Shown one piece after another: positions 1 to 64,000 of a stretch of DNA of 64,000 nt. Source of the stretch: Fibrobacter sp. UWH6 (GTDB taxonomy: Bacteria > Fibrobacterota > Fibrobacteria > Fibrobacterales > Fibrobacteraceae). The notes beneath the pieces were generated by a model. The model saw nothing but the letters and a program-made list of their open reading frames with translations. It was not told the origin of the DNA and did not search any database. Numbering within the stretch: the first letter of the stretch is position 1; every line of letters starts with the position of its first letter. The position numbers and the translations under genes are program-made. The stretch is from NCBI RefSeq assembly GCF_900142465.1, contig NZ_FRAX01000001.1:372001-436000 (forward strand), in the 5' to 3' direction.

Positions 1-1381
1 ACAAGTAGGGACTGAAAACTCGGAAGTCTTCAAGCTTGTCGAATGCATTGGCGAAGGTGGCCAGGGTGCGGTCTACACGACGCAAAGAAAGAACCTTCTT
101 GTCAAACTCAGCATCGCCAAGGAAGGTGCCGATGACGTCATCAAGGCAAAGTATAGGCGCTATGGTTCGTTAAGGGGTCGTCGCGACCTTCCGCAGTATC
201 TGGCAAAACCCCTCAGTGAAATCACCCCCGTAGTCAAGGATGGATTCATCGTCTATGGATACGTAATGGAAATGATGGAGGACATGGTTTCGCTCCATTC
301 CCTCTTCCGCAAGAATGGCGAAGACCCCACGGCATATATAAGCCGAATGGGTGGTATCCAGCGGATGTACGTCATCCTTCGAAAGATTGCCGAAATACTG
401 GACGGCATCCACTCTATCGGCTATGTATACGGCGACCTGAATCCCAATAACGTCTTCATCTCGAAGGACCCTGCATATACCGAGGTTCAGCTGATCGACT
501 GCGACAACCTGATGGTTGCCGCGGACTATGATGGGTTCATCTATTACCCAGGATACGGCGCTCCGGAAATACTCAAGGGAATGGCAAGGAACAGTTCCAT
601 TACCGATTCCTGGAGCTATGCTGTCCTTGCTTTCTACACCCTTCGACAGGCAATGCCTTTCCAGGGCAAGATGGTCATGGACGCAGGGACGATGGAACTA
701 TCTCAGCTGGAGCGTAAGGCCGAAGCAGGAGAACTACCCTTCATCGACGAAGACCAGAACAATGCCGCCGCACATGCTCTGCCCAAGGATGTGATGGAAT
801 CCCCGGCCTTGCAGCAGTTGTTCCAGAAGGCATTTGGCAATGACTCGTCACTGAGTTCGCGCCCCGTACTCCAGGAGTGGATCGCCGAGTTCCAGAACTG
901 GGAGTATCGGTTTGTAAAGTGCGCCAACAAGACCTGCGGCTCTGTTTACCTGAAATACAAGGGAGTTGACAAGTGTCCATTTTGCGACGAGAAATCCATC
1001 GAGCCATTCGTCGTTTGTCGCAAGATGATTCGACACGACTTATCCTGCAGCCAGTATGACGCCCCAATTATTGCGGTCGACTCGCCCGTGAAAGTCGAAA
1101 TTTCCATTTCCGAATACAGGATGCTTCAACTGGAAGTGAGGCTGGACGCCAATTCGAAGAAAGTCTATATCAAGCAGCTTGGCGACGAGGACATTACGGT
1201 TGAATGGTCAATCAAAGCCATTGGTGCGGGAAAGAAGGTCGTTCTACGTCCCAACACCCCAATCGGTCTTTCCGTCCTAAACAAGGAAGACAACTTCCTT
1301 CAGTTTGCTGAGTACGCCTTCTGCGAAGGCAATAAGGCTCGGGGAGTTCTAAGGTTCACCTGCGGAGGCCTCAATGGTTAA
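1..1381 (+). CDS. Ser/Thr protein kinase-like protein of a defence operon (5' partial)
   Basis: The reading frame is open from base 2 of the window, so the gene starts outside it; the first internal ATG (266) is not the true start because the glycine-rich loop GEGGQGAVY is encoded upstream of it at about 50-76. The catalytic loop reads YVYGDLNPNN and the metal-binding position reads LIDCDN in place of DFG, a pattern seen in atypical bacterial kinases. After the kinase domain comes a zinc-ribbon-like CANKTCGSVY...CPFC segment and then a roughly 110-residue beta-rich tail. Its stop overlaps the helicase start by 8 bases, so the two are translationally coupled. Known of the family: TerY-P modules combine a vWA protein, a PP2C phosphatase and such a kinase. 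Inferred: it regulates the downstream helicase/McrBC-like proteins by phosphorylation. Confidence 0.8.
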   Translation, partial: QVGTENSEVFKLVECIGEGGQGAVYTTQRKNLLVKLSIAKEGADDVIKAKYRRYGSLRGRRDLPQYLAKPLSEITPVVKDGFIVYGYVMEMMEDMVSLHSLFRKNGEDPTAYISRMGGIQRMYVILRKIAEILDGIHSIGYVYGDLNPNNVFISKDPAYTEVQLIDCDNLMVAADYDGFIYYPGYGAPEILKGMARNSSITDSWSYAVLAFYTLRQAMPFQGKMVMDAGTMELSQLERKAEAGELPFIDEDQNNAAAHALPKDVMESPALQQLFQKAFGNDSSLSSRPVLQEWIAEFQNWEYRFVKCANKTCGSVYLKYKGVDKCPFCDEKSIEPFVVCRKMIRHDLSCSQYDAPIIAVDSPVKVEISISEYRMLQLEVRLDANSKKVYIKQLGDEDITVEWSIKAIGAGKKVVLRPNTPIGLSVLNKEDNFLQFAEYAFCEGNKARGVLRFTCGGLNG

Positions 1382-4300
1382 CAGCGAACTCTACAACATA
1401 GCCTGTTCCTGCGCGAACGAATCCTGCTACACTGACATCGTCTTTGACGGAGATTCGATCCAGCTAAAAAAGTTCGACATCTTGGAATACACGTCAAGTG
1501 GCGCCTTTGTCAATATCCGTGCACGGGACATAGCTCTGTGGCCGGAATCGACAAACGAGACTTTCAATGCAGATTCGCTTTACATCGTCGAATCAGCCGA
1601 GTCGGTCAATGGAAAGACCAAGGTCGAGCTGATCAACTGGACTTTTGGCGGTGAAACCATCATGGGTGCGGACGAAATCGTCCAGGATGTCGTAGTGACC
1701 GATTCACTGATGGAGAGGTTGCCCAAGAACCTGCCGGTCACCAGCGTTAACACGATGGTTTCTTGGTTGAAGACTGAATTCCTATTCGATCTGGGCAATG
1801 AAGAATCCATGTTCTTCCGTGTAGTCGGTGGAAACGGTTCCCAGGATGGTTATTGGTTGGGAAGAAACTGGCTTGCTGAAGTCGTGGAAAAAAGGATCGG
1901 ACAGACGGACTATCTAGTAGTCGAACGTCTGCTGAAATCACCGCAGAAAGCGATGAACGTACAGCGAGGCTGTGCAAAGATCCGCTTCGTCGATGAAAAG
2001 AACGCTGTCGAGGCAAATCCGATATTCAAGGCTCAACTGGCCTTGAGTTCTTCCGACCCGAATTCCATCATCAACCTGTGGCAGCGCTACAACGACGCCG
2101 ACGAGGGCATCCTCAAGAGCCAACAGGAAATCTCCGGCATACTCCGCGTAGATAGCTTTTTCAAGAAGGATGGAAAGACCTGCGCCAATATCCAGAATAG
2201 TTCCGAGAGCATCGAGAATTTCAAGGGTGTGTATGAGGCACTGAAGGAAGACTACTCAATCTCTGTCAGTTCCCCATCCGTCAAGGACCCGTTGCAGGTA
2301 AAGAATGTTGTCTTCAATAGCGAACAGAGAACTATTTCCTGGGAATGGGAGGACAGGCTCCCGCACGAAAGGCTTACTGACGTCGAAATCAGGATTGATT
2401 TCAAACCGTGGGCAGTCCAGTCCAAGAGAAGAAAGGATGCTTTGGACGCAATCAAGTCCAGAAACATACCTATTCCAGCCATTACGGACTTGCTCAACAA
2501 GACCACGGTACCCACATTTGACTCCCAGCTGCCCAAGAACAGAATCCCAAGCGAATTGAGTTTGCGCAAAGCTTTCGGCGACAACAAGCCAAATGACGCC
2601 CAGCTCCGCGCACTAAAGGTTTGCCTTACGTCTCCGGATATCGCATTGGTCCAGGGGCCTCCTGGCACCGGCAAGACGAGTGTCATCCGTGCGCTCCAAA
2701 ACGTCCTCCTGACAGCCGATCCGAGGCATTCTAAGTCTGTACCCAGCATTCTTCTGACAAGCTTCCAGCATGTGGCTGTAGACAATGTCGCCTCCGGAAG
2801 CAAAATCTGGGGGTTGCCGGTATTTCGATTCTATGGCGCCAAGAAGGACAGGGAACAGGTCTTTGAAGGTCTGAAGGCCTGGCAGACAGAGACTGCCGCT
2901 GCCGTCGACAAGCAGATAGACTCCCTCCAGGCCGATGCTGAATATGCGGAGTACGAAAAGCTGATGCGGAGTCTGCGTTGTGCAAAAGACGCCGAATCCG
3001 CCTACGAGATCCGATCCCTTCTCTCGGAAGTCCTGGAACTTGCTGAGAACGAAAATTTCCTGGCTCAGGACGAGGTCCAGAACCTGCAGGAGTGGAAACG
3101 GAGATTCTCGGACAGCAAGAAGGACGAAACCCTGTACTCACTTCTCATGGGCATCCGCATTTCCCCCACCAGCTTTCAGGACGACGGCAAGGTCAACATA
3201 TCCCGTCTACTACGGTACTATGATCTACGAAGAGACGCCATCGTCTGTCCTGCACTGGAACGTGAATACGACCGACTGAAGACTTTTGCCGACTCGGAAC
3301 CGAGTCAGGCCGACTACACATGGCTACACGACCTAAGGAACGAGTGCGTGAACCAGGTGAACCCGGAGGCGATCGGGTCATTGGACAAGACCCTACTCCG
3401 GATGCTTCAGAACTATATCGACAAGACATTGATCCCGAACATCGAGGAACGAGTCAAACACAGCGACATCCATATGATGCAGGTACTCAAGGAGTACCGT
3501 GAATCCGTAGAATTTAAGTCCATCCGTAACGCAATGATGAAGTATGCAGTTACCTTCGCGGCAACGACTCAGCAGTCCAAGAGCGACGCATTCATCAATA
3601 TGCTAGGCAACGAAAATTTCGGCTTTGACTACGTGATTGTAGACGAAGCGGCTCGTGCAAATCCCCTGGACCTGTTCATCCCCATGACATTGGCCCGAAA
3701 GAAGGTCATTCTGGTCGGCGACCACAGACAGCTCCCTCAACTTGTTGAGCAGAACATCCTGGAACAGATGGAAGGCGAGACCGAAAAGTTGGCAGAGCTG
3801 AAACTGTCCATGGAGCAGTCTCTGTTCGAATCTCTTTGGAACTATCTCAAGAACGAGAGAAACGATGGCATCGAACGAACCGTGACGTTGAATGTGCAGT
3901 ACCGTATGCCCAAGAAGCTTGGCGATTTCGTCAGCAAGTATTTCTATGGAGAGGGGCAGGAAATCCTGACCAGCAAGAATCCTCTTGACTGCGAACATTT
4001 CGTATCCCGCTACAAGAAGCTTAATGGCGAAAGCAAGTGTGCAATATGGGAGGATGTGGACGGAAAGGAATCCGGACGAAAGAGCAAGCAGAACGAAGCA
4101 GAGGCTTCACGAATCGTGGAGCGCCTGAAGGAAATCGTTCAGGAGACGAATGAAACCATTGGTGTAATCGCCTCCTATAGCGCCCAGGTAAGACTCATCG
4201 AGAAGATGGTCCAGGAAACGCCCGTGCTGAGCGATGCTGTGGCCCGTCACCAACTGGAAATCGGCTCAATCGACGCTTTCCAGGGAAAGCAGTTCGACAT

Positions 4301-4502
4301 AGTCTTCTTCTCGGTGGTCAGGAACAACAGCCACTCCGGATTCGGCTTCCTTACCATGGACAACCGACTCAACGTGGCTTTCTCCCGCCAGAAGAAACTC
4401 CTTGTAGTTGTCGGCAGCCGCAATATGTTCAGCTCAGGCGAGGCGAAGGAGAATGTACCCGCCTTGAACGCATTCATTGACCTTGCGGATTCGGAGGTCT
4501 AG
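1374..4502 (+). CDS. Upf1/DNA2-like superfamily 1 helicase
   Basis: A 1042-residue protein with complete SF1 helicase motifs in its C-terminal two thirds: Walker A VQGPPGTGKT (about residue 425), Walker B VIVDEAARA (about 755), motif III VGDHRQLPQL, motif IV QYRMPKK (about 841), motif V SIDAFQGKQFD (about 964) and motif VI LNVAFSRQ (about 998). The AAA_11/AAA_12 arrangement is that of Upf1-type RNA/DNA helicases. About 320 residues separate Walker A from Walker B, more than usual, and are predicted to be helical. The N-terminal 400 residues are not recognised. The gene starts inside the kinase gene and is followed 1 base after its stop by the HEPN-like gene. Inferred role: translocase of an RNA- or DNA-targeting defence complex, comparable to the helicase component of coiled-coil McrBC systems. 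Confidence 0.88.
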   Translation: MVNSELYNIACSCANESCYTDIVFDGDSIQLKKFDILEYTSSGAFVNIRARDIALWPESTNETFNADSLYIVESAESVNGKTKVELINWTFGGETIMGADEIVQDVVVTDSLMERLPKNLPVTSVNTMVSWLKTEFLFDLGNEESMFFRVVGGNGSQDGYWLGRNWLAEVVEKRIGQTDYLVVERLLKSPQKAMNVQRGCAKIRFVDEKNAVEANPIFKAQLALSSSDPNSIINLWQRYNDADEGILKSQQEISGILRVDSFFKKDGKTCANIQNSSESIENFKGVYEALKEDYSISVSSPSVKDPLQVKNVVFNSEQRTISWEWEDRLPHERLTDVEIRIDFKPWAVQSKRRKDALDAIKSRNIPIPAITDLLNKTTVPTFDSQLPKNRIPSELSLRKAFGDNKPNDAQLRALKVCLTSPDIALVQGPPGTGKTSVIRALQNVLLTADPRHSKSVPSILLTSFQHVAVDNVASGSKIWGLPVFRFYGAKKDREQVFEGLKAWQTETAAAVDKQIDSLQADAEYAEYEKLMRSLRCAKDAESAYEIRSLLSEVLELAENENFLAQDEVQNLQEWKRRFSDSKKDETLYSLLMGIRISPTSFQDDGKVNISRLLRYYDLRRDAIVCPALEREYDRLKTFADSEPSQADYTWLHDLRNECVNQVNPEAIGSLDKTLLRMLQNYIDKTLIPNIEERVKHSDIHMMQVLKEYRESVEFKSIRNAMMKYAVTFAATTQQSKSDAFINMLGNENFGFDYVIVDEAARANPLDLFIPMTLARKKVILVGDHRQLPQLVEQNILEQMEGETEKLAELKLSMEQSLFESLWNYLKNERNDGIERTVTLNVQYRMPKKLGDFVSKYFYGEGQEILTSKNPLDCEHFVSRYKKLNGESKCAIWEDVDGKESGRKSKQNEAEASRIVERLKEIVQETNETIGVIASYSAQVRLIEKMVQETPVLSDAVARHQLEIGSIDAFQGKQFDIVFFSVVRNNSHSGFGFLTMDNRLNVAFSRQKKLLVVVGSRNMFSSGEAKENVPALNAFIDLADSEV

Positions 4503-4503
4503 T

Positions 4504-5949
4504 ATGAATATAGGTGCCTTATTCTGTAATTCTGACTATCTGCCAAAGGGACATTACGTCGCCCTTCCGGTAATCGCCTGGGACATCGTGGTTGAAAAGG
4601 CTGCAATCCCCAAGAACTACTTTTCCGAATTGATCGTAAAGATCCTATCCGTCGGTGATAAATCAATCAAGGAACTTCACGACCTTACCAATCTGGACGA
4701 GGGACTTATCCGCCATATCCTGGATCACGATCTGAAAAAGGTCGTGTCACAAACCGTAGACAAGTTGCACTTGAAGGGAAACGCGACATCCGATGTCGTC
4801 GAAATTGTAAGGTCCAGGGTGACGGTGCTGCAATCCATGGTGACGGGGCATCTGATTCCGCATCCGGTTCATCGAAACGCATTGACTGCTCTTGACTACG
4901 ACATCAACGAGAAGGGCCGTCCGAAGATCTGTGGCGGGACAAAAGGTAAGCCCAGCACAATCAGTCCCTACATGATTTTTCCAGAAAATATCCAGCTTCC
5001 CGACGTCACGGCGGACGACATCGACACGATGTGGGACGAATACGAATACAACGACAGCGAACTTGCCATATCGGACTATGACGGAATCAAGTCAGAATAT
5101 ATCGAACAGCCAGAAAGGATTGTTTCCGTGACGAGACGGTCCGTGGAAGAAAGCTCCGTAGACTATCTGCTGGTGAAGGTGAACACCTTTGCCGAAGACG
5201 AGGGCTTTGAATGCGTCGATCTCCTTGAACCAACGACAAGCATATCGATGGATTTCCTTACTAGGGAACTGAAGATGTGTATGGAAAATAACGAAGGCAT
5301 AGCCGTTTCTCTCGGCTTGAAGGAAATCGAAATACCTCTTGAACTGGTGGACGTGATTAGCAGTAAGTATCCGAACTTGACCGATGACGTGGTCAACGAG
5401 GTATGCCGATTGCTGACGCTGAAGGACAAGGTTGATGAAAATGCAAAGGACGAAGACCGTATTGACGACCTTCTGCTATCTAGATTTCAGTCACTGTATG
5501 AATGCATACTGAGAGGAAGGGATGTTATTCCTGTTTCAGATGGCGTTGGACTTTTGCTGGACGACGTTTCCAATAAACGTTTATGGCCCAAAAATGCATT
5601 GGAGAATGGTTTATTACGCAAGAACCTGTCCCTTGATGCTGATACCCTGCGTTTATTGACGCCGAAATCAGTTTGGCGTGATGTCGAAGTTGATACAGCT
5701 TCGCTAAAGTCTCTGGTACTTCGTCATCTATTGGCTTATTTCTATGCAAACCAGAATGACGCATGGTTCATAACCCAGCTGGCCAGCAAAGGTGTATTCA
5801 ATGAAACCTTGATGTTTATCTTGGATATGGCTCAGATAAGAAATACGTACCAGCATTACCATGCCAACAGGCAGAGACTACCATATAGCTACGACGAGTT
5901 TTTCGGTATCGTGGAAAAGCAACTTGAAATTATTAACGAGGTATACTAA
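4504..5949 (+). CDS. Defence operon protein with N-terminal winged-helix-like segment and C-terminal HEPN-like motif
   Basis: A 481-residue protein. The ATG at 4504 is chosen because GGAGG lies at 4494-4498 just upstream; an in-frame TTG at 4477 lies inside the helicase gene and has no such site. Residues about 35-75 resemble a winged helix (KSIKELHDLTNLDEGLIRHI). The middle is acidic and unrecognised. The C-terminal helices contain IRNTYQHYH, with R446 and H451 fitting the R-x4-6-H catalytic signature of HEPN ribonucleases, including a polar residue right after the arginine. The stop overlaps the next start (TAATG), so it is part of the operon. Family knowledge: HEPN domains act as RNases in abortive defence, and HEPN proteins occur in CoCoNuT loci. 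The HEPN assignment rests on one motif plus helical context, so it is tentative. Confidence 0.6.
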   Translation: MNIGALFCNSDYLPKGHYVALPVIAWDIVVEKAAIPKNYFSELIVKILSVGDKSIKELHDLTNLDEGLIRHILDHDLKKVVSQTVDKLHLKGNATSDVVEIVRSRVTVLQSMVTGHLIPHPVHRNALTALDYDINEKGRPKICGGTKGKPSTISPYMIFPENIQLPDVTADDIDTMWDEYEYNDSELAISDYDGIKSEYIEQPERIVSVTRRSVEESSVDYLLVKVNTFAEDEGFECVDLLEPTTSISMDFLTRELKMCMENNEGIAVSLGLKEIEIPLELVDVISSKYPNLTDDVVNEVCRLLTLKDKVDENAKDEDRIDDLLLSRFQSLYECILRGRDVIPVSDGVGLLLDDVSNKRLWPKNALENGLLRKNLSLDADTLRLLTPKSVWRDVEVDTASLKSLVLRHLLAYFYANQNDAWFITQLASKGVFNETLMFILDMAQIRNTYQHYHANRQRLPYSYDEFFGIVEKQLEIINEVY

Positions 5950-8387
5950 TGTCTAACAAAAAGAAGAAAGATGGCAAGAAAGGTAAGCTTCCTCCTCCGC
6001 CGATATCTGTATCTTCGTTAAACGATATCTTCGCCAAGAAGGCTGAAGATGTAGTCGGCTCCGCACCCAAGGATATCGAATCCGAGAACCAGCCGAGAAT
6101 CGAGGAAATCCTGGCAAATGCCACAGCCTTGGATGCTACAAAGGAGTTCTTGCCGGAAGACGATAAGAATACCCTTAACCAGCTTTTTGCCGATCTAAAG
6201 GACGCCATCGCCGCATACAAGCAGGCCAAAGGCTCTGTTGAGTCTAGGAATGCCGAACTTGACAAACGTTCGGGTACTTTGGACGACAAAGAATTCAAGC
6301 TGGAAGAAAGAAAGGAATCGTTGGATACCCGCGAGTCTTCCTTGTCCGATCGTGAAACGTCCATATCCAATCGTGAAACATCCCTGCAAGACCGCGAAAA
6401 CAGCTTGAACGCAAGGGATGAATCCATCTGCGACAGGGAACGCAACATCGATACCAGAGAGGCTGATGTCGCCAAGCGCGAAGCCGAGGCTGATGCCGGT
6501 TTCATCGCCAAGGAAGCAATCTGGAAACAGGATGCCGCGGATAAGCTCAACGAAAAACTCCAGGCTATCAGGGATGACCTGAAAACCAAACGTGACCAGT
6601 ACAATGCCGATCACGACCAACTTGTCAAGGACCAGGAGCAATGCCGTCTGGAACTAGGCGCCTACGAAGCCAAGAAGGCTGCACTCAAGGAAACCGAAGA
6701 CAGACTTGTTAAAGAACACGAAGATGCTGTTGCTGACCTGAGGGCGGAATACGACCGAATACTGAGCAGCTACGAAGCGGATTACAAGAAACAGTACGAC
6801 CGACTAGACAAAAGAAATGCTGCCTTGCAGGAGCAGATTTCCCAGTTCAGCGACATTCGTGCAGAACTCGGTGGACATTCAGCCTCGGAAATTAACAAGA
6901 TTATTTCGGGTTTGAAAGCCGAGGTGACAAGGCTGAATCTGGAAGTCCAGAACGTCGGCAGTGCGGAGTTCCAGCAGACTCTCGAAGAGCAGGTCCGGCA
7001 GTACAAGGACGAATGTGAAGCCTTGACCGTAGAGAAGAACGAACTTGACGCAAAACTTCTCCAGTTGCGAAAGAAGGTTTTCGATGTCGATGGTCTCAAG
7101 GCTCTGAACAAGACCCTCGAAACTCACAACAAGGCTTTGGCTGAGGCTCAGAACCAGCTGCAAAACAAGCTGGACGAACTGACCTCCAAGGATAACAACA
7201 AGGATATCTTCGCCGAGTTCCGCGGCATCGACGCTCGCTGTTCGACACCGTACAATGGATTCTCGCAAGCTGACGGAAACCTGAAGACATTCGTCAATGC
7301 GCTCGGCTATCAGCTGAGCCAATACACGCCGAACCTCTTCTATACTCCGCAGACCTTGCAGTTGTTTGTCGGTGGCCTCGCAATGAGCCGATTAATCCTG
7401 CTTCAGGGTATCAGCGGCACTGGCAAGACTAAGCTTGCCCAGGCATTTTCCTCCATAGTCGGTGACAATCTTGACGGTTCGCAGCCGTTCAAGGGACAGG
7501 AAAGATGCAGCTGCATCGTTCCGGTGCAGGCTGGCTGGCGCGACAACCAGGATCTACTTGGTTACTATAATGCGTTCGAAAAGAAATTCTACGAGAAACC
7601 GTTCTCGAAGGGGCTGTACGCAGCCTCCACGCCGGCCTTCAAGAATCGTCTATTCTTCCTCATCCTTGATGAAATGAACCTGTCCCACCCGGAACAATAC
7701 TTTGCCGATTTCATTTCGGCAATGGAACAGGCCAATTCAGTGAGCGACAGTTTTGAGGTCGACTTGCTGTCCGGCATTCCGAACGAGATCATGGAAGACA
7801 AGAACCGCTGGCCTCTCTTCCTCAACAAGGAACGCATTGTCGTCCCGCCGAACGTTTGGTTTATCGGTACCGCAAACCACGACGAAACGACCATGGAATT
7901 TGCGGACAAAACTTACGACCGCGCCCACGTGATGGTGATGGACAAGAATACACAGAAGCCGAACTACACCCGCGTCGGAAAGGGTGCCGCTCACTGGGCT
8001 GCATCGGACCTGAGAGAGGCTTTCGACAACGCACAGAACAGTACTGACGGCAAGAGCAAGGCTGACTGGGTAAAGACCAAACTTGACTCGCTCAAGGATG
8101 TCTTGAAGAAGGAATTCGACGTATCCTTTGGTAATCGACTTGAACGCCAAATCGGCAACTTTGTTCCAGTTGTCTGTGCCGCCGGTGGAACAAAGGAACT
8201 CGCCCTTGACCACCTCATTGCCACCAAGATTATCCGTAGAGGCAAGATTACTGGCCTGTTCGGAGTCCAGAAGGAATCGCTGGAGACCCTCCGCGACGAA
8301 ATCCTCACCGGGATTGGCCTGACGCCAAACTCTCAGACCATAAAGTTGCTTGAACAAGACATCGCCGCCAAGGAACGAGGCGCATAA
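5949..8387 (+). CDS. McrB-like AAA+ NTPase with long N-terminal coiled coil
   Basis: An 812-residue protein. After a low-complexity lysine/proline start, residues about 95-180 form an unusually regular run of heptads of the type LSDRETS, ISNRETS, LQDRENS; the coiled coil then continues in less regular form to about residue 410. The AAA+ domain follows: Walker A GISGTGKTKL (about 488), Walker B LILDEMNLSHPEQY (about 571) typical of McrB-family proteins, and a sensor segment IGTANHDETT (about 640) where McrB proteins have an MNTAD-type motif, with a DRA arginine-finger candidate close by. Known: McrB hydrolyses GTP and drives the McrC nuclease. TAATG overlaps on both sides show tight coupling. 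The N-terminal coil in place of a DNA-reading domain is the hallmark of the CoCoNuT class. Confidence 0.85.
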   Translation: MSNKKKKDGKKGKLPPPPISVSSLNDIFAKKAEDVVGSAPKDIESENQPRIEEILANATALDATKEFLPEDDKNTLNQLFADLKDAIAAYKQAKGSVESRNAELDKRSGTLDDKEFKLEERKESLDTRESSLSDRETSISNRETSLQDRENSLNARDESICDRERNIDTREADVAKREAEADAGFIAKEAIWKQDAADKLNEKLQAIRDDLKTKRDQYNADHDQLVKDQEQCRLELGAYEAKKAALKETEDRLVKEHEDAVADLRAEYDRILSSYEADYKKQYDRLDKRNAALQEQISQFSDIRAELGGHSASEINKIISGLKAEVTRLNLEVQNVGSAEFQQTLEEQVRQYKDECEALTVEKNELDAKLLQLRKKVFDVDGLKALNKTLETHNKALAEAQNQLQNKLDELTSKDNNKDIFAEFRGIDARCSTPYNGFSQADGNLKTFVNALGYQLSQYTPNLFYTPQTLQLFVGGLAMSRLILLQGISGTGKTKLAQAFSSIVGDNLDGSQPFKGQERCSCIVPVQAGWRDNQDLLGYYNAFEKKFYEKPFSKGLYAASTPAFKNRLFFLILDEMNLSHPEQYFADFISAMEQANSVSDSFEVDLLSGIPNEIMEDKNRWPLFLNKERIVVPPNVWFIGTANHDETTMEFADKTYDRAHVMVMDKNTQKPNYTRVGKGAAHWAASDLREAFDNAQNSTDGKSKADWVKTKLDSLKDVLKKEFDVSFGNRLERQIGNFVPVVCAAGGTKELALDHLIATKIIRRGKITGLFGVQKESLETLRDEILTGIGLTPNSQTIKLLEQDIAAKERGA

Positions 8388-10180
8388 TGTTTGACGTCTT
8401 CTTGCAAAGGGAAACGAACCTGGAAAGTCCCGACTGTGGGGGAATCTACTCAAAGATGGTAGATCCGGTCCACAGGGAGGACCTTCTGTTCCATTACGGC
8501 GAATCCGAAATAAAGGATTCGTCCCCTATCGCGCAGGAAATCCAGAGTGCGTTTTATCTCCTAGCCAACGACGAAGAGAGTTTCTTCTCCCTGTGTGACG
8601 ATCCGGAGAAACTTGACAGAAACAAACTCGAGAAGTATCTACAAGGCGATCCAGACAAGGTCTCCCGCAAGGATCCCCTCGTACATATGAAGGAAATTGT
8701 CTCAAGGCCGATTCTGGACCTGAAAGAGGACGAAATCAAGCAACCCACCAGCAGGGTGAAGAAGTTTGCTCCAAGGGCATTGGAGTATCTCGCAAGCCAT
8801 TCCGAAGACTGGAGAAATAAATCCTTTGTCGGTGTACATCCGCAGCAGCTGTTATCCCTCGTTCGCGAGGACAAGTGGGAAACCTACGAGAACCGTCTGC
8901 TGTACACTCTCTGCAGGACGCTGAACACCTTGATAAACCAGCGCCTAAGGGAGCTGAGAGGCGTTGACGATGCCTATGGAGAGATCCAGCGGTACTACGA
9001 GATCGTCAATTCAGTCGATCACGATGCGATGCAGAACGAGGTCGACCGGCTTCTGGTCAACTATAGCAGTGACCAAGTCGATGAGAACAGGGAGCTGCTA
9101 AGCAAGACCATTGAATTTCTTAAGCGCCTGCAACAATCCATAGGCTCCTTCTGGAACTCGCAGCTGTTCGGAAACCTGAAAAGAATTTCAAACGTCGAGG
9201 TGGACATCAACCGATTCATCATGACAAACATCTTGATGAATAACCAGCACTATCTGTACCTGCCCAAGATTCAGAAGGAAATAGTCAACTACTGTTCCAA
9301 GGAGCGATCTAAGCAGGAGAAACTTGAAGAACAGCGTCTCTTGCTGGCTAATGAAATCAGATACGTCAAACGCTGCATAGACGATTTCGCGAGCGAACGT
9401 CAGTCATTTTGGTGCCTACTAAAGCCAACGGTGACTACAAGTGAAATTGGAATTGAACTGGAGTGCGGAGGAAAGAGACTACGGTTCGCGTTCGCAACAT
9501 CCAAGCCAAGCGACGCCTACGTATCCGGACTGGACTGTGTCCACGGCGAAGATAACACTATCTCCATCCTTGTATATCCTCAGGAAACTCCCTACCTGGA
9601 TGGGAACGACGATAGCCTCGCAAAGCTTTCATCGATGTTCGGTAGCCAACTACCGCAATGGGGTACATTCTCGTTGCTCGCCATATCCCCGCAGTCCGTT
9701 TTTTCCAAGCTACTGATTCAGCGGATACTGCTTCAGTGGGCGTGGCCTATGTTTATTGCAGGCTATCCTGTAAAGATACCGCAAAACCGATTCATCAAGG
9801 AATTTGTCATCGGAGACAATCTCTTCAACCAGTATGATGTATCCAGGTTCGAAACCGCAGTCAATCAGAAAGAGCATTCAGATAGAATCAAGAAGAACGA
9901 CCTCCCGACCTTCCGTAAGGCACGCGACGAGGAAATCAAGGTGCTACAGAACGCAAACGAGCTGATTGCCGTCGCACAGCAATGCCCTTGCTGTGGACAG
10001 AAAGCCGTGCTAAGTGACCATCCCACGCCACAGAACTTTATGCTGGCCTGTAGAAGCTGTGGATGTCGCTGGAGCCGTAACGACAATATTTTCAAGTGGA
10101 TCAAGGCTGAATCATATGGTTTGGAGAAGTTGTTTGGTAAATTGGAGTCTTTTGAAGTGCTCTTGACTTTAAAGGGGTGA
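8387..10180 (+). CDS. McrC/DUF2357-like protein with C-terminal zinc ribbon
   Basis: A 597-residue protein. Residues about 160-180 (DKWETYENRLLYTLCRTL) match the conserved core of DUF2357/McrC-like proteins, where an ENR segment leads into a helical bundle; a second family-like stretch is TNILMNNQHYLYLPKI (about 280). A coiled-coil region of about 40 residues follows (about 300-345). The C-terminal 70 residues carry two CxxC pairs (CPCCG and CRSCG, about 533-560) and form a probable zinc ribbon. I could not find a convincing PD-(D/E)xK catalytic signature in the region where McrC has its nuclease, so it may be inactive or too divergent for me to see. Its start overlaps the McrB-like stop (TAATG), as in mcrBC. 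Last gene of the operon; a terminator follows at 10236. Confidence 0.72.
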   Translation: MFDVFLQRETNLESPDCGGIYSKMVDPVHREDLLFHYGESEIKDSSPIAQEIQSAFYLLANDEESFFSLCDDPEKLDRNKLEKYLQGDPDKVSRKDPLVHMKEIVSRPILDLKEDEIKQPTSRVKKFAPRALEYLASHSEDWRNKSFVGVHPQQLLSLVREDKWETYENRLLYTLCRTLNTLINQRLRELRGVDDAYGEIQRYYEIVNSVDHDAMQNEVDRLLVNYSSDQVDENRELLSKTIEFLKRLQQSIGSFWNSQLFGNLKRISNVEVDINRFIMTNILMNNQHYLYLPKIQKEIVNYCSKERSKQEKLEEQRLLLANEIRYVKRCIDDFASERQSFWCLLKPTVTTSEIGIELECGGKRLRFAFATSKPSDAYVSGLDCVHGEDNTISILVYPQETPYLDGNDDSLAKLSSMFGSQLPQWGTFSLLAISPQSVFSKLLIQRILLQWAWPMFIAGYPVKIPQNRFIKEFVIGDNLFNQYDVSRFETAVNQKEHSDRIKKNDLPTFRKARDEEIKVLQNANELIAVAQQCPCCGQKAVLSDHPTPQNFMLACRSCGCRWSRNDNIFKWIKAESYGLEKLFGKLESFEVLLTLKG

Positions 10181-10189
10181 TTTTGCCTT

Positions 10190-10221
10190 CATTGTCCGTA
10201 AATTGGCGTTAGCGGACAATG
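10190..10221. repeat. 9-bp inverted repeat with 14-nt spacer
   Basis: CATTGTCCG at 10190-10198 is repeated inverted as CGGACAATG at 10213-10221. It lies just behind the last defence gene and before the operon terminator, in the gap facing the integrase. It could be a protein-binding site, part of a compound terminator, or a recombinase core site; no evidence here decides between these. Confidence 0.5.
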
Positions 10222-10235
10222 AAAAGTCGAAGAAA

Positions 10236-10265
10236 AGGCCTCCTTTAAGGGGAGGCTTTTTTTTC
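10236..10265 (+). terminator. Rho-independent terminator of the defence operon
   Basis: GCCTCC (10238-10243) pairs with GGAGGC (10251-10256) and is followed by eight T residues. An upstream A-run makes it usable in the opposite direction for the integrase gene as well. Confidence 0.85.
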
Positions 10266-10291
10266 GTTTGTGAAACGAGGTGTATTCCTAA

Positions 10292-11353
10292 TTAAAGTTC
10301 AGGAATACTTTCCACGGCTTTTTTCTTACCCTCGTCAAGAACTTTGACGTAAACCTGGGTTGTTTTGACATCGGTGTGTCCTAGAATTTTACTGACCGTG
10401 AATAAATCCGCTCCGTGGCTTAGGGCTAGGGTTGCGAATGTATGACGTCCTAGGTGGAAGGTAATGTCTTTTCCCAATGCCTTTTGACTCCAGCGTTTTA
10501 GGACTTCATTTACCGAATTGTTGGATCCTAGTGGGAAATAGAGGTTATTTTTCTCTGGGGTTTTGGGGAGGTATTTCTTTGCGTTTTTGCTTATTGGGAC
10601 GCGGACGGGGATACTGGTCTTGTATTGTCGTAAGACAACTTGGTTGTCTTCAATCATTTCCGGACATAGGCGTTTGATGTCCGAAAATCTGATCCCTGTG
10701 AAGCAGGAGAACAGGAAGGCGTTCTTTATTCTCGGTACGGAGCAGGGGGTGTCTATTAGCGCTTTTAGCTGCTCTAGGGAGAGGTAATCCAGCATCGTTG
10801 TAAGAAATCTGGGTGAAAGACCCGAAAAATCGGGCATTTGGGGGATGATTCCTTCTAAAACGGCTTTATGTACGTAGGTTTTTAGTTGAGAACTGGCTAT
10901 GGCAATAGAATTCTGCTGTAGTCCTAATTCTTCGTGGAGATGATTGATGAAACCCTGCATGAATTCTCTGTCAATTCCCGCGACGAGAACGTTTGGACGA
11001 TAGGCGATAACCTTTCGTGCACAGTCCTGCATATTGAACTTGGTGCGTGGATTCTTGTATTCTTTTAATACTTTGGGGAAGTAATCGGCGAATAATGTTC
11101 TTTGAGGACGGGGAGGAAGTTTGATCCCTGCTTCCGCCATGTTCAATTCGGATTCTCGCTTGTCTCGAAGGGCCTTTCCCAGTCGCCAGGCTTCTTGGTT
11201 TTTGACCTTGTCTGCCGCGGTTTTTTCGGGGACCAAGAAAATCTGAAGGTTCTCTCTTATGCGTTTTCCGTCTACTCGGTAATCAAGGTACAGAGACTTG
11301 CCGCCAGTCCTTAATGGACGGGCAGATAGTGTGATTCTATCGCCGTTTTGCAT
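10292..11353 (-). CDS. Tyrosine recombinase / integrase
   Basis: A 353-residue site-specific recombinase with an N-terminal arm-binding-type beta segment, a SAM-like core-binding domain (about 85-185) and a full C-terminal catalytic domain. All key residues are visible: R222 (GIRFSD), H300-x-x-R303 (HLGRH), H326 (ILGHTD) and the nucleophile Y335 (TTQVYVKV). The layout is that of the Bacteroides-type phage/transposon integrase family. It is intact, points towards the defence operon and is separated from it by a shared terminator region. Its upstream side holds short direct repeats (11363-11385 and 11656-11687) that could be arm-type binding sites. Inferred: it moved the element carrying the kinase-helicase-McrBC-like operon. 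Confidence 0.92.
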   Translation of the reverse strand: MQNGDRITLSARPLRTGGKSLYLDYRVDGKRIRENLQIFLVPEKTAADKVKNQEAWRLGKALRDKRESELNMAEAGIKLPPRPQRTLFADYFPKVLKEYKNPRTKFNMQDCARKVIAYRPNVLVAGIDREFMQGFINHLHEELGLQQNSIAIASSQLKTYVHKAVLEGIIPQMPDFSGLSPRFLTTMLDYLSLEQLKALIDTPCSVPRIKNAFLFSCFTGIRFSDIKRLCPEMIEDNQVVLRQYKTSIPVRVPISKNAKKYLPKTPEKNNLYFPLGSNNSVNEVLKRWSQKALGKDITFHLGRHTFATLALSHGADLFTVSKILGHTDVKTTQVYVKVLDEGKKKAVESIPEL

Positions 11354-11525
11354 GTGTGTCCCCTATGTTTGTGCGTGACCAAAACGTGACCACGAGGTGT
11401 AATCCTGTCTCTAATATAACATCGTGGTCCGTTAAAAAGTGGCGAAAAAAACGAAATTTGGCAAAAAGTGTGTCTACGAGTGACTGGCGTTTACTTGATA
11501 GTTACTTCGACGTCAAGTAATCGTA

Positions 11526-11568
11526 AACCGAGCGTCGCGCGAGCACTTGTGTTCGCATGACCGAGGTG
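11526..11568 (+). repeat. Dispersed hairpin repeat, copy 1 (AACCGAG...hairpin...ATGACCGAGGTG)
   Basis: The flanks AACCGAGCGTCGC and ATGACCGAGGTG enclose a stem GCGAGCAC-TT-GTGTTCGC. The same flanks enclose a different stem of similar size at 38570-38615 on the minus strand. Both flanks contain ACCGAG as a direct repeat. Confidence 0.6.
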
Positions 11569-11613
11569 CAGATTACTGCACTCGTAGAGTGCAAGTAGTC
11601 TAATCTGACTTTG

Positions 11614-11650
11614 AGCCCTGTAACCGTCTAGGTTGCAGGGCTTTTTTCGT
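11614..11650 (+). terminator. Strong Rho-independent terminator without an upstream protein gene
   Basis: AGCCCTGTAACC (11614-11625) pairs with GGTTGCAGGGCT (11631-11642), one G-T pair, followed by a run of T. No coding gene on the + strand ends near it, so it may end a small RNA or be part of an attachment site. Confidence 0.8.
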
Positions 11651-11655
11651 TTCTA

Positions 11656-11687
11656 AAGTGTCCAAGAAGTGTCCAAGAAGTGCCCAA
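11656..11687 (+). repeat. Three tandem 11-bp direct repeats
   Basis: AAGTGTCCAAG occurs twice without spacing and a third, slightly changed copy (AAGTGCCCAA) follows. Short direct repeats at this distance from a tyrosine integrase gene are typical of arm-type binding sites, but that role is inferred. Confidence 0.65.
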
Positions 11688-11708
11688 TTTGGGTTTAGGC
11701 AGAAGAAA

Positions 11709-11735
11709 AAGGTGGCTTTGCAAGCCACCTTCTTT
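11709..11735 (-). terminator. Terminator of the deacetylase-like gene
   Basis: AAGGTGGCTT pairs with AAGCCACCTT around a 3-nt loop; the T-run is on the minus strand, directly behind the gene that ends at 11759. Confidence 0.85.
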
Positions 11736-11758
11736 ACGTTATATTTTTTAATAAAAAA

Positions 11759-12487
11759 TTAGAGGTTCTCGTATCGCGTTAAAACCCGTCCATTTCCTAG
11801 AGCGGCTCGGATCAAGTGCTTTATACGGGCTTGGTGAGTTGGGAAGTCTGTGGGGTGCAACGCAATTCGCAAAATTCCGGCGGGAATCTTTGTGAAAAAT
11901 TCGCCTAGGTTGAACATGGGGTTTACGGCAAAGTCGGGGATGCCTGCAAAGCTTGCCACGGGGGAGGCGTAGCGCTTGCCCTTCTTGTTGGTCAAGGAGA
12001 ATCGGTCTTCGTAGAGCATGCCTTCGCCGCGGACCTGCAGGTGTAGGTACTTGTTGCTCCACCAGGTGGGCGGCACGAAAGCGATCGGTTTGGTCGGGGT
12101 GCCCGACGCGGTTTCAAATAGATTGTTCCATGCGGCGAGGCCTTGTTGCAGAAGTCTGCTGGATTCAAATTCGCTCAGACCGGCAAATTCCGCCTCGCGG
12201 TTGGTCATGGACATGGCGGCAAGACCGGCGTAGCTTCTGCCCTGGCTGAATTCGGCCTTATGCTTAAAGCCGTGGAGGGCAAGCTCGAAGCCTTCGTCTT
12301 TTAGTTGGGCGAGTGCTGCCTTGAAGCCTGCGGTTGCGGGCTCTTCTGCGTTTTCGGTGTCGGGAATGACCAGTACGCTGAATGGGGCGCCGACGAATTC
12401 CTTTAAGTCTTCTAGAATCGGCATGACGGTCTGGTAGTTCCAGACGCTAAAATCGTGAAAGCACAGAAGAAATTTTTTTGCGGCCAT
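11759..12487 (-). CDS. DUF2334-like polysaccharide deacetylase-fold protein
   Basis: A 242-residue cytoplasmic-looking protein with the pattern of DUF2334, a divergent branch of the NodB/polysaccharide deacetylase fold. Visible signatures are LLCFHDFS at the N-terminus (metal/base region, HD), LALHGFKHK near residue 70 (H-x3-H), FVPPTWW near 145 and ALHPTDFP near 210. No signal peptide. Its start faces that of uppP with only 33 bp between the two ATGs, so the promoters overlap the 5' ends of the genes. Substrate unknown; a role in cell-envelope sugar modification is an inference from the fold. Confidence 0.7.
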   Translation of the reverse strand: MAAKKFLLCFHDFSVWNYQTVMPILEDLKEFVGAPFSVLVIPDTENAEEPATAGFKAALAQLKDEGFELALHGFKHKAEFSQGRSYAGLAAMSMTNREAEFAGLSEFESSRLLQQGLAAWNNLFETASGTPTKPIAFVPPTWWSNKYLHLQVRGEGMLYEDRFSLTNKKGKRYASPVASFAGIPDFAVNPMFNLGEFFTKIPAGILRIALHPTDFPTHQARIKHLIRAALGNGRVLTRYENL

Positions 12488-12520
12488 GGCTCTAAGATAA
12501 TAAAAACTATATTTCCGTCC

Positions 12521-13372
12521 ATGATTGAATCTATCATTTTAGGTCTGTTGCAGGGCCTCGCAGAATTTCTCCCTATCTCTAGTTCGGGTCACCTGGTTCT
12601 CGGCAAGGAATTGCTGGGCATGGAAGAAGCGGGCATGTTCTTTGACATCATGCTTCACGCAGGAACTCTCCTTTCCATTTTCGTTGTGTTCCGCAAGAAG
12701 ATTGTGGACATGATCGTAGGTTGCATCCGCCGCGACAAGACTCAGTTGAAGGAAGTGGGCTACATCGTGCTGGCCTCCATTCCCACAGCCATTATCGGCA
12801 TCGGTTTCAAGAAGCCTCTGGAAAGCCTGTTTGAAAATCCCCGCGCCGTTTGCTGCGCCTTGCTGGTGACAGCTACCTTGCTGTTCGTTTCCCAGTGGGG
12901 TAAGACCGGCAGTAAGCATCCGGAATGCGAAGGAGTCCAGATGAACTGGTGGCGCGCTCTGGTGACCGGCGTGGTTCAGGGAATCGCCTGCATCCCGGGT
13001 ATCAGCCGTAGCGGTTCTACCATCAGCGGCATGATTTTCCTGGGTGTCAACCGCAAGTATGCCGGCGAGTTCAGCTTCCTCATGAGCATCCCCGCCGTGG
13101 GTGGCGCAGCCCTCCTGGATGTGATCAAGTGGGTGAAGTGCCAGGATCCCGAAACCGTAGCACGCTATGCTATCGAAAAGCCCGAAAAGGCCTTGGCCTG
13201 CGCCGATGCCAGCGGCTTTACTCCGGAACTTCTGGTGGGCATGATTGTTGCCTTCATCTTCGGCATTATCGCCCTGAAGTGGCTCATGGCTTTTGTACAG
13301 AAGGGTAAGTTCCACTACTTCAGCTACTACCTGTGGGCTGCCGGTATCTTGGGATTGATTTTTATTAAGTAG
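12521..13372 (+). CDS. uppP: Undecaprenyl-diphosphate phosphatase
   Basis: A 283-residue integral membrane protein of the BacA/UppP family that recycles undecaprenyl diphosphate to the monophosphate carrier used for peptidoglycan and O-antigen synthesis. Both family signatures are present: the N-terminal LQGLAEFLPISSSGHLVL and the PGISRSGSTI motif near residue 165. Several hydrophobic helices follow in the expected spacing, ending LGLIFIK. The ATG at 12521 (MIESIILG) is chosen; a longer frame from 12455 would add a charged, non-family N-terminus read from the divergent neighbour. No strong Shine-Dalgarno sequence precedes the start. Confidence 0.95.
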   Translation: MIESIILGLLQGLAEFLPISSSGHLVLGKELLGMEEAGMFFDIMLHAGTLLSIFVVFRKKIVDMIVGCIRRDKTQLKEVGYIVLASIPTAIIGIGFKKPLESLFENPRAVCCALLVTATLLFVSQWGKTGSKHPECEGVQMNWWRALVTGVVQGIACIPGISRSGSTISGMIFLGVNRKYAGEFSFLMSIPAVGGAALLDVIKWVKCQDPETVARYAIEKPEKALACADASGFTPELLVGMIVAFIFGIIALKWLMAFVQKGKFHYFSYYLWAAGILGLIFIK

Positions 13373-13685
13373 TTTGCTGCAAGGCCCTCGCAAGTGCGGG
13401 GAATCGCGAAAAGGACCGCTTCATCGGCGGCCTTTTTTCTTTATCCTTTCTCCTTTCCGCTTTCTGCTAATCTTGGCACGGTTCTTGCAATTGTACCTGC
13501 GAAAACAAAGAAAAACGGCAGTTTTGTTTCAAAATGAAATGCAAACTGCTGTAAAATTGTATAAAAATGAACAGAAGGTTGTTTTCCCGGCTTCACTCCT
13601 CAAAGTGACCCCGTAGGGGGAACGACCTCACACCTGAAAGCGAAGCGTGCTGAAAGCACGAAGTGCGACCTACTAGGAGATAAAA
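13373..13685. other. 313-bp intergenic region upstream of htpG
   Basis: Contains the uppP terminator (13411-13438), a pyrimidine-rich motif at 13439-13466 that recurs in the window, an imperfect inverted repeat GCAGTTTTG...GCAAACTGC (about 13518-13553), and a hairpin CGTGCT-GAA-AGCACG (about 13646-13662) in the htpG leader. No CIRCE element is present. No gene seen. Confidence 0.5.
13411..13438 (+). terminator. Terminator of uppP
   Basis: AAGG-a-CCGC pairs with GCGGCCTT (one bulged A) and is followed by TTTTTT. Confidence 0.7.
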
Positions 13686-15572
13686 ATGGCAACTGAAAAA
13701 ATGGAGTTCCAAACTGAAGTTCGCGACATGCTGAACTTGATGATCAATTCCCTTTACAGCAACAAGGAAATCTTCCTTCGTGAACTGGTTTCCAACGCTG
13801 CAGACGCACTGGACAAGCGCCGCTTCCTGTCCCTCTCCGATGCAAGCCTTTTGCCCAATGGTACCCAGCTCCGCATCGATATTGATGTAAACAAGGAGCA
13901 GAAGAAGCTGACCATTACCGATAACGGTATCGGCATGAACAAGGAAGACTTGATCAACTGCCTGGGCACCATCGCCCGTTCCGGCACCAAGAACTTCATC
14001 AAGAACCTGAAGGATTCCGATAAGTCCAGCGTGGATCTCATCGGTCAGTTCGGTGTGGGCTTCTACTCCATCTTCATGGTGGCCAAGAAGGTTGAAGTGC
14101 TGACCCTCAAGGCTGGCGAAACTCAGGGTTACCTGTGGAGCTCCGAAGGTACCGGCGAATTTGAAATTTCCGAATGCCCCCGTAACGAAGTGGGTACCAA
14201 GATTACCTTGTACCTGAAGGACGACGAAGACGCTGAAGACTTCACCAGCGAATGGAAGATCAAGGACATCGTCAAGAAGTACAGCGGCTTTGTGAACTAC
14301 GGTATTTACTTCCACCCGGAAGCAACCAAGAACGACAAGGGCGAAATTGAAGTCAAGGAAGAAGAACGTCTTAATGACAAGACTGCTCTCTGGCGTCAGT
14401 CCGAAAAGGAAGTGAAGGAAGAAGAATACAAGGAATTCTACAAGGTCATCGGTCACGATGGTGGCGAACCCGCTTGCTGGAGCCACAGCCACGCCGAAGG
14501 TTCCCTGGAATTCTGGAGCTTGGTGTACATTCCGTCTAAGGCTCCCTACAACATTTGGCAGAACGATGCTCTCCATGGTCTGAAGCTCTATGTGAAGAAG
14601 ACGTTCATCATGGACGACTGCAAGGACCTCTTGCCGCCTTGGCTCCGCTTTGTCCGCGGCGTGGTGGAATCCGAGGACTTGCCGCTGAACGTGAGCCGCG
14701 AAATTTTGCAGTCCAACAAGATTGTCACCAACATCCGTAAGCATGTGATCAAGAAGGTTCTTGACGCTCTGCAGAACATGGCCGACAAGGAAGCCGATAA
14801 GTACACTGCCTGGTGGAAGGAACTGGGCATGGTGCTGAAGGAAGGCTTCTACATGAACTGGGAACATCTTGATGAACTGAAGAAGCTGCTCCGCTTTGAA
14901 AGCACCAAGACCGAAGAAGGCAAGCTTGTTAGCCTCCAGGAATATGTGGACCGCATGCCGGAAGGCCAGAAGGAAATCTACTACCTCATTGGCGACAAGA
15001 ACGCCGTGAAGTCTAACCCCATGCTGGAGGCTTTCAAGGCCAAGGGCTACGAAGTGCTTCTCATGAGCGATGGCATTGATGAATTCATGATGTCTTCTCT
15101 GATGGAATTCGGCGACAAGAAGTTCCACGACGTTTCCCGCGGTGATGTGGACTTCGAAAAAACTGAAGACGAAAAGAAGGCTGAAGAAGCCAACAAGGGT
15201 ATTTTCAAGGGCCTCTGCGAAAACCTCCAGAAGGTTCTGGACGAAGACATCAAGGAAGTCCGTGTGTCTAGCCGTCTGAAGGACAGCCCCTGCTGCCTCG
15301 TCACCAGCGACGATGCCATGAGCGCCCAGATGGAACGCATGATGAAGGCCATGGGCCAGGCCAACGTGCCTAAGTCCAAGCGTATCCTGGAAATCAACCC
15401 GACGCACCCCATCTGCGAAATGCTGAAGGCTAAGGCTGAAGCTGGTTCCGATCTGGGTGATTGGCCCAAGGCTCTCTACGGTCAGGCTCTCTTGGCTGAA
15501 GGTAGCCCGCTGCCTAACCCGGCAGAGTATGTAGCAGCAATTACAAAGCTGCTGACTGCTGCTGCTAAATAA
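13686..15572 (+). CDS. htpG: Molecular chaperone HtpG (bacterial Hsp90)
   Basis: A 628-residue protein of normal bacterial Hsp90 length. The N-terminal GHKL ATPase domain shows NKEIFLRELVSNAADAL, ITDNGIGM, and DLIGQFGVGFYS; the middle domain shows LPLNVSREILQ (about 335); the C-terminal dimerisation domain is complete. It assists folding and remodelling of client proteins in the cytoplasm. AGGAG lies 6 nt before the ATG. Monocistronic: terminators lie on both sides. The long leader with a hairpin could hold stress regulation, but no known heat-shock operator was recognised. Confidence 0.98.
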   Translation: MATEKMEFQTEVRDMLNLMINSLYSNKEIFLRELVSNAADALDKRRFLSLSDASLLPNGTQLRIDIDVNKEQKKLTITDNGIGMNKEDLINCLGTIARSGTKNFIKNLKDSDKSSVDLIGQFGVGFYSIFMVAKKVEVLTLKAGETQGYLWSSEGTGEFEISECPRNEVGTKITLYLKDDEDAEDFTSEWKIKDIVKKYSGFVNYGIYFHPEATKNDKGEIEVKEEERLNDKTALWRQSEKEVKEEEYKEFYKVIGHDGGEPACWSHSHAEGSLEFWSLVYIPSKAPYNIWQNDALHGLKLYVKKTFIMDDCKDLLPPWLRFVRGVVESEDLPLNVSREILQSNKIVTNIRKHVIKKVLDALQNMADKEADKYTAWWKELGMVLKEGFYMNWEHLDELKKLLRFESTKTEEGKLVSLQEYVDRMPEGQKEIYYLIGDKNAVKSNPMLEAFKAKGYEVLLMSDGIDEFMMSSLMEFGDKKFHDVSRGDVDFEKTEDEKKAEEANKGIFKGLCENLQKVLDEDIKEVRVSSRLKDSPCCLVTSDDAMSAQMERMMKAMGQANVPKSKRILEINPTHPICEMLKAKAEAGSDLGDWPKALYGQALLAEGSPLPNPAEYVAAITKLLTAAAK

Positions 15573-15670
15573 ACCGCGAACGGCCTCGCTCCCACCTAAA
15601 GGTCGCCTTTAGGTGTCGTCCTGAGATGCCGTAAGGCATCGAAGGATCTAGCGATAATTTCCCGCAAAAA

Positions 15671-15703
15671 AAAGACCTCGTTCAAAAAACGAGGCCTTTT
15701 CTT
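15671..15703. terminator. Bidirectional terminator between htpG and the lipoprotein gene
   Basis: A run of A, then CCTCGTT paired with AACGAGG, then CCTTTTCTTT. It serves htpG and, read on the minus strand, the convergent gene ending at 15719. The preceding 80 bp contain two more small hairpins (CACCTAAAGG.. and GATGCCGTAAGGCATC). Confidence 0.8.
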
Positions 15704-15718
15704 TAATGTCAGACTTTT

Positions 15719-16489
15719 TTATTCTGCGGGATCCACAACCGGGGTGATTTCTGCGTCATCGCCACCGAATCCGCCCCAGGAGCCTTCGCCCCAGTTAAAG
15801 CCGCTGTTGTCGCCGTCACCGCCGAATCCCCAGCCGCTCAAGTCCATGGTCCATTCGCCATCCTTGCAGACGTAGGTGAAGCTCATGCCCAGGCCGGTGT
15901 CCACTTCCTTGGTGGCGCCATCTTCGGTGCAGGAGTTATCGCCTTGTTGCCATTCGCCGTCCTTGCAGACCATCGAAAATCCCATCATTTCCTGGGTTGC
16001 GCCCTCGGTGCAGGAGTTATCGATGCCCCATTGGCCGTCCTTGCAGATGTATGTTATTTCCATGCCCATCATGGTCGTGGAGGTGGTTTCGCCTTCATTG
16101 GCGGCGGTGCATTCCGGCATGTTTTCGAACTGGTTTGCGAAGTCGCCCCAGCCCGTGGTATCGATGTTGTTGAAGAGGGAGTCGAGAGTGCTTGGGTCAA
16201 AGTCCCCAATGGGGTTGTCGCCCTTATTGCCTTCGTCCTTGTTGTTTTCGCTCGGGTTTTCTTCGGCCTGAGTGGCGGAAGATGCCGGAGTATCTGCTTC
16301 TGCAGCAGAAGATGCCGGGTCGGTTGCGTCTGCAGAGGAAGTGGGCTGGTTCGGGTCTTCCGCAGGTTCGACGCTGGAACTTGAAACTTCTGGTTCTTCT
16401 GCAGAGGATGAGGTGGATGAATCGCCACAAGCTACAAGTCCGAAAGTTGCAGCCAGTGCGACGATAGAAGAGATTCCCTTGATATTCTT
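15719..16489 (-). pseudogene. Repeat-containing lipoprotein gene with no standard start codon
   Basis: The frame is open from just after a stop at 16490-16492 to 15719, about 257 codons. It encodes a classic lipoprotein signal (NIKGISSIVALAATFGLVACG, lipobox LVAC), a Ser/Glu-rich linker, and three repeats of the form CTEGAT...CKDGEW, each with paired cysteines, ending in a Gly/Asp-rich tail. There is no ATG, GTG or TTG before the lipobox; the first ATG is at 16120, inside the mature protein. AAGGAG lies at the expected distance from AAG at 16487-16489, exactly where ATG is expected. This suggests a single T-to-A change in the start codon, a non-standard start, or a sequencing error. The coding part shows no other damage. 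Function unknown; probably an outer-membrane surface lipoprotein. Confidence 0.6.
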
Positions 16490-16601
16490 TTAGGCTCCTT
16501 TATAATTCCCTAAACGTGTACGGAAAATATATGCTGTTGGTGGGTGGTTTGCCAATGGAAAAATGATTGCACTAATGAAAAACGTTGTAGGGCTTTACAA
16601 T

Positions 16602-16631
16602 GCAAAAAAGACCTCCGGAGAGGTCTTTTAT
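16602..16631 (-). terminator. Terminator of the M23 peptidase gene
   Basis: GACCTC-CGGA-GAGGTC hairpin flanked by A-run and T-run; on the minus strand it directly follows the gene ending at 16659. Confidence 0.88.
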
Positions 16632-16658
16632 AGGTTTAACTTTGCGATGGTCGCTACG

Positions 16659-18677
16659 TTACATTCCGGGAATCGTGATGGTGTAGCTGGCCTTGTGACC
16701 GGCTTCATCCTTGATCTGGATGGTGATGTCTTCGCCGGCGTCGGGGAGCTTTTCGCTTTCCAGGACGATTTCGCGAGGTTCGGAATCATATTCGACTGCG
16801 ATCCACCTGTTACCTGCCTTGACGGTGATATCGTTGCCGGATTCAATGCCGTCGTACTTATACATCAGGGGAATCCTGAGGGCTGTCTGGCGGGTGCCGC
16901 TGATGATCATGTCGGCCCAGTAGGGGAAGCCCAGAGTGGGTGCGTCGGGATTGTCGATGTTGGCAATGTCGCGAAGTTCGTTGGCGCTGGCGCAGCGCTT
17001 CTTGCCCTTGTTCTGCTTGCTGAAAATGAACCAGTTGCGGCTGGTTTCGCCCAGCCAGTAGAGCGGAGCGGAATTGTCGGGGTTTTCGATACAGACGTTC
17101 CAGTTCTTCAGCTGCAATCCCTTGGGGTGGAATTCGATGAAGTCCAGGCTGTCGGTGTGGTTGCGGGTGACTGCCAAGACGCGGATGGCGGTATCGCCTG
17201 CAACGGGAATGCCGGAAATCTTCTGGCTGATTGCTACGTTGCCCAGCTTGGTATTCCAGTTGATGCTGGTCTGGTATTTCTTGTAGGTGAACAGCTGGAT
17301 GTCTTCGTCAACAGCCTTGCCATCGCCAGACTGAGAAGCGCTTGCGGAATAGTGGATGGTTGTCATGTTGGGGTAGGTGTCTACCACCTTGGCCAATGCG
17401 ATAGGCTTGTGTTCAAAGACTTTGCACAGGTCTTCTGCGATGACACCGTCCTTTCCGATGGCGGAGAACTGCATGCCGTTCTTGCAGTTAAAGAAATCGA
17501 TCATGGGGCGGGCAATGGCTGTGAACAACGGAGTTGTCTGGGTCTTTGTCAACTGCAAATCTCGATTGTCCTTGCACTTGGAACGGAAGCTGAATTTCTT
17601 CTTGGTGACGTTTCCTGCAAAGTCCTCGATTTCCATGGTGTAGGTGGAAAGGGGGGCAATCTTTGCGTTGATGTAATGCCAGTCGCCTGCGGTGTCCGCC
17701 TCTTCTGTCCAGAGGAGCTGATTGCGGATATTGGTCATGCGGCTGAAACGCAAGGTATCCAGACGTTCGTCGAAAATCTTTTCGTCGTAACGCCACATGG
17801 TGATGCGGCGGACTGACATGGGATTTTCTTTGGGAGTGCGGCTGTAGTCGGCGATCTTTACCGCCAGATTTAAATTGAATTCGTTCTTGACCGGGGTGAC
17901 AATGCAGCCCTTTTCGATGGCTTCGGGGGCGGTGAATGCCAATTCATTGTCCTGCCAGACGGCGGCGCCGAAAATCTGGGGGGCGATGGTGTCCGAAAAT
18001 TCGATGTTGGACAGTGCCGGGTTGATGACGCGGTCGTTGTCCAGGCGGGTTTCGATATGAAGATGGGGGTTGCCGATGCCGGTGCTTCCGGAATAGGTCA
18101 GGACGTCGCCCTTCTTGTATGCGGTTCCCGGTCTGACGGTTACATCATTCTTCTTTGTGGCGTACTGCTGCTTGGATACCAGGTCGTCCAACACGCCGAA
18201 GCTGCTCTGGTGGGCGAATACCCAGGTCTTGCCGCTACGACCCTGGAAGTACATGGCCTTGCCGTAGCCGAAGGGGGAGACCTTCAGTTCCTTGACCACG
18301 CCGTCTTCGGGGGCGTAGATGGGCCAGCCTTCTTCCATCTGGGTGGAGTAATCCAGACCGGCATGGTAACGGGTTCCGCGATTTTCACCGAAACTTGAAG
18401 TCAAGTAGGCGTCCCGTCCAAAAGGATTGTATTTAGGTTCGACCTTGTTGGCGGCGGCTTCCCTTTCTTCCTTTTCGGCCTTCAGGGCGGCGGTGCTGCT
18501 GAAATCTTCGTTATTGACGGAGATTCCCTGCTGCTCCTTGACGCAATCTTCGTAGGCGAAGGCGTCCATGGTTTCTTCGTTGCATTCTTCGGCGAATGCG
18601 TGGATGGGGAGTAGCGCGGCCGCAAGGACCAGGGCTCCTCTCAGAAAATTGTTTGTCGTTAACCTAACCTTATTCAT
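16659..18677 (-). CDS. Exported M23 family metallopeptidase
   Basis: A 672-residue protein with a signal peptide (FLRGALVLAAALLPIHAFA). The LytM/M23 domain lies at about residues 85-225: RYHAGLDYS gives the first His and Asp zinc ligands and HLHIETR gives the HxH motif, so the zinc site is complete. Known of the family: Gly-Gly or peptidoglycan peptide-bridge endopeptidases. The C-terminal 430 residues are beta-rich and unrecognised; they resemble the large periplasmic regions in Fibrobacter/Bacteroidota M23 proteins. Inferred role: cell-wall remodelling in the periplasm. Flanked by a terminator downstream and the tRNA-Ala unit upstream. Confidence 0.88.
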   Translation of the reverse strand: MNKVRLTTNNFLRGALVLAAALLPIHAFAEECNEETMDAFAYEDCVKEQQGISVNNEDFSSTAALKAEKEEREAAANKVEPKYNPFGRDAYLTSSFGENRGTRYHAGLDYSTQMEEGWPIYAPEDGVVKELKVSPFGYGKAMYFQGRSGKTWVFAHQSSFGVLDDLVSKQQYATKKNDVTVRPGTAYKKGDVLTYSGSTGIGNPHLHIETRLDNDRVINPALSNIEFSDTIAPQIFGAAVWQDNELAFTAPEAIEKGCIVTPVKNEFNLNLAVKIADYSRTPKENPMSVRRITMWRYDEKIFDERLDTLRFSRMTNIRNQLLWTEEADTAGDWHYINAKIAPLSTYTMEIEDFAGNVTKKKFSFRSKCKDNRDLQLTKTQTTPLFTAIARPMIDFFNCKNGMQFSAIGKDGVIAEDLCKVFEHKPIALAKVVDTYPNMTTIHYSASASQSGDGKAVDEDIQLFTYKKYQTSINWNTKLGNVAISQKISGIPVAGDTAIRVLAVTRNHTDSLDFIEFHPKGLQLKNWNVCIENPDNSAPLYWLGETSRNWFIFSKQNKGKKRCASANELRDIANIDNPDAPTLGFPYWADMIISGTRQTALRIPLMYKYDGIESGNDITVKAGNRWIAVEYDSEPREIVLESEKLPDAGEDITIQIKDEAGHKASYTITIPGM

Positions 18678-18781
18678 AGTGACAGGAAAGATACAAATTT
18701 GCTACAATGACTGCAACAGGCGTAGGGGAGGGATGGTGGAAAATCCGTTTCTCCCGGTAAACATCGAATGTGGTATAAAAG

Positions 18782-18812
18782 AAAAAGACCCGCATTTCTG
18801 CGAGTCTTTTTT
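18782..18812 (-). terminator. Terminator downstream of tRNA-Ala
   Basis: GACTCGCAGAAATGCGGGTC on the minus strand followed by a T-run; symmetric A-run allows use in both directions. Confidence 0.85.
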
Positions 18813-18814
18813 AG

Positions 18815-18887
18815 TGGAGCTAAGGAGATTCGAACTCCTGACCTCCTGCATGCCATGCAGGCGCTCTACCAACTGAGCTATAACCCC
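18815..18887 (-). tRNA. tRNA-Ala (anticodon GGC)
   Basis: The minus strand folds into a cloverleaf of 73 nt: acceptor GGGGTTA/TAGCTCC (one G-T), D-arm AGCTCAGTTGGTAGAGC, anticodon stem CCTGC/GCAGG with loop ATGGCAT (anticodon GGC), T-arm with GTTCGAATC, discriminator A. CCA is not encoded. Confidence 0.96.
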
Positions 18888-19003
18888 ATTCAGGTACGCC
18901 AAATATTGAAAATTATTTTGAAGTTGTCAAGGGGGAATGCAAAAAAAATTGATTTTTTTTGCAATTATGAATTACGAATTATGAGAAAACATAAGTGAAT
19001 GCA

Positions 19004-19032
19004 AAAAAAACGCAGGTATTACCCTGCGTCCT
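19004..19032 (-). terminator. Terminator of the cyclophilin gene
   Basis: ACGCAGGGTAATACCTGCGT hairpin (minus strand) followed by eight T. Confidence 0.88.
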
Positions 19033-19053
19033 TTAACCTTTATCCTTTCCGCT

Positions 19054-19599
19054 TTACGCTTTCTCGATCTTCACGGATTCGATAATCACGTCTTCATACG
19101 GTGCGTCGCGACGGTCGGTCTTTACGCCTGCGATTTCATCCAGGACTTCGAAGCCTTCGTAGAGCTGGCCGAAGACGGAGTAACCTTCAGCGGGGCCGCC
19201 GTTTGCCGGGTGGTCCAGGAAGTGGACATCTTCGCCGTGGACGATGAAGAACTGGGAACCGATGGAGTGGGGCATCATGGTCTTTGCCCAGCTGAGAGCG
19301 CCGCGCATGTGGGTGAGGCACGGATCGTACTTGTCGCCGATGGTGGTGCCCGGACCGCCTGCAGCGTGGCCACCGGTACCGTTACGGTTGGTGAAGTCGC
19401 CGCCCTGGATCATGAAGCCAGAGATGATACGATGGAACGGAGCGCCATCGTACTTGCCCTGCTTGGCCAGTTCAATGAAGTTGGTAGCGCATTCGCCGAC
19501 ACGTTCTTCGAAAAGACGCAGCTTCATCACGCCGTGGTTGGTGGTCATAATGGCGATGGTTTCGCCTGCCTGGGGCTTGTCCAGCTGATTAAAAGCCAT
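19054..19599 (-). CDS. Cyclophilin-type peptidyl-prolyl cis-trans isomerase
   Basis: A 181-residue cytoplasmic protein without signal peptide. Signature positions are visible: FHRIISGFMIQGGD (catalytic Arg and the cyclophilin signature), NGTGGHAAGG and SQFFIVHGED, with HFLD near the end of the active site. It catalyses proline isomerisation in protein folding. AGGAG-like GGAGAT precedes the ATG. Monocistronic, with its own terminator. The final codons overlap a dispersed pyrimidine-rich motif (19030-19063). Confidence 0.95.
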   Translation of the reverse strand: MAFNQLDKPQAGETIAIMTTNHGVMKLRLFEERVGECATNFIELAKQGKYDGAPFHRIISGFMIQGGDFTNRNGTGGHAAGGPGTTIGDKYDPCLTHMRGALSWAKTMMPHSIGSQFFIVHGEDVHFLDHPANGGPAEGYSVFGQLYEGFEVLDEIAGVKTDRRDAPYEDVIIESVKIEKA

Positions 19600-19753
19600 G
19601 GAATATCTCCTATTGATTAGGTTCGAAGCCCCTGGTTTGAGGCTCGAGAGGTTTGTTTTTTACGCAATATACATTATTAGGTGCCAATTTAACCGCCTTT
19701 TCTAATATAAAATCCGCCAAAAAAATCTGAAAATGCTAATTTCATGAAAAAAG

Positions 19754-19846
19754 TGATTAGTGGTTAGTGTTTAGTGGCTGGTAAGAATGTCATTACAGAA
19801 CCGCGAAAAACTGACCACTGTCTACTAACCACTGTTTACTAATATT
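19754..19846. repeat. Low-complexity TTAGTGG/CCACTAA repeats upstream of pyrR
   Basis: Several imperfect copies of TAGTGGTTAGTG (about 19755-19780) are followed by inverted copies (CCACTGTCTACTAACCACTG, about 19815-19840). They could form a long imperfect hairpin just before pyrR. Similar AACAGTGA-type micro-repeats occur at 63650-63710. Confidence 0.5.
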
Positions 19847-20404
19847 ATGAAAGACAACTGCAAGATTATTCGTGAACTGCTGTCTGCCCAGGCCATGGAA
19901 TTTGCCCTGGACGAGATGGCTGCAAAGATCGCAAAGATCCATCCTGCCGCCGACAATCTGGTGATTCTCGGTATGGCTAGTCGTGGCATTCCCCTGGCCA
20001 AGAAGCTGAAGGCCCGTCTGGATGCCAAGTTTGGTAGCCCTGTCGCATTCGGTAGCCTGGACGCTACTTTCTACCGTGATGACTTCCATTTCCGCAACCA
20101 CGTTTCCACCGAAATGCGCGTTACCGAAATGCCTGCCTCCGTGGAAGGCAAGACCGTTATCCTGGTAGACGATGTTCTTTATACTGGCAGGTCTACCTTG
20201 GCTGCCATGCGTGCTATTCTGGACCTGGGTCGTCCTGCTGCAATTCGTCTCTGTGTGCTGGTGGACCGCGGCCACCGTGAACTTCCCATTGCTCCGGATT
20301 GCGTGGGCCTGGCTGTGGAAACCGCCCAGAATCAGGAAGTCCGCGTAAAGATTGAACCTATTGACCAAGAAAATTCTGTTACTCTCGTAGAAGTGGAGGC
20401 TTAA
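19847..20404 (+). CDS. pyrR: PyrR-type pyrimidine regulator / uracil phosphoribosyltransferase
   Basis: A 185-residue protein of PRTase fold. The PRPP-binding loop VILVDDVLYTGRS is complete, and ASRGIPLAKKL provides the usual N-terminal binding segment. In many bacteria PyrR binds pyr mRNA to control attenuation and has uracil phosphoribosyltransferase activity; in pseudomonads pyrR heads a pyrR-pyrB-pyrC' operon in the same order as here. The next gene starts 1 base after its stop. The upstream 90 bp hold inverted repeats that could form a leader structure, but I do not recognise a PyrR-binding loop. Confidence 0.93.
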   Translation: MKDNCKIIRELLSAQAMEFALDEMAAKIAKIHPAADNLVILGMASRGIPLAKKLKARLDAKFGSPVAFGSLDATFYRDDFHFRNHVSTEMRVTEMPASVEGKTVILVDDVLYTGRSTLAAMRAILDLGRPAAIRLCVLVDRGHRELPIAPDCVGLAVETAQNQEVRVKIEPIDQENSVTLVEVEA

Positions 20405-20405
20405 A

Positions 20406-21365
20406 GTGAGCGCTTTGCAAATCAAGCATTTGTTCGGGCTCCAGGGCGTGTCCAAGCAGGACATTCGCACCATTTTGGATAATGCAAAACAGTTCCGTGA
20501 AATTCTGGAACGCCCCGTCAAGAAGGTGCCCAGCCTTCGCGGTCTTACCGTGGTGAACCTGTTCTTCGAAAACAGCACCCGTACCCGCACCAGTTTTGAG
20601 TTGGCCGAAAAGCGTCTGTCCGCTGACACTGTGAACTTCACTACTGCAAGCTCCAGTGTGAAGAAGGGTGAAACTCTGGTGGACACCCTCCGCAATATCG
20701 AATCCATGAAGATCGATATCGTGGTTGTCCGTCATAAGGGTACTGGCGTTCCCAAGTTCCTGGCAGACCATAGCAATGCAATTGTCGTGAATGCTGGCGA
20801 TGGCGCCCACGAACATCCCACACAGGGCTTGCTGGACATGTTGACCATCGAAGAAAAGCTGGGTACACTTGAAGGCAAGAAGGTGGCGATTATCGGTGAT
20901 ATCCGCCATAGCCGTGTGGCCCGTTCCAACATTTGGGGTATGACCACCATGGGTGCCCATGTCACCCTTTGCGGCCCTTCCACTCTGGTTCCCCGCAATA
21001 CTGAACTTCTCCAGTATCCCGAACTGGCTGGCTCCGTCAGCTGGGAAACTGACGTAAAGAAGGCTGTTCAGGATGCCGATGCTGTTATCGCCCTGCGTCT
21101 CCAGAAGGAACGTATGGATGACGCTCTTCTCCCCAGCATGCGTGAATACCGCAACTTCTTCGGTATCACGGAAGAAGTTCTTGCCTGCTGTAAGGACAAG
21201 GTGATCATTATGCATCCGGGTCCCATCAATCGTGGCGTGGAACTGGATTCCGACATCGCCGATGGTGAACATTCCGTAATTCTTGATCAGGTGACCAACG
21301 GCGTTGCTGTCCGTATGGCCGTACTCTTCCTGTTGGCTGGAGGTCGCGCAAATGAACAAGCCTAA
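20406..21365 (+). CDS. pyrB: Aspartate carbamoyltransferase catalytic subunit
   Basis: A 319-residue enzyme of de novo pyrimidine synthesis that joins carbamoyl phosphate to aspartate. Signature FFENSTRTRTSFELAEKRL (carbamoyl-phosphate site), HPTQGLLDMLTI and IMHPGPINRGVE (C-terminal substrate loop) are all present. A GTG start at 20406 is used, 1 base behind pyrR; GAGGC(T)TAAA precedes it. The 3' end overlaps pyrC' by 14 bases. No pyrI regulatory subunit gene is nearby, consistent with the class of ATCase that assembles with a dihydroorotase-like partner. Confidence 0.97.
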   Translation: MSALQIKHLFGLQGVSKQDIRTILDNAKQFREILERPVKKVPSLRGLTVVNLFFENSTRTRTSFELAEKRLSADTVNFTTASSSVKKGETLVDTLRNIESMKIDIVVVRHKGTGVPKFLADHSNAIVVNAGDGAHEHPTQGLLDMLTIEEKLGTLEGKKVAIIGDIRHSRVARSNIWGMTTMGAHVTLCGPSTLVPRNTELLQYPELAGSVSWETDVKKAVQDADAVIALRLQKERMDDALLPSMREYRNFFGITEEVLACCKDKVIIMHPGPINRGVELDSDIADGEHSVILDQVTNGVAVRMAVLFLLAGGRANEQA

Positions 21366-22635
21366 TGTTATGAATAATGTTGTTTTGAAGAACGTCCGCA
21401 TGTGGGACGGCAAGCAGTTCGTGATGAACGATAAGGTGGCCATTGCCGATGGCTATCTTGCCGACAAGAATTATTTCGATAACGCAAGTGAACCTGCCGC
21501 TGTTGTGGATTGCGAAGGCGCTCTTGCCATTCCCGCCCTGTTTGCTCTGGGTGTGGATTTCCAGGAACCGCTCCGCGATGACGTCTATACCATCAAGGAT
21601 GGTATCAATGCTATGCGTAAGGGAGGCTTCTACGGAGCCCTCTATGAAAGTGCTGCCAACCCGGTGGATGACAGCGAAAAGCTGGCCGCTCTTGAAAACC
21701 GTCTGGCAGGCAAGGACCTGAAGTTTGCTGTTCTTGGCGCCTATAGCGTTGAATTCGGCAGCGATCATTTGGCTGAAATGATGGAACTGGCTGAAGGTTC
21801 CGAAGAACTGGATGTATGTGGCGTGGCTGGCTTCGGCGATGGTAACGCAAGCATTCCGTCTACCCGCTTTATGCGTCTCGCCATGGAATACGGCAAGATG
21901 ACCGGCAAGCGTTTCTTCTTCCAGCCCATGGACAAGACTTTGCGCAAGAGCGGTTGCGTTCACGAAGGGGCTTACTCCGACATGCTTGGCATGAAGGGCA
22001 TTCCCCGTATTGCAGAAACCATTTCCGCTTACACCGTTCTGGAACTGGCCCGCTTCCTGCAGGTTCCCGTTCACTTCAAGCAGGTGACTTGCGGCGAAAC
22101 TCTGGACCTGATCCGCGACGCTCGTAAGAAGGGCATCGACGTAACCTGCGACGTGAACATCTATCATCTGATGTTTGACGATTCCATCCTGACTACTCTG
22201 GATTCTGCTTACCATGTGCTGCCGCCGTTCCGCGCCGCCACAGACCGCGAAGCCCTGTGGGCTGGTCTTGCCGACGGTACCGTTAACGCCATCAGCATGA
22301 ATCACACTCCGATCCTCCATCAGGATAAGGATGTGAACTTCGAAGATTCCCTGCCTGGCGCCGTTTCTCTGGAAGTGGCCCTGCCCGCCATCTGGAAGGA
22401 ACTGGTGGCCCGTCTTGGAGAAGCTAAGACTATTGAACTTCTTTCTACCGCTCCGGCAAAGATTGCTGGCGTAGAACCGGACGCAAAGCGTGTGAACTTG
22501 GTTGTACTTTCCGAAAAGTCTCACGTGGTGAAGGCTTCTGAAATTGCTGGCCATGTCTGCAACACGCCGCTCCTTGGCAAGGAAGTTCCTGCGACTATCA
22601 TCGGCTCCTACATCGGTGGTGTGTGGACTGAATGA
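21352..22635 (+). CDS. pyrC': Dihydroorotase-like protein, probably non-catalytic PyrC'
   Basis: A 427-residue amidohydrolase-fold protein encoded behind pyrB. The ATG at 21352 has GGAGG 7 nt upstream; a longer frame from 21304 overlaps pyrB and is not supported. The metal-binding DxHxH/R motif of active dihydroorotases is replaced by VDFQEP, and the catalytic STDHAP segment reads SMNHTP, so Asp is Asn. These losses match the inactive dihydroorotase homologues (PyrC') that are structural partners of ATCase in pseudomonads. An active PyrC must then be encoded elsewhere. The stop overlaps the PilZ-gene start by 4 bases (ATGA). Confidence 0.85.
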   Translation: MNKPNVMNNVVLKNVRMWDGKQFVMNDKVAIADGYLADKNYFDNASEPAAVVDCEGALAIPALFALGVDFQEPLRDDVYTIKDGINAMRKGGFYGALYESAANPVDDSEKLAALENRLAGKDLKFAVLGAYSVEFGSDHLAEMMELAEGSEELDVCGVAGFGDGNASIPSTRFMRLAMEYGKMTGKRFFFQPMDKTLRKSGCVHEGAYSDMLGMKGIPRIAETISAYTVLELARFLQVPVHFKQVTCGETLDLIRDARKKGIDVTCDVNIYHLMFDDSILTTLDSAYHVLPPFRAATDREALWAGLADGTVNAISMNHTPILHQDKDVNFEDSLPGAVSLEVALPAIWKELVARLGEAKTIELLSTAPAKIAGVEPDAKRVNLVVLSEKSHVVKASEIAGHVCNTPLLGKEVPATIIGSYIGGVWTE

Positions 22636-23645
22636 TTTTACCGATTCAATTAGTCTGGATTGCGTTTGTCGTAGTCCTGGTGCTTATCTTGTTGGTGCTG
22701 TTGGAAATCCATCGCATCAATTATCGCCGAGAAAACGAAGAAATTTTCGGGGCGAATGAGTTCGATGAAAAGGTGAAAGCCTTTGGACTCACAGACAAGG
22801 AGCGCCGGACTTTAGAGAAACTGGTTAGAGCTTCATCCTTTGAAAATAAGGATGCGGTTCTTAATTCGTCTGGACTTTTTGAAGCTGCGGTAACGAATTT
22901 CTATGACTTTCGTGATGTGTTTACCGTTCGCGATGAAACTGTAGCCGCCGTAGAAAGCATTCGAAAAAAAATGGATTTTACGGCGTCGAATTCATTGACG
23001 CAAGTTTGTTCTACAAGACAGTTTAATGTTGGCGACCGCATCGATCTTTATCTTGAAGAAGGGTCGGTGTTCAAGCATTCCATGATTGTTGCAAGGAATG
23101 AACGAGATTGGGCTATTTCTTACGATGGTAGTTGCGGCCCTGCGGAATACTTTGTTGAAAGAGAAGTCCTGGTCCGTTGGACTAGGCCCGATGATGCCGT
23201 TTACTCGACCAACCTGGTGGTGCGCTCCTGTATTCCCGGGCGATTGATTCTACCTCACTCGTCTGTGCTCGATAAGAAACAGCTTCGTCGTTGGGCTCGT
23301 GAACCGGTTGAGATTCCTGTTGAGGCGACTTTCCTTGACGGTACTGCTTGTGGTGGAATGCTCTTGGATTTGTCTGCTGGTGGTATTATGTTGGGCCTTC
23401 CTTCTGACTGTTTTTCGGGCCAGCAGGTGCGTCTAAGGTTTGACCTGCCTAGCTTTGGCGAAGAAATTGTGGATGTGGAGATAAGACGTAATTTGGGACG
23501 TCGGAACAAGGATTATCCGGAATATAACTGTTTAACGGCTTCCTTTACAGGTGCTTTTGGTTGGACCCAGGAGAGGGTTCTCCAGTATCTGTTTGAGGTA
23601 AATAAGTTGAAAAAAGAGTCGGAGAATGCAGAAAAGAGTGCGTAA
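22632..23645 (+). CDS. Membrane-anchored PilZ domain protein
   Basis: A 337-residue protein with one N-terminal transmembrane helix (about residues 7-25), a charged helical linker, a YcgR-like N-domain segment (FNVGDRIDLYLEEG) and a C-terminal PilZ domain. The c-di-GMP motifs are visible: RRWAREPVEIPVEA (RxxxR) and DLSAGGIMLG (D/NxSxxG). It should bind cyclic di-GMP and act on surface structures. It starts inside the pyrC' stop codon and precedes the pilMNOPQ operon by about 100 bp, so it links two unrelated-looking operons. A role in controlling type IV pili is inferred from position. Confidence 0.85.
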   Translation: MILPIQLVWIAFVVVLVLILLVLLEIHRINYRRENEEIFGANEFDEKVKAFGLTDKERRTLEKLVRASSFENKDAVLNSSGLFEAAVTNFYDFRDVFTVRDETVAAVESIRKKMDFTASNSLTQVCSTRQFNVGDRIDLYLEEGSVFKHSMIVARNERDWAISYDGSCGPAEYFVEREVLVRWTRPDDAVYSTNLVVRSCIPGRLILPHSSVLDKKQLRRWAREPVEIPVEATFLDGTACGGMLLDLSAGGIMLGLPSDCFSGQQVRLRFDLPSFGEEIVDVEIRRNLGRRNKDYPEYNCLTASFTGAFGWTQERVLQYLFEVNKLKKESENAEKSA

Positions 23646-23680
23646 CTACTTAATTTTCAATGAGTTAGCTGAAAAGCTGC

Positions 23681-23709
23681 TTGACATTTACCACTTATAA
23701 AGGTAGAAT
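23681..23709 (+). promoter_or_regulatory. Sigma-70-type promoter of the pilMNOPQ operon
   Basis: TTGACA at 23681-23686, a 17-nt spacer and TAGAAT at 23704-23709. The -35 box is a perfect consensus match and the spacing is optimal. It lies 33 nt before the pilM start. Confidence 0.8.
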
Positions 23710-23741
23710 TTACAAGGTATTGTTTCCAATCGGAGTTTATT

Positions 23742-24884
23742 TTGGCTTTAGGACTGATTGCAAAAATTCGCGGTGAGCGCGAGACTGTCGGGATTGATGT
23801 TGGCCATTACAGCATCAAACTGGTCAAAGTCTTGCACAATTCTCGCGGTGGCAAGATTGTGGTGGATGCCGACCTAGAACGGGTGCCGGATGGTGCTATC
23901 GTCAATGGCGAAATTGTCGCGGCAGAAGAAAATGCCGAATCCGCCGAAAAGAATGAATCGAATTCTGGCGCGAAGGGCGTTGGCGAAGCCTTGAACAAGC
24001 TTTTGCTGCGTCATCCTATCGACGATTCCTGTGATGTTGTCGTTTCTGTGAATTGCGGTGCCGGTGCCGGTGGCGTGCTGGTTGACCATTTGTCTGCCAA
24101 GGTTCCCAAGAACGGTAATGAAGCCGCCATTATTCTTCAGACTGCACAGTCCCGTCCGCCCTTCGATGATCAGGATAACGTGATTGACTACGAAGTCTAT
24201 TCCCGTGAAAATGAAGATGTCAAGGCGAACGTCGTTGCTGCCAAGAGCGGACTTCTGGACTCCTGGGCAAAGTTCTTTATTCGAAAGGGCGTAAAGCTTT
24301 CCGCTATGGATGTGGATATTTTCGGCCTCCTGAATGCCTATACCGTTACGATGAATCCTGCCGATGCCGAGTCTACCGTGGCAATCTTCAATATCGGCGA
24401 AAAGAAAATGAGTGTGGCATTCTTCCAGGATGGCAAGTTCCATTCAATGCGTTCCATGGCCGGCGGTTCGCTGGACATGGTGATCAGCAAGACTTGCATG
24501 AACCTGGATATCGATGCTGAAAAGTGCCACGAAATCTTTGACAAGGGCGATCTGGCTATTGTGGATGGATTCTCTGAAGCCGAAGTGGAAGCTGCCCTGA
24601 AACTTGCCTACGAAGACCTGATGGCCCAGATCGAGATCGGTATTCGTTACTTCTCTTCTTCTGAAGATTCTAAGTCTTTGAATAAAATATTACTGGGTGG
24701 CGGCGGTGCCGCTATTCCGGGCCTTAAAGAATTTGTTGCTGAACGTTCTGGTGTAGAAACCGATACCGTTAATCCTTTCCGACAGGCTGAATGCGATGCC
24801 AAGATTTTTGGAGCGAACGGTATTTCGGTTGCGTTGTCTAACATCTATGCTCCTGCGTTGGGCTTGGCTATGAGGAAGTTCTAA
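23742..24884 (+). CDS. pilM: Type IV pilus assembly protein PilM
   Basis: A 380-residue actin-like cytoplasmic ATPase of the PilM family. Family features: TVGIDVGHYSIKLVKV at the N-terminus (phosphate-1 motif), VAIFNIGEKKMSVAFF in the middle, and ILLGGGGAAIPGLKEFV (adenosine motif) near the end. It binds PilN at the inner membrane and helps build the pilus alignment complex. A TTG start at 23742 with CGGAG 7 nt upstream is used; no ATG fits. The stop overlaps pilN (TAATG). An extra acidic segment at about 65-80 is not conserved in the family. Confidence 0.93.
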   Translation: MALGLIAKIRGERETVGIDVGHYSIKLVKVLHNSRGGKIVVDADLERVPDGAIVNGEIVAAEENAESAEKNESNSGAKGVGEALNKLLLRHPIDDSCDVVVSVNCGAGAGGVLVDHLSAKVPKNGNEAAIILQTAQSRPPFDDQDNVIDYEVYSRENEDVKANVVAAKSGLLDSWAKFFIRKGVKLSAMDVDIFGLLNAYTVTMNPADAESTVAIFNIGEKKMSVAFFQDGKFHSMRSMAGGSLDMVISKTCMNLDIDAEKCHEIFDKGDLAIVDGFSEAEVEAALKLAYEDLMAQIEIGIRYFSSSEDSKSLNKILLGGGGAAIPGLKEFVAERSGVETDTVNPFRQAECDAKIFGANGISVALSNIYAPALGLAMRKF

Positions 24885-25498
24885 TGGCGTCTAAGAAAAA
24901 AGAACCCACAAGAAATGCCTTGGCCATTTCTATTAACTTGCTTCCTCCGGAATATCGCAAGAAGCAGAAAGATTTCACTTGGCTGACCGACCGACGTGTT
25001 ATCTGGCCGACGTTGCTCCTGATCGCAGCATTTGTGTGTATTGGCATGCTTTACACGTTTACTACCGAAACGATAACTGCCTTGCAGAGTGAAGTTGCTA
25101 GAGTCAAGAGCGAAGTTGAACGTGAACGTCCGTTGCTTACAAAGATCAGCGATCTTGAACAAAAGCAGGGTGTCGTCAACACGAAAATCAACGCACTGAA
25201 GTCTATTCAGGTTAGCAAAAAACGCTGGATCGTTCTTTTCGAGAACATCTCCTCTGTCTTGCCGCCCAACATGTGGGTGACCAGTATTGGTCAGATGGGT
25301 GAATATGACCTCGAAATGAAGGGTATGACTTATGACTTTTCTGAAGTTGCCGAATACATGGTAAAGTTGGAAAAGCAGGTCAGTGTCCAGAATGTTTCCC
25401 TGGTGACTATTTCTACCACTAAGGTAGATGGTGAAGAAGCCTATAACTTTACTATCAAGGTTGTCTTGAATAGAAACCTTGGCGCAGGGGAGGGCTAG
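24884..25498 (+). CDS. pilN: Type IV pilus assembly protein PilN
   Basis: A 204-residue bitopic inner-membrane protein. The N-terminal cytoplasmic tail contains the conserved SINLLPPEYR motif that binds PilM, followed by a basic stretch and a transmembrane helix (about 43-63), a short coiled coil and a periplasmic ferredoxin-like domain. It overlaps pilM by one base and is followed by pilO after 1 base. Confidence 0.92.
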   Translation: MASKKKEPTRNALAISINLLPPEYRKKQKDFTWLTDRRVIWPTLLLIAAFVCIGMLYTFTTETITALQSEVARVKSEVERERPLLTKISDLEQKQGVVNTKINALKSIQVSKKRWIVLFENISSVLPPNMWVTSIGQMGEYDLEMKGMTYDFSEVAEYMVKLEKQVSVQNVSLVTISTTKVDGEEAYNFTIKVVLNRNLGAGEG

Positions 25499-25499
25499 T

Positions 25500-26099
25500 A
25501 TGGGTAATATTGATTTTAAAGATAAAAAGAACATATACGCCATTGCGATTATTGCAATTTTGCTTTTGGCCGGGTATTATGTCTATGACTACGTGTGGAA
25601 TCCGTTTGTCAAGGATCGTAGTAACCTTGAAAGCGAATTGAACACAGCCCAGTCCGAACTAGACAAAATCAATGCCAAGAGGCATCGTGTCCAGGAATTG
25701 GAAATGATGCTTGTCCAGGCAGAAAAGGATTTTGAAAAGCTGAAGGAAATGTTCCCCGAAGAGGAAAAGGTCCCTCTCCGACTGCAGGATCTGTATTCTG
25801 TGCTCCGCAGTTCTGGCGTCCAGATTCAGAAGTTTAATCCGGAAGGCCGTTCTGAACGAGAACATTATATCGAGAACCGTTATTCCATCGCTGTCAACTC
25901 GGGTTATCATATGTTGGGATACCTGTTTGCGGAAATTGCAAACTTCAACTATCCTACGACAATCACTAACCTGAGATTGAATCGCTATTCTGGAATTGCT
26001 GCGGAAATCCAAAAGGCTGAATCCCATGGCTGGACTCCTATTACCATGTCCGTGTCTTTTAACCTGACCACTTATACATCCAAGAAGGTGGGAAGATGA
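25500..26099 (+). CDS. pilO: Type IV pilus assembly protein PilO
   Basis: A 199-residue bitopic inner-membrane protein: transmembrane helix at about 12-31 (AIAIIAILLLAGYYVYDYVW), coiled coil at about 40-80, periplasmic domain after that. It pairs with PilN. The ATG at 25500 follows GGGGAGGG directly; an upstream in-frame start would lie inside pilN. It overlaps pilP by 4 bases (ATGA). Confidence 0.92.
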   Translation: MGNIDFKDKKNIYAIAIIAILLLAGYYVYDYVWNPFVKDRSNLESELNTAQSELDKINAKRHRVQELEMMLVQAEKDFEKLKEMFPEEEKVPLRLQDLYSVLRSSGVQIQKFNPEGRSEREHYIENRYSIAVNSGYHMLGYLFAEIANFNYPTTITNLRLNRYSGIAAEIQKAESHGWTPITMSVSFNLTTYTSKKVGR

Positions 26100-27949
26100 T
26101 GAAGCTGAAATTCCTTGTTTTGTTCCTAGTAGCCGCTGCGGCTAGTTATGCTGCGCAGATTAAGGATGTTCGTTTTGCTTGCGATGGTAAGGGCTGCCAG
26201 ATGGTATTTGCCTTTGCATCCGACAAGAATCTGCCGACGTTTTATCAGAAGTATGATGCCGCCGGTAAGAAACTGACTTTTGGTTTTTCTGAAACGAGCT
26301 TTGCCCTTGGTGAAGGTACCTACGATGTGGATGCCGATTCCAAGTTCGTGAAGGCCATGCGTGTATACAGAGAGAATTTCCGCGGAACCAATTTCTTGAA
26401 AATTGAACTTTCTGTTGGTAATTCCATTTCTTCTGACAAGAACGATATTTCTCTGGACAAGTCCAGCTTCCTGGTTAAGTTCAAGAATAAGGGCGGTAAG
26501 TCCTGGGTTCTGTCTAAGCTTTTTGCTGAACGTAAGAAGGCTGCAGACAAGCAGGCCGCTCTTGACAAGAAAGCTGCAGAAAAGGCTGCCCTTGAAGAAA
26601 AGAGGCGCTTGGCTGACGAGAAGAAGGCTAACGAGAAGATGACTCTTGCCGAAAGAAAGGCTGCTGAAAAGCAGGCCGCCTTGGATAAGAAGGCTGCTGC
26701 TAAGGCCGCCCTTGAAGAAAAGAAGCGTCTTGCCGAAGAAAAGAAGGCTGCCGAAAAGCAGGCTCTCCTTGACAAGAAGGCTGCCGAAAAGGCTGCCAAG
26801 GAACAGGAAAAGCTTGTTGCCGAACAGCAGAAACTGCTGGACAAGGCTATTAAGGAAGGCGGTGCAATATCTGCCCTTCTCCCTGGCATCAAGGAAATGA
26901 CCGTCTTGATTGGTTCGGGTATGGAACAGTTCCGTCTGGTTACCGAAACTCCGATCAATATCAAGAACGTTTCTAATCCGGACAAGGCTTTCGCCATTAC
27001 CGTTGGACTGCCTGGTCCTCAGAAATCCCCTGTGTTCAAGATTGGTGCCGGTTCTCTGGTGAAGTCCGTTACCTGGGGTGCTAATGGCATCAAGATTCAG
27101 TTGCAGACTGGTGTGAACCCGGTGGTATTGGTGCAGGATGGCGCCTTGATTCTTCAGGCTGCTGAAACTGCTGTCAAGAAGGATGGATTTATCTTCTGGT
27201 CTGCTCAGCCCACAGGTATCTTCATTCGTGACTGGATGAAGGCCAACGAAGAAAAGCCTAACTTTGAAACTTTCGTGAAGAAGCTGGAAAAGGATAGCAA
27301 GAAGATTGTTTCTGGTTCCCAGACATTCCACCTTCGTCCTGTCGTTCGCGAATTGATCGTTGTTGCCGATGAAATTGAATTCTACGCTGCACCTAACGAA
27401 AATGCTCAGGTTCTTCAGCGTCTCATTTTTGGTGACCGCCTGGTTAGCCTGGATATGACTGGTCTGTATCGCAAGGTGCAGTTCGGTAATCGTATCGGTT
27501 ATGTGAACCGCCGTGCAGTAAGTTTCTTTGATGAACTGTCTGCTGTACAGATGGAGCGTCTTAAGCAGGTCGATAAGGATCGTGGCAGTGATGGTGAAAA
27601 TCCCGGTACTGTTCCTGGTAGCCAGCTTGATGGTCTGTATGAAGATCGCGTTACCTATAGCTCCTTTGGTCGTCGAGATCCCTTCGTCGAAATTAAGGGC
27701 CTTGTAGAAGAAGGTATCAATATTGACCAGGTTGAACTGGTTGGTATTATTTGGGAATCTGACGTTCCGATGGCAATTCTTGTTGAAACTAAGAATCCTG
27801 CTATTTCCTACACTATTAAGGAAGGCGATAAGATCCTTAATGGTAAAGTCTTGAAAATTACACAAACTGACGTTCTCTTCCTGATTCAGGAATTCGGGGT
27901 GAGCCGTCGCTACTCCATGGGCCTTCCCGATAAGTTTGGGGGTAAATAG
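26096..27949 (+). CDS. pilP: PilP-type pilus assembly protein fused to AMIN-like, TolA-like and SH3-like regions
   Basis: A 617-residue exported protein, much longer than the usual 170-residue PilP lipoprotein. Order: signal peptide (LKFLVLFLVAAAASYA); an AMIN-like domain (about 20-125); a Lys/Ala/Glu-rich helical stretch with repeated KKAAEKAALEEK units (about 143-262); a second beta-rich, AMIN-like segment (about 265-360); an SH3-like segment (about 415-480, ending RIGYVNRR); and a C-terminal PilP domain recognised by GRRDPFVEI and ELVGIIW (about 520-617). It lacks a lipobox. Position between pilO and pilQ fits PilP, which links the inner-membrane complex to the secretin. The AMIN domains, normally in PilQ, appear to have moved here. 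Confidence 0.8.
   Translation: MMKLKFLVLFLVAAAASYAAQIKDVRFACDGKGCQMVFAFASDKNLPTFYQKYDAAGKKLTFGFSETSFALGEGTYDVDADSKFVKAMRVYRENFRGTNFLKIELSVGNSISSDKNDISLDKSSFLVKFKNKGGKSWVLSKLFAERKKAADKQAALDKKAAEKAALEEKRRLADEKKANEKMTLAERKAAEKQAALDKKAAAKAALEEKKRLAEEKKAAEKQALLDKKAAEKAAKEQEKLVAEQQKLLDKAIKEGGAISALLPGIKEMTVLIGSGMEQFRLVTETPINIKNVSNPDKAFAITVGLPGPQKSPVFKIGAGSLVKSVTWGANGIKIQLQTGVNPVVLVQDGALILQAAETAVKKDGFIFWSAQPTGIFIRDWMKANEEKPNFETFVKKLEKDSKKIVSGSQTFHLRPVVRELIVVADEIEFYAAPNENAQVLQRLIFGDRLVSLDMTGLYRKVQFGNRIGYVNRRAVSFFDELSAVQMERLKQVDKDRGSDGENPGTVPGSQLDGLYEDRVTYSSFGRRDPFVEIKGLVEEGINIDQVELVGIIWESDVPMAILVETKNPAISYTIKEGDKILNGKVLKITQTDVLFLIQEFGVSRRYSMGLPDKFGGK
26540..26850 (+). repeat. In-frame repeats coding the Lys/Ala-rich stalk of PilP
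   Basis: Imperfect repeats of the type GCTGCCGAAAAGCAGGCC encode alternating KKAAEKQ and ALEEK(K/R)RLA units, an extended single alpha-helix similar to TolA. Slippage or recombination here could change the length of the periplasm-spanning part. Confidence 0.65.
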
Positions 27950-27951
27950 TA

Positions 27952-29538
27952 ATGAAAAAGTTGACAAAAATTCTGACTGTTCTTCTTCTTGTTGCCGGTA
28001 TCGCAACATCTTGGAGTGCCCCTGCCGAAGGTTCTGTTGCTCCGAACAAGAAATTGTATGATTTCAATTTCGTGAACATGGACTATGAAGCCATATTCCG
28101 TTCTGTTTCCGTTATTGCCGGTGTGGACATTTTGCTGGCTCCCGATGTAAAGGGTAAGACAAGCCTTCGCGTCACCAAGAAGACTTGGCAGGAAACTTTG
28201 GACATTATCTGCAGCATGAATGATCTGACCTGGGTCATTCAGGATAAGTACATTACCATTCAGCGCTTGGCTACCTATCAGGCAAAACAGAAGAAGATTG
28301 CCGATGAAGAAGCTCAGGCTGAACAGAATGCTCCTCTGGTCCGAAAGAACTTCCAGGTTCATCATGCCAAGGCTGACGAACTGGTCAAGGTGCTTGAAAG
28401 CATGAAGTCTAACCGTGGCCGTATTACCACGGTCGAACGTACCAATTCCATTATCGTCTACGATACCGATACCAAGATTGATCAGATGGAAAAGGCTCTG
28501 GAAGAACTTGATGTTGAAACCCTGCAGATCATGATTACCGCTAAGCTGGTCGTGGTGAACAGCGAAAAGGCCCGCGAACTTGGTGTGGACTGGACTGCTA
28601 CCATGGGTAATACCGCTCTTACTCCGGGTACCGCTGCCGCTGCAACTGGTAGTGCTGCCGGTGCTTCTCGTACCAGTGCCGTTATCCAGTCTTTCCCCAA
28701 CGGTTCTTCTCCGGCTGTGGGTTCTGGTTCCGGTGCTATTACTGCTAGCCTCTTGGATAATAACCTCCAGATTGCAATCAGCAACCTTATGGGTGACGCT
28801 TCTACCGAAGTTCTCGCTAGCCCCCAGGTTTCTACCTTGGATAATACCGAAGCTAAGGTCTTCATGGGTGATAAGGTTTCTATCCGCGTTATCGATAACA
28901 GCGGTGAATCTTCTACCCAGATGGTGGAAACTGGTATCAAGCTGACTGTTACTCCTCACGTTTCTGGCGACAACCGCATTTTGCTTGACCTCCATCCCGA
29001 AAACAACTCCTACGATTATGACTCCAAGGGTGAAGTTGTGATTAGTACCCAGGAAGCTGAAACCAAGGTCGTTGTGGCTGACGGTGAAACTGTGGTAATC
29101 GGTGGTTTGACCCGTAACGAAACTCAGGAATCTGAACGTGGTATTCCGTTCCTGAAGGATATTCCGCTGCTGGGTAACCTCTTCAAGTATTCTCGTAAGT
29201 CCGTCGTGAAGAAGGACCTGGTAATCTTCGTTACTCCGAGAATCATTCGCAACTACATTGGCAATGTGGATCTGTCTCAGGCTCCTCAGGCAGCTCCTGC
29301 TGCACAGCCGGCCGCCCAGCCCGCTCCCGTAGCACAGCCGGTGGCTCAGCCCGCTCCTCAGGCTCAGCCTGCTGAAGCTCCTGCCCAGCCGCAGGCCGCT
29401 CCCGCAGCTCAGCAGAGCGCTCCTCAGCCCTCTCCGGTAGAAACTGTTGTGGATGAACCGGTCGAAGAATCTCTGATGGACGAACCGGCTTCTGCTCCTG
29501 AAGCTCCGGCTCCTGCAGATGAAGATGACTGGGAATAA
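27952..29538 (+). CDS. pilQ: Type IV pilus secretin PilQ
   Basis: A 528-residue outer-membrane secretin. Signal peptide (LTKILTVLLLVAGIATSWSA), STN/N0 domain (LYDFNFVNMDYEAIFRSVS), one N1 domain (RKNFQVHHAKADELVKVL), then the secretin core with VVADGETVVIGGL and GIPFLKDIPLLGNLF (about 375-420). It ends in an unusual 90-residue tail rich in Pro, Ala and Gln followed by acidic residues (ADEDDWE). Typical N-terminal AMIN domains are absent; see pilP. Forms the channel for the pilus. Last gene of the operon. Confidence 0.94.
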   Translation: MKKLTKILTVLLLVAGIATSWSAPAEGSVAPNKKLYDFNFVNMDYEAIFRSVSVIAGVDILLAPDVKGKTSLRVTKKTWQETLDIICSMNDLTWVIQDKYITIQRLATYQAKQKKIADEEAQAEQNAPLVRKNFQVHHAKADELVKVLESMKSNRGRITTVERTNSIIVYDTDTKIDQMEKALEELDVETLQIMITAKLVVVNSEKARELGVDWTATMGNTALTPGTAAAATGSAAGASRTSAVIQSFPNGSSPAVGSGSGAITASLLDNNLQIAISNLMGDASTEVLASPQVSTLDNTEAKVFMGDKVSIRVIDNSGESSTQMVETGIKLTVTPHVSGDNRILLDLHPENNSYDYDSKGEVVISTQEAETKVVVADGETVVIGGLTRNETQESERGIPFLKDIPLLGNLFKYSRKSVVKKDLVIFVTPRIIRNYIGNVDLSQAPQAAPAAQPAAQPAPVAQPVAQPAPQAQPAEAPAQPQAAPAAQQSAPQPSPVETVVDEPVEESLMDEPASAPEAPAPADEDDWE

Positions 29539-29561
29539 CGCCTTGTAAAACAGTATGACAG

Positions 29562-29587
29562 AGGCTCCGCTTTTGCGGAGCCTTTTT
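29562..29587 (+). terminator. Terminator of pilMNOPQ
   Basis: AGGCTCCGC-TTTT-GCGGAGCCT hairpin followed by TTTTT. Confidence 0.92.
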
Positions 29588-29641
29588 GCTTAAAAAATGT
29601 GGGAAATTATTGCGGAATTAGGACGTTAAACTGAGTGTAGC

Positions 29642-30607
29642 TTAACGGACGACCAGGGCGGCCAAGGCCAGTTCCTGGCTGATAACGGTCCAGCTGGAAC
29701 TCTTGAATTCGTAGCTCAGGTCTGCCAGTCTGCGGATGGCTCTGCAGAGGTTGGCCTTGCCCCATCGGGTGCAGCAGGCAGCGGCGTTCCCCTGCTTTAC
29801 GAAAACGTATTCGTTCTTGCCGATGGCCTGGGCTGCTTCTGCCTGGCTCATGCCTTTTGCGGTAAGGGACATGAAGTTTAGAAGGTCCACGGCATGCTTG
29901 TAAAGGGAGTTGACGACCTGGATGGCATCGCCTCCGCCGTAGAGGATTTCGTGGAGCTTTTTAGTGTAACCGTTGGCGTCTCGCATTCCAAAGAAATTCT
30001 GCAACTCATAGGGCGGAATTTCTCGTTGGGGCATGATTAGCAGTTTTACGAGATCGTATGTGATCTTGGTGCAATCCGGTTGGTACAGCAGAACCTTTTC
30101 CAGTTCTTCGCTAACTAGCTTGGTGTTGGTGCCAAGGGCGTCGGCCAGATACTGGCTTGCAGCGGGTTCAATAGGCTTCTTGAAGTGGGCCGGAACCATT
30201 GTAGCGATCCACTTCTGCATATTGTACTGCTTGGGTTCTTCGTACTTTTCGACTTTGCCCACCTTGGCAAGAACCTTGTAAAGTTCTGTGCTGGCCTTGA
30301 GTTCGCCAAAGTCAAGCAACAGCTTGCACTCGGGAGCGTCTTTCAGCCAGCGGGCCAAAGTCTTTGTGTCATCGGCTTTCATGGCTTCGGCGTTGCGGAC
30401 AACGACGGCCTGTTCCGGTGCGAACATAGACACCGTACCGCAGCATTCCATGATGACGTTTGCTACAGAGGATATGTTGGTATCGGTAGCGAACACGACC
30501 TGCTTAGACAGCGGGTCATCCTTGTTTTCGCCAAGGGCTTCCTGCAGGAATTGTTCTACCTGCTGGTCCTTGGAAAACTGGTCTTTGCCAATGAGGGCTA
30601 CAATCAT
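29642..30607 (-). CDS. holA: DNA polymerase III delta subunit
   Basis: A 321-residue clamp-loader subunit that opens the beta clamp. Pattern of HolA: N-terminal MIVALIGKDQFSKDQQVEQFL, the AEQAVVVRNAEAM segment, KKLLLDF-like CKLLLDFGEL, and a C-terminal collar domain. No functional Walker A, as expected for delta. It is encoded 5 bases after greA on the same strand, so they form an operon. Confidence 0.88.
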   Translation of the reverse strand: MIVALIGKDQFSKDQQVEQFLQEALGENKDDPLSKQVVFATDTNISSVANVIMECCGTVSMFAPEQAVVVRNAEAMKADDTKTLARWLKDAPECKLLLDFGELKASTELYKVLAKVGKVEKYEEPKQYNMQKWIATMVPAHFKKPIEPAASQYLADALGTNTKLVSEELEKVLLYQPDCTKITYDLVKLLIMPQREIPPYELQNFFGMRDANGYTKKLHEILYGGGDAIQVVNSLYKHAVDLLNFMSLTAKGMSQAEAAQAIGKNEYVFVKQGNAAACCTRWGKANLCRAIRRLADLSYEFKSSSWTVISQELALAALVVR

Positions 30608-30612
30608 AGCGC

Positions 30613-31077
30613 TTACTTGAAGTCGACTATTTCGAAACGGTTCTTACCCTTGGGGGTAACGACTTCGACGATGTCGCCCTTCTTCTTGCCCATGAATGCG
30701 GAACCCATGGGGCTCTTGAAGCTGATCTTGCCGTTCATGGGGTCGACGCCTTCGGGGCTTACCAGCTGGTAGGCGACTTCCTTCTTGGTTGCCAGGTTCT
30801 TTGCGGTAACGGTGGCGCCAAAACGGACGGTGTCGGAGTTCGCGTCAAATTCGATGATGATGGAATCAGCAATCTGCTGTTCCAGTCTGGGAAGTTCAGA
30901 ATCGATATGTGCCAGCATTTCCTTGGCGGCGTGATATTCTGCGTTTTCGCTCAGGTCGCCCTGCTTGCGGGCTTCTTCCATTTCGTCGACAACGCGGGGA
31001 CGTTCCGTCTTTTTAAGGAAATTGTAACGTTCAACCAGCTTGTCGTATGTTTCTTGAGTACAGGGTGTTTTTGCCAT
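30613..31077 (-). CDS. greA: Transcription elongation factor GreA
   Basis: A 154-residue protein with the N-terminal coiled-coil finger (RPRVVDEMEEARKQGDLSENAEYHAAKE, shown in part: QGDLSENAEYHAAKE) whose acidic tip D and E residues stimulate RNA cleavage by stalled RNA polymerase, and the C-terminal FKBP-like domain (SPMGSAFMGKKKGD). Normal length. First gene of greA-holA. Confidence 0.96.
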   Translation of the reverse strand: MAKTPCTQETYDKLVERYNFLKKTERPRVVDEMEEARKQGDLSENAEYHAAKEMLAHIDSELPRLEQQIADSIIIEFDANSDTVRFGATVTAKNLATKKEVAYQLVSPEGVDPMNGKISFKSPMGSAFMGKKKGDIVEVVTPKGKNRFEIVDFK

Positions 31078-31178
31078 GGCCTTAAATTAGAATTTTTTTA
31101 GGGGGCAATGCTAGGAAAGGTCTAGTTTAGTCGCTTTTTTTGTTGTATATTTAGCGCGTAAAAACAATAGGAGACACT

Positions 31179-32396
31179 ATGTACACTGTGTTGGAAAAAG
31201 GCGGCGTCTGCTCCCCCAAGGGCTTTACCGCTTCTGGTATTTGCGCTGGCATCAAGGCTAGCGGCAATGCGGATATGGCCCTGCTCAAGAGCGAAAAGGC
31301 TGCCCGTTGCTTTGCAGTTTTCACAACCAATAAGGTGAAGGCCGCTCCGGTTCAGTACGATAAGGCTGCACTGGAACATGCTCACTTTGCTACTGCTGTT
31401 ATCGTGAACAGCGGTAACGCCAACGCCTGTACTGGTGAACAGGGTCTGGCTGATGCAGAACGCATGGCTACCCTTACCGAAGAAGCTCTGAAGCTCACTC
31501 CCAAGAGCGTTCTTGTCTGCAGTACTGGTGTCATTGGTCACCTGATGCCCATGGATAAGATTGAAGCCGGTATTCCTCGCCTGGTTGAAGGTCTTCATGC
31601 TGATGCTTCCGAAGAATTTGGCCGTGCTATTTTGACTACCGACCTTGCTCTGAAGTCCCATGCCGTTGAAATCCAGACCGAAAAGGGTGTGGTGACTATC
31701 GGCGGTGCTTGCAAGGGTAGTGGCATGATTCACCCCAACATGGCTACCATGCTGGCTTTCATTACCACTGACTTGGCTCTGCCCATTGATTTCTTTGCTG
31801 AATTCCGTGCAAACATTGCAGACTCCTTCAACGCCATTACCGTTGACGGCGATACCAGCACCAACGATACTTGCATTATGCTGGCAAACGGCATGAGCGG
31901 TCTCAAGTACGAAGATCTTTCCCTTTCTGAACAGGGTGAATTCCGCGCCGCTCTGATGCTGGTGATGAAGTCCCTGGCAAAGGACATTGTCCGCGACGGT
32001 GAAGGTGCGACCAAGCTTATTGAACTTTGCATCGAAAAGGCTGAATCTCACGAAGAAGCTTTGAAGATGGCTCGTTTCATCGGTACCAGCAACCTGGCCA
32101 AGTGCGCCATGTTCGGTGAAGACCCCAACTGGGGCCGTATCCTGAGCTCTGCTGGTTCCAGCGGCTGCAACATGATTGCAGAACATACCGACCTGTTCTT
32201 CGGTGACGTCCAGGTTCTGGATGGTTGCCGTCCGGTGATTCTGTCTAAGGAAAAGCAGGATGCACTCCACGCTGTTGTCCGTCAGCGCGAATACAAGGTG
32301 ACTTTGGTACTGAACATTGGTCATGCAAGCGCCAGCGCATTTACTTGCGACTTGAGCTATGACTATGTGAAGATCAACGCTGAATATACAACGTAA
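31179..32396 (+). CDS. argJ: Bifunctional glutamate N-acetyltransferase / amino-acid acetyltransferase
   Basis: A 405-residue ArgJ. It transfers acetyl groups from acetylornithine to glutamate in the cyclic arginine pathway. The autocleavage site is in KGSGMIHPNMATMLAF, where ATM-L marks the Ala-Thr/Met region with the nucleophilic Thr, and VNSGNANACTG forms the oxyanion region; GDTSTNDTC is also typical. GGAG lies 8 nt before the ATG. The stop codon lies within the first base pairs of a tandem repeat (32395). Confidence 0.95.
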   Translation: MYTVLEKGGVCSPKGFTASGICAGIKASGNADMALLKSEKAARCFAVFTTNKVKAAPVQYDKAALEHAHFATAVIVNSGNANACTGEQGLADAERMATLTEEALKLTPKSVLVCSTGVIGHLMPMDKIEAGIPRLVEGLHADASEEFGRAILTTDLALKSHAVEIQTEKGVVTIGGACKGSGMIHPNMATMLAFITTDLALPIDFFAEFRANIADSFNAITVDGDTSTNDTCIMLANGMSGLKYEDLSLSEQGEFRAALMLVMKSLAKDIVRDGEGATKLIELCIEKAESHEEALKMARFIGTSNLAKCAMFGEDPNWGRILSSAGSSGCNMIAEHTDLFFGDVQVLDGCRPVILSKEKQDALHAVVRQREYKVTLVLNIGHASASAFTCDLSYDYVKINAEYTT

Positions 32397-32542
32397 TTTC
32401 TGTCGTTCGTCAGAGGGATAAAACCTCCGGCTACAGAAATTACACGCAGGAACACAGCGCGTACACTCAGAGAAATTTCTGTCGTTCGTCAGAGGGATAA
32501 AACCTCCGGCTACAGAAATTACATGCAGGAATACATCGCGTA
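32395..32542 (+). repeat. Two 69-bp direct repeats, each forming a hairpin
   Basis: Units at 32395-32463 and 32474-32542 differ at only a few positions and are separated by 10 bp. Each begins AATTTCTGT and contains ACAGAAATT 42 nt later, giving a 9-bp stem, with an inner GAGG/CCTC stem; each ends CGCGTA. A third partial AATTTCT follows. They lie right after argJ and before a terminator. Confidence 0.9.
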
Positions 32543-32551
32543 ATTTCTAAT

Positions 32552-32598
32552 TGCAAAAAGAAACCTTCGACAATTTGATCGAGGGTTTCTTTTTTTTA
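32552..32598. terminator. Bidirectional terminator between argJ and rmuC
   Basis: GAAACCTTCGA (32560-32570) pairs with TCGAGGGTTTC (32579-32589), with an A-run before and a T-run after; it serves both convergent genes. Confidence 0.9.
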
Positions 32599-33819
32599 TT
32601 GGATTTCTGTTAGGGCGTCTTCTATGTCTACCAGCTCCGGGATGGGGTTCTTTTCGCTTTGCTTTGCCCCTAGCTTGATGAGTTTTCCGCATGTGGTAAG
32701 AACGCTCTGACCTGTTGGAGCCAGCTTCTTTTCGCCATCATCAAATGCCTTTTGTGCATTAGCCAATGCGCTTCCCAGGGCTTGGTATTTTTTCATGAAC
32801 TGACCTACGCGATCGATCATTTCGTTGGCTAGTTCGTAGACCTTTTCGTGATTCTGAGCCTGGGCGATTTGAGTCCAGGTCAGGTCAATGATACGGAGGG
32901 CGGCGTAGAGAGTCTGTTCGTCAACGATGTAGACCCGCTTGGCCATGGCTTCGCTCCAGAGGGTGGGGGAGGCGTTCAATGCGGTCCACAGGGCTGCGGA
33001 ATGAGGGACAAACATGATGACATAGTCCATTTTTACCTTGGGCGGTTTGACGTAGGAGGAATAATCCTTCTTGGCCAATTCGTCTACATGTTTCTTGAGG
33101 CTTGCGATGTGGGCTGTAAGGGCTGCGTTGCGCTCATCATCGGTTTCTGCGTTGACGTAATTCATGAAGGCGGTCATGGAAACCTTGGAGTCGATAATGA
33201 CGTCTCGCTTGTGATCGAGATGGAGGATGACATCGGGGCGTAAACTGCGGCCATCTTCAGTCTTGATGAGATTACCCTGGGCGTCGCGGAGGGTTTCCTG
33301 TGTGTCGTAATGGGCACCCTGTCCATCCAGAAGATTGCTGAGGACGGTTTCGCCCCAGTCGCCCTGAATCTTGGAATCGTGCTTGAAAACCCGGCTCAGT
33401 TCTTCGGCGCTTGCCTTTGCAGATTCGCTCATTTTTATGGCGTTCTCGATTTGATTCTTTAGAATTCCTCCCAGCTGAAACTGTTCCCTGGCGGAATTAT
33501 TCATGGCCTGCTCCATCTTTTTGATGGATTCCTTGAGGGGGGAGACGATCTGTTCTATGCTTTGGCCGCTAGATTCTGAGAATTCCTTTTGGCGCTGTTT
33601 CAGCATTTCGTTGGTGGTGGATTTAAGCTGTTCCTGGACTTTGGCGATGGTTTCGTCGAATCGGATCTGCTGATCTTGAAGGGATTGCATTCTCAGCTGA
33701 TGGGCTGCTTCCAATTTGGTTTGCAGGACCGCCTGCTTACTTTTTGAAATCAAGATCCCGATGGTTATTCCCAGGAATACACCGATGATTAAGCCGATGA
33801 TGATTGCTGCAATTTCCAT
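32596..33819 (-). CDS. rmuC: DNA recombination protein RmuC
   Basis: A 407-residue protein with an N-terminal membrane helix (AAIIIGLIIGVFLGITIGILI), a coiled coil (about 30-125) and the RmuC domain with KIQGDWGETVLSNLLD and LRPDVILHLDHKRDVIIDSKVS, the latter holding the D...D-x-K residues of the PD-(D/E)xK nuclease-like fold. Known for limiting inversions at short inverted repeats. Intact and of usual length. Confidence 0.95.
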   Translation of the reverse strand: MEIAAIIIGLIIGVFLGITIGILISKSKQAVLQTKLEAAHQLRMQSLQDQQIRFDETIAKVQEQLKSTTNEMLKQRQKEFSESSGQSIEQIVSPLKESIKKMEQAMNNSAREQFQLGGILKNQIENAIKMSESAKASAEELSRVFKHDSKIQGDWGETVLSNLLDGQGAHYDTQETLRDAQGNLIKTEDGRSLRPDVILHLDHKRDVIIDSKVSMTAFMNYVNAETDDERNAALTAHIASLKKHVDELAKKDYSSYVKPPKVKMDYVIMFVPHSAALWTALNASPTLWSEAMAKRVYIVDEQTLYAALRIIDLTWTQIAQAQNHEKVYELANEMIDRVGQFMKKYQALGSALANAQKAFDDGEKKLAPTGQSVLTTCGKLIKLGAKQSEKNPIPELVDIEDALTEIQ

Positions 33820-33881
33820 AAAGACGATCCTCCTTGTAACGTTCTTTCAAAATCTAAATTTTCAAATTGACATTTTAGTGT

Positions 33882-33915
33882 CAAAAAAACTCCTGGATAA
33901 ATCCAGGAGTAAAAA
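33882..33915 (-). terminator. Terminator of the FISUMP lipoprotein gene
   Basis: ACTCCTGGAT-AA-ATCCAGGAGT hairpin; on the minus strand it is followed by seven T. It also separates rmuC. Confidence 0.92.
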
Positions 33916-33938
33916 TCGTTTCAGGAATTTCGTTAGGT

Positions 33939-34871
33939 TTAATCCTTGATGCAACGGAGGCTTGCGCCGTGTTCGGGGTTGAACTTTTCGAACTTGGCGG
34001 TATCCTTGTCGTGGAAGAGAACCACCACTTCGCCGTTAGAAACCCAGAAGTAAGCCTTTTGACCGGCTCCTTCGAACTTGCGATCCTTCATGGGAACGTC
34101 GCTCTTGGCGAAATGTCCGCCACCAGCCTTGGCGCCGAATCCCAGCTCGTCCTTGCCGTTGCCGTAGATGCCGGTACCCTTCAGCGGATCCCAGCCGTAG
34201 CCAGCCTTAAGGGCGGTGCCAACCTTGCTGCCGGTGCCGGCGTAGGTCAACAGGATGTTCCATTCTTCCTTGGTGGGGAGGTGGAAGCCATCAAGGCATG
34301 CCTTCTTGGCGTTTTCGAAATTGTAGAGGCGGCCCCAATGATTGCACTGGGCGCAGACGGAACCGCTGGCTGTTGCGTAGTTCATGTTTTCGGCAACCCA
34401 GAGCTGAGAACCGATGCGAATCCATTCGTAGGCGTAACCATCACGAGGGTCCTTATAGCTTCCGCTTGTGAGAGGTTCGCCTTTTTCGTTAAAGTATTCC
34501 CCGAATGCAACTTGCTTATTTTGTTTGTATTCGGCCTTGGACGATACGTTTCCGTTCTTGTGGTAACGTACAACCATACCATCGATATAGCCGTCTTCGT
34601 AGTTGTATTCGGCCTGCAGGGAGCCGTCGTCGTAGTATTCCTTTGAAATGCCCTGCTTGCGGTCGTTGACGTAACTGACTTCGCGCTTGAGGTTGCCGTT
34701 CTCGTAGAATTCTCTTTCTGGTCCCTGCTTTTTGTCGTTGACGTAGGTGGTTTCGGTGCGAACCTTACCGCTAGGATATTTCTCTACGCGGATGTCGTCA
34801 CCACATGCTGTAAGGCCAATGGAAAAGAGTGCCGAAGCGATTGCAACGCAAGCGATTCTCTTGATGTTCAT
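33939..34871 (-). CDS. FISUMP-domain lipoprotein with MORN/YwqK-type repeats
   Basis: A 310-residue lipoprotein: signal with lipobox LTAC (about residue 23), then about five YwqK/MORN-type repeats of the form EFYENGNLKREVSYVNDRKQG (about 30-125; e.g. EYYDDGSLQAEYNY), then the Fibrobacter succinogenes major paralogous domain (about 145-310). The domain is recognised by WVAENMNYAT, WGRLYNFENAKKAC, GFHLPTKEEW and the C-terminal ASLRCIKD. Function of the domain is unknown; it is widespread in exported Fibrobacter proteins. Combination with MORN-type repeats suggests a surface protein with a beta-hairpin stalk. Followed by its own terminator. Confidence 0.88.
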   Translation of the reverse strand: MNIKRIACVAIASALFSIGLTACGDDIRVEKYPSGKVRTETTYVNDKKQGPEREFYENGNLKREVSYVNDRKQGISKEYYDDGSLQAEYNYEDGYIDGMVVRYHKNGNVSSKAEYKQNKQVAFGEYFNEKGEPLTSGSYKDPRDGYAYEWIRIGSQLWVAENMNYATASGSVCAQCNHWGRLYNFENAKKACLDGFHLPTKEEWNILLTYAGTGSKVGTALKAGYGWDPLKGTGIYGNGKDELGFGAKAGGGHFAKSDVPMKDRKFEGAGQKAYFWVSNGEVVVLFHDKDTAKFEKFNPEHGASLRCIKD

Positions 34872-34923
34872 TCTAACTCCCTTTTTTTTGTTTGATTTTT
34901 ACTTGTCTCGATTTTTCTCTTTC

Positions 34924-36036
34924 TTAAAATGAAATTTTTCCGGCGGTGGCCAACAGGCCAATCATGTAGAGCATGCCGTCGTAGTAACGCCAAAATCTAA
35001 AGGGGACGGACAGGGCTGCCAAGTCTTTTACAAAGGGCTTGATCAGGGAATCGCCGGAATTGAGAACTTGAGTGGCGGCCGCATTCATGGCAATTAGACC
35101 TGGGGTGGCAGGGCGACCGCGACGAGGGTAGTCTCCGCCGTCGACTGCGTAGTCGGACAGGTAAGGTCTCCTGCTTTCGAAGTAGAACAGCTGGCGTTCG
35201 CAAATGTCCTTTTCGCTTGGATCGCCATTGAACAGCGCATAGTCTAAGCTCAAATTCAACGCCGCACGCCAGGCGTCGCCGCTGTAGCAGTTGGCTTCGG
35301 TATGCCAGGGCTTGGATACCGGTGTTCCGTCGTATTCGGTGTAGTCTGCATAGAGGCCTGTTTCAAAGTGGGCGGCCTTCTTGAGGAACTGTCGGCTGTT
35401 TTCAGCGATGGTCAGCCAGGTGTCGTCGCCAGAGGCCTCGGCAAAAGCCTGGTAGAAAGCGGGGGCGTGGTAGCTGGGATTGGTAAAGTCGTTTCCGTCT
35501 ACCGGAGAGAAGCGAATCATCTTCTGGTTCGGGTCGATGATGGGGCCCACGTTTTCGCAATGGGGTTTGTGAATGAGCCAGTTGATCAAGTCGACGGCTT
35601 CATCCTTAAGGTCGGGGCGTCCGAATTTTTCGGCGGCGATCAAAAGTGAAATGGCGAAATACTGTTCAGCGCTGGGGGAGGAACCGGGGTCGATCATGCC
35701 GAAGTTCATGGTGGACAGCTGCCATGAGAAATAACCGACGTGGGGACCGCTGTTGTTTCGGACGTAACGTTTGGTGAAGTTCCACAGTTTGTCGAACTGT
35801 TTTTCGTGACCGGTGAGTGCGGCAATGAACATGCCGTAACCCATACCTTCGGAGCGGATATCGTCGTGTCCGATGTCGATGATGTAACTCATGTCGTCGG
35901 AAGCGTCGAAGCAGATTCGTTCGTCAATGGGATCGCCTTCAAAGAGCTTGCTATAGGCATTCTGTATAAGCTGCCTTGCAAAGTTTGGGCCGTAGCCTGC
36001 CTCTACAAACATGTCTCTAGGTTTATTACGTTCCAT
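34924..36036 (-). CDS. GH8 family enzyme, probable reducing-end xylose-releasing exo-oligoxylanase
   Basis: A 370-residue alpha6/alpha6-barrel glycosidase without a signal peptide. The GH8 general acid is in DDIRSEGMGYGMF (E of SEGM), and the base region reads YSGDAWRAALN. N-terminal KPRDMFVEAGY and DIGHDDIRSEG resemble Rex enzymes, which trim xylose from the reducing end of xylooligosaccharides. Cytoplasmic location would suit breakdown of imported oligosaccharides. Exact substrate is inferred; other GH8 enzymes act on cellulose, chitosan or lichenan. Confidence 0.88.
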   Translation of the reverse strand: MERNKPRDMFVEAGYGPNFARQLIQNAYSKLFEGDPIDERICFDASDDMSYIIDIGHDDIRSEGMGYGMFIAALTGHEKQFDKLWNFTKRYVRNNSGPHVGYFSWQLSTMNFGMIDPGSSPSAEQYFAISLLIAAEKFGRPDLKDEAVDLINWLIHKPHCENVGPIIDPNQKMIRFSPVDGNDFTNPSYHAPAFYQAFAEASGDDTWLTIAENSRQFLKKAAHFETGLYADYTEYDGTPVSKPWHTEANCYSGDAWRAALNLSLDYALFNGDPSEKDICERQLFYFESRRPYLSDYAVDGGDYPRRGRPATPGLIAMNAAATQVLNSGDSLIKPFVKDLAALSVPFRFWRYYDGMLYMIGLLATAGKISF

Positions 36037-36112
36037 CGTCCTATCCTACTGAAGTAAAACAAAAACTTTATTTCAAAATAAATAAATTATGGATAGAAAA
36101 ATGAGAGGTATT

Positions 36113-36976
36113 ATGTCTGATGTATTGATTTTGGGTTATGGCCCGGCTGGTGTGTCCGCTTCCCTGTATGCCCTGCGTGCAGGTCTGGATGTTCAACTGG
36201 TGGGTAAGGATAGTGGGGCCCTTGGAAAGGCTCATTTGATACAAAATTATTACGGTTTGGAGAAACCTCTGACCGGTGAAGAATTGCTCCAGGTTGGTAA
36301 AAAACAGGCGCTGGATCTGGGTGCCAAAATTGCCGAAGATGAAGTGACCGACCTGATGTTCAACGGTTCCGAATTTGTGGCCACGGGCTTGAACGGCGAG
36401 TATCGCGGAAAGGTCTGTATCATGGCCACAGGCGCTGCCCGCAAGAAACAGCCCCTGCCGGGAATGGCCGAAATGGAAGGCCATGGCGTAAGCTATTGCG
36501 CAGTGTGCGATGCCTTTTTCTACAGACAGAAAAACGTGGCTGTCATGGGAAGCGGCGAGTATGCCCTGCACGAAACCATGGAACTTTTGAACGTGGTGAA
36601 TTCCGTGACCCTTCTGACCAATGGGGTTCCCCTGACGGCAAACTTCCCTGAAAATGTGAAGGTGGTTGACCGCAAATTGAAAGGTCTAACTGGAGAAGGT
36701 TCCTTTAAGGGTGTCGTTTTTGACGATGACTCCACCGCTGAATTTGACGGCTTGTTCGTTGCGCTGGGAAGTGCCAATGCGACGGATCTGGCTTTGAAGG
36801 CTGGCGCCGCTTTTGACCAGGGCAAGCTTGTGCTGGACGAAGATCTGCAGACCACGATTCCTGGGCTTTATGCGGCTGGCGATTGCACCGGCGGCATCTT
36901 GCAGGTTTCTGTGGCTGTGGGCGAAGGCGCTCGCGCTGCAATGGCTGCTATCAAGTACCTTAGGGAAAACCGCTAG
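36113..36976 (+). CDS. Thioredoxin reductase-like FAD/NAD(P) flavoprotein
   Basis: A 287-residue protein with an N-terminal FAD-binding ILGYGPAGVSASLYAL, the redox-active CAVC pair (SYCAVCDAFFY, about 126-133), an NAD(P)-binding VAVMGSGEYALHETM and the C-terminal LYAAGDCTGG FAD motif. Low-molecular-weight thioredoxin reductases have this layout. The ATG at 36113 is preferred because GAGAGG lies directly upstream; ATGs at 36089 and 36101 are alternatives. The radical SAM gene starts 10 bp after its stop, so a redox partnership is possible. Confidence 0.88.
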   Translation: MSDVLILGYGPAGVSASLYALRAGLDVQLVGKDSGALGKAHLIQNYYGLEKPLTGEELLQVGKKQALDLGAKIAEDEVTDLMFNGSEFVATGLNGEYRGKVCIMATGAARKKQPLPGMAEMEGHGVSYCAVCDAFFYRQKNVAVMGSGEYALHETMELLNVVNSVTLLTNGVPLTANFPENVKVVDRKLKGLTGEGSFKGVVFDDDSTAEFDGLFVALGSANATDLALKAGAAFDQGKLVLDEDLQTTIPGLYAAGDCTGGILQVSVAVGEGARAAMAAIKYLRENR

Positions 36977-36985
36977 GATTCAGCC

Positions 36986-37867
36986 TTGGTTGCCGTTCGT
37001 CGCATAACCCTGCTGACTAATCCGGACGTCTGCAATTTGCGCTGCCCCCTGTGTTTCCTGTATCAGCGGAGGGCGACCTTCGGTGAAATTTCTGGAATTA
37101 CCGGGGAGATGCCTTTTGACGTGGCCAAGGCGGCCATTGAAAAATATGGGTTGACGCAGGATGAAAACGGCAAACGGATTTTACGAGAAGTAATTCCCAG
37201 CACCATGGGCGAGCCCTTGCTTTATTCCCGCTTTGAGGACCTGCTGGAATTGTGCGGTTCCCTGGGGGTGCCCATGAACTTGACCACAAACGGGACCTTT
37301 CCTGGAATGTGGAATGAAAACGCCAACATGATCCGCTTGCTGCAGGGTTGCAGCGATATCAAGGTTAGCAGTCTTGCTTCGGAATGCTTTGATGGCTGGA
37401 AGCGGAATGTGGAACGTCTGTTGAAAATTCGGCAGGGCTTGCCTAAGGCGGCCTCCGTTTCGATTCAGGTGACGTTACATCGAAAAAATCTGATGATGAT
37501 TCCCGAATTGATTGCCTGGGCGACCGTTATTGGCGTTGAACGGATCAAGTGGAATATGGTGGTTTTCCTGAGTGAGGCCGATGTTCGGTTGCGGCGTGAA
37601 TTTGAGCTGGACCGGAGTGTAGGCGAACTGCGGGAATACATTTTAAATTGCTGCAGAATGTGCGGGAGTTCGCTGAGAAACGAGGGTAGTGTATTTGCCT
37701 TGACCTCTGGCGAGAACGCCCGCGGATATTCTCTTGAGGCGGGAACTTGCCCCTTTGCAGAAGAATTGTGGGTTTTGACCGACGGCTCGGAACAGCATTG
37801 CCCCAATCCTGAAAGACGTTTTGGAAATAAGGAAGCGCCGGAAGCCAGGTGCTGTTTTATTAGGTAA
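36986..37867 (+). CDS. Radical SAM protein
   Basis: A 293-residue protein with the CxxxCxxC cluster motif CNLRCPLC (about residue 16) binding a 4Fe-4S cluster and SAM. GEPLLY and LTTNGTF are typical of the radical SAM barrel. Five more cysteines near the C-terminus (CCRMC, GTCPF, HCPNP, CC) suggest one auxiliary cluster, as in shortened SPASM proteins. A TTG start at 36986 is used. Substrate unknown. It directly follows a thioredoxin reductase-like gene. Confidence 0.85.
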   Translation: MVAVRRITLLTNPDVCNLRCPLCFLYQRRATFGEISGITGEMPFDVAKAAIEKYGLTQDENGKRILREVIPSTMGEPLLYSRFEDLLELCGSLGVPMNLTTNGTFPGMWNENANMIRLLQGCSDIKVSSLASECFDGWKRNVERLLKIRQGLPKAASVSIQVTLHRKNLMMIPELIAWATVIGVERIKWNMVVFLSEADVRLRREFELDRSVGELREYILNCCRMCGSSLRNEGSVFALTSGENARGYSLEAGTCPFAEELWVLTDGSEQHCPNPERRFGNKEAPEARCCFIR

Positions 37868-37906
37868 ATTTGAGGGACTTGAAAGTCTAATTTTTTAAGG
37901 TTCAGT

Positions 37907-38512
37907 ATGAAATTTCGTGGATTTGTCGTAGGCGTGATTTGCCTTATGCTTGTGGGAACATCTTTTGCCGCTCCAAAGGCAAAGAAAAATGAAATCAAGG
38001 ATAAGCGGGATAAGCAGAGCTACCGCACCATTACGGTGGATAACCGCGTATGGATGGCCGACAACCTGAATTTTAAGACCGAGGGCAGTTTCTGCTACAA
38101 GGATGAAGAAGATCAGTGCATGGCTTATGGACGCTTGTATACTTGGGAGGCTGCTCAGAAGGCCTGCCCCGCAGGCTTCCGTCTGCCAACTCATGAAGAT
38201 TTTGAAAGCTTGTGGACTGCGGCCGGTGCCGACTTTAACGCAGGCTACCTGCTAAAGACGGATTACGGCTGGAATGGCGATACCAATGGGAACGATACTC
38301 TAAAGTTTAGTGCCATGCCGGCGGGGAATCGTTTTGACGATGAGACTTATGGCAATATGATGAAGTTTGCCTTTTTCTGGAGCAGCGACGATAAGCTGGA
38401 AGGGATTGCTCCGGGGAGTGCCCGTGTGTGGTATCTGACCAGCAAGAGCATGGCCTTTGGGTATATGAGCAAACCCAAGGAATTCGGATTTTCGGTGAGA
38501 TGCGTGAAGTAG
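37907..38512 (+). CDS. Short exported FISUMP-domain protein
   Basis: A 201-residue protein with a signal peptide (VVGVICLMLVGTSFA) and one FISUMP domain: RVWMADNLNF, YGRLYTWEAAQKAC, GFRLPTHEDF, FFWSS and the C-terminal FGFSVRCVK. No lipobox and no MORN-type repeats, so it is a simpler paralogue of the protein at 33939-34871. Function unknown; located in periplasm or on the surface. Confidence 0.88.
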   Translation: MKFRGFVVGVICLMLVGTSFAAPKAKKNEIKDKRDKQSYRTITVDNRVWMADNLNFKTEGSFCYKDEEDQCMAYGRLYTWEAAQKACPAGFRLPTHEDFESLWTAAGADFNAGYLLKTDYGWNGDTNGNDTLKFSAMPAGNRFDDETYGNMMKFAFFWSSDDKLEGIAPGSARVWYLTSKSMAFGYMSKPKEFGFSVRCVK

Positions 38513-38542
38513 GGGTGGACTGCTAACTGAACGGCGCGAGAT

Positions 38543-38645
38543 GAGGCTACTTCGTAGCCTCTGACGCTTCACCTCGGTCATAAAAACGAGCAAGTTCGTT
38601 TTTGCGACACTCGGTTCGCTTGCAGTCGAACTCACTTCGTGAGTC
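38543..38645. repeat. Chain of hairpins with ACTTCGT-type loops downstream of tRNA-Pro
   Basis: GAGGCTAC-TTC-GTAGCCTC (38543-38561), the dispersed hairpin repeat at 38570-38615, and ACTCACTTCGTGAGT (38631-38645) follow one another. No gene is visible in 38513-38680. Confidence 0.7.
38570..38615 (-). repeat. Dispersed hairpin repeat, copy 2
   Basis: Minus strand: AACCGAGTGTCGC, a stem AAAAACGA/TCGTTTTT, then ATGACCGAGGTG. The flanks match copy 1 (11526-11568) at 24 of 25 positions, while the stem bases differ but still pair. Confidence 0.65.
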
Positions 38646-38680
38646 CTCCTGCATCTCGCTATCCTGCGGTATAAAACGAA

Positions 38681-38708
38681 AAAAGACCACTCTTTGAGTG
38701 GTCTTCTT
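38681..38708 (-). terminator. Terminator of tRNA-Pro
   Basis: GACCACTC-TTT-GAGTGGTC hairpin; T-run on the minus strand behind the tRNA. Confidence 0.88.
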
Positions 38709-38716
38709 CGTTCTAG

Positions 38717-38790
38717 TCGGAATAGCGAGATTCGAACTCACGACCTCTTGCTCCCGAAGCAAGCGCTCTACCAGACTGAGCTATATTCCG
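38717..38790 (-). tRNA. tRNA-Pro (anticodon CGG)
   Basis: Minus strand, 74 nt: acceptor CGGAATA/TATTCCG, D-arm AGCTCAGTCTGGTAGAGC, anticodon stem CTTGC/GCAAG with loop TTCGGGA (anticodon CGG), T-arm GTTCGAATC, discriminator A. CCA not encoded. Confidence 0.96.
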
Positions 38791-38852
38791 TTTTGGTGAG
38801 ACCAAATATAGAATGTGTCAGGAACTTTTTAAAGGGGTTTAGGGTAAAAAAA

Positions 38853-39326
38853 TCATTTTTTTGCCCTGGGCTTGCCTTTTGAGTTGAGTTTTGGGGTGGG
38901 TTTGCCTAGTTTTATGATGCTGGAACCGGCGTTGTCGGGTTCTACCTTGTAGAGGGTAATGCGGTTGCTCCATTCGGAACGGGCCTTGCGGTCGATAATA
39001 TGCTTGACGTTGCCGTATTCGGGGTTTCCGCCGCCGTGGATGACTCGGAGGACGCTGAGACCGGCAATGAGCAGGTCATCGATGCGGCGCTCTACGGCTG
39101 CTGCTGCTTCGTCGGAGGTCATTCCGTGGAGGTCGATTTCGTCTTCGGGGACGGGAAGATCCCTGCTGGAGGGGCTGCGGCGCATTTTCTTGCCGCGGGG
39201 GCCGCGGGTCTGGGGGCGAGAGGCAAGCTCAGCTTCTTCTGCCTGCTGGCGAGCCTTGTCCTTGTCTTCCATGCGGTGGTTCATGATCCATTCTAGCTGA
39301 AACTTTTCATCTTCGTTCAGATCCAT
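38853..39326 (-). CDS. Smr domain protein
   Basis: A 157-residue cytoplasmic protein: a charged N-terminal helix (about 1-60) and an Smr domain with DEIDLHGMTSDEA (LDxHG-like) and VIHGGGNPEYG (HGxG), the nucleotide/nuclease signature of MutS2-type Smr domains. The basic C-terminal tail ends KGKPRAKK. The ATG at 39326 is used because GAAGGGA precedes it; TTG at 39356 is an alternative. Known Smr domains act as DNA or RNA endonucleases, often in ribosome rescue; its own target is unknown. Confidence 0.85.
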   Translation of the reverse strand: MDLNEDEKFQLEWIMNHRMEDKDKARQQAEEAELASRPQTRGPRGKKMRRSPSSRDLPVPEDEIDLHGMTSDEAAAAVERRIDDLLIAGLSVLRVIHGGGNPEYGNVKHIIDRKARSEWSNRITLYKVEPDNAGSSIIKLGKPTPKLNSKGKPRAKK

Positions 39327-39503
39327 AAGTGCGTCCCTTCTTTTTAGCGGCACCAAATGTAGAAAACAAACGTTTTTTTCCCAAATGTTTTTGGATGTTT
39401 TTATTCTAGTTAGCGTTTTTAAATTATACGTCCATCAAATAAATAAAGAAGACTGTTCTTATTACTTATATTTGAGGCGTTATTTTTTCATAGGAATCGG
39501 ATT

Positions 39504-41732
39504 ATGGTTCGTAACGCTTTTAAGATGGTGGTGGCCCTTGCCTTGGCCATTTCTTCTGTGGCTTTTATGGGCTGCTCGGCTGGTGGTGATGATGCCTTGG
39601 CAAACCGCGTGCACAAGGTTTCTGACTTGGCCCACAAGAAGGTGGGTGTGCAGATTGGTAACACCGCCGATATTTATGCTTCTGAATATGGTGGCGATAC
39701 TGCCAAGATCGATGTGGAACGTTTCACCAAGTTGGCCGATGCTGTTCAGGCTCTAAAGCAGGGCAAGATTGACGCTGTTCTTCTGGATGACCAGCCGGCA
39801 ATTTTCTTTGTGAAGCAGAATCCCACTCTCCGCGTTCTGGAAGAGACTTTTGTCGAGGAAACTTACGCTGGCGTTATTGCCAAGGGTAACGAAGGTCTCT
39901 TGGATACCTTCAACCTGGTGCTGAAGGAAATGCACGAGAATGGCATTTTCGATTCCTTGATGGCTACTTATATCGGCGGTACCGGTTCTTACCATTACAC
40001 CCAGAAGGTGAAGGAAGGAAAACCTCTGGTGCTGGCTACCAATGCCCAGTTCCCGCCTTACGAATATCACGAAGGTGAATTCATCGTCGGTCTTGAAATC
40101 GAGTTGGCTTATTACCTGGCCGATAAGATGGGTCGCGTGCTGGAAATCCAGGACATTGAATTTGATGCTGTAATCAATGCGGTAAGTTCTGGCAAGGCTG
40201 ACCTTGGCTTGTCTGGTTTCACTGTTACTGAGGAACGCAAGAAGTCCATTAACTTTACCGACAAGCTGGTGGATAATAAGGTGGTCGTCATGGTTCGCAG
40301 CGATGTTAAGGCTAGCGAACTTGACAATAAGGTTTTTGCAGTTAGCGATCTTGGTCATAAGAAGGTGGGTGTGCAGATTGGTAACACCGCCGATATTTAT
40401 GCTTCTGAATATGGTGGCGATACTGCCAAGATCGATGTGGAACGTTTCACCAAGTTGGCCGATGCTGTTCAGGCTTTGAAGCAGGGCAAGATTGATGCTG
40501 TTCTTCTGGATGATCAGCCGGCTATTTTCTTTGTGAAGCAGAATCCCACTCTCCGTGTTTTGGATGAAGCTTTCGTTGAGGAAACTTACGCAGGTGTTAT
40601 TGCCAAGGGTAATGAGGGCTTGCTGGATACCTTCAATCTGGCTTTGAAGGAAATGCATGAAAACGGCATTTTTGATTCCTTGATGGCTACATATATTGGC
40701 GGCACCGGTTCTTACCATTATGCCCAGAAGGTGAAGGAAGGAAAACCTCTGGTGCTGGCTACCAACGCCCAGTTCCCGCCTTATGAATATCATGAAGGTG
40801 AATTCATCGTCGGTCTTGAAATCGAGTTGGCTTACTACCTGGCCGATAAGATGGGCCGCGTGCTGGAAATCCAGGACATTGAATTTGATGCGGTCATTAA
40901 TGCAGTAAGTTCTGGCAAGGCAGACATTGGTCTTTCTGGTTTTACCGTTACGGAAGAACGTAAGAAGTCCATTAACTTCACCGATAAGCTGGTGGACAAC
41001 AAGGTGGTGATTCTGGTCCGTACTGGCGAAGTGGAAGCCTCCCAGGAAAGTTTTGGCGAAAAGTTCCACAAGAACTTCATCAAGGATAACCGCTGGAAGT
41101 ATATTGGCGAAGGTCTCCGCAATACTTTGGTGATTTCTTTCTGTGCAGCACTTCTCGGTATTTTGATTGGTTTCATTGTGGCCATGGTCCGCGTGAACCA
41201 CGAGTTTAACGGCAAGTGCAAGATTGGCAACTGGATTTGCAAGGCTTACCTGGCCGTGATTCGCGGTACGCCTATGATGGTCCAACTGTTGATTATCTAC
41301 TACATCGTGTTTGCTTCTGTGAACGTGAATAAGCTGCTGGTGGCGATTATCGCTTTCGGTATTAACTCCGGTGCCTACGTTTCTGAAATTATCCGCGGTG
41401 GCATTAAGGCTGTGGATCCGGGGCAGATTGAAGCTGGCCGCAGTCTTGGTCTAAAGTTTAGAACTGTGATGATCCATGTGGTTTATCCCCAGGCATTCAA
41501 GAATTCTCTGCCGGCTTTGACTAACGAATTTATTTCCCTCATCAAGGAAACTTCTATTTGCGGCTACATCGGTTTGACTGACTTAACCCGCGGCGGCGAC
41601 ATTATCCGTAGTTTGACTTACGAAGCCATGTTCCCGTTGATTTCTGTGGCTATCGTTTACTTCATCATCGTGGCAGGCCTTTCCGCTTGCGTCTCCCGTC
41701 TTGAACAGAGACTGAAGAAGAACGAACGTTAA
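39504..41732 (+). CDS. Fused amino-acid ABC transporter: duplicated, phase-shifted binding domains plus permease
   Basis: A 742-residue lipoprotein-permease fusion. Signal with lipobox FMGC (about residue 24). Two 241-residue repeats follow. Each repeat begins in the middle of an SBP_bac_3 domain: lobe 2 (SDLGHKKVGVQIGNTADIY ... EMHENGIFDSLMATYIGG) and then lobe 1 (KPLVLATNAQFPPYEYHE ... NFTDKLVDNKVV). The resulting order is lobe 2, lobe 1-lobe 2, lobe 1, permease, so there is one normally ordered domain in the centre and two outer halves. The C-terminal 220 residues are a HisM-type permease with about five transmembrane helices and the EAA loop (EAGRSLGLKF). The ATPase gene follows after 12 bp. 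Substrate probably a polar amino acid. Confidence 0.88.
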   Translation: MVRNAFKMVVALALAISSVAFMGCSAGGDDALANRVHKVSDLAHKKVGVQIGNTADIYASEYGGDTAKIDVERFTKLADAVQALKQGKIDAVLLDDQPAIFFVKQNPTLRVLEETFVEETYAGVIAKGNEGLLDTFNLVLKEMHENGIFDSLMATYIGGTGSYHYTQKVKEGKPLVLATNAQFPPYEYHEGEFIVGLEIELAYYLADKMGRVLEIQDIEFDAVINAVSSGKADLGLSGFTVTEERKKSINFTDKLVDNKVVVMVRSDVKASELDNKVFAVSDLGHKKVGVQIGNTADIYASEYGGDTAKIDVERFTKLADAVQALKQGKIDAVLLDDQPAIFFVKQNPTLRVLDEAFVEETYAGVIAKGNEGLLDTFNLALKEMHENGIFDSLMATYIGGTGSYHYAQKVKEGKPLVLATNAQFPPYEYHEGEFIVGLEIELAYYLADKMGRVLEIQDIEFDAVINAVSSGKADIGLSGFTVTEERKKSINFTDKLVDNKVVILVRTGEVEASQESFGEKFHKNFIKDNRWKYIGEGLRNTLVISFCAALLGILIGFIVAMVRVNHEFNGKCKIGNWICKAYLAVIRGTPMMVQLLIIYYIVFASVNVNKLLVAIIAFGINSGAYVSEIIRGGIKAVDPGQIEAGRSLGLKFRTVMIHVVYPQAFKNSLPALTNEFISLIKETSICGYIGLTDLTRGGDIIRSLTYEAMFPLISVAIVYFIIVAGLSACVSRLEQRLKKNER
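39610..41034 (+). repeat. 723-bp tandem duplication inside the ABC transporter gene
   Basis: Copies at 39610-40332 and 40333-41034 align with a constant 723-bp offset. A stretch of about 115 bp (from 39636 and 40359) is identical; elsewhere mostly synonymous differences occur. The mosaic of identical and diverged blocks suggests recent duplication or gene conversion. Confidence 0.92.
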
Positions 41733-41744
41733 GGAGGTGCGACA

Positions 41745-42488
41745 ATGAGTGAAAAGCAAGTAATGATCGAAGTGAAGGATCTTTGTAAGTCCTACGGCGA
41801 AAAGCAGATCCTGAAGAATATCAATGTTGAATTTCATAAGGGTGACGTGGTGGCCATTATCGGACCTTCCGGTTGCGGTAAGTCCACTTTCCTGCGTCAA
41901 CTGAATTTGCTGGAAAAGCCTACTAGTGGCGATATTCTGCTGGACGGCAAGAGCATTCTTGACAAGAAGGTTTCTAAGCCCACTATCCGCGCCCGTGTAG
42001 GCATGGTGTTCCAGCAGTTCAACCTGTTCAAGAATATGACTGCCTTGGAAAACATCATGTTTGCTCCTGTAAAGCTTGGTCGTGTGACTAAGGCTGAAGG
42101 GGAAAAACTTGCCAAGGAATTGTTGGAACGTGTAGGCTTGGCAGACCGTGGGGATCATTATCCCGCTCAGCTTTCTGGTGGCCAGCAGCAGCGTGTGGCT
42201 ATTGCCCGCGCCGCCGCCATGAATCCCGAAGCCATTTTATTTGATGAACCCACCAGCGCCTTGGACCCGGAAATGGTGGGCGAAGTTCTGAAGATTATGA
42301 AGGACTTGGCTCAGTCCGGCATGACCATGCTGGTGGTGACTCACGAAATGGGCTTTGCCCGTGAAGTGGCTAATCGCGTGCTGTTCTTTGCTGACGGAAT
42401 TATCAAGGAAGACGGCACTCCTGCTGAAATCTTTGACAATCCCAAGGACCAGCGCCTAAAGGACTTCCTGGCGGCCATCAAGAAGTAG
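41745..42488 (+). CDS. Amino-acid ABC transporter ATP-binding protein
   Basis: A 247-residue ABC ATPase of the GlnQ/HisP group. Walker [11 protein letters not shown]-loop VFQQFNLF, signature [14 protein letters not shown], Walker [12 protein letters not shown] and H-loop VVTHEMGF are complete. AAGGAGGTG at the end of the permease gene gives a strong ribosome binding site. It powers the fused transporter encoded upstream. Confidence 0.95.
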
Positions 42489-42513
42489 CCGGCACTGTCG
42501 TTACGAACTTGAA

Positions 42514-42539
42514 AAGGGTCGCTGGTGCGGCCCTTTTTT
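42514..42539 (+). terminator. Terminator of the ABC importer operon
   Basis: AAGGGTCGC-TGGT-GCGGCCCTT hairpin followed by TTTTT. Confidence 0.9.
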
Positions 42540-42560
42540 AATGTTCTTTGAATTGGTGGA

Positions 42561-44519
42561 TTAACGGATTCGAATGACGGATTGGCGCAGTGCCTTTCCG
42601 TTTTTTGTTACGCGCATTAGGTAGACGCCGGCCTGCTTGGGGGACGCCTTTAGGGCGTTTCCGTTCATGTCAAAGTACTGGATTGTGGCATCGGACAAAT
42701 CCAGAGAATTGTGGCGAAGCTGGGCGATGGCTGTGGTGCTGGAGTCTGAAACAACTGTAGAATCCTTGCCAGAATTTTCGCCAGAATCGCTGCCGGTTTC
42801 TTCGACGGGAATTTTTATGGTAATTGTGAATGTCACCTGCTTGTTTTTGTAGACTAAGGCTTGCTTGATGGTGAAGGTGTCACCCGGCTTTACCAGGTTA
42901 GGCATGTGTCCAACCTTGGTAGTCATGGTGTTGAGATTTACGTTGGAGAATACGATACTGGGGCCGTTCGTATTCCACTTGGCAACGGCGCCCTTGGTAT
43001 CAAACCAGTGGCCGGTGCCTTCGCCGGTGGTTTCGCTGTTCAGGTAACCATTGGGTTCAACGGCGTAGAAACTAGCCTTGGTTGCAATTTCGTTTTGTGC
43101 GATACCGAGTGCTTCGGCGACCTTTGCTCCCTGCAAATCGACGGTCACGGGGGCGTAGCTGTCGCTGATGGGCAATTCGGTGGCGAGGGTAATTTCGGTT
43201 TCTACGAAAGGTTCTGCATTGTAATCGGTGCAATCGCCACCGAGGCAGAAACTGAGGCTGTTTCCGCTGACACTGACATCTGTAAATTTCAGCCCAGTTT
43301 CTGCACCGCTGTACCAGCGGATTGCCGGGTAGAGCGCATCTGAAAATGCACTGTAGGAATTTGTAGCATTAAAGAATGCGCTGGTTCTGCTGCCGGGAGA
43401 GGGCCACTGGTCGTTTTCGGGATCGCTGCTGTTGCCCTTGGAATCTGCGTGTACAATTCGCAGCCCCAGTTTATCTGCGGCAGAATTCCCAGAGATGGAA
43501 AAGTCGTAGTGCTGCATCAGAATGCCGCTGCCTGTCAGCGATTTGTTTCGTCCATCGTTTTTAACGTAGGACCAGACTAAGCCTTCCTTGTCGGGGCGGG
43601 CGGGGTTCTTGAAGCGGTAACACTGTTCCCCTGCAGTTGTAGAAATCTTGCCGAGATCTTCTGCGGTTACATCTACAAAGGGAATCCAGCCTTGGTCTGC
43701 GCGGTAGAAATCGTTGATTGCAACCGGATTCCAGTCGTTTGCGCGGTTGCCCATGGTGCAGTAGTCACCGTACCAGTAAAGGTCGGGCCAGCCAAAGACC
43801 ATGTGTCCATTTTCATGAATGAAAACATAGATGGAAAATTTGCCCGGCATGTCGGTCATCTGGTGCTTTTGCAGGCGGACGCCGTCGCGAATTTCGTTGG
43901 ACCAGCCGGCGTGAGGCCAAAGTCCCTGTCCCCATGTTAGACCGGGACCAGCGTACACGATATTGATGGCTTCGGTAATGCCGTCTTTGTCGTTGTCGTA
44001 GCGGGAGTAATCCACTTGGGAATCGAAGTACTCGAATATTTCCTTGACCAAAACATCGGAACCGGAATATCCTTCCAGTTCTTCGTAATAAGACTTGGGA
44101 TACTTTGCTCGATACCAGCCGAAGACTTCGTTGGTAAAATCCAGTTGGCCATTGGAGACATCCAGATAGTAATCGCGGACGGAACCGTTACAACCATCGC
44201 GGTTGAAACCTTCCTTGTTCAGCCAGTCAGAAATCTCTTCCTTGGTGACAGGGGCGGTTTGGTCTGAAAAGTCCACCAATAGGGTGAGGCCGTAGATTTT
44301 CCCCTTGGGGGAGGAGTAGTGGCTTTTTTCCATTGGTGGAGCAAACATCACGCTTGTCGTCCCTGAATTTTTCCAGGCGCCTCGCGAGTTGTCAAACTTT
44401 GTGATTGCCTCGTCGGGCCAAGCTTGAACTCGCTTTCCCTGATAGACAATGTCTGCAAAGGACGTGCCGCAAAGAGCGAACACTAATCCGCCAAATAACC
44501 AATTCTTCAAACATCCCAT
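42561..44519 (-). CDS. Secreted M6 family metalloprotease with DUF4859-like region and C-terminal sorting-type domain
   Basis: A 652-residue exported protein. Signal peptide (NWLFGGLVFALCGTSFA). M6/immune-inhibitor-A-like peptidase domain (about 65-330) with zinc motif HENGH (about 232) and downstream GWPDLYWYGDYCTMG. A beta-rich region follows, then a DUF4859-like domain (about 475-590: VAEALGIAQNEI ... NTMTTKVGHMPNLVKPGD). After a Ser/Asp-rich linker, the last 55 residues (IQYFDMNGNALKASPKQAGVYLMRV) look like the C-terminal domains used for type IX secretion. It probably degrades extracellular protein. The sorting function is inferred. Confidence 0.85.
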   Translation of the reverse strand: MGCLKNWLFGGLVFALCGTSFADIVYQGKRVQAWPDEAITKFDNSRGAWKNSGTTSVMFAPPMEKSHYSSPKGKIYGLTLLVDFSDQTAPVTKEEISDWLNKEGFNRDGCNGSVRDYYLDVSNGQLDFTNEVFGWYRAKYPKSYYEELEGYSGSDVLVKEIFEYFDSQVDYSRYDNDKDGITEAINIVYAGPGLTWGQGLWPHAGWSNEIRDGVRLQKHQMTDMPGKFSIYVFIHENGHMVFGWPDLYWYGDYCTMGNRANDWNPVAINDFYRADQGWIPFVDVTAEDLGKISTTAGEQCYRFKNPARPDKEGLVWSYVKNDGRNKSLTGSGILMQHYDFSISGNSAADKLGLRIVHADSKGNSSDPENDQWPSPGSRTSAFFNATNSYSAFSDALYPAIRWYSGAETGLKFTDVSVSGNSLSFCLGGDCTDYNAEPFVETEITLATELPISDSYAPVTVDLQGAKVAEALGIAQNEIATKASFYAVEPNGYLNSETTGEGTGHWFDTKGAVAKWNTNGPSIVFSNVNLNTMTTKVGHMPNLVKPGDTFTIKQALVYKNKQVTFTITIKIPVEETGSDSGENSGKDSTVVSDSSTTAIAQLRHNSLDLSDATIQYFDMNGNALKASPKQAGVYLMRVTKNGKALRQSVIRIR

Positions 44520-44641
44520 AATTACACCTTTTTATACAATATACCCAAAAAAATGGAGCGTCGATTCACTTGTTTTCAATTGTACACTTGATTTGGTGTA
44601 TTTTTAGTGAATTTAGACCTGATTTTGCTTAAATTTAGGAT

Positions 44642-46681
44642 ATGAAGAAAAATCGTCTCCTTTCTGCTGCTATTACCTTGTTTTTGAGCACAGCAGCCAA
44701 CGCTGCTGTTCAAGGTTCTGTATTTGATGAATCGGGAGCTCCCATTAAGGATGCTGTGGTTAGCATTAAGACCTTGCCCAATCTTTTACCCGATGCCCGC
44801 ACCCTTTCCAATGCTAAGGGTAAGTTCACTATCAAGGACAAGGTTGCCGATCCTCAGGTTTTGATTGTCCGCAAGACCGGTTTCTTGCCGGAAACTTTGT
44901 CTGTGGCCGCTGTCGTCGATCCCAAGAACCCGGCCAAGATTATTTTGAAGCGCGATCCCATCGAAGACCAGATTGACTCTTTGATGTCTGGCATGACCAT
45001 CGATGACATGATTGCCCAGATGACTCAGGCCTTGGTTCCTCATGTAAATTGTGGTAATAGCATTTGCGGTTCTGCTCTTCAGGGCGGTGGCGCTTACGCT
45101 GCTGAATTCTACAAGAATGCCTGGGCTCAGAAGATTCCCGTGACTTATGGAAAGGATTGCGTTCATGGTGCCGCTGACCTTATTAATGGCACGGTGTTCC
45201 CCCATAACATTGGTCTTGGCGCTACTCGAGATTCTGCCCTGGTTCGCCGTATTGGCCAGGCTACCGCAGAAGAAATGTGGGCGGCTCACATTGACTACAA
45301 TTTCGCTCCTGCCTTGAGCGTTCCTCAGGATGAACGTTGGGGCCGTACTTACGAAGGCTTTGGCGAAAAGCCGGAATTGGCCATTGAACTGGGGTCCGCA
45401 TACCTTCGCGGTTTGCAGGGGGATCATTTTGACGCAGAATGGCGTGTTACTGGAACCATCAAACATTTTATTGGTGACGGTGGTACGGCCAAGGGATGGG
45501 ATCGCGGCGACGTTAAGGCTACTGACGCCCAGATTCGTAAAACCCATTTGCCGCCTTACATTGCTGCTGTAGAACAGGGCGCCCAGAGTGTGATGGCCAG
45601 CTTCAATACGGTGCGCGGAGTTCATCAGCATGTGGATTCCCTGCGCCTTACAGGTTGGCTGAAAACGGAACTTGGCTTTGACGGTTTTGTGGTTGCTGAC
45701 TGGGAAGGCATTCAGCATTCCATTACTCCGGGCAATGCCGGGGATTACTCTGGTAAGATTACCAATATTTCCAGCGAAGAGGCTATTCGCCGTGCCGTTA
45801 ACGCAGGCATTGACCTGGCCATGGTTCCGTCTTCTGCGGAATCGTTCGTAAGCACTCTGACGGAATTGGTGAAGAATAAGAAGGTTTCCGAAGATCGTAT
45901 TAAGGATGCTGTCCGTAGAATTCTTCGCGTGAAGATTCGCGCAGGCCGCCTGGAAAATCCCAATGGTCCTGCAAAGTATGTGGGCGTTGTCGAAAATATC
46001 GGTAGCGCAGAACATCGCGCCATTGCCCGTGAAGCCGTGCAGAAGAGTCTTGTTGTTCTGAAGAACGAAGGCATTCTGCCCTTGGCTAAGGATGGCAAGA
46101 TTTTTGTGACCGGATCTCATGCCGACCATACGGGTCTTCAGAGTGGTGCCTGGACTTTGGGCTGGCAGGGAACCCGTGGCGAAGTTCCTGGTGCAACTTC
46201 CATTTTGGCTGGCGTAGATCAGGTGGCTAAGGGCGCTCGTGTAGAATCTGCTGACAGTGCCAATACGGTTCTTTATGTGATTGGTGAATCCCCTTATGCT
46301 GAATGGTTCGGCGATTTCCGTGAAAAGGATTTTAATAATAAGTTGTTTACAACGGAACGTTCCCACACCACGCACTTTGAAAGTACCGACGTGAACCTCA
46401 AGGAAATCAAGGCTTGGAAGGCTGCTGGCAAGAAGGTGATTCTCGTTCTGGTGGCTGGCCGTCCGTTGCCTATTACCAAGTTGATCGATGCCGTTGATGG
46501 TTTCGTGATGGCTTGGCTTCCGGGTAGCGAAGGTGCTGGCGTTGCCGATGTTCTTTTCGGTGATGTAAAGCCTACGGGCAAGTTGCCTCACACTTGGCCC
46601 AAAGACGCCAAGCAAATTCCCATTAACGATGGCGACGGAAAGAAGGGCCTGTTCCCTTACGGCTTCGGCTTGACTTATTAA
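44642..46681 (+). CDS. GH3 family beta-glucosidase-type enzyme with N-terminal carboxypeptidase-regulatory-like domain
   Basis: A 679-residue exported enzyme. Signal peptide (LLSAAITLFLSTAANA), a CarboxypepD_reg-type beta domain (about 24-100: VQGSVFDESGAPIKDAVVSI), the GH3 N-domain with catalytic nucleophile Asp in DGFVVADWEG (about 353), and the GH3 C-domain, where GESPYAEWFGD supplies the probable acid/base Glu. It ends FPYGFGLTY as in plant-type exo-glucanases. Expected activity: release of glucose from beta-glucans or cello-oligosaccharides in the periplasm or on the surface. No carbohydrate-binding module. Confidence 0.92.
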   Translation: MKKNRLLSAAITLFLSTAANAAVQGSVFDESGAPIKDAVVSIKTLPNLLPDARTLSNAKGKFTIKDKVADPQVLIVRKTGFLPETLSVAAVVDPKNPAKIILKRDPIEDQIDSLMSGMTIDDMIAQMTQALVPHVNCGNSICGSALQGGGAYAAEFYKNAWAQKIPVTYGKDCVHGAADLINGTVFPHNIGLGATRDSALVRRIGQATAEEMWAAHIDYNFAPALSVPQDERWGRTYEGFGEKPELAIELGSAYLRGLQGDHFDAEWRVTGTIKHFIGDGGTAKGWDRGDVKATDAQIRKTHLPPYIAAVEQGAQSVMASFNTVRGVHQHVDSLRLTGWLKTELGFDGFVVADWEGIQHSITPGNAGDYSGKITNISSEEAIRRAVNAGIDLAMVPSSAESFVSTLTELVKNKKVSEDRIKDAVRRILRVKIRAGRLENPNGPAKYVGVVENIGSAEHRAIAREAVQKSLVVLKNEGILPLAKDGKIFVTGSHADHTGLQSGAWTLGWQGTRGEVPGATSILAGVDQVAKGARVESADSANTVLYVIGESPYAEWFGDFREKDFNNKLFTTERSHTTHFESTDVNLKEIKAWKAAGKKVILVLVAGRPLPITKLIDAVDGFVMAWLPGSEGAGVADVLFGDVKPTGKLPHTWPKDAKQIPINDGDGKKGLFPYGFGLTY

Positions 46682-46693
46682 GAATGCTGTGAA

Positions 46694-47668
46694 TTACACG
46701 CGAAAATTTCCGTGGTAGTTCCAGCTCCATTCCGACGGATTTTCAGAAATCCAATTTTCAATTTCTTTGGCGATACTGGACGTTAGGCTGGTACCGCTAA
46801 TTTTTATTTGATCCGTGGAATTATTCCGCTGATCAAATTTCGGAGGATAGTACGTTTCAAAACGGATGACGATTTCGTTCTTGCCGCGGTGTTGATTGCC
46901 GCGACACCCTTTTTCGCGGAACCCTTCGCAGTTACTTGCTGCGCGGGTGAAGGTGCGGAAGGTGACGATACCCGCACCCATCTGGTTTACTTTTTCGGGT
47001 AGTCGCAGGTAGAGCGTACTTGGCATTCCGAATAGCGTTTCCATACAGCCTTTGGTATGGCGCCCTTGATCCACCACCATGGCGAGAATGGCATTTCCTT
47101 TCTTGTTCAACTTTGCTGGCGGCGCAAATAGGTTCCGCAACAGTTGGGACAGTTCGTCGGGGTGATACTCTGTCAGATGTTCATCACTGCGCAGTTCCTT
47201 CAGAAGTTGTCGCGTTGCTTCGTCACCGACGGAATCCGTAATCAAGTGGACGTTGTCGCTGTAACGGCAAAGGCTGCGATGCAATAATTCAAAGGCTCCC
47301 TGATGAATGCTGATTGCGGCAAGGGGCAGGGGCGTTCCGTCAGAACTTTTACTGCGGGTCAAGGCTTCCATCATGACGTTTTCGTTTTCGTAGACGATCC
47401 TGTCTGTGGTTCGCTTAAGTCGTGCTAGCCCGCGGTAAGAATCGATGGCGTTCCAGTAGATTCCCCGGAAAACATCGTCTGCGGTACACTTTGCTGTAAA
47501 ACCCCTAAAGGCTCTTGCTTTCTGCAAATGCGCGACCGTTCTCCCGTAAGCCCGCTTCTGGTGAAGAGCCTTGTATATGGGAAATGCCACAATAAAAAGA
47601 GCTGCGAAAAACCAGTTCGGCATTCGCAGCAAAATATTCAAGGCTGTTTTGTAAAAGGTCAGCTTCAC
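46694..47668 (-). CDS. Lipid A biosynthesis-type acyltransferase (LPLAT/HtrB family)
   Basis: A 324-residue protein with an N-terminal membrane segment (NWFFAALFIVAFPIY) and the acyltransferase motif HQGAFE (H-x4-E, about 123), followed by a charged region and conserved DQG (VVDQGRHTKG). Such enzymes add secondary acyl chains to lipid A or related lipids at the inner membrane. Convergent with GH3 with only 12 bp between stops, so each 3' end may terminate within the other. It shares strand with the UDP-sugar pyrophosphorylase gene 11 bp upstream. Confidence 0.8.
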   Translation of the reverse strand: MKLTFYKTALNILLRMPNWFFAALFIVAFPIYKALHQKRAYGRTVAHLQKARAFRGFTAKCTADDVFRGIYWNAIDSYRGLARLKRTTDRIVYENENVMMEALTRSKSSDGTPLPLAAISIHQGAFELLHRSLCRYSDNVHLITDSVGDEATRQLLKELRSDEHLTEYHPDELSQLLRNLFAPPAKLNKKGNAILAMVVDQGRHTKGCMETLFGMPSTLYLRLPEKVNQMGAGIVTFRTFTRAASNCEGFREKGCRGNQHRGKNEIVIRFETYYPPKFDQRNNSTDQIKISGTSLTSSIAKEIENWISENPSEWSWNYHGNFRV

Positions 47669-47679
47669 TTTTGCGGGGC

Positions 47680-49020
47680 TTATTCTTCGTCAAACTCCAG
47701 GATGCTCTTACCCAGTTCGCGTTCGAAAACTCGGCGGGAAAGTCCTTCGCCGGCATAGCTAAGGGTGGGGGAGATTTCGTAAAGCTTGTCGGCCTTCACT
47801 TCGCAGTGAGCCTTCTTCAGCCATTCCTTGTGGAGCTTACCGATCATGATACGAGCGGTCTTGGGACTGTCGTTTCCTTCGGCATTCTTAACCGGGCTGA
47901 ATTCCTCTTCGCGGATAACACCGAAGGGCATCATGGTTCCCAGCTGGGGGAATGCGTCAAACAGGAACTGTTCAAACTTCCAGCACTGTTCAATGCCGCA
48001 AACGGTCTTGCGGGCAGTGTGCCAGGGGAGCTTGCTGGTCTGCAGCTTACGAAGACCTTCCAACTTGAAAAGGTGAACGGCAATATTTCCGCCATCGAAA
48101 GTCAAGCTTCCGTCGGGGTTCTTCATGTCGCGATATTCTTCGGGAAGGTCGCTGTATTCCACGACGCCGGGCTTCTTGTTCTGGAAGGCAAAAATGCCAA
48201 CCTTTTCGTTGGGGCCGGCCTTGGGAACGACCTTGGAGGCACTCATGCTGCGGCCTTCGCTGGCGAGAGCGCCAATAAAGGCAGGGTCGCAAATGCGGCA
48301 GAGGGCGTTGTCGACACTGTAGAGGAACACGTAACGAACTCCACGCTCAATGAGCCATGCCAAAGAACCGCTCTGGGCCAGGGCGCGGAAGCAACCTCCG
48401 TTTCCATCGGGAACCAGGGCCAGATGATCTTCGCCATCCAGCACAGCCTTTCCGTCGGGAGTCAAGGCGCAAATGGTGCCCTGTTCAAAGAAACGGATGT
48501 TCTGGCGGTCCATGCCAAAGAAATTATTTTCGGTAAAGAAGTTGACTGTGGCCTCGTGGTTGAGAGGGCTAGTCATAATGCACCAGGGAATGGGATGGCC
48601 TACCTGGGCTGCCAAGTTCTGCAGACGTTCTGCCTGCAGCTGGAACAGACTCTTGTGGCTGGGGAGGCCGATGTCGAACATGCCCTTGGGACCTTCAAAG
48701 CCAAGGCGGGAACCTTGTCCACCGGCTACCAGGAATGCGGCTACTTGACCCTTGCCCAGAAGAATTTCGCCCGTTTCCTTCCAGAAGTCGTAGCGTAAGT
48801 CATCTGCTGCAATCTTGAAAGGCATAGGCTGCAGGTCTGCAGAAACATTGTCGCTTAAGTTAGCGGCGGATTTTTCTGCGTGCAGGGCCTTCAGTTCGTT
48901 CCAGTCCTGGCTTGCGATATCGCGTTCAAGATTCTTGCGGGCATCGCCGCTCAGGGTTTCCAAATGCTTCAGCAGGTCGTCCTGACCGGCTGCCTTCAAA
49001 ACTTCAATAATATCTGCCAT
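47680..49020 (-). CDS. UDPGP-type UDP-sugar pyrophosphorylase (UDP-N-acetylglucosamine type)
   Basis: A 446-residue cytoplasmic nucleotidyltransferase of the eukaryote-like UDPGP family rather than the bacterial GlmU family. Signature LVAGGQGSRLGFEGPKGMF (UTP site), SPLNHEAT and YVFLYSVDNALC. GGNIAVHLF and the Lys in KKAHCEVK region fit UAP1-like enzymes. It makes UDP-GlcNAc or a related UDP-sugar; exact sugar not visible. The ATG at 49020 (MADIIEVL) is chosen. It follows mraY on the same strand after 7 bp, consistent with peptidoglycan precursor supply. Confidence 0.82.
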   Translation of the reverse strand: MADIIEVLKAAGQDDLLKHLETLSGDARKNLERDIASQDWNELKALHAEKSAANLSDNVSADLQPMPFKIAADDLRYDFWKETGEILLGKGQVAAFLVAGGQGSRLGFEGPKGMFDIGLPSHKSLFQLQAERLQNLAAQVGHPIPWCIMTSPLNHEATVNFFTENNFFGMDRQNIRFFEQGTICALTPDGKAVLDGEDHLALVPDGNGGCFRALAQSGSLAWLIERGVRYVFLYSVDNALCRICDPAFIGALASEGRSMSASKVVPKAGPNEKVGIFAFQNKKPGVVEYSDLPEEYRDMKNPDGSLTFDGGNIAVHLFKLEGLRKLQTSKLPWHTARKTVCGIEQCWKFEQFLFDAFPQLGTMMPFGVIREEEFSPVKNAEGNDSPKTARIMIGKLHKEWLKKAHCEVKADKLYEISPTLSYAGEGLSRRVFERELGKSILEFDEE

Positions 49021-49027
49021 TATCAAG

Positions 49028-50176
49028 TTACCTAATACCGAAGAAAATCACCATGCTGACAATCAAGGCGAAGATGCTGATCAAGTGCATTCTCCACACG
49101 ATCTTGGAATTCATCAGGGGCTTGCTGGGGAAACGTCCGTCCCACTTCTTCTGGAAATGATGGTGCAGAGGGGCGCAAAGGAAAATGCGTCGACCTTCAC
49201 CAAAGGCCTTCTTGGTAATCTTGAACCAGGTAATCTGGAGAAGCACGGAGCAGGCTTCAGCAATGATGATGATGCAGACGATGGGAAGGAAGAGACCTGC
49301 CTGCACGAGAATGAACATAATGCCAATAGCTGCACCGAAGCCCACGGAACCGGCATCGCCCATGTAGATTTCTGCCGGAGGGCTGTTAAACCATAAGTAA
49401 GCCAGCAGAGAGCCTGCAATGGACATGGCCAGGGGGAACAGTTCATCGCAGCCCGGCAGGTAGGGAACGTGCAGGTAGTTACTGAAAATGAAGTTTCCGC
49501 TGACGTAGGCCACCAGACCGACAAAAACCATGCTAGAAAGAATAGGCACAGAAACAAGGCTGTCTAGACCATCGGTAAAGTTGGTTCCGTTGGCGGAAGC
49601 CGCAATGACGAACGTCATGAAGCCCACGAAAATCCAGTTGGGCAGGTGAATCTGGAAAACGTTGATGGGGCAGAAGGGGATGGTCAGGTCGCCCTTAAGT
49701 TCGGGAATGAACTTATAGCAGAAAATTGCCACCACCAGACTAAACAGGAAATACAGGAACAGACGCAGGGAACTGGAAATGCCGTCGGCCTTGTCCATAT
49801 AGTCGGCTGCAGTGAGCTTGCCCAGCTTGATCAGTCGTTTGGCTCGTACCTTGGCGATATCGTCGATGGCGCCAACCGCAGAGAAGGCGGCCAGCACGGC
49901 CAGAGTCGAAATGGTGTAGCCGTTCATCTTGCAAACGAGGAGGGAGACAATTTCTACCACGACTACAAGAAGGAGACCGCCCATAATGGGGGGAGATTTG
50001 CTCTTTCCGTCCTTGTCGAAGTCGCTAGTGGCATCCAGCGCCTGCAACTTGCGGATGTAAATGGGCATGAAAACCATGACCATGATGATGGAAAGCATGG
50101 CGGCAACACCTGCGCGGAACAGACGGCCGTCGAAAAGATCAATGCTGGTTAAGTGATAAAGCCACTGGCAAAGCAT
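49028..50176 (-). CDS. mraY: Phospho-N-acetylmuramoyl-pentapeptide-transferase
   Basis: A 382-residue, ten-helix membrane enzyme that transfers phospho-MurNAc-pentapeptide to undecaprenyl phosphate (lipid I). Catalytic DD is in GAIDDIAKVRAKR, the second Asp in NGTNFTDGLDSL, MGDAGS and the final APLHHHFQKK are complete. It lies outside a dcw cluster, next to a pyrophosphorylase gene. It could be the sole mraY or a paralogue; the window cannot tell. Confidence 0.93.
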   Translation of the reverse strand: MLCQWLYHLTSIDLFDGRLFRAGVAAMLSIIMVMVFMPIYIRKLQALDATSDFDKDGKSKSPPIMGGLLLVVVVEIVSLLVCKMNGYTISTLAVLAAFSAVGAIDDIAKVRAKRLIKLGKLTAADYMDKADGISSSLRLFLYFLFSLVVAIFCYKFIPELKGDLTIPFCPINVFQIHLPNWIFVGFMTFVIAASANGTNFTDGLDSLVSVPILSSMVFVGLVAYVSGNFIFSNYLHVPYLPGCDELFPLAMSIAGSLLAYLWFNSPPAEIYMGDAGSVGFGAAIGIMFILVQAGLFLPIVCIIIIAEACSVLLQITWFKITKKAFGEGRRIFLCAPLHHHFQKKWDGRFPSKPLMNSKIVWRMHLISIFALIVSMVIFFGIR

Positions 50177-50307
50177 AATTCAGTTATCAGTTAACAAAAA
50201 ACTGTTTTACAAAAAAAGAAAAAATACGGGTCCTCATACACACATCAAATAGGTAGGTCAAATTTAAAAACATTTGTTCGTTCTGTTATTTTTCTAAATT
50301 GTATTCT

Positions 50308-50691
50308 ATGGAAAAATTGCATATTGATTGCCCTCACTGTGGCGCCTCTTTTGATGTTGAACTTCAGGGCGAAAAGGCTAATATGATGGTCTTTTGCTGT
50401 GCCCAATGCAAAACACCCCTGATGTACTGTCACGGGGAAGTGGGCGAACTGGATCGCGATGAATTTGCAAACCTGCGCAAAAAGTTAAGTCGCGCCATAG
50501 AGGCCGCCGTTAGCCGTGATGGCTCCCTGGCTGGAGTTGCCGATGCACTCCGTCAGATGGTGGATGCTTCCAATGCTATCGCCGAAGAAAGGGAACCGGA
50601 ACCTAAGGCTCCCATTACCGACGAATCCCTGGCGGCCCTCCAGAAGGAACTGGATGAAATGGATGCCGAAAGCTTCCTGGACCAGCTTTAA
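50308..50691 (+). CDS. Small zinc-ribbon protein of unknown function
   Basis: A 127-residue protein. The N-terminal CPHCG ... CCAQCK segment (about 7-34) is a zinc ribbon of the kind used as a sensor of nucleic acid or protein. The rest is acidic and helical, ending EMDAESFLDQL. The ATG at 50308 is chosen. The HAD phosphatase gene starts 9 bp after its stop, so they are likely cotranscribed. Not otherwise recognised. Confidence 0.7.
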   Translation: MEKLHIDCPHCGASFDVELQGEKANMMVFCCAQCKTPLMYCHGEVGELDRDEFANLRKKLSRAIEAAVSRDGSLAGVADALRQMVDASNAIAEEREPEPKAPITDESLAALQKELDEMDAESFLDQL

Positions 50692-50700
50692 GGGGCCTGT

Positions 50701-51570
50701 ATGAAAATCCTTTTCTCTGACCTAGACGGTACTTTGCTGACCGACGAGAAGCTTATCCTTGACGAGGATATGGCTGCCATTCAGCATATGTTGGATCAGG
50801 GAAACAAGTTCCTTATTACGACTGGACGTCCACTGACAAGTGCTAAAAAATTGGCCAAGAAGTATGGATTCTTCAAACCTGGCTTTTTCCTGGTCAGCTT
50901 TAATGGCGGACTTATTTACGATTGTGCCACCGAGCAGCCGATCCTTACCCGACGTATTCCCGTAGAATCCGTCAAGTCCATTATGGATGCCGCCCATTCC
51001 TGTGGTATGCACGCCCATACCTATGCCGGTGACCTGGTTATTTCAGAATATGAGACGGACCAACTGAAAAAGTACTGCGAAACGATGATGATGGACTACC
51101 TCGTTGTAGACAACGTTGTGGAGTACTTCGCCTCTCTAGAAAGTGAAACGGCTCCGGTTGCCCCCGCAGTCCCTATCAACGTGGTCGTAAAGCCGTCTCC
51201 CATCAAGGTGAACGTCATTACCCCCTTCGGACACGGAAGCCTCGAAGAATTCCGAACCGAAATGCGTAAAACCACTGCCGGCAACCTGTTTGACGTTTTT
51301 AGCAAACCTGAAATGCTGGAATTTTCAAACCTGAAATCCAACAAGGGTGACGCTGTTCGATTCATGGCGGATTTCTATAAAGTCCCTCTGTCCGATACGA
51401 TTGCCTGCGGTGACGAAGAAAATGACTGTCCCATGATCGAGGCCGCCGGTCTTGGCGTTGCCATGGTCAACGGATCCGAAATTGCCAAGTCCAAGGCAGA
51501 CTACATTACCGAAGCAGACAACAATCATGGCGGAATTGCCGAAGTCATCCGCAAGTTCGTGATTAGATAA
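50701..51570 (+). CDS. Cof-type HAD-superfamily phosphatase
   Basis: A 289-residue HAD hydrolase. Motif I FSDLDGTLL with both catalytic aspartates, motif II ITTGR, a type C2 cap (about 85-200), then NKGDAVRFM (Lys) and motif IV CGDEENDCPM. Usually dephosphorylates sugar phosphates or nucleotides such as FMN precursors; substrate unknown. An insertion rich in Pro/Val (about 150-165) lies in the cap. Confidence 0.9.
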   Translation: MKILFSDLDGTLLTDEKLILDEDMAAIQHMLDQGNKFLITTGRPLTSAKKLAKKYGFFKPGFFLVSFNGGLIYDCATEQPILTRRIPVESVKSIMDAAHSCGMHAHTYAGDLVISEYETDQLKKYCETMMMDYLVVDNVVEYFASLESETAPVAPAVPINVVVKPSPIKVNVITPFGHGSLEEFRTEMRKTTAGNLFDVFSKPEMLEFSNLKSNKGDAVRFMADFYKVPLSDTIACGDEENDCPMIEAAGLGVAMVNGSEIAKSKADYITEADNNHGGIAEVIRKFVIR

Positions 51571-51597
51571 GATCCAATCTTTTCTAGATTTGGGTCC

Positions 51598-54081
51598 ATG
51601 AAAAAATGGTTCGCCTCCCTTAACCTTGGGAAGAAGGAAGCATCCATTGCTGCAGCAACGCTTGCGGTTATGGTTGTAGCCTTCTTGATTTTTAACAACC
51701 TGACAGTTCCTTTCGCTAGACGTTGGGATATTGACTGGGGTTATTATTCCATCTTGTTGACCTTCATTTTGCTGTTGGTCGGTGTCGTTATAAACATCCC
51801 TTCGACCTCAAAGCATTTGAAGTCGTTCCTGCCCTCAGGAAAGCCTATGTGCGGCTTTGTCCTGGTGACCTTGATTTTTTCTGTTTTCATGTTTGGAAAC
51901 ATCGGAAATACCCACCGGGTCCTCAGTGATGAAACTAGCTGGGAGTCTATGGGCCTGCAGATGTATTTCCAGCATACAGGGGGAATTTGCAACGAAGGTA
52001 TCTGGAATGGCGACGTTCTGGATTGCAAGAATGAAGTAAATAACTTCAAGGGCAAGGCTCTAGGATTTGTCTATTCCCTGGTGTTTAACTTTGCAGAACC
52101 GAATCGCGATACGGCCTTGTTGGTCAATTATCCGTTCTATTTGCTAAGCCTGCTGTTCTTCTTCCTGGCTTTATCAAAATGGTTTAAGAATGGCTGGACG
52201 GCCCTGGCGGCAACAGCATTCCTGGGTGGTATGCCTATATACTTGTTGCAGGCCCGTTCCGCTTCTACCGAAGTGCTTTATATTTTCCTGCTCTCGGTAC
52301 TTATGGCCTGGTACGCCTTTGTTCCCGCCAACAAGGTGAACTGGAAACATTTCATGCTGACTGTTCCCTTATTGGGCTTCTTTGCCCAGACCCGTCAGGA
52401 AACCGTTTTTGCGTTTATTCCCTTTGCCCTTTATTATCATAAGTATTTCCTGGAAAAGGTACATCGTCTGCCCCTCTTTGTTCTGGCGGTAATTACTGTC
52501 AGCTGGCCCTCTGTAAATACCATGGCCGCTTATCGAGGTTATGATTTCCAGGGTGGGGAGCACGCCGCTCATTCCTTTGAAAACTTGTGGTTCAATCTGA
52601 AGACTAATATTGAAGTCATGCTGAACCTGAAGGAAGACCCCTCCTTCGGCGGCATTATGATGAACCCCTTCTATACCAGTTTTACCATTATCCTGTTGGT
52701 GGCAACGGTGTGGCTTCTGGTTCGTGCAGTTGCCTTTAAGCGTTACCGTAAGGGATTGCTACTCGGTCTAACGTTCTGTCTCCAGATTTTCGTAATCATG
52801 TTTAACGTGTCTGGAACTTTTACCATCGACATCAACCAGCGATACGTACTTGTCGCCTTGCCGCTGTTTGCATTGATCATGGCTTTGGGCCTTTTCGATG
52901 CTCTTCAGTTTGCAACTAAAATGCGTCTCGATGCCGCAGGCAAGATTGTCGCCTTGATCGCTTGCCTTATGTCTGTGGGGCTGATGGTCTATCACGGAAA
53001 CAGCTATCGCAGCAATATGCTTTACTACAAGAACAAATTGCTGGGCGAAGAAGATTACCTGAATACGGCTTTGGCCTCGTATCCCGAAAAGTCAATTTTC
53101 ATCTATTCTCGTCCCTGGCAGATGCTGGCTTCTGGTCACAGCGCCTTTAGCGAACGAACCTTCATGGGGTGGGATACTGAAACATTCGCCAAGTGGTCCC
53201 AGGTTTCCAATGGCAATATCTATCTGGTCCGAGGCCAGGACGGCTATGGTGAATTGAACCGCAAGAGCCGAGTGGTTGGCTTCAAGACTACGACCCAGAT
53301 TGACGGCATCCTTAACGACTATAAGAATGAACGCGTCCTGCTGGAACCTAAACTGTTTGGCTATCCTCTGGCGATTTACAAGATCATTGCCAAGAAGGGC
53401 GTGTCCGCTTACCAGCAGAATATGTTTGTCTCCGAAATGGAAAACAACAGCTTCGTGGTCAGCAAGATGTTCCCCGAGTCCATTACCTGCCAGTATAGCT
53501 TGAACGGCGAACTGCAGGAAGATCTCGTGGTCTCCCTGAATTCTGATACGCTGCAGCTTGATTCTGCAAAAATCAGGGCCGGTATGAACCGCGCTAGCCT
53601 TGAATGTCTGATGCCCGATAACGACACCATGCGTGTGCTTAAGGACTTCTTTATCGAAGATCCTAATGTTCTGCTTCTTTCATCCCTCAAGATTGATAGT
53701 TATTCTCAGGATTGGGGCTCTCCCCAGATTAATGAATCCGTAGAACATCATCGTCTAACGCTAGATGAAGAAGTCTTCCGCTACGGTATCGGTTCCCATG
53801 CAAATTCCAGCATCGTGTTCAAGCTGCCTGCATCATATAGCGTGCTGCACTCCGTTATTGGTCTAGATGACGAAAGTGCTTGCGGTGATGGTGCCAGCTT
53901 CATCATTACAGGCGACGGGCGTGAATTGTTCCGCAGCAAGCGTCTGTACCCGACAGAAAAGCAGTCTATCGATGTGGACGTCGCTGGCGTAAAAACGATT
54001 GTGCTGGGAATCGACATGGGCGGAAACAAGGATTGCGACCACGGTGACTGGGCCAACATCTGGCTGGAGAAGGCTAAGTGA
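51598..54081 (+). CDS. GT-C type membrane glycosyltransferase with C-terminal NPCBM domain
   Basis: An 827-residue protein. About ten to twelve transmembrane helices in residues 15-460 with an early periplasmic loop holding SDETSWESMG (the acidic site expected for GT-C/ArnT-PMT enzymes) and short positively charged loops. A periplasmic region follows (about 465-690). The final 110 residues match NPCBM, a novel putative carbohydrate-binding module: YGIGSHANSSIVFKLP, VIGLDDESACGDGASF and DWANIWLEKA. It presumably transfers a sugar from a lipid-linked donor to an envelope or exported acceptor. The next gene overlaps by 4 bases (GTGA), so the two act together. Confidence 0.82.
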   Translation: MKKWFASLNLGKKEASIAAATLAVMVVAFLIFNNLTVPFARRWDIDWGYYSILLTFILLLVGVVINIPSTSKHLKSFLPSGKPMCGFVLVTLIFSVFMFGNIGNTHRVLSDETSWESMGLQMYFQHTGGICNEGIWNGDVLDCKNEVNNFKGKALGFVYSLVFNFAEPNRDTALLVNYPFYLLSLLFFFLALSKWFKNGWTALAATAFLGGMPIYLLQARSASTEVLYIFLLSVLMAWYAFVPANKVNWKHFMLTVPLLGFFAQTRQETVFAFIPFALYYHKYFLEKVHRLPLFVLAVITVSWPSVNTMAAYRGYDFQGGEHAAHSFENLWFNLKTNIEVMLNLKEDPSFGGIMMNPFYTSFTIILLVATVWLLVRAVAFKRYRKGLLLGLTFCLQIFVIMFNVSGTFTIDINQRYVLVALPLFALIMALGLFDALQFATKMRLDAAGKIVALIACLMSVGLMVYHGNSYRSNMLYYKNKLLGEEDYLNTALASYPEKSIFIYSRPWQMLASGHSAFSERTFMGWDTETFAKWSQVSNGNIYLVRGQDGYGELNRKSRVVGFKTTTQIDGILNDYKNERVLLEPKLFGYPLAIYKIIAKKGVSAYQQNMFVSEMENNSFVVSKMFPESITCQYSLNGELQEDLVVSLNSDTLQLDSAKIRAGMNRASLECLMPDNDTMRVLKDFFIEDPNVLLLSSLKIDSYSQDWGSPQINESVEHHRLTLDEEVFRYGIGSHANSSIVFKLPASYSVLHSVIGLDDESACGDGASFIITGDGRELFRSKRLYPTEKQSIDVDVAGVKTIVLGIDMGGNKDCDHGDWANIWLEKAK

Positions 54082-55175
54082 AAGTCCTAGTGGCTCCTTT
54101 GGATTGGGGCCTTGGGCATGCCACTCGGTGCGTGCCCGTTATTCGTGAATTCCTGCGTCAGGGCGCCAAGGTCGAACTGGCTGTGGTAAAGTCCAACGCG
54201 GGATTGCTGCGTCGGATCTTTCCGAACCTGCGTCAGCATCTGGCTCCCAGCTACAATATTGTATATCCGAAACATGGCTATAACATGGGGCTGTGGCTTT
54301 TGAAAAATGGAGCCCATCTAAATAAGGTGATTCGTTTTGAACGGATGTATGCCGAAAAAATGGTGGAGTCCCATGGCTTCGACGTCCTTGTTTCTGATAA
54401 CCGATTTGGTTTTTACAGCAGGAAGGCGAAGTCGATCTACATGACGCATCAGCGCCGTATTGCGTTCCCTCCGATGCTATCGGCTTTTGAACCTACGGGA
54501 ATCTTGTGGCATGCTGCCGTCATGCGCCATTTTGACGAAGTCTGGGTTCCTGACTTGCCGGAATATCCGGGCTTTGCCGGAAGAATGTCTCACGTTTCCC
54601 TTGTGCCCCGTCCTATAAAGTTTGTGGGGGCCCTGTCTAGATTTGCGGGGCAGGAGACTCGACAAAAAGAACAGGCTGCGCCGAAGTACAAGTTTGTTGC
54701 CGTGGTTTCTGGCGTGGAACCGGCCCGAAGCCGTTTTGAAAATATGCTGAAAGAGGCTTTTTCAAAAATTGAAGGACGCCACGCAATTATCATGGGACGT
54801 CCCGCTCTGGGTGTAAAGAGCTGGAACGAAGGGAATGTGGATTTCTTTACCCACCTGGAAGATGAAGCCTTTGCCGAAACCATTCAATCTGCAGATTGGG
54901 TTGTTTCCCGTGGAGGATATTCGACCATTATGGATATGGCCGTTCTCAAGGCGAAGTGCATTTTTGTTCCGACTCCCGGACAATACGAACAAGTTGTTCT
55001 TGCCCGTGATTTAGCGGAAGCCAGGTCTGCGTTGACTATTGATGAAAAGAACTTTGACGACCGTAGTTTGTTGCAAATGATCTCTCAATCTTCGGATGAC
55101 GTTCGGCTCCCTGATACCCCAAAAAATGAACTTTTGAAACAGGCCGTTCTGCAATCCTTTAGAAAAAGAGTTTGA
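54078..55175 (+). CDS. GT28/MurG-like glycosyltransferase
   Basis: A 365-residue cytoplasmic GT-B fold protein. N-terminal DWGLGHATRCVPV (Gly-rich loop with GLGHxxR) and C-terminal DWVVSRGGYSTIMDMA with PTPGQYEQ resemble the UDP-GlcNAc site of MurG-type and related LPS transferases. A GTG start overlaps the upstream stop. Donor and acceptor unknown; likely makes a lipid-linked precursor used by the membrane transferase encoded just before it. Confidence 0.78.
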   Translation: MKVLVAPLDWGLGHATRCVPVIREFLRQGAKVELAVVKSNAGLLRRIFPNLRQHLAPSYNIVYPKHGYNMGLWLLKNGAHLNKVIRFERMYAEKMVESHGFDVLVSDNRFGFYSRKAKSIYMTHQRRIAFPPMLSAFEPTGILWHAAVMRHFDEVWVPDLPEYPGFAGRMSHVSLVPRPIKFVGALSRFAGQETRQKEQAAPKYKFVAVVSGVEPARSRFENMLKEAFSKIEGRHAIIMGRPALGVKSWNEGNVDFFTHLEDEAFAETIQSADWVVSRGGYSTIMDMAVLKAKCIFVPTPGQYEQVVLARDLAEARSALTIDEKNFDDRSLLQMISQSSDDVRLPDTPKNELLKQAVLQSFRKRV

Positions 55176-55227
55176 TAAAAAAATTGGTACCGTAATAAAA
55201 AAGTCTAACTTTATAAAAAGAGAATTT

Positions 55228-55917
55228 ATGCCTCAGTTTGTATTAGCCTTTCCCATGACCTGCGAAGCTTCCGCTCCGGTGGTTATCAACGAAAATGTAA
55301 CCTTGGCCGCCGATGCCAAGTCTGCCATTATCCCTGGCTGTACGGTCATGTTTAATGTGGTTCGCAAGGAACATGTTGATGGACTTGCTGGAATCTTCAG
55401 GGAACACCAGGATATTTCTGCCGATGCCGCTTCCGCTATCGAAGCTCACAAATCCTTGCTGTTCCTGCTGGGAGAGGCTAAGAATGTTGACGAAGTGAAT
55501 CAGGTGAACATGGCAATTCTCAAGATGTTTTCTGCAGGCGCCCTGGGCGTTTACATGCAGCAATCCGGTGCCGCCTGGAGTGTCGAGGGGTTCCGCGAAG
55601 AAGTGGGGGATGGAGAATATCCCATGGACCCGTGGATTAATTTCGTAGAAAATGGAGACCTTCTCTATACCCTGGGCTTGGCCTGCTTTGGCTTGCCGGA
55701 TCTTTGTGTCTCAGCTTCCGAAGAAGATGCCCAGAGCAAGTTGCTTTTTGTGGCAGATGCCTTGTTTGGTGATGGCATTCCGGCAAAATCCGGTTCTGAA
55801 GTGGATCTTGAAGAAGACGGTATTTATGTCCTACGTCTTGAAACCAAGAATCCCTTCCCCAAGGATTCACCGGAATTTAACCGTCAGGGTATTTTCCGCA
55901 TCGTTAAGAAAAAGTAA
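55228..55917 (+). CDS. Conserved-looking cytoplasmic protein of unknown function
   Basis: A 229-residue acidic protein without signal peptide or membrane helix. Segments FSAGALGVYMQQSGAAWS and DPWINFVENGD look like the central part of DUF4261-type proteins, but I could not confirm this. GAGAATTT precedes the ATG. Single gene with its own terminator behind it. Confidence 0.6.
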   Translation: MPQFVLAFPMTCEASAPVVINENVTLAADAKSAIIPGCTVMFNVVRKEHVDGLAGIFREHQDISADAASAIEAHKSLLFLLGEAKNVDEVNQVNMAILKMFSAGALGVYMQQSGAAWSVEGFREEVGDGEYPMDPWINFVENGDLLYTLGLACFGLPDLCVSASEEDAQSKLLFVADALFGDGIPAKSGSEVDLEEDGIYVLRLETKNPFPKDSPEFNRQGIFRIVKKK

Positions 55918-55927
55918 AACGAAAACA

Positions 55928-55962
55928 AAAACACCCAACCTTGCGGCTGGGTGTTTTTTTGG
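55928..55962 (+). terminator. Terminator of the gene at 55228
   Basis: ACACCCAACC-TTGC-GGCTGGGTGT hairpin followed by seven T. Confidence 0.9.
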
Positions 55963-56121
55963 GGGGTTAGGAGGAGAACAAAGAGTTCTTGATTGTTAAG
56001 ATAGTAATCTCCGTGAAATTTTGGCAACTCAAAGTGGTTAAATTTTTTTTGAGTGTTATTTTTATCACAATGCAATTCGATTATATTTGTCTTATTAGCA
56101 GAAAAATTTCTTGGAGAAGAT

Positions 56122-56535
56122 ATGAGTTGTAGAATTTTGATGCGCTTTGTAGGCGAAACGGACCAACTTTCTGGTGTTTATGACGAAATTATGGAAAGTT
56201 TCCCTGATGCAGAGCTCCCAAGTGAAGACTGCGGCGAATGGTATTCTGTAGACGACGTCATGATGGACGAGTATGAATGCCGTTTTGAGGAATTGCCTGA
56301 AAGCGCCCTGATGGCCATGGACGGATCCATTTTTGTGGAAGATGAACTGCCCGAGGAATTCTTTGCTGAACTGATGGAACGCTTCGAGAAAGTCTTCGGA
56401 GCCTTTAAGTGGGCTAGCCTTGATGTAGGCGTAGGTTGTGGCACCAGTGATGGCTGGGGAGAATTTAACCCGGAATACGCAGACGATGGTTCTGACGAAG
56501 CTAACGAAATTTCAGAAGCTGTTATAGGATTTTAA
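56122..56535 (+). CDS. Very acidic small protein of unknown function
   Basis: A 137-residue protein with about one third Asp/Glu. The ATG at 56122 is chosen because GGAGA lies 6-7 nt upstream; an upstream in-frame extension would read an AT-rich, non-coding stretch. No known domain is visible. The following gene remnant begins 2 bp after the stop, so they were probably cotranscribed; acidic small proteins paired with small partners can be immunity proteins or DNA mimics, but nothing here proves it. Confidence 0.6.
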   Translation: MSCRILMRFVGETDQLSGVYDEIMESFPDAELPSEDCGEWYSVDDVMMDEYECRFEELPESALMAMDGSIFVEDELPEEFFAELMERFEKVFGAFKWASLDVGVGCGTSDGWGEFNPEYADDGSDEANEISEAVIGF

Positions 56536-56536
56536 T

Positions 56537-56738
56537 ATGAATTACAATGTAATTACCGCAGAAGAACTTCAAAAGAATCCGATCAAGATGATTGAAGGTT
56601 TTGGTCTGCAAGATACTTTTCGCCCAGAAGTTTGATGAACAAAGCTTCATCGACAAGAGCATTCTTGATCGCTGGTACGCAAACGATACAATGCACACCT
56701 TGTACATTGCTGAAATCGAAAAAGTTCTGGCAAAGTGA
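56537..56738 (+). pseudogene. Frameshifted small gene
   Basis: Begins MNYNVITAEELQKNPIKMI and hits TGA at 56633-56635. The +1 frame continues with a coherent coding tail (ILFAQKFDEQSFIDKSILDR ... IEKVLAK) to TGA at 56736-56738. A single-base indel near 56590-56620 would join them into one protein of about 67 residues. Either a broken gene, programmed frameshift or sequence error. Confidence 0.6.
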
Positions 56739-56762
56739 CGCCTTTAGGTGGCTCGAGACTTT

Positions 56763-57053
56763 ATGAATAAAGGAAAATCTCCCGATAGACAAGAAGAAAT
56801 ACTCAATACTCTTGGGCAAAATCTTGATGAGATGTTGGCGATTCTAGAAGAAGATTCTGACCGGGCTCGCGCAGGCTGGGATCACGCTGCTGCTTCGCTT
56901 ACCGCATCGAAGATGACGGGGGAGGAACTTCGCCAGAAGTGCAAAAAATACATTCCCGTTCTTCGCAAACTTTTGAAGATTCCACCAGTTTGTTATCTGT
57001 TTAGGTCCGTGATTGAGTTGGCTGACAAATACTCCTGGCTAAAAAAGTCTTAA
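56763..57053 (+). CDS. Small helical protein of unknown function
   Basis: A 96-residue charged helical protein (MNKGKSPDRQEEIL...). The ATG at 56763 is chosen; GTG at 56748 is an alternative. No domain recognised. It follows the frameshifted remnant by 24 bp and has its own terminator, so the three small genes at 56122-57053 form one unit. Confidence 0.55.
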   Translation: MNKGKSPDRQEEILNTLGQNLDEMLAILEEDSDRARAGWDHAAASLTASKMTGEELRQKCKKYIPVLRKLLKIPPVCYLFRSVIELADKYSWLKKS

Positions 57054-57065
57054 GAATGAAATAAG

Positions 57066-57100
57066 GAAAACCCTCGGTGAATGTGAACCGAGGGCTTTCT
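57066..57100. terminator. Terminator shared by the small-gene unit and ilvN
   Basis: CCCTCGGT-GAATGTGA-ACCGAGGG hairpin with A-run before and CTTTCTT after; usable in both directions. Confidence 0.85.
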
Positions 57101-57126
57101 TAATTGGTCAACAAAGCGTAATAAAA

Positions 57127-57621
57127 CTAAGTCTTGTCTTCACCGCGGAGCATGATGACCTTACCGGTGCGGATGTATTCGACGATTTCGAACTTCTGGC
57201 ACAGGCTCTTCATGGCATCGATCTTATCGGTGTTGCCGGTAATCTGGATGATCATGGAGTTTTCGGTCATGTCAACGGTAACAGCCTTGAAGTGATCGCA
57301 GAGCTGCAGGATTTCGGTACGCTGTTCCGGAGCGCAACGAACCTTGATCAAGGCAAGTTCCTTTTCCACCACGTTCATGTTGGTATGGTCCTTGGCCTGC
57401 ACAACGTCAACCAGCTTTTCCAGCTGCTTGATGATCTGCATCAAGATTTCGGGATTACCGTGAGCCACAATGTTCATGCGGCTGAAGTTGGGGTCCAGCG
57501 TGGGGGACACGACCAGGGAGTCGATGTTGTAACCACGGCGGGAGAACACCAGAGCGATGCGAACGAGCACGCCCGGGCGGTTTGCGACTAACAAGCTAAT
57601 AGAATGAGCTGTAGAAATCAT
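57127..57621 (-). CDS. ilvN: Acetolactate synthase small (regulatory) subunit
   Basis: A 164-residue protein with an N-terminal ACT domain (SISLLVANRPGVLVRIALVFSRRGYNIDSL, shown in part: NRPGVLVRIALVF) and the C-terminal ALS_ss_C domain. It activates the catalytic subunit and mediates feedback by valine. It follows ilvB after 21 bp on the same strand. Confidence 0.96.
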   Translation of the reverse strand: MISTAHSISLLVANRPGVLVRIALVFSRRGYNIDSLVVSPTLDPNFSRMNIVAHGNPEILMQIIKQLEKLVDVVQAKDHTNMNVVEKELALIKVRCAPEQRTEILQLCDHFKAVTVDMTENSMIIQITGNTDKIDAMKSLCQKFEIVEYIRTGKVIMLRGEDKT

Positions 57622-57642
57622 TTTTTTATCTCCTTTCCGTGA

Positions 57643-59361
57643 TTAGGTCGATCCAGTGGGCTTTTCAAGCTGAGCCTTGGGCTGTTCAGTAATCATGGAG
57701 GTCAAAGGTGCACCTGCCGGAATCATGGGGAACACGTTGTCTTCCTTTTCGCATTCGCACCAGATAACGATAGGACCGTCGTTGTAGTCCAGAGCCTTCT
57801 GGATCATGCGTTCTGCATCGGCAGCGCGCTTGATGCGGAGACCCGGGATACCGTAGGCTTCTGCCAGCTTGACGAAGTCAGGGTTGCCCTGCATGTCGAC
57901 ACTGGAGTAACGGTGGTCGTAGAACAGTTCCTGCCACTGACGCACCATGCCCAGGTACTTGTTGTCGAGAACGAAAATCTTGATGGGCAGCTTGTGGATT
58001 GCTGCGGTTGCAAGTTCAAATTCGGTCATCTGGAAGCCACCATCGCCGCTGAAGCTGCAGACGGGCCAGCCGGTGGTGTTGCCGAATGCTGCACCGATTG
58101 CAGAGGGCAGGCCGAAGCCCATGGTGCCTGCGCCGCCACTGGAGTGGAGCTGGCGGGGGTTGTTGATCTTGAAGAACTGTGCAACCCACATCTGGTGCTG
58201 ACCCACGTCGGTCGTGACGATTGCCTTACCCTGGGTAAGGTCGCTGACGGTCTGCACGATGTGCTGCATACGGAGACCACCCTGCTTGGGGTAGGTCAGC
58301 GGGAAACGCTTCTTCCAAGTCTGGCAGGTCTTGACCCATTCTGCGGAGTCCAGCTTAGAAACGAGGGGCAGGAGCTGTTCCAGAACCATCTTGGCATCGC
58401 CGCACATGAACACATCCGGCTGGAGAACCTTGCCTTCTTCGGCGGGGTCGATGTCGATGTGCATCTTGATGGCGTCCTTACAGAACACTTCAAGCTTACC
58501 GGTGATACGGTCGTCCCAGCGGGAACCGATGGAGAGAATCAGGTCGCAGTCAAGCACAGCCTTGTTTGCGTAAACAGTACCGTGCATGCCCAGCATACCG
58601 AGAGAAAGTTCGTGGTCGGTGGGGAAGGTGCCGAGGCCGAGGAGGGTGCAAGCTACGGGAGCCTGGAGCTTTTCTGCCAGTTCCTTAACCTGACGGGCTG
58701 CGCCAGAAATCATAGCGCCGTGGCCAACGAGGAGCAGGGGCTTCTTGGACTTCTTCAGGAATTCAGCAGCCTTTTCTACGGTTTCTGCAGGAGCGTAGGT
58801 AGGAATCTTGTAGCCGGGAAGGTCCATCTGATCGGTGAACGGTGCGGTGCAAGCGCCGGCAGTCACATCCTTCGGGAGGTCGATGAGCACGGGGCCCGGA
58901 CGGCCAGTACGTGCAATGTGGAAAGCTTCCTTCATGATGCGGGGAAGATCGTTGGGATCCTTCACTAGGTAGGAGTGCTTGACGGCAGCGAAAGTCATAC
59001 CGCTGGTATCGCATTCCTGGAAGGCGTCCTTACCCAGGTTCGGAGTGGTGGTCTGAGCGGCCAGCACAACGATGGGGCTGGAATCCATGAGGGCAGTGTA
59101 GATGCCTGTAAAGGTGTTGGTAGCACCCGGGCCGGAAGTAACGAGGGCAACGCCGACCTTGCCGGTCTGACGAGCATAGCCATCAGCCATGTGAGTTGCG
59201 CCCTGTTCGTGACGGGTGAGGACAACCTTGATGTTGGAATCAAGAATTGCGTCAAACATCGGAATTGCGGATCCACCAGGATAGCCGAAGATTGTGTCGA
59301 TGCCTTCACGCTTGAGGCATTCGATGATCACTTCTGCGCCGCTTAAGGTTTTATTTGCCAT
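57643..59361 (-). CDS. ilvB: Acetolactate synthase large (catalytic) subunit
   Basis: A 572-residue ThDP enzyme making acetolactate for valine/leucine or acetohydroxybutyrate for isoleucine. The ThDP catalytic Glu is in the N-terminal RHEQGATHMADGYAR; SGGAGTMGFGLPSA and the GDGGFQMTEFEL...NNKYLGMVRQWQ-type ThDP/Mg site (here DNKYLGMVRQWQ) are complete. The ATG at 59361 (MANKTLSGAEV) is chosen; a longer frame to 59418 is unsupported. First gene of ilvB-ilvN. Confidence 0.97.
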   Translation of the reverse strand: MANKTLSGAEVIIECLKREGIDTIFGYPGGSAIPMFDAILDSNIKVVLTRHEQGATHMADGYARQTGKVGVALVTSGPGATNTFTGIYTALMDSSPIVVLAAQTTTPNLGKDAFQECDTSGMTFAAVKHSYLVKDPNDLPRIMKEAFHIARTGRPGPVLIDLPKDVTAGACTAPFTDQMDLPGYKIPTYAPAETVEKAAEFLKKSKKPLLLVGHGAMISGAARQVKELAEKLQAPVACTLLGLGTFPTDHELSLGMLGMHGTVYANKAVLDCDLILSIGSRWDDRITGKLEVFCKDAIKMHIDIDPAEEGKVLQPDVFMCGDAKMVLEQLLPLVSKLDSAEWVKTCQTWKKRFPLTYPKQGGLRMQHIVQTVSDLTQGKAIVTTDVGQHQMWVAQFFKINNPRQLHSSGGAGTMGFGLPSAIGAAFGNTTGWPVCSFSGDGGFQMTEFELATAAIHKLPIKIFVLDNKYLGMVRQWQELFYDHRYSSVDMQGNPDFVKLAEAYGIPGLRIKRAADAERMIQKALDYNDGPIVIWCECEKEDNVFPMIPAGAPLTSMITEQPKAQLEKPTGST

Positions 59362-59733
59362 AAAATTTCCTATTTCGGATGGTTTATAACTTTTATAATA
59401 TGGCGAAAATATAGTCAAACATAGGGTAAATGGTAAGAGTTTGATGAAATTATTTTGAAAAAATGATGGTTTTTGAATGCAAATTTGGGAAAATTGGTCT
59501 TTTGTTTGATTAAAAACACGTTTTTATTTCTGTAAATGTTGCCTCATGTTGTTTTTTGTTCGCTGAAAATGAACGTTTTGGACTGAGGAACCGTGAAAAT
59601 AAAAGGTTTGAATGCCTTTTGGGAACTGAAAAACCTTTCCTTGAATGCGGAATTATAAATGAAAGCAAAATGTAAGCGAATCTTTTTTTGAAAAACTCGT
59701 GTATAAGAGAGAACCTTTCAAAAAAGGAGTTTT
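59362..59733. other. 372-bp AT-rich divergent promoter region between ilvB and radC
   Basis: No gene, strong terminator or recognisable leader peptide. A small inverted repeat GTTCGCTGAAAATGAAC lies at about 59559-59575. Promoters for both divergent genes should be here, but no clear -35/-10 pair stands out. Confidence 0.4.
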
Positions 59734-60462
59734 ATGGTTCCGTATAATGCGATTTCTGTAAAGGATTGTGCCTTGGTCTATCAGGTCCCTGTTGAAAATT
59801 CGTCGCTTCTTCCTCGCGAGAAAATTGAACGGCTTGGTCCCTCGGCTATGAGCAATGAGGAACTGCTTGCGCTGATTCTCGGTAGCGGCTGCCAGAATTG
59901 CGATGTTTTTGAATTGTCCAGGCATCTGGCAGATTTTCTTTCTTCTGAATCGACGATTCCTTCGCTTCAGCGTCTGCGTAAGATCAAGGGGCTGGGCCGT
60001 GTAAAGGCATCCCAGGTCCTTGCCTGCCTTGAATTGTCGGGGCGCTATATCCTCAGTGGTAACGTGAGCTCCGTTTCTTCGCCCGAAGATTTGCTGCCTA
60101 GGCTTTCCTATATGAAGTATGAGGAACAGGAACATCTTGTATTGGTGACGCTGAATTCCTCCAACGACGTCATCCGCGTTCATGAATTGACGACCGGGCT
60201 TGTGAATCAGACTCCGGTTCATCCTCGTGAAGCTTTTGCCCGTGCAATCGAAGACCGTGCCGTGTCTGTTATTTTCGCCCACAATCACCCTTCGGGTTCG
60301 ACGTCTCCCAGTCAGGAAGATATTTCCATTACGCGGATTCTCTGTGCGTCGGGAAAAATTCTCCAGATTCCCGTTCTGGATCATATTATAGTGGGACGTA
60401 AGGGGTTTACCAGCATTTGTCGGCTCCACTCGGAACTGTTTGAACGGGGTATGGAAATGTAG
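59734..60462 (+). CDS. radC: RadC/JAB-domain protein
   Basis: A 242-residue protein: N-terminal helix-hairpin-helix-like UPF0758 region (ERLGPSAMSNEELLALILGS) and a C-terminal JAMM domain with complete metal motif HNHPSGSTSPSQED (about 183) and upstream Glu in VHELTTG. AAGGAG lies 5-6 nt before the ATG. Role in DNA repair is traditional but unproven. Here it is a chromosomal single gene. Confidence 0.95.
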   Translation: MVPYNAISVKDCALVYQVPVENSSLLPREKIERLGPSAMSNEELLALILGSGCQNCDVFELSRHLADFLSSESTIPSLQRLRKIKGLGRVKASQVLACLELSGRYILSGNVSSVSSPEDLLPRLSYMKYEEQEHLVLVTLNSSNDVIRVHELTTGLVNQTPVHPREAFARAIEDRAVSVIFAHNHPSGSTSPSQEDISITRILCASGKILQIPVLDHIIVGRKGFTSICRLHSELFERGMEM

Positions 60463-60516
60463 AGTGCTTTTGTGATGTGATTTTCGCAACACCGAATTGT
60501 ATGTAAATCTTTGTTC

Positions 60517-60545
60517 ACAAAGGGGCTGCGCCCCCCCCTTTTGTG
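60517..60545 (+). terminator. Terminator of radC
   Basis: CAAAGGGGC...GCCCCCCCCTTTTG hairpin containing a run of nine C. Confidence 0.7.
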
Positions 60546-60663
60546 TGTTTTTAATCGCATTTTGGCTAATGCTTTTATAAGTTTTTTTTGTCAAGAAACT
60601 ATATTTTACTTAGTTAATTTCTGGGTGCCGTGTTTGGTGGCGCCCCACTCATAAGGAGATGCT

Positions 60664-63339
60664 ATGAAAAAAGTAGCTATGGGTCTTGCCCTCGCTTTGG
60701 CGGCTTCTGCCTTTGCAGGTCATCCCCAGACAATCAATAAGGAAGGCTTTGTCGGTGTGAATAACACCCAGTCTGCCCAGTCTCTTGGACATTCCAAGCT
60801 GGTGTTTACCCTTTTGGGTGATGCCACATTTGGCAACAACATGTTCCCTGCAGGTGCAGACGGACTTCCTGTTGCTGATTTTACGGGTATCAACGCTAAT
60901 GTGGGTTTTGCCATCGGTATCTGGCATTACTTTGACTTGGGCGTTACCCTGCCTGTGTACTATGACCAGTACAAGCGTGGCGAAAACGGCGACATGGAAA
61001 AGATGGGTTATGTCGGTAACCTGAAGGGTGACTTGAAGGCTCGCTTCCCTCTTCCCGAAGATCAGCCCATGGACGTGGCCGTCTATGCTGGTGTCGCTGC
61101 TGGTACTGCTGATGCCAAGAAGCAGGGCCTTTGGGTTCGCTATCCGGAATACGTAAACAAGAACACTGGTGTTGCCTATCCGTATGGTACCAAGAATACC
61201 ACCCTGGACTTCGGCCTTGCCGTGACCATGGATCTTGAAAAGACTGACGCCTATCCGTTCCTGCTCCACTTGAATGGTGGCTACCGCTATACAACTAATA
61301 GCGAATATCTGTCTCTGCCTTACTTGAATGCTGCCGCAGAAATTTACTTCCTGGACTTCCTGTCCCTGTTCCTGGAATATCACTGGGATATCCAGTTGGA
61401 TGGTATAACCACGAATGTTGGTGGTTGGCCTGTGGAAGATCAGAAATTTGACTCCAAGCAGTTGACCGGTGCCCTGGTGTTCCATCTGCCTGTTGGTCTG
61501 GATCTCCATATGGGTGCTTCTTACTACCTGGGTGGGGAAAAGGGTGTTGTCGTCTCTATCCCCAACAAGGATGGAAATGGCAACAAGGTTAACTACATGC
61601 CTACTCGCGTGAATCCGGAATACACCGTTTACGGTGGTCTTACCTGGAGCGGCTTCCTGCTTGCCCAGGACCGCGATGGCGATGGCGTCGTGGATGATGA
61701 AGATAAGTGCCCGGATGACTACGGTCATCGTCTGAACCAGGGTTGCCCGCTGGGTAATCCCGATGCTGACGAAGATGGCGTTTGCGATGCCTGGGTTGCC
61801 GAAAAGGGCTTCCTGGATGAATTCTCCGAAGTTTGCGAAGGCGTAGACCAGTGCCCCAACGAACCGGGTGAAGGCGAAGATGGTTGCCCGCTGGGTAATC
61901 CGGACCCGGATGAAGATGGTGTCTGCGATCCTTGGGTATCTCAGAGAAAGATGCAGAAGAAGTTCAAGGATGTTTGCGACGGCATCGATGAATGCCCGAA
62001 CCAGGCCGGTTCTCCTGCATTCAACGGTTGCCCCACCAAGCAGCCGGACCCGGATAATGACGGTCTCTGCTCTCCGTGGGTAACTGACGAAGGCGTTCTG
62101 AACGAATTTGCTGACGTATGTAAGGGTTACGATATGTGCCCGGGCGAAGCTGGTACTAAGGCCAATAAGGGCTGCCCGTGGGATGATCCGGACTCCGATA
62201 ACGACGGCCTTTGCGACGAATGGGTAACTCAGAAGAAGATGGGCTACTACTTCGAAAAGGCTGCTGAAGATGAAAACCTGAAGGCTGAATACTTCATTGA
62301 AAAGACCTGTAAGGGTATCGATAAGTGCCCCACCGAATTCGGTCCGGCAAACAACGAAGGTTGCCCGCTGGGTAATCCGGATACCGACCAGGATGGCTTC
62401 TGCGATCCTTGGGTAACTGAGAAGGGCTTGCTGGAACAGTACGAAGGTATCTGCCAGGGTATCGATAAGTGCCCGACTGAAGCCGGTGAAGCTTTCGCTC
62501 AGGGTTGCCCGATGGACAATCCGGATGCCGATGGTGACTCTCTGTGCGCACCTTGGGTAACTGAAAAGGGTATGCAGAAGGACTTTGCAAATATCTGCCA
62601 CGGCGTCGATAAGTGCCCGGTGGAAGCAGGTCCGGAATGGAATAAGGGCTGCCCGGCTGAAAATCCGGACCCCGACCAGGATAGCCTCTGCTCTCCGTGG
62701 GTGAAGAAGCAGGGTATGCTCGAACAGTTCAAGGATGTTTGCCACGGTATTGACCGCTGCGAAGATGAAGCAGGTCCGGAATGGAATAAGGGTTGCCCGA
62801 TTGACGACGATCCGGACTCCGATAAGGATGGCATCTGCTCTCAGTGGGTTGCCGATAAGAAGCTCCTGGATCAGTTCAAGGATGTATGTACCGGCATCGA
62901 CCGCTGCCCGGATGTGGCTGGCGACGATGGTCACGGCTGCCCCAAGAAGGCTCCTGAAAAGCTTGATGGTGTTACCTTCAAGTCCGGTAAGGCTACCCTC
63001 GAATCCAACGCTAAGAAGATCTTGAAGAGCATCGCTAAGAAGCTTGTCGAAAATGACGAGTATAAGGATCTGAAAATCGTTATCCAGGGTCATACCGATA
63101 ACGTTGGTAAGGAAAAGACCAACACCAAGCTTTCTCAGCAGCGTGCAGAATCCGTGATGAAGGAACTGACCAAGGCTGGCGTGAAGAAGGATCGTATCAA
63201 GGCAATTGGTATGGGCCCGACTTGCCCGGTCGACGACAACAGCACTGCTGATGGCCGTGAAAACAACCGCCGTATCGAAATGGTCTTCGTAAGCCCGGAC
63301 GATGACGGTATGAGCTGCCATAGCAACTACGTTCCGTAA
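60664..63339 (+). CDS. OmpA-family outer membrane protein with TSP3-like repeat region
   Basis: An 891-residue protein. Signal peptide (VAMGLALALAASAFAG), a beta-barrel region (about 25-335) with alternating aromatic strands, one canonical thrombospondin type 3 repeat (DRDGDGVVDDEDKCPDD), eight longer units of about 47 residues each with PD.D.DG.C..WV, VC.G.D.CP and GCP (about 360-760), and a C-terminal OmpA domain binding peptidoglycan (IVIQGHTDNVGKE ... ENNRRIEMVFV). The Asp-rich motifs should bind calcium. OmpA-type proteins are abundant on Fibrobacter surfaces and linked to cellulose adhesion; that role is inferred here. GGAGAT precedes the ATG. Confidence 0.93.
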   Translation: MKKVAMGLALALAASAFAGHPQTINKEGFVGVNNTQSAQSLGHSKLVFTLLGDATFGNNMFPAGADGLPVADFTGINANVGFAIGIWHYFDLGVTLPVYYDQYKRGENGDMEKMGYVGNLKGDLKARFPLPEDQPMDVAVYAGVAAGTADAKKQGLWVRYPEYVNKNTGVAYPYGTKNTTLDFGLAVTMDLEKTDAYPFLLHLNGGYRYTTNSEYLSLPYLNAAAEIYFLDFLSLFLEYHWDIQLDGITTNVGGWPVEDQKFDSKQLTGALVFHLPVGLDLHMGASYYLGGEKGVVVSIPNKDGNGNKVNYMPTRVNPEYTVYGGLTWSGFLLAQDRDGDGVVDDEDKCPDDYGHRLNQGCPLGNPDADEDGVCDAWVAEKGFLDEFSEVCEGVDQCPNEPGEGEDGCPLGNPDPDEDGVCDPWVSQRKMQKKFKDVCDGIDECPNQAGSPAFNGCPTKQPDPDNDGLCSPWVTDEGVLNEFADVCKGYDMCPGEAGTKANKGCPWDDPDSDNDGLCDEWVTQKKMGYYFEKAAEDENLKAEYFIEKTCKGIDKCPTEFGPANNEGCPLGNPDTDQDGFCDPWVTEKGLLEQYEGICQGIDKCPTEAGEAFAQGCPMDNPDADGDSLCAPWVTEKGMQKDFANICHGVDKCPVEAGPEWNKGCPAENPDPDQDSLCSPWVKKQGMLEQFKDVCHGIDRCEDEAGPEWNKGCPIDDDPDSDKDGICSQWVADKKLLDQFKDVCTGIDRCPDVAGDDGHGCPKKAPEKLDGVTFKSGKATLESNAKKILKSIAKKLVENDEYKDLKIVIQGHTDNVGKEKTNTKLSQQRAESVMKELTKAGVKKDRIKAIGMGPTCPVDDNSTADGRENNRRIEMVFVSPDDDGMSCHSNYVP
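61675..62946 (+). repeat. Nine in-frame TSP3-like coding repeats
   Basis: One 28-residue and eight 47-63-residue units, each with four cysteines and two acidic calcium-type motifs. Unit 5 has a 15-residue insertion (AAEDENLKAEYFIEK). DNA phrases such as TGGGTAACTGA recur in register. Confidence 0.9.
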
Positions 63340-63364
63340 TCGAACAACGCGATATTAGCGAATG

Positions 63365-63397
63365 AAGCCCTCGGACAAAAAGTCCGGGGGCTTTTTT
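63365..63397 (+). terminator. Terminator of the OmpA-family gene
   Basis: AGCCCTCGGAC-AAAAA-GTCCGGGGGCT hairpin followed by TTTTT. Confidence 0.92.
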
Positions 63398-63412
63398 GTT
63401 ATCTTTAATGTT

Positions 63413-63670
63413 ATGACAAAGCTTGATGAAATTTTGACTGCTATTGAAGCTTCTAACCATGACCTGGTGGAAATGGATGCTGAACACCTTAACCATAAGA
63501 TGGTGCAGAAGGCTCGCCTCGGCAAGAAGCCCGTTCCCCGCCATACGCAGGACTTGATTTTGAATGCCCTGAACCGCCTGCTGGTAGAAAAGGAAGTCGA
63601 AGGTGCGAAGCCCTACAAGCGACTGGAACTTTTCGGCAACGAACAAATGGCAGTGAATAGTGAACAGTGA
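63413..63670 (+). CDS. Small helical protein of unknown function
   Basis: An 85-residue basic/helical protein (MTKLDEILTAIEAS...). The ATG at 63413 is used because the in-frame start at 63362 lies before the OmpA terminator. Its last eight residues (MAVNSEQ and neighbours) are encoded by AGTGAATAGTGAACAGTGA micro-repeats that run on into the intergenic region, so the end may have been extended by repeat sequence. No domain recognised. Confidence 0.6.
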   Translation: MTKLDEILTAIEASNHDLVEMDAEHLNHKMVQKARLGKKPVPRHTQDLILNALNRLLVEKEVEGAKPYKRLELFGNEQMAVNSEQ

Positions 63671-63761
63671 ATTGAGCTGTGGACAATGAGTTTTGAACAG
63701 TGAGTTAAAGTAAGGCGCCCCCGGCGCGATTATAACAACTCATATCTCGTCTCTCGCCTCT

Positions 63762-63790
63762 CTTAACCTTTAACCTTTCCGCGTTACCCT
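63762..63790. repeat. Pyrimidine-rich dispersed motif before thyA
   Basis: CTTAACCTTTAACCTTTCC followed by GCGTTACCCT. Closely similar stretches occur at 19030-19063 and, less exactly, at 13439-13466. Confidence 0.5.
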
Positions 63791-63792
63791 CT

Positions 63793-64000
63793 ATGCAGCA
63801 ATATCTCGATCTTCTGAAAGACATTATGGAAAACGGCGTTGACCGCTCCGATCGCACTGGAACTGGAACCCGTTCCGTTTTTGGTCGTCAGTGCCGTTAC
63901 GACTTGTCCAAGGGCTTTCCCTGTTTGACTACAAAGAAGCTCCACCTTCGTTCCATCATCCACGAACTGCTGTGGTTCTTGATGGGCGACACCAACATCA
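63793..64000 (+). CDS. thyA: Thymidylate synthase (3' partial)
   Basis: The first 69 residues of ThyA, which methylates dUMP to dTMP with methylenetetrahydrofolate. [27 protein letters not shown] (phosphate-binding Arg) and [18 protein letters not shown] are diagnostic. The ATG at 63793 is the first in frame. The catalytic Cys lies beyond the window. No strong ribosome binding site; a pyrimidine tract precedes it. Confidence 0.96.

Follow-up and report, generated by a model that had tools for sequence, protein, structure and literature searches.

The gene located at positions 4504-5949 (+ strand) of the window, i.e., the stretch of 64,000 nucleotides of the Fibrobacter sp. UWH6 genome that was analysed (G000:C1:372001-436000 of a 3.92 Mb genome), most probably encodes CnuE, the effector of a Type II CoCoNuT (coiled-coil nuclease tandem) defence operon, composed of an N-terminal winged-helix part linked to a C-terminal HEPN endoribonuclease. 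The occurrence of a HEPN-type RNase site in the helical C-terminal domain of this CnuE is well supported, and the operon that harbours the gene matches the Type II CoCoNuT. A HEPN domain in CnuE has already been predicted in print for the Type II CoCoNuT (Bell et al. 2024 eLife, PMC11090510), and the Fibrobacter operon represents a further, well-supported example of this published, computationally described system. No experimental work on Cnu proteins was found in the open literature searched, where the CoCoNuTs are described by computation only.

Operon organization and assignment to the Type II CoCoNuT

The window was examined together with 16 kb across its left edge. The operon consists of seven closely packed genes, all located on one strand, in the order VWA (236 aa), PP2C (241 aa), kinase (473 aa), helicase (1042 aa), CnuE (481 aa), GTPase (812 aa) and McrC-like protein (597 aa). 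The first three genes form a TerY-P triad directly upstream of cnuH: the VWA and PP2C genes, recognized by profile matches, and the start of the third gene are situated beyond the left edge of the window (L002 12517-15381), and this third gene (1-1381, + strand) encodes a Ser/Thr kinase (Pkinase, E 2e-13) whose C-terminal Cys pairs are zinc-ribbon-like. The cnuH homologue (1374-4502, + strand) encodes a SF1 UPF1/IGHMBP2-like helicase, identified by Pfam AAA_11/AAA_12 and by the TIGR00376 and MkoA profiles, and the cnuE homologue occupies, here as in 30 further loci, the position between the helicase and the McrB genes. According to its motifs, its heptads and the PDC-M26A profile, the cnuB homologue (5949-8387, + strand) combines an N-terminal coiled coil and a McrB-like GTPase with an NxD motif (TANHDE). 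The Walker A (GISGTGKT), the Walker B (LDEMN) and the N-H-D-E residues of CnuB are invariant in 4/4 proteins. At residues 85-140 and 113-168, its heptad signal is stronger than in any of 300 shuffles; heptad periodicity occurs in parts of residues 57-420, weaker and patchy up to residue ~420 and absent in several of the sequence windows. The cnuC homologue (8387-10180, + strand) possesses the McrC N-terminal DUF2357 (E 0.00079, below the cut-off) and two C-x-x-C zinc pairs, whose residues C533, C536, C555 and C558 are kept in 33-34 of 36 homologues.

In the published description, the Type II CoCoNuT gene set comprises TerY-P, CnuH, CnuE, CnuB and CnuC, TerY-P being a common, non-core part (PMC11090510). 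The same paper depicts CnuH as a UPF1-like helicase with SmpB-like OB, RelE-like RTL and stalk/OB domains, CnuE as a winged-helix part plus one HEPN with an RxxxxH motif, CnuB as a coiled coil and a GTPase with NxD rather than NxxD, usually then E or D, and CnuC as DUF2357, an inactivated PD-(D/E)xK nuclease and a zinc ribbon in which CPxC occurs two or three times. The Fibrobacter operon shares with this system its gene order, a GTPase with NxD followed by E, one conserved C-terminal RxxxxH in CnuE, a McrC devoid of a nuclease motif, two zinc pairs and BREX genes nearby. A coiled coil on the GTPase (by heptad periodicity), a UPF1-like helicase upstream and TerY-P also correspond to Type II traits, and CnuE displays wHTH-like matches in addition to its single conserved RxxxxH, the HEPN fold itself being suggested by the models. 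The name Fibrobacter does not occur in the main text of PMC11090510, and the Fibrobacter CnuE is only 13-21% identical to 22 named CnuE relatives.

Unlike the gene set of the Type II CoCoNuT paper, no RtcR-like CARF regulator was found in the Fibrobacter genome. Two of the three relatives possess, adjacent to the operon, a divergent gene for a sigma-54 activator (L007:490-2070, - strand, and L008:14128-15684, + strand); both activators exhibit a weak Csm6 CARF match (E ~1e-4, below the cut-off) and fit the RtcR-like regulators of PMC11090510. When the Fibrobacter genome was searched with the relatives' activator, sigma-54 regions alone were returned (query residues 218-446), and the CARF part had no counterpart.

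Left of the window, a BREX-like cluster occurs upstream of the operon on the same strand (L009:5025-13944 and L002:7-8512). To the left of the operon, BrxL was identified by profile, as was a GmrSD Type IV enzyme, and PglZ-, PglX- and BrxC-like ORFs were recognized by eye only. These surroundings fit a defence island, in agreement with the BREX association published for CoCoNuTs. Tyrosine recombinases are located on both sides of the operon, on its left (L002:11160-12155, + strand) and on its 3' side (window 10292-11353, - strand), which gives a hint of a mobile island.

The helicase and the CnuE family also show affinities with Mokosh. CnuH matches the PADLOC MkoA profiles (E 1.2e-88), and 19 of the 23 CnuE family members match the MkoB profile PDLC03922, the window CnuE being without an MkoB match. 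Taken together, the MkoA match of CnuH and the MkoB matches of the CnuE relatives suggest a shared helicase/wHTH-effector module. Mokosh is not known to possess a McrBC or TerY-P part. The name Mokosh is absent from the main text of the CoCoNuT paper (PMC11090510).

The RxxxxH motif of CnuE and its conservation

The C-terminal end of the 481-aa protein, as translated from 4504-5949 (+ strand), reads AQIRNTYQHYHANRQRLPYSYDEFFGIVEKQLEIINEVY. The string IRNTYQHYH, in the context AQIRNTYQHYH, occurs near this C-terminus and contains the RxxxxH motif R446-N-T-Y-Q-H451 (5839-5856, + strand; R446 codon 5839-5841, H451 codon 5854-5856), with R-x4-H spacing and N447 following R446. The earlier note had singled out R446 and H451 in this string, between 5800 and 5949, as a R-x4-6-H signature with a polar residue after Arg in a helical C-terminus. 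Its numbering was exact and both codons lie within these limits, the spacing and N447 agree with the signature, and the AlphaFold helices 432-451 and 463-480 locate the motif at a helix end. Taken alone, such a motif would constitute weak evidence for a HEPN, as far as the sequence goes: among 5,000 shuffles of CnuE, R-polar-x3-5-H occurred in 50.5% and R[ND]x3H in 6.8%, frequencies that rule out the motif alone as a proof of HEPN. A second R-x4-H string occurs in CnuE at R70 and is not conserved.

The gene is present in 2 genomes among 100 relatives searched and in 4 genomes among 167 of the phylum, the own genome being counted in both cases, and the same seven genes occur in the same order in all four phylum genomes with the gene. 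R446, N447, H451 and the acid are invariant in 4/4 proteins of this lineage (window and close relatives, 43-53% identity). More distant operons were collected with CnuB, a GTPase more conserved than CnuE, which was searched against genome_contigs and gave 41 loci from named genomes; 27 of these were usable, with the helicase, the intervening gene and the GTPase all present, and 14 were left out for want of an identifiable CnuH beside CnuB or of an intervening gene. The resulting set of 31 operons consists of the window, its three close relatives and the 27 operons from named genomes, in all of which the intervening gene was picked by position, its sequence being disregarded. R and H are kept at the aligned positions in 24 of the 31 operons. 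The motif is lost in 7, including an Acidimicrobiales bin and four poorly aligning Actinobacteria, which implies that not all systems of this kind depend on RNase activity. A Gly replaces the Arg of the motif in L020 and L042, and the Arg is kept and the His absent in L039.

In a 23-row alignment of the window CnuE with 22 proteins from several phyla (13-21% identity to the window CnuE), from which the three close relatives and L032, L034, L037, L038 and L039 (motif missing or C-terminus unaligned) are left out, H451 is found in 23/23 rows, E333 in 23/23, R446 in 21/23 and N or D at 447 in 22/23. Over the entire length of CnuE, few residues are as well conserved in this alignment as R446 and H451. 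It is because of this conservation, in the 4/4 close relatives as well as in the 23 rows, that the C-terminal motif lies beyond chance; R446 and H451, whose lack of conservation in homologues would have spoken against a HEPN according to the earlier note, are conserved among close relatives, operons and aligned rows alike. The acidic motif E333-C-I-L-R337 (5500-5514, + strand) corresponds to Ex3[KR], which is complete in 14/23 rows, the window among them. This element has been described beside Rx4-6H for many HEPN domains (Anantharaman et al. 2013, PMC3710099).

The four actinobacterial CnuE (L032:6552-7775, L034:6571-7788, L037:6540-7754 and L038:6534-7796) are shorter proteins of 405-421 aa, devoid of aligned R and H and thus of an aligned RxxxxH. 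An E-rich helix similar to that of E333 seems, by eye, to be retained, and a Pfam search of these four proteins found no family. A loss of RNase activity is possible in the actinobacterial CnuE. At another locus (L041:6985-9858), an open frame of 958 aa fuses the first half of CnuH with the GTPase end of CnuB. CnuE looks as though deleted from between the two, and the frame corresponds either to a deletion or to an assembly artefact.

Fold and profile comparisons of the C-terminal domain

The predicted HEPN RNase domain extends over residues 277-481 of CnuE (5332-5946, + strand), on the evidence of the model, of VIA-align and of a profile match to other CnuE. The AlphaFold model of the full-length CnuE has a pLDDT of 66.7, and the AF2 model of residues 277-481, for which the 23-row alignment minus L020 and L042 (both without R446) served as input, a pLDDT of 80.0 and a pTM of 0.78. 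On the N-terminal side, wHTH-like folds were matched within residues 31-105 by structural re-alignment of the full-length model, and the Pfam wHTH PF24409 occurs in 16 of the 23 CnuE family members, the window CnuE being without a match.

Foldseek gave no E < 0.001 with either the full-length or the domain model (best E 0.2 and 1.4, respectively). When the Foldseek candidates were re-aligned with VIA, RnlA, a single protein, came first for the full-length model and filled 5 of the 6 leading rows (best row: model residues 275-479, Z 7.3, rmsd 4.1 Å, 134 residues). For the domain model, the HepT HEPN toxins of HEPN-MNT modules account for 6 of the top 7 rows (top row: Z 8.6, rmsd 3.6 Å, 123 residues; leading rows Z 8.2-8.6), with designed bundles and FAT domains next in the list, at Z 7.4 and below, and Csm6' at rank 14. 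The CnuE values of 7.3 and 8.6 lie under the VIA threshold for helical bundles (~Z 13), and since the designed bundles and FAT domains follow close behind, the models suggest, short of proof, that the C-terminal domain of CnuE is a HEPN-type helical bundle. The earlier note had proposed to compare an AlphaFold model with HEPN folds by Foldseek and had taken a C-terminus other than a four-helix HEPN bundle as a refutation. No such refutation was obtained: the modelled domain is a helical bundle with HEPN RNases as its best solved matches, at the top of the VIA lists, although their Z is under the bundle level and the Foldseek scores are non-significant.

The closest solved folds belong to HepT toxins (PDB codes 6m6u, 5yep, 7bxo and 7ae9; Z 8.6 to 7.6, rmsd 3.2-3.8 Å, 121-123 residues), and the HEPN of RnlA / RNase LS (PDB codes 6y2r and 4i8o) provides the top structural matches of the full-length CnuE model. 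HepT carries its RxxxxH near the C-terminus, as does CnuE. The SO_3166 motif has been mentioned in the HepT context. In contrast to CnuE, HepT is a stand-alone toxin neutralised by the MNT antitoxin, and its profile similarity to CnuE is non-significant. RnlA also differs from CnuE, by its toxin-antitoxin setting with RnlB, with no helicase or GTPase partners known. As predicted for CnuE, its HEPN domain is part of a larger protein, and RnlA has been described as active against phage (PMC7180214).

In profile-profile comparisons, the domain of the window group matches the same region of the other CnuE, with the two motifs aligned to each other (E 1.3e-05, probability 80%). The hhalign comparisons with the HepT alignment (18 rows, from 20 of 25 loci, two wrong-strand rows having been removed) and the DUF4145 alignment (9 of 10 loci) are not significant, with probabilities <=1.3% versus 0.2% for the hemerythrin control (18 rows, likewise from 20 of 25 loci with two removed); in the best local pieces, which have no statistical weight, the R..H segments of CnuE and HepT coincide and the E333 helix falls on DUF4145. 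In Pfam, a single one of the 23 CnuE family members gives a match to DUF4145, a HEPN family (E 0.0031), and the window CnuE gave nothing convincing against the Pfam, NCBIfam and PADLOC profiles (AdoMet_dc, E 0.094, below the cut-off). A sequence search of the PDB with the single CnuE and two profiles had as its best match 4dpo (E 0.018), a "conserved protein" which is not known as a HEPN. No match to CnuE was found by tblastn in the plasmid collection, the searches of genome_contigs and viral_contigs with the CnuE alignment yielded 95 and 39 pattern matches, respectively, and no relative, and the CnuB alignment found none in viral_contigs.

Predicted output of the system and alternative readings

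The earlier note had proposed that the HEPN would represent an RNA-cleaving effector besides McrC, which would make the system abortive. The HEPN-type RNase site in the C-terminal domain is supported, and the idea of an extra effector beside McrC was rejected as probably wrong, CnuC having neither a Pfam nuclease match nor, among 36 aligned homologues, a D...[D/E]xK conserved on the C-terminal side of DUF2357. Because the McrC homologue shows no nuclease motif, the HEPN is probably the only nuclease of the operon, and, as the only recognisable one, it makes RNA cleavage by CnuE the likely output of the system.

The following course of events may be proposed. The TerY-P triad would sense or relay an infection signal by phosphorylation, in line with a published hypothesis, and the CnuB GTPase would assemble with the nuclease-less CnuC on a target RNA or nucleic acid. 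CnuH would translocate and couple to CnuE through winged-helix and coiled-coil parts, a coupling for which an AF2 multimer model has been published (PMC11090510). CnuE would finally dimerise and, by the metal-independent chemistry expected from HEPN enzymes, cleave RNA to 2',3'-cyclic phosphate ends, at a site designated by conservation where the catalytic base would be H451, in concert with R446, N447 and E333. A more specific version, in which the HEPN RNase would be the sole effector of the seven-gene operon in this lineage, activated via TerY-P phosphorylation and CnuB/CnuC GTPase assembly and not by an RtcR-like CARF, i.e., a phospho-/GTP-gated RNase, is tentative and rather doubtful.

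An abortive action of the system is a guess. It is a real possibility, if somewhat less likely than not, that an active RNase would operate in a non-abortive way, by a helicase-guided selective cut of phage or stalled-ribosome RNA (tmRNA, tRNA, mRNA) which the cell survives. The UPF1-like nature of CnuH speaks for such a mode of action, in that an RNase guided by a helicase would not necessarily kill its own cell, and the targeting of viral or aberrant RNA, whose selective cutting is one of the outcomes proposed for CoCoNuTs, has been suggested with reference to the SmpB-like and OB domains of CnuH (PMC11090510). However, cell death or dormancy via the cleavage of host RNA is also argued as an outcome in section 11 of the same paper. 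A non-abortive action is a variant of the preferred reading, i.e., CnuE as an active HEPN RNase, and is compatible with it.

It is quite unlikely that CnuE is a HEPN by descent without a working RNase in Fibrobacter, a protein which would bind RNA or dimerise in a system that translocates or blocks. The absence of the motif from 7 of the 31 operons with the gene order kept, among them the four Actinobacteria with their shorter CnuE, agrees with such a role, and some HEPN domains do act without catalysis (PMC3710099), but the invariance of R, N, H and the acid in the four proteins of the lineage and the place of R and H among the most conserved CnuE residues are as expected for a used active site. 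A coincidental motif in some other helical domain with no HEPN relationship is very improbable and was rejected on the 23-row conservation. The frequency of R-polar-x3-5-H in about half of the shuffles, a structural Z within the chance range for helical bundles and the lack of a significant profile match to HEPN families would accommodate it, but E, R, [ND] and H are conserved across phyla at 13-21% identity, HEPN RNases top both structural lists, and a HEPN has already been assigned in print to this gene in operons of this type (PMC11090510).

With regard to CnuE as an active HEPN RNase, Fibrobacter offers a compact and complete operon, accompanied by three relatives of the same gene order within the same bacterial family. 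The Actinobacteria, where the motif has been lost naturally, provide a built-in comparison, and E333, R446 and H451 represent three residues where the predicted cleavage of RNA by the effector becomes directly testable.

Follow-up and report, generated by a model that had tools for sequence, protein, structure and literature searches.

The receptor part of a fused binding protein–permease gene in Fibrobacter sp. UWH6 very probably consists of two head-to-tail copies of a whole SBP_bac_3 domain that is circularly permuted; each copy most likely folds on itself, and conversion keeps the two alike. The gene lies on the forward strand at 39504–41732 of the window, by which we mean the whole 64,000-nucleotide stretch of DNA analyzed here.

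Domain order in the window gene and its orthologues

The gene is a 742-aa open reading frame without an internal stop, which encodes a lipoprotein signal, two permuted SBP_bac_3 units, and a GlnP-type permease. The signal peptide (39504–39575; this and all features below are on the forward strand) was read by eye and is of the lipoprotein type, with the lipobox FMGC and Cys24; the orthologue sequences carry FVGC, LTSC, and LVSC. Copy 1 of the permuted unit (39612–40292) starts with lobe 2 and the lobe 1 return (canonical profile positions 136–262 at residues 29–158), followed by the N-terminal part of lobe 1. An inter-copy linker (40293–40334), part of which (ASELDNKV) is similar to the mature N-terminus DALANRV, leads to copy 2 (40335–41015), which has the same order and continues into the GlnP/ArtQ-type transmembrane permease domain (41100–41729, residues 533–742; Pfam BPD_transp_1 at residues 552–738). 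Directly downstream, an ABC ATPase gene (41745–42488; Pfam ABC_tran) completes the importer. Pfam SBP_bac_3 (PF00497) scores 191.5 bits in the open reading frame against a curated cut-off of 26.4, with its best stretch at residues 175–399. The gene product is most likely the receptor–permease subunit of a GlnPQ-like type I ABC importer, a lipoprotein with amino acids as its predicted ligand class.

In the canonical SBP_bac_3 order, the N-terminal part of lobe 1 is followed by lobe 2 and then by the lobe 1 return. We built a profile of 263 positions from canonical Fibrobacter binding proteins, and its matches along the window protein are, in order, positions 136–262, 36–262, and 36–136. The sole contiguous match in canonical order runs across copies 1 and 2 (40002–40700, residues 167–399; residues 167–398 with TIGR01096). 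The profile and TIGR01096 both confirm the half-full-half order described in an earlier note on this DNA (lobe 2 / lobe 1-lobe 2 / lobe 1 / permease), and the first copy opens at profile positions 136–262, not with a complete lobe 1.

We surveyed 168 Fibrobacterota genomes for orthologues and found the doubled form in 10 of them. A single-unit orthologue is present in 35 genomes from three genera; these proteins share 66–72% identity with the query L036, except for the one from genome G165, which is identical to it. All of the single-unit orthologues tested with the profile match canonical positions 142–260 first and 35–136 second, followed by the permease. Permuted units also occur without a permease, as stand-alone lipoproteins of 274–284 aa with a lipobox (L077, L078, and L079), and L083 is a stand-alone permuted binding protein from a different family of Fibrobacterota. 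Neither the repeat unit nor the single-unit orthologues follow the canonical order; the observed order is lobe 2, lobe 1 return, lobe 1 N-terminal part. Because single-unit orthologues and stand-alone permuted proteins exist, the repeat unit is, as judged from the profile matches, a complete, circularly permuted SBP_bac_3 domain, and the window gene carries its head-to-tail duplication. The half-full-half layout is this tandem permuted duplication seen through canonical domain borders. According to the earlier note, the outer halves would have to pair with each other, with the central domain between them, or else remain unpaired. This does not follow, given the single-unit and stand-alone forms, and the comparison of orthologues that the note itself had proposed indicates that pairing across domains is not needed.

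With weak support, the single-unit gene of G165 (L087:3446–4933, the same as L036) is placed within the doubled clade. Its downstream neighbors are as in the window, an ATPase gene and then a metalloprotease-like gene, and six diagnostic sites in L036/G165 read 1, 1, 1, 1, 2, ?, with the copy 1 states toward the front and the copy 2 state toward the back. This hints at a natural excision between the copies or at an assembly collapse. In genome G003, a stand-alone permuted binding protein (L079:2920–4371) adjoins the Smr-domain gene, which is found at 38853–39356 in the window. Beside this gene, the window genome has the doubled fusion; the single-unit fusion of G003 is on another contig.

Divergence and homogenization of the two copies

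The direct repeat has a period of 723 bp. Its best homologous stretch (39636–40292 versus 40359–41015) spans 657 nt with 60 differences (90.9% identity), and the two copies are about 91% identical in DNA and 93% identical in protein. The earlier note thus had the period right but overstated the similarity in calling the copies nearly identical. Its estimate of about 115 fully identical bp agrees well with the longest identical run that we measured, 117 nt (39636–39752, partner 40359–40475), which is a likely conversion tract. The repeat is real and an assembly artefact very unlikely, given the 60 differences between the copies and the presence of the doubled gene in the assemblies of nine other species.

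The duplication is not recent: it is common to at least 10 species. Between the two window copies dS is 0.43, and it reaches a maximum of 0.81 between the copies in L035. A young duplication or an assembly error might be read from the perfect run in the window and from the 605 nt that are identical in one species. We find this hardly credible, since 10 species share the duplication, orthologous copies of the compared species are separated by a dS of 0.76–0.96, and the identical runs lie at species-specific places, as expected from conversion.

To evaluate conversion tracts, we compared the longest identical run between copies with chance expectation, leaving out the non-homologous linker. With the linker excluded, the run is longer than expected by chance (p < 0.001) in 7 of the 10 doubled species; the signal is weak in L035 (p 0.03) and L007 (p 0.12), and the copies in L055 have 1 difference in 612 nt. 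Species by species, the identical tracts measure 117, 191, 425, 152, 166, 299, 214, and 605 nt, and their positions differ: the 117-nt tract of the window lies at the unit start, the 425-nt tract of L005 runs from position 45, and the 166-nt tract of L008 from position 397. Differences between the copies are clustered within most doubled genomes. The copies thus display the pattern of concerted evolution, with identical, clustered tracts at lineage-specific positions. Because the identical runs sit at different places in each species, we infer an old duplication that has been kept homogenized by recurrent gene conversion, or by repeated contraction and re-expansion. The earlier note had proposed either a recent event or gene conversion; the first is contradicted by the species that share the duplication, and the second is supported by significant tracts at different places in most of the doubled species.

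Purifying selection on both copies is strong (dN/dS 0.02–0.07 throughout, about 0.04), and the ligand-site motifs are the same in copy 1 and copy 2 in all 10 doubled species. These data bear on whether the outer halves might be unpaired, with the central canonical domain alone binding ligand and the gene being a decaying duplicate. The layout itself accommodates this reading, and nothing more favors it. We regard it as very improbable, given such selection on both copies, the intact ligand motifs across 10 species, and the conservation of the single-unit form in three genera.

Pairing of the lobes

The two residues that grip the amino acid, an Arg in lobe 1 and an Asp in lobe 2 (R75 and D157 in E. 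coli GlnBP), are kept in both window copies. A diverged family of stand-alone doubles (L085, L088, and L107–L109) is more informative on how the lobes pair. All five members have lost the lobe-1 Arg in copy 1 and retain it in copy 2. Lobe 2 of copy 1 no longer has the GVQTGTT-type motif in any member, nor the Asp in three of them, though the members are related, so that these losses amount to one or two events in evolution rather than five. Likewise, the canonical profile gives lower scores to the two halves of copy 1 than to those of copy 2 in the L019/L020 family. AlphaFold models were generated from shallow alignments, with a pLDDT of 34.9 for the doubled receptor part (5 near-identical sequences) and 39.7 for the L036 single unit (11 near-identical sequences), values too low for the models to bear on lobe pairing.

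Three indirect lines of evidence suggest that the lobes most likely pair inside each copy. Single-unit and stand-alone forms offer a lobe no other partner, unless it pairs with the other chain of a dimer; the arrays vary in length by complete permuted units; and the lobe-1 and lobe-2 features degrade together in copy 1 of the stand-alone doubles. In the single-unit form, the lobes could in principle pair across the permease dimer.

The competing arrangement has copy 1 lobe 1 and copy 2 lobe 2 in a canonical central domain, and the halves on either side of it come together as a second domain that is split by the first. This arrangement draws on the middle stretch, which is a contiguous canonical match, and on the inter-copy linker, which in sequence is about as long as a canonical hinge linker; being short, this linker could serve as a native hinge crossing, which counts against within-copy pairing. 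We nevertheless consider the central-domain arrangement unlikely. Single-unit orthologues have no middle domain, and their lobe 2 must pair with the next lobe 1, in the same chain or in a dimer. Moreover, units are gained and lost as permuted units, and site features of both lobes degrade in the same copy of the diverged double. With pairing inside each copy, each copy would close up as a Venus-flytrap of its own and have a separate amino-acid site. There would then be two near-identical sites per chain and, if the importer is a homodimer, four per dimeric importer, compared with two for the single-unit form.

Permuted units across Fibrobacterota and their known relatives

More distant Fibrobacterota paralogues also have two permuted units (L019, L020, L081, and L085), and two permease fusions, L090 (1035 aa) and L104 (1001 aa), have three in tandem, although the last lobe 1 of L090 was not detected by the profile. 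Unit number therefore changes in whole permuted units (1, 2, or 3). In the unit tree, both units of the window gene fall within the window clade and share 93% identity. The copies of the paralogues share 30–35% (L019/L020), 45% (L081), and 25% (L085) identity. Because these diverged far earlier on the tree, the permuted unit was duplicated several times, separately.

In the family of L019, L021, L022, and L105, the first unit, even as the sole unit, does not have the carboxylate-holding Arg, and it may bind something else or nothing. L081:1954–5663 encodes two successive permuted permease fusions (499 and 737 aa) and then one ATPase gene, an arrangement that suggests a heterodimeric importer. 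In genome G014, a 937-aa open reading frame (L084:2142–4952) matches a GlnP-type permease at 42% identity close to its start; the sequence that follows includes a weak binding-domain match.

As for the origin of the unit, we compared a profile of diverse permuted units with solved structures. Among the best 60 chains, it aligns with single-domain relatives as two swapped pieces or partially; a match in the same order was obtained to the GlnPQ tandem 6h30, at residues 99–327, across the domain boundary. The permuted unit is thus probably the interior of a canonical tandem, i.e., the second half of domain 1 plus the first half of domain 2; removing the outermost halves from a canonical tandem would leave just such a unit. 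Permutation by duplication probably came first, then fusion to the permease, and then re-duplication of the unit, with recurrent gene conversion keeping the copies alike.

Among the closest known systems is GlnPQ, where SBD1 and SBD2 of Lactococcus GlnP stand in tandem in one fused chain with the permease (PMC8025302, PDB 6h30). The window gene resembles it in having tandem SBP_bac_3 domains N-terminal to the permease, a separately encoded ATPase, and the same protein families. However, the GlnPQ domains are in canonical order and have different specificities, whereas the window units are permuted and, by motif comparison at the sequence level, are homogenized copies with identical ligand-site motifs. 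A natural circular permutation has been described for TpMglB-2 (Tp0684), proposed as “Type Ic / Cluster Bc,” with a suggested link to membrane tethering (PMC4990184). Like the window units, TpMglB-2 is a permuted, membrane-tethered lipoprotein; it differs in its type I sugar-binding fold, its one unit, and its lack of a permease fusion, and the window family is SBP_bac_3. The betaine-binding proteins OpuAC and ProX are circular permutants of molybdate-binding proteins (PMC2395249). These too are type II binding proteins related through circular permutation, but they belong to another ligand family with very distant sequences, and the permutation was recognized between families by structure comparison, not within a single family that has members of both orders. 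Canonical SBP_bac_3 proteins (GlnH, ArtI/J, and AncQR) are related to the window units in the sequence of both lobes and share the Arg and Asp; they differ in lobe order, and the GlnPQ tandem alone is collinear among the best 60 solved chains.

Permutation of binding proteins and tandem fused importers are thus already known, and a permuted SBP_bac_3 domain is apparently new in the literature searched, which yielded no account of a permuted amino-acid binding protein from this family. We also found no permuted member among the best 60 solved chains and no NCBIfam model. In plasmid records searched for permuted relatives outside Fibrobacterota, the matches listed look canonical (at least two pieces, or partial), and one scan of genome contigs returned Fibrobacter matches only. 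Some Bacteroidota proteins with a binding protein/permease annotation may have comparable lobe orders. On balance, we lean toward an undescribed lineage of permuted type II amino-acid binding proteins across Fibrobacterota (“Type IIc”), alone or fused to permeases, with one to three units per array; these arrays would expand, contract, and be homogenized as whole units.

The window gene places a natural circular permutation inside a very well studied amino-acid binding-protein family. The permuted form is apparently tethered at both ends, by the lipid anchor and by the permease, and its single, double, and triple states all occur in one phylum. Because these states coexist in such a tethered form, two questions become testable: whether tethering favors a permuted topology, as proposed for TpMglB-2 (PMC4990184), and how extra identical receptor domains affect transport rate, free of the confounding specificity differences of GlnPQ.
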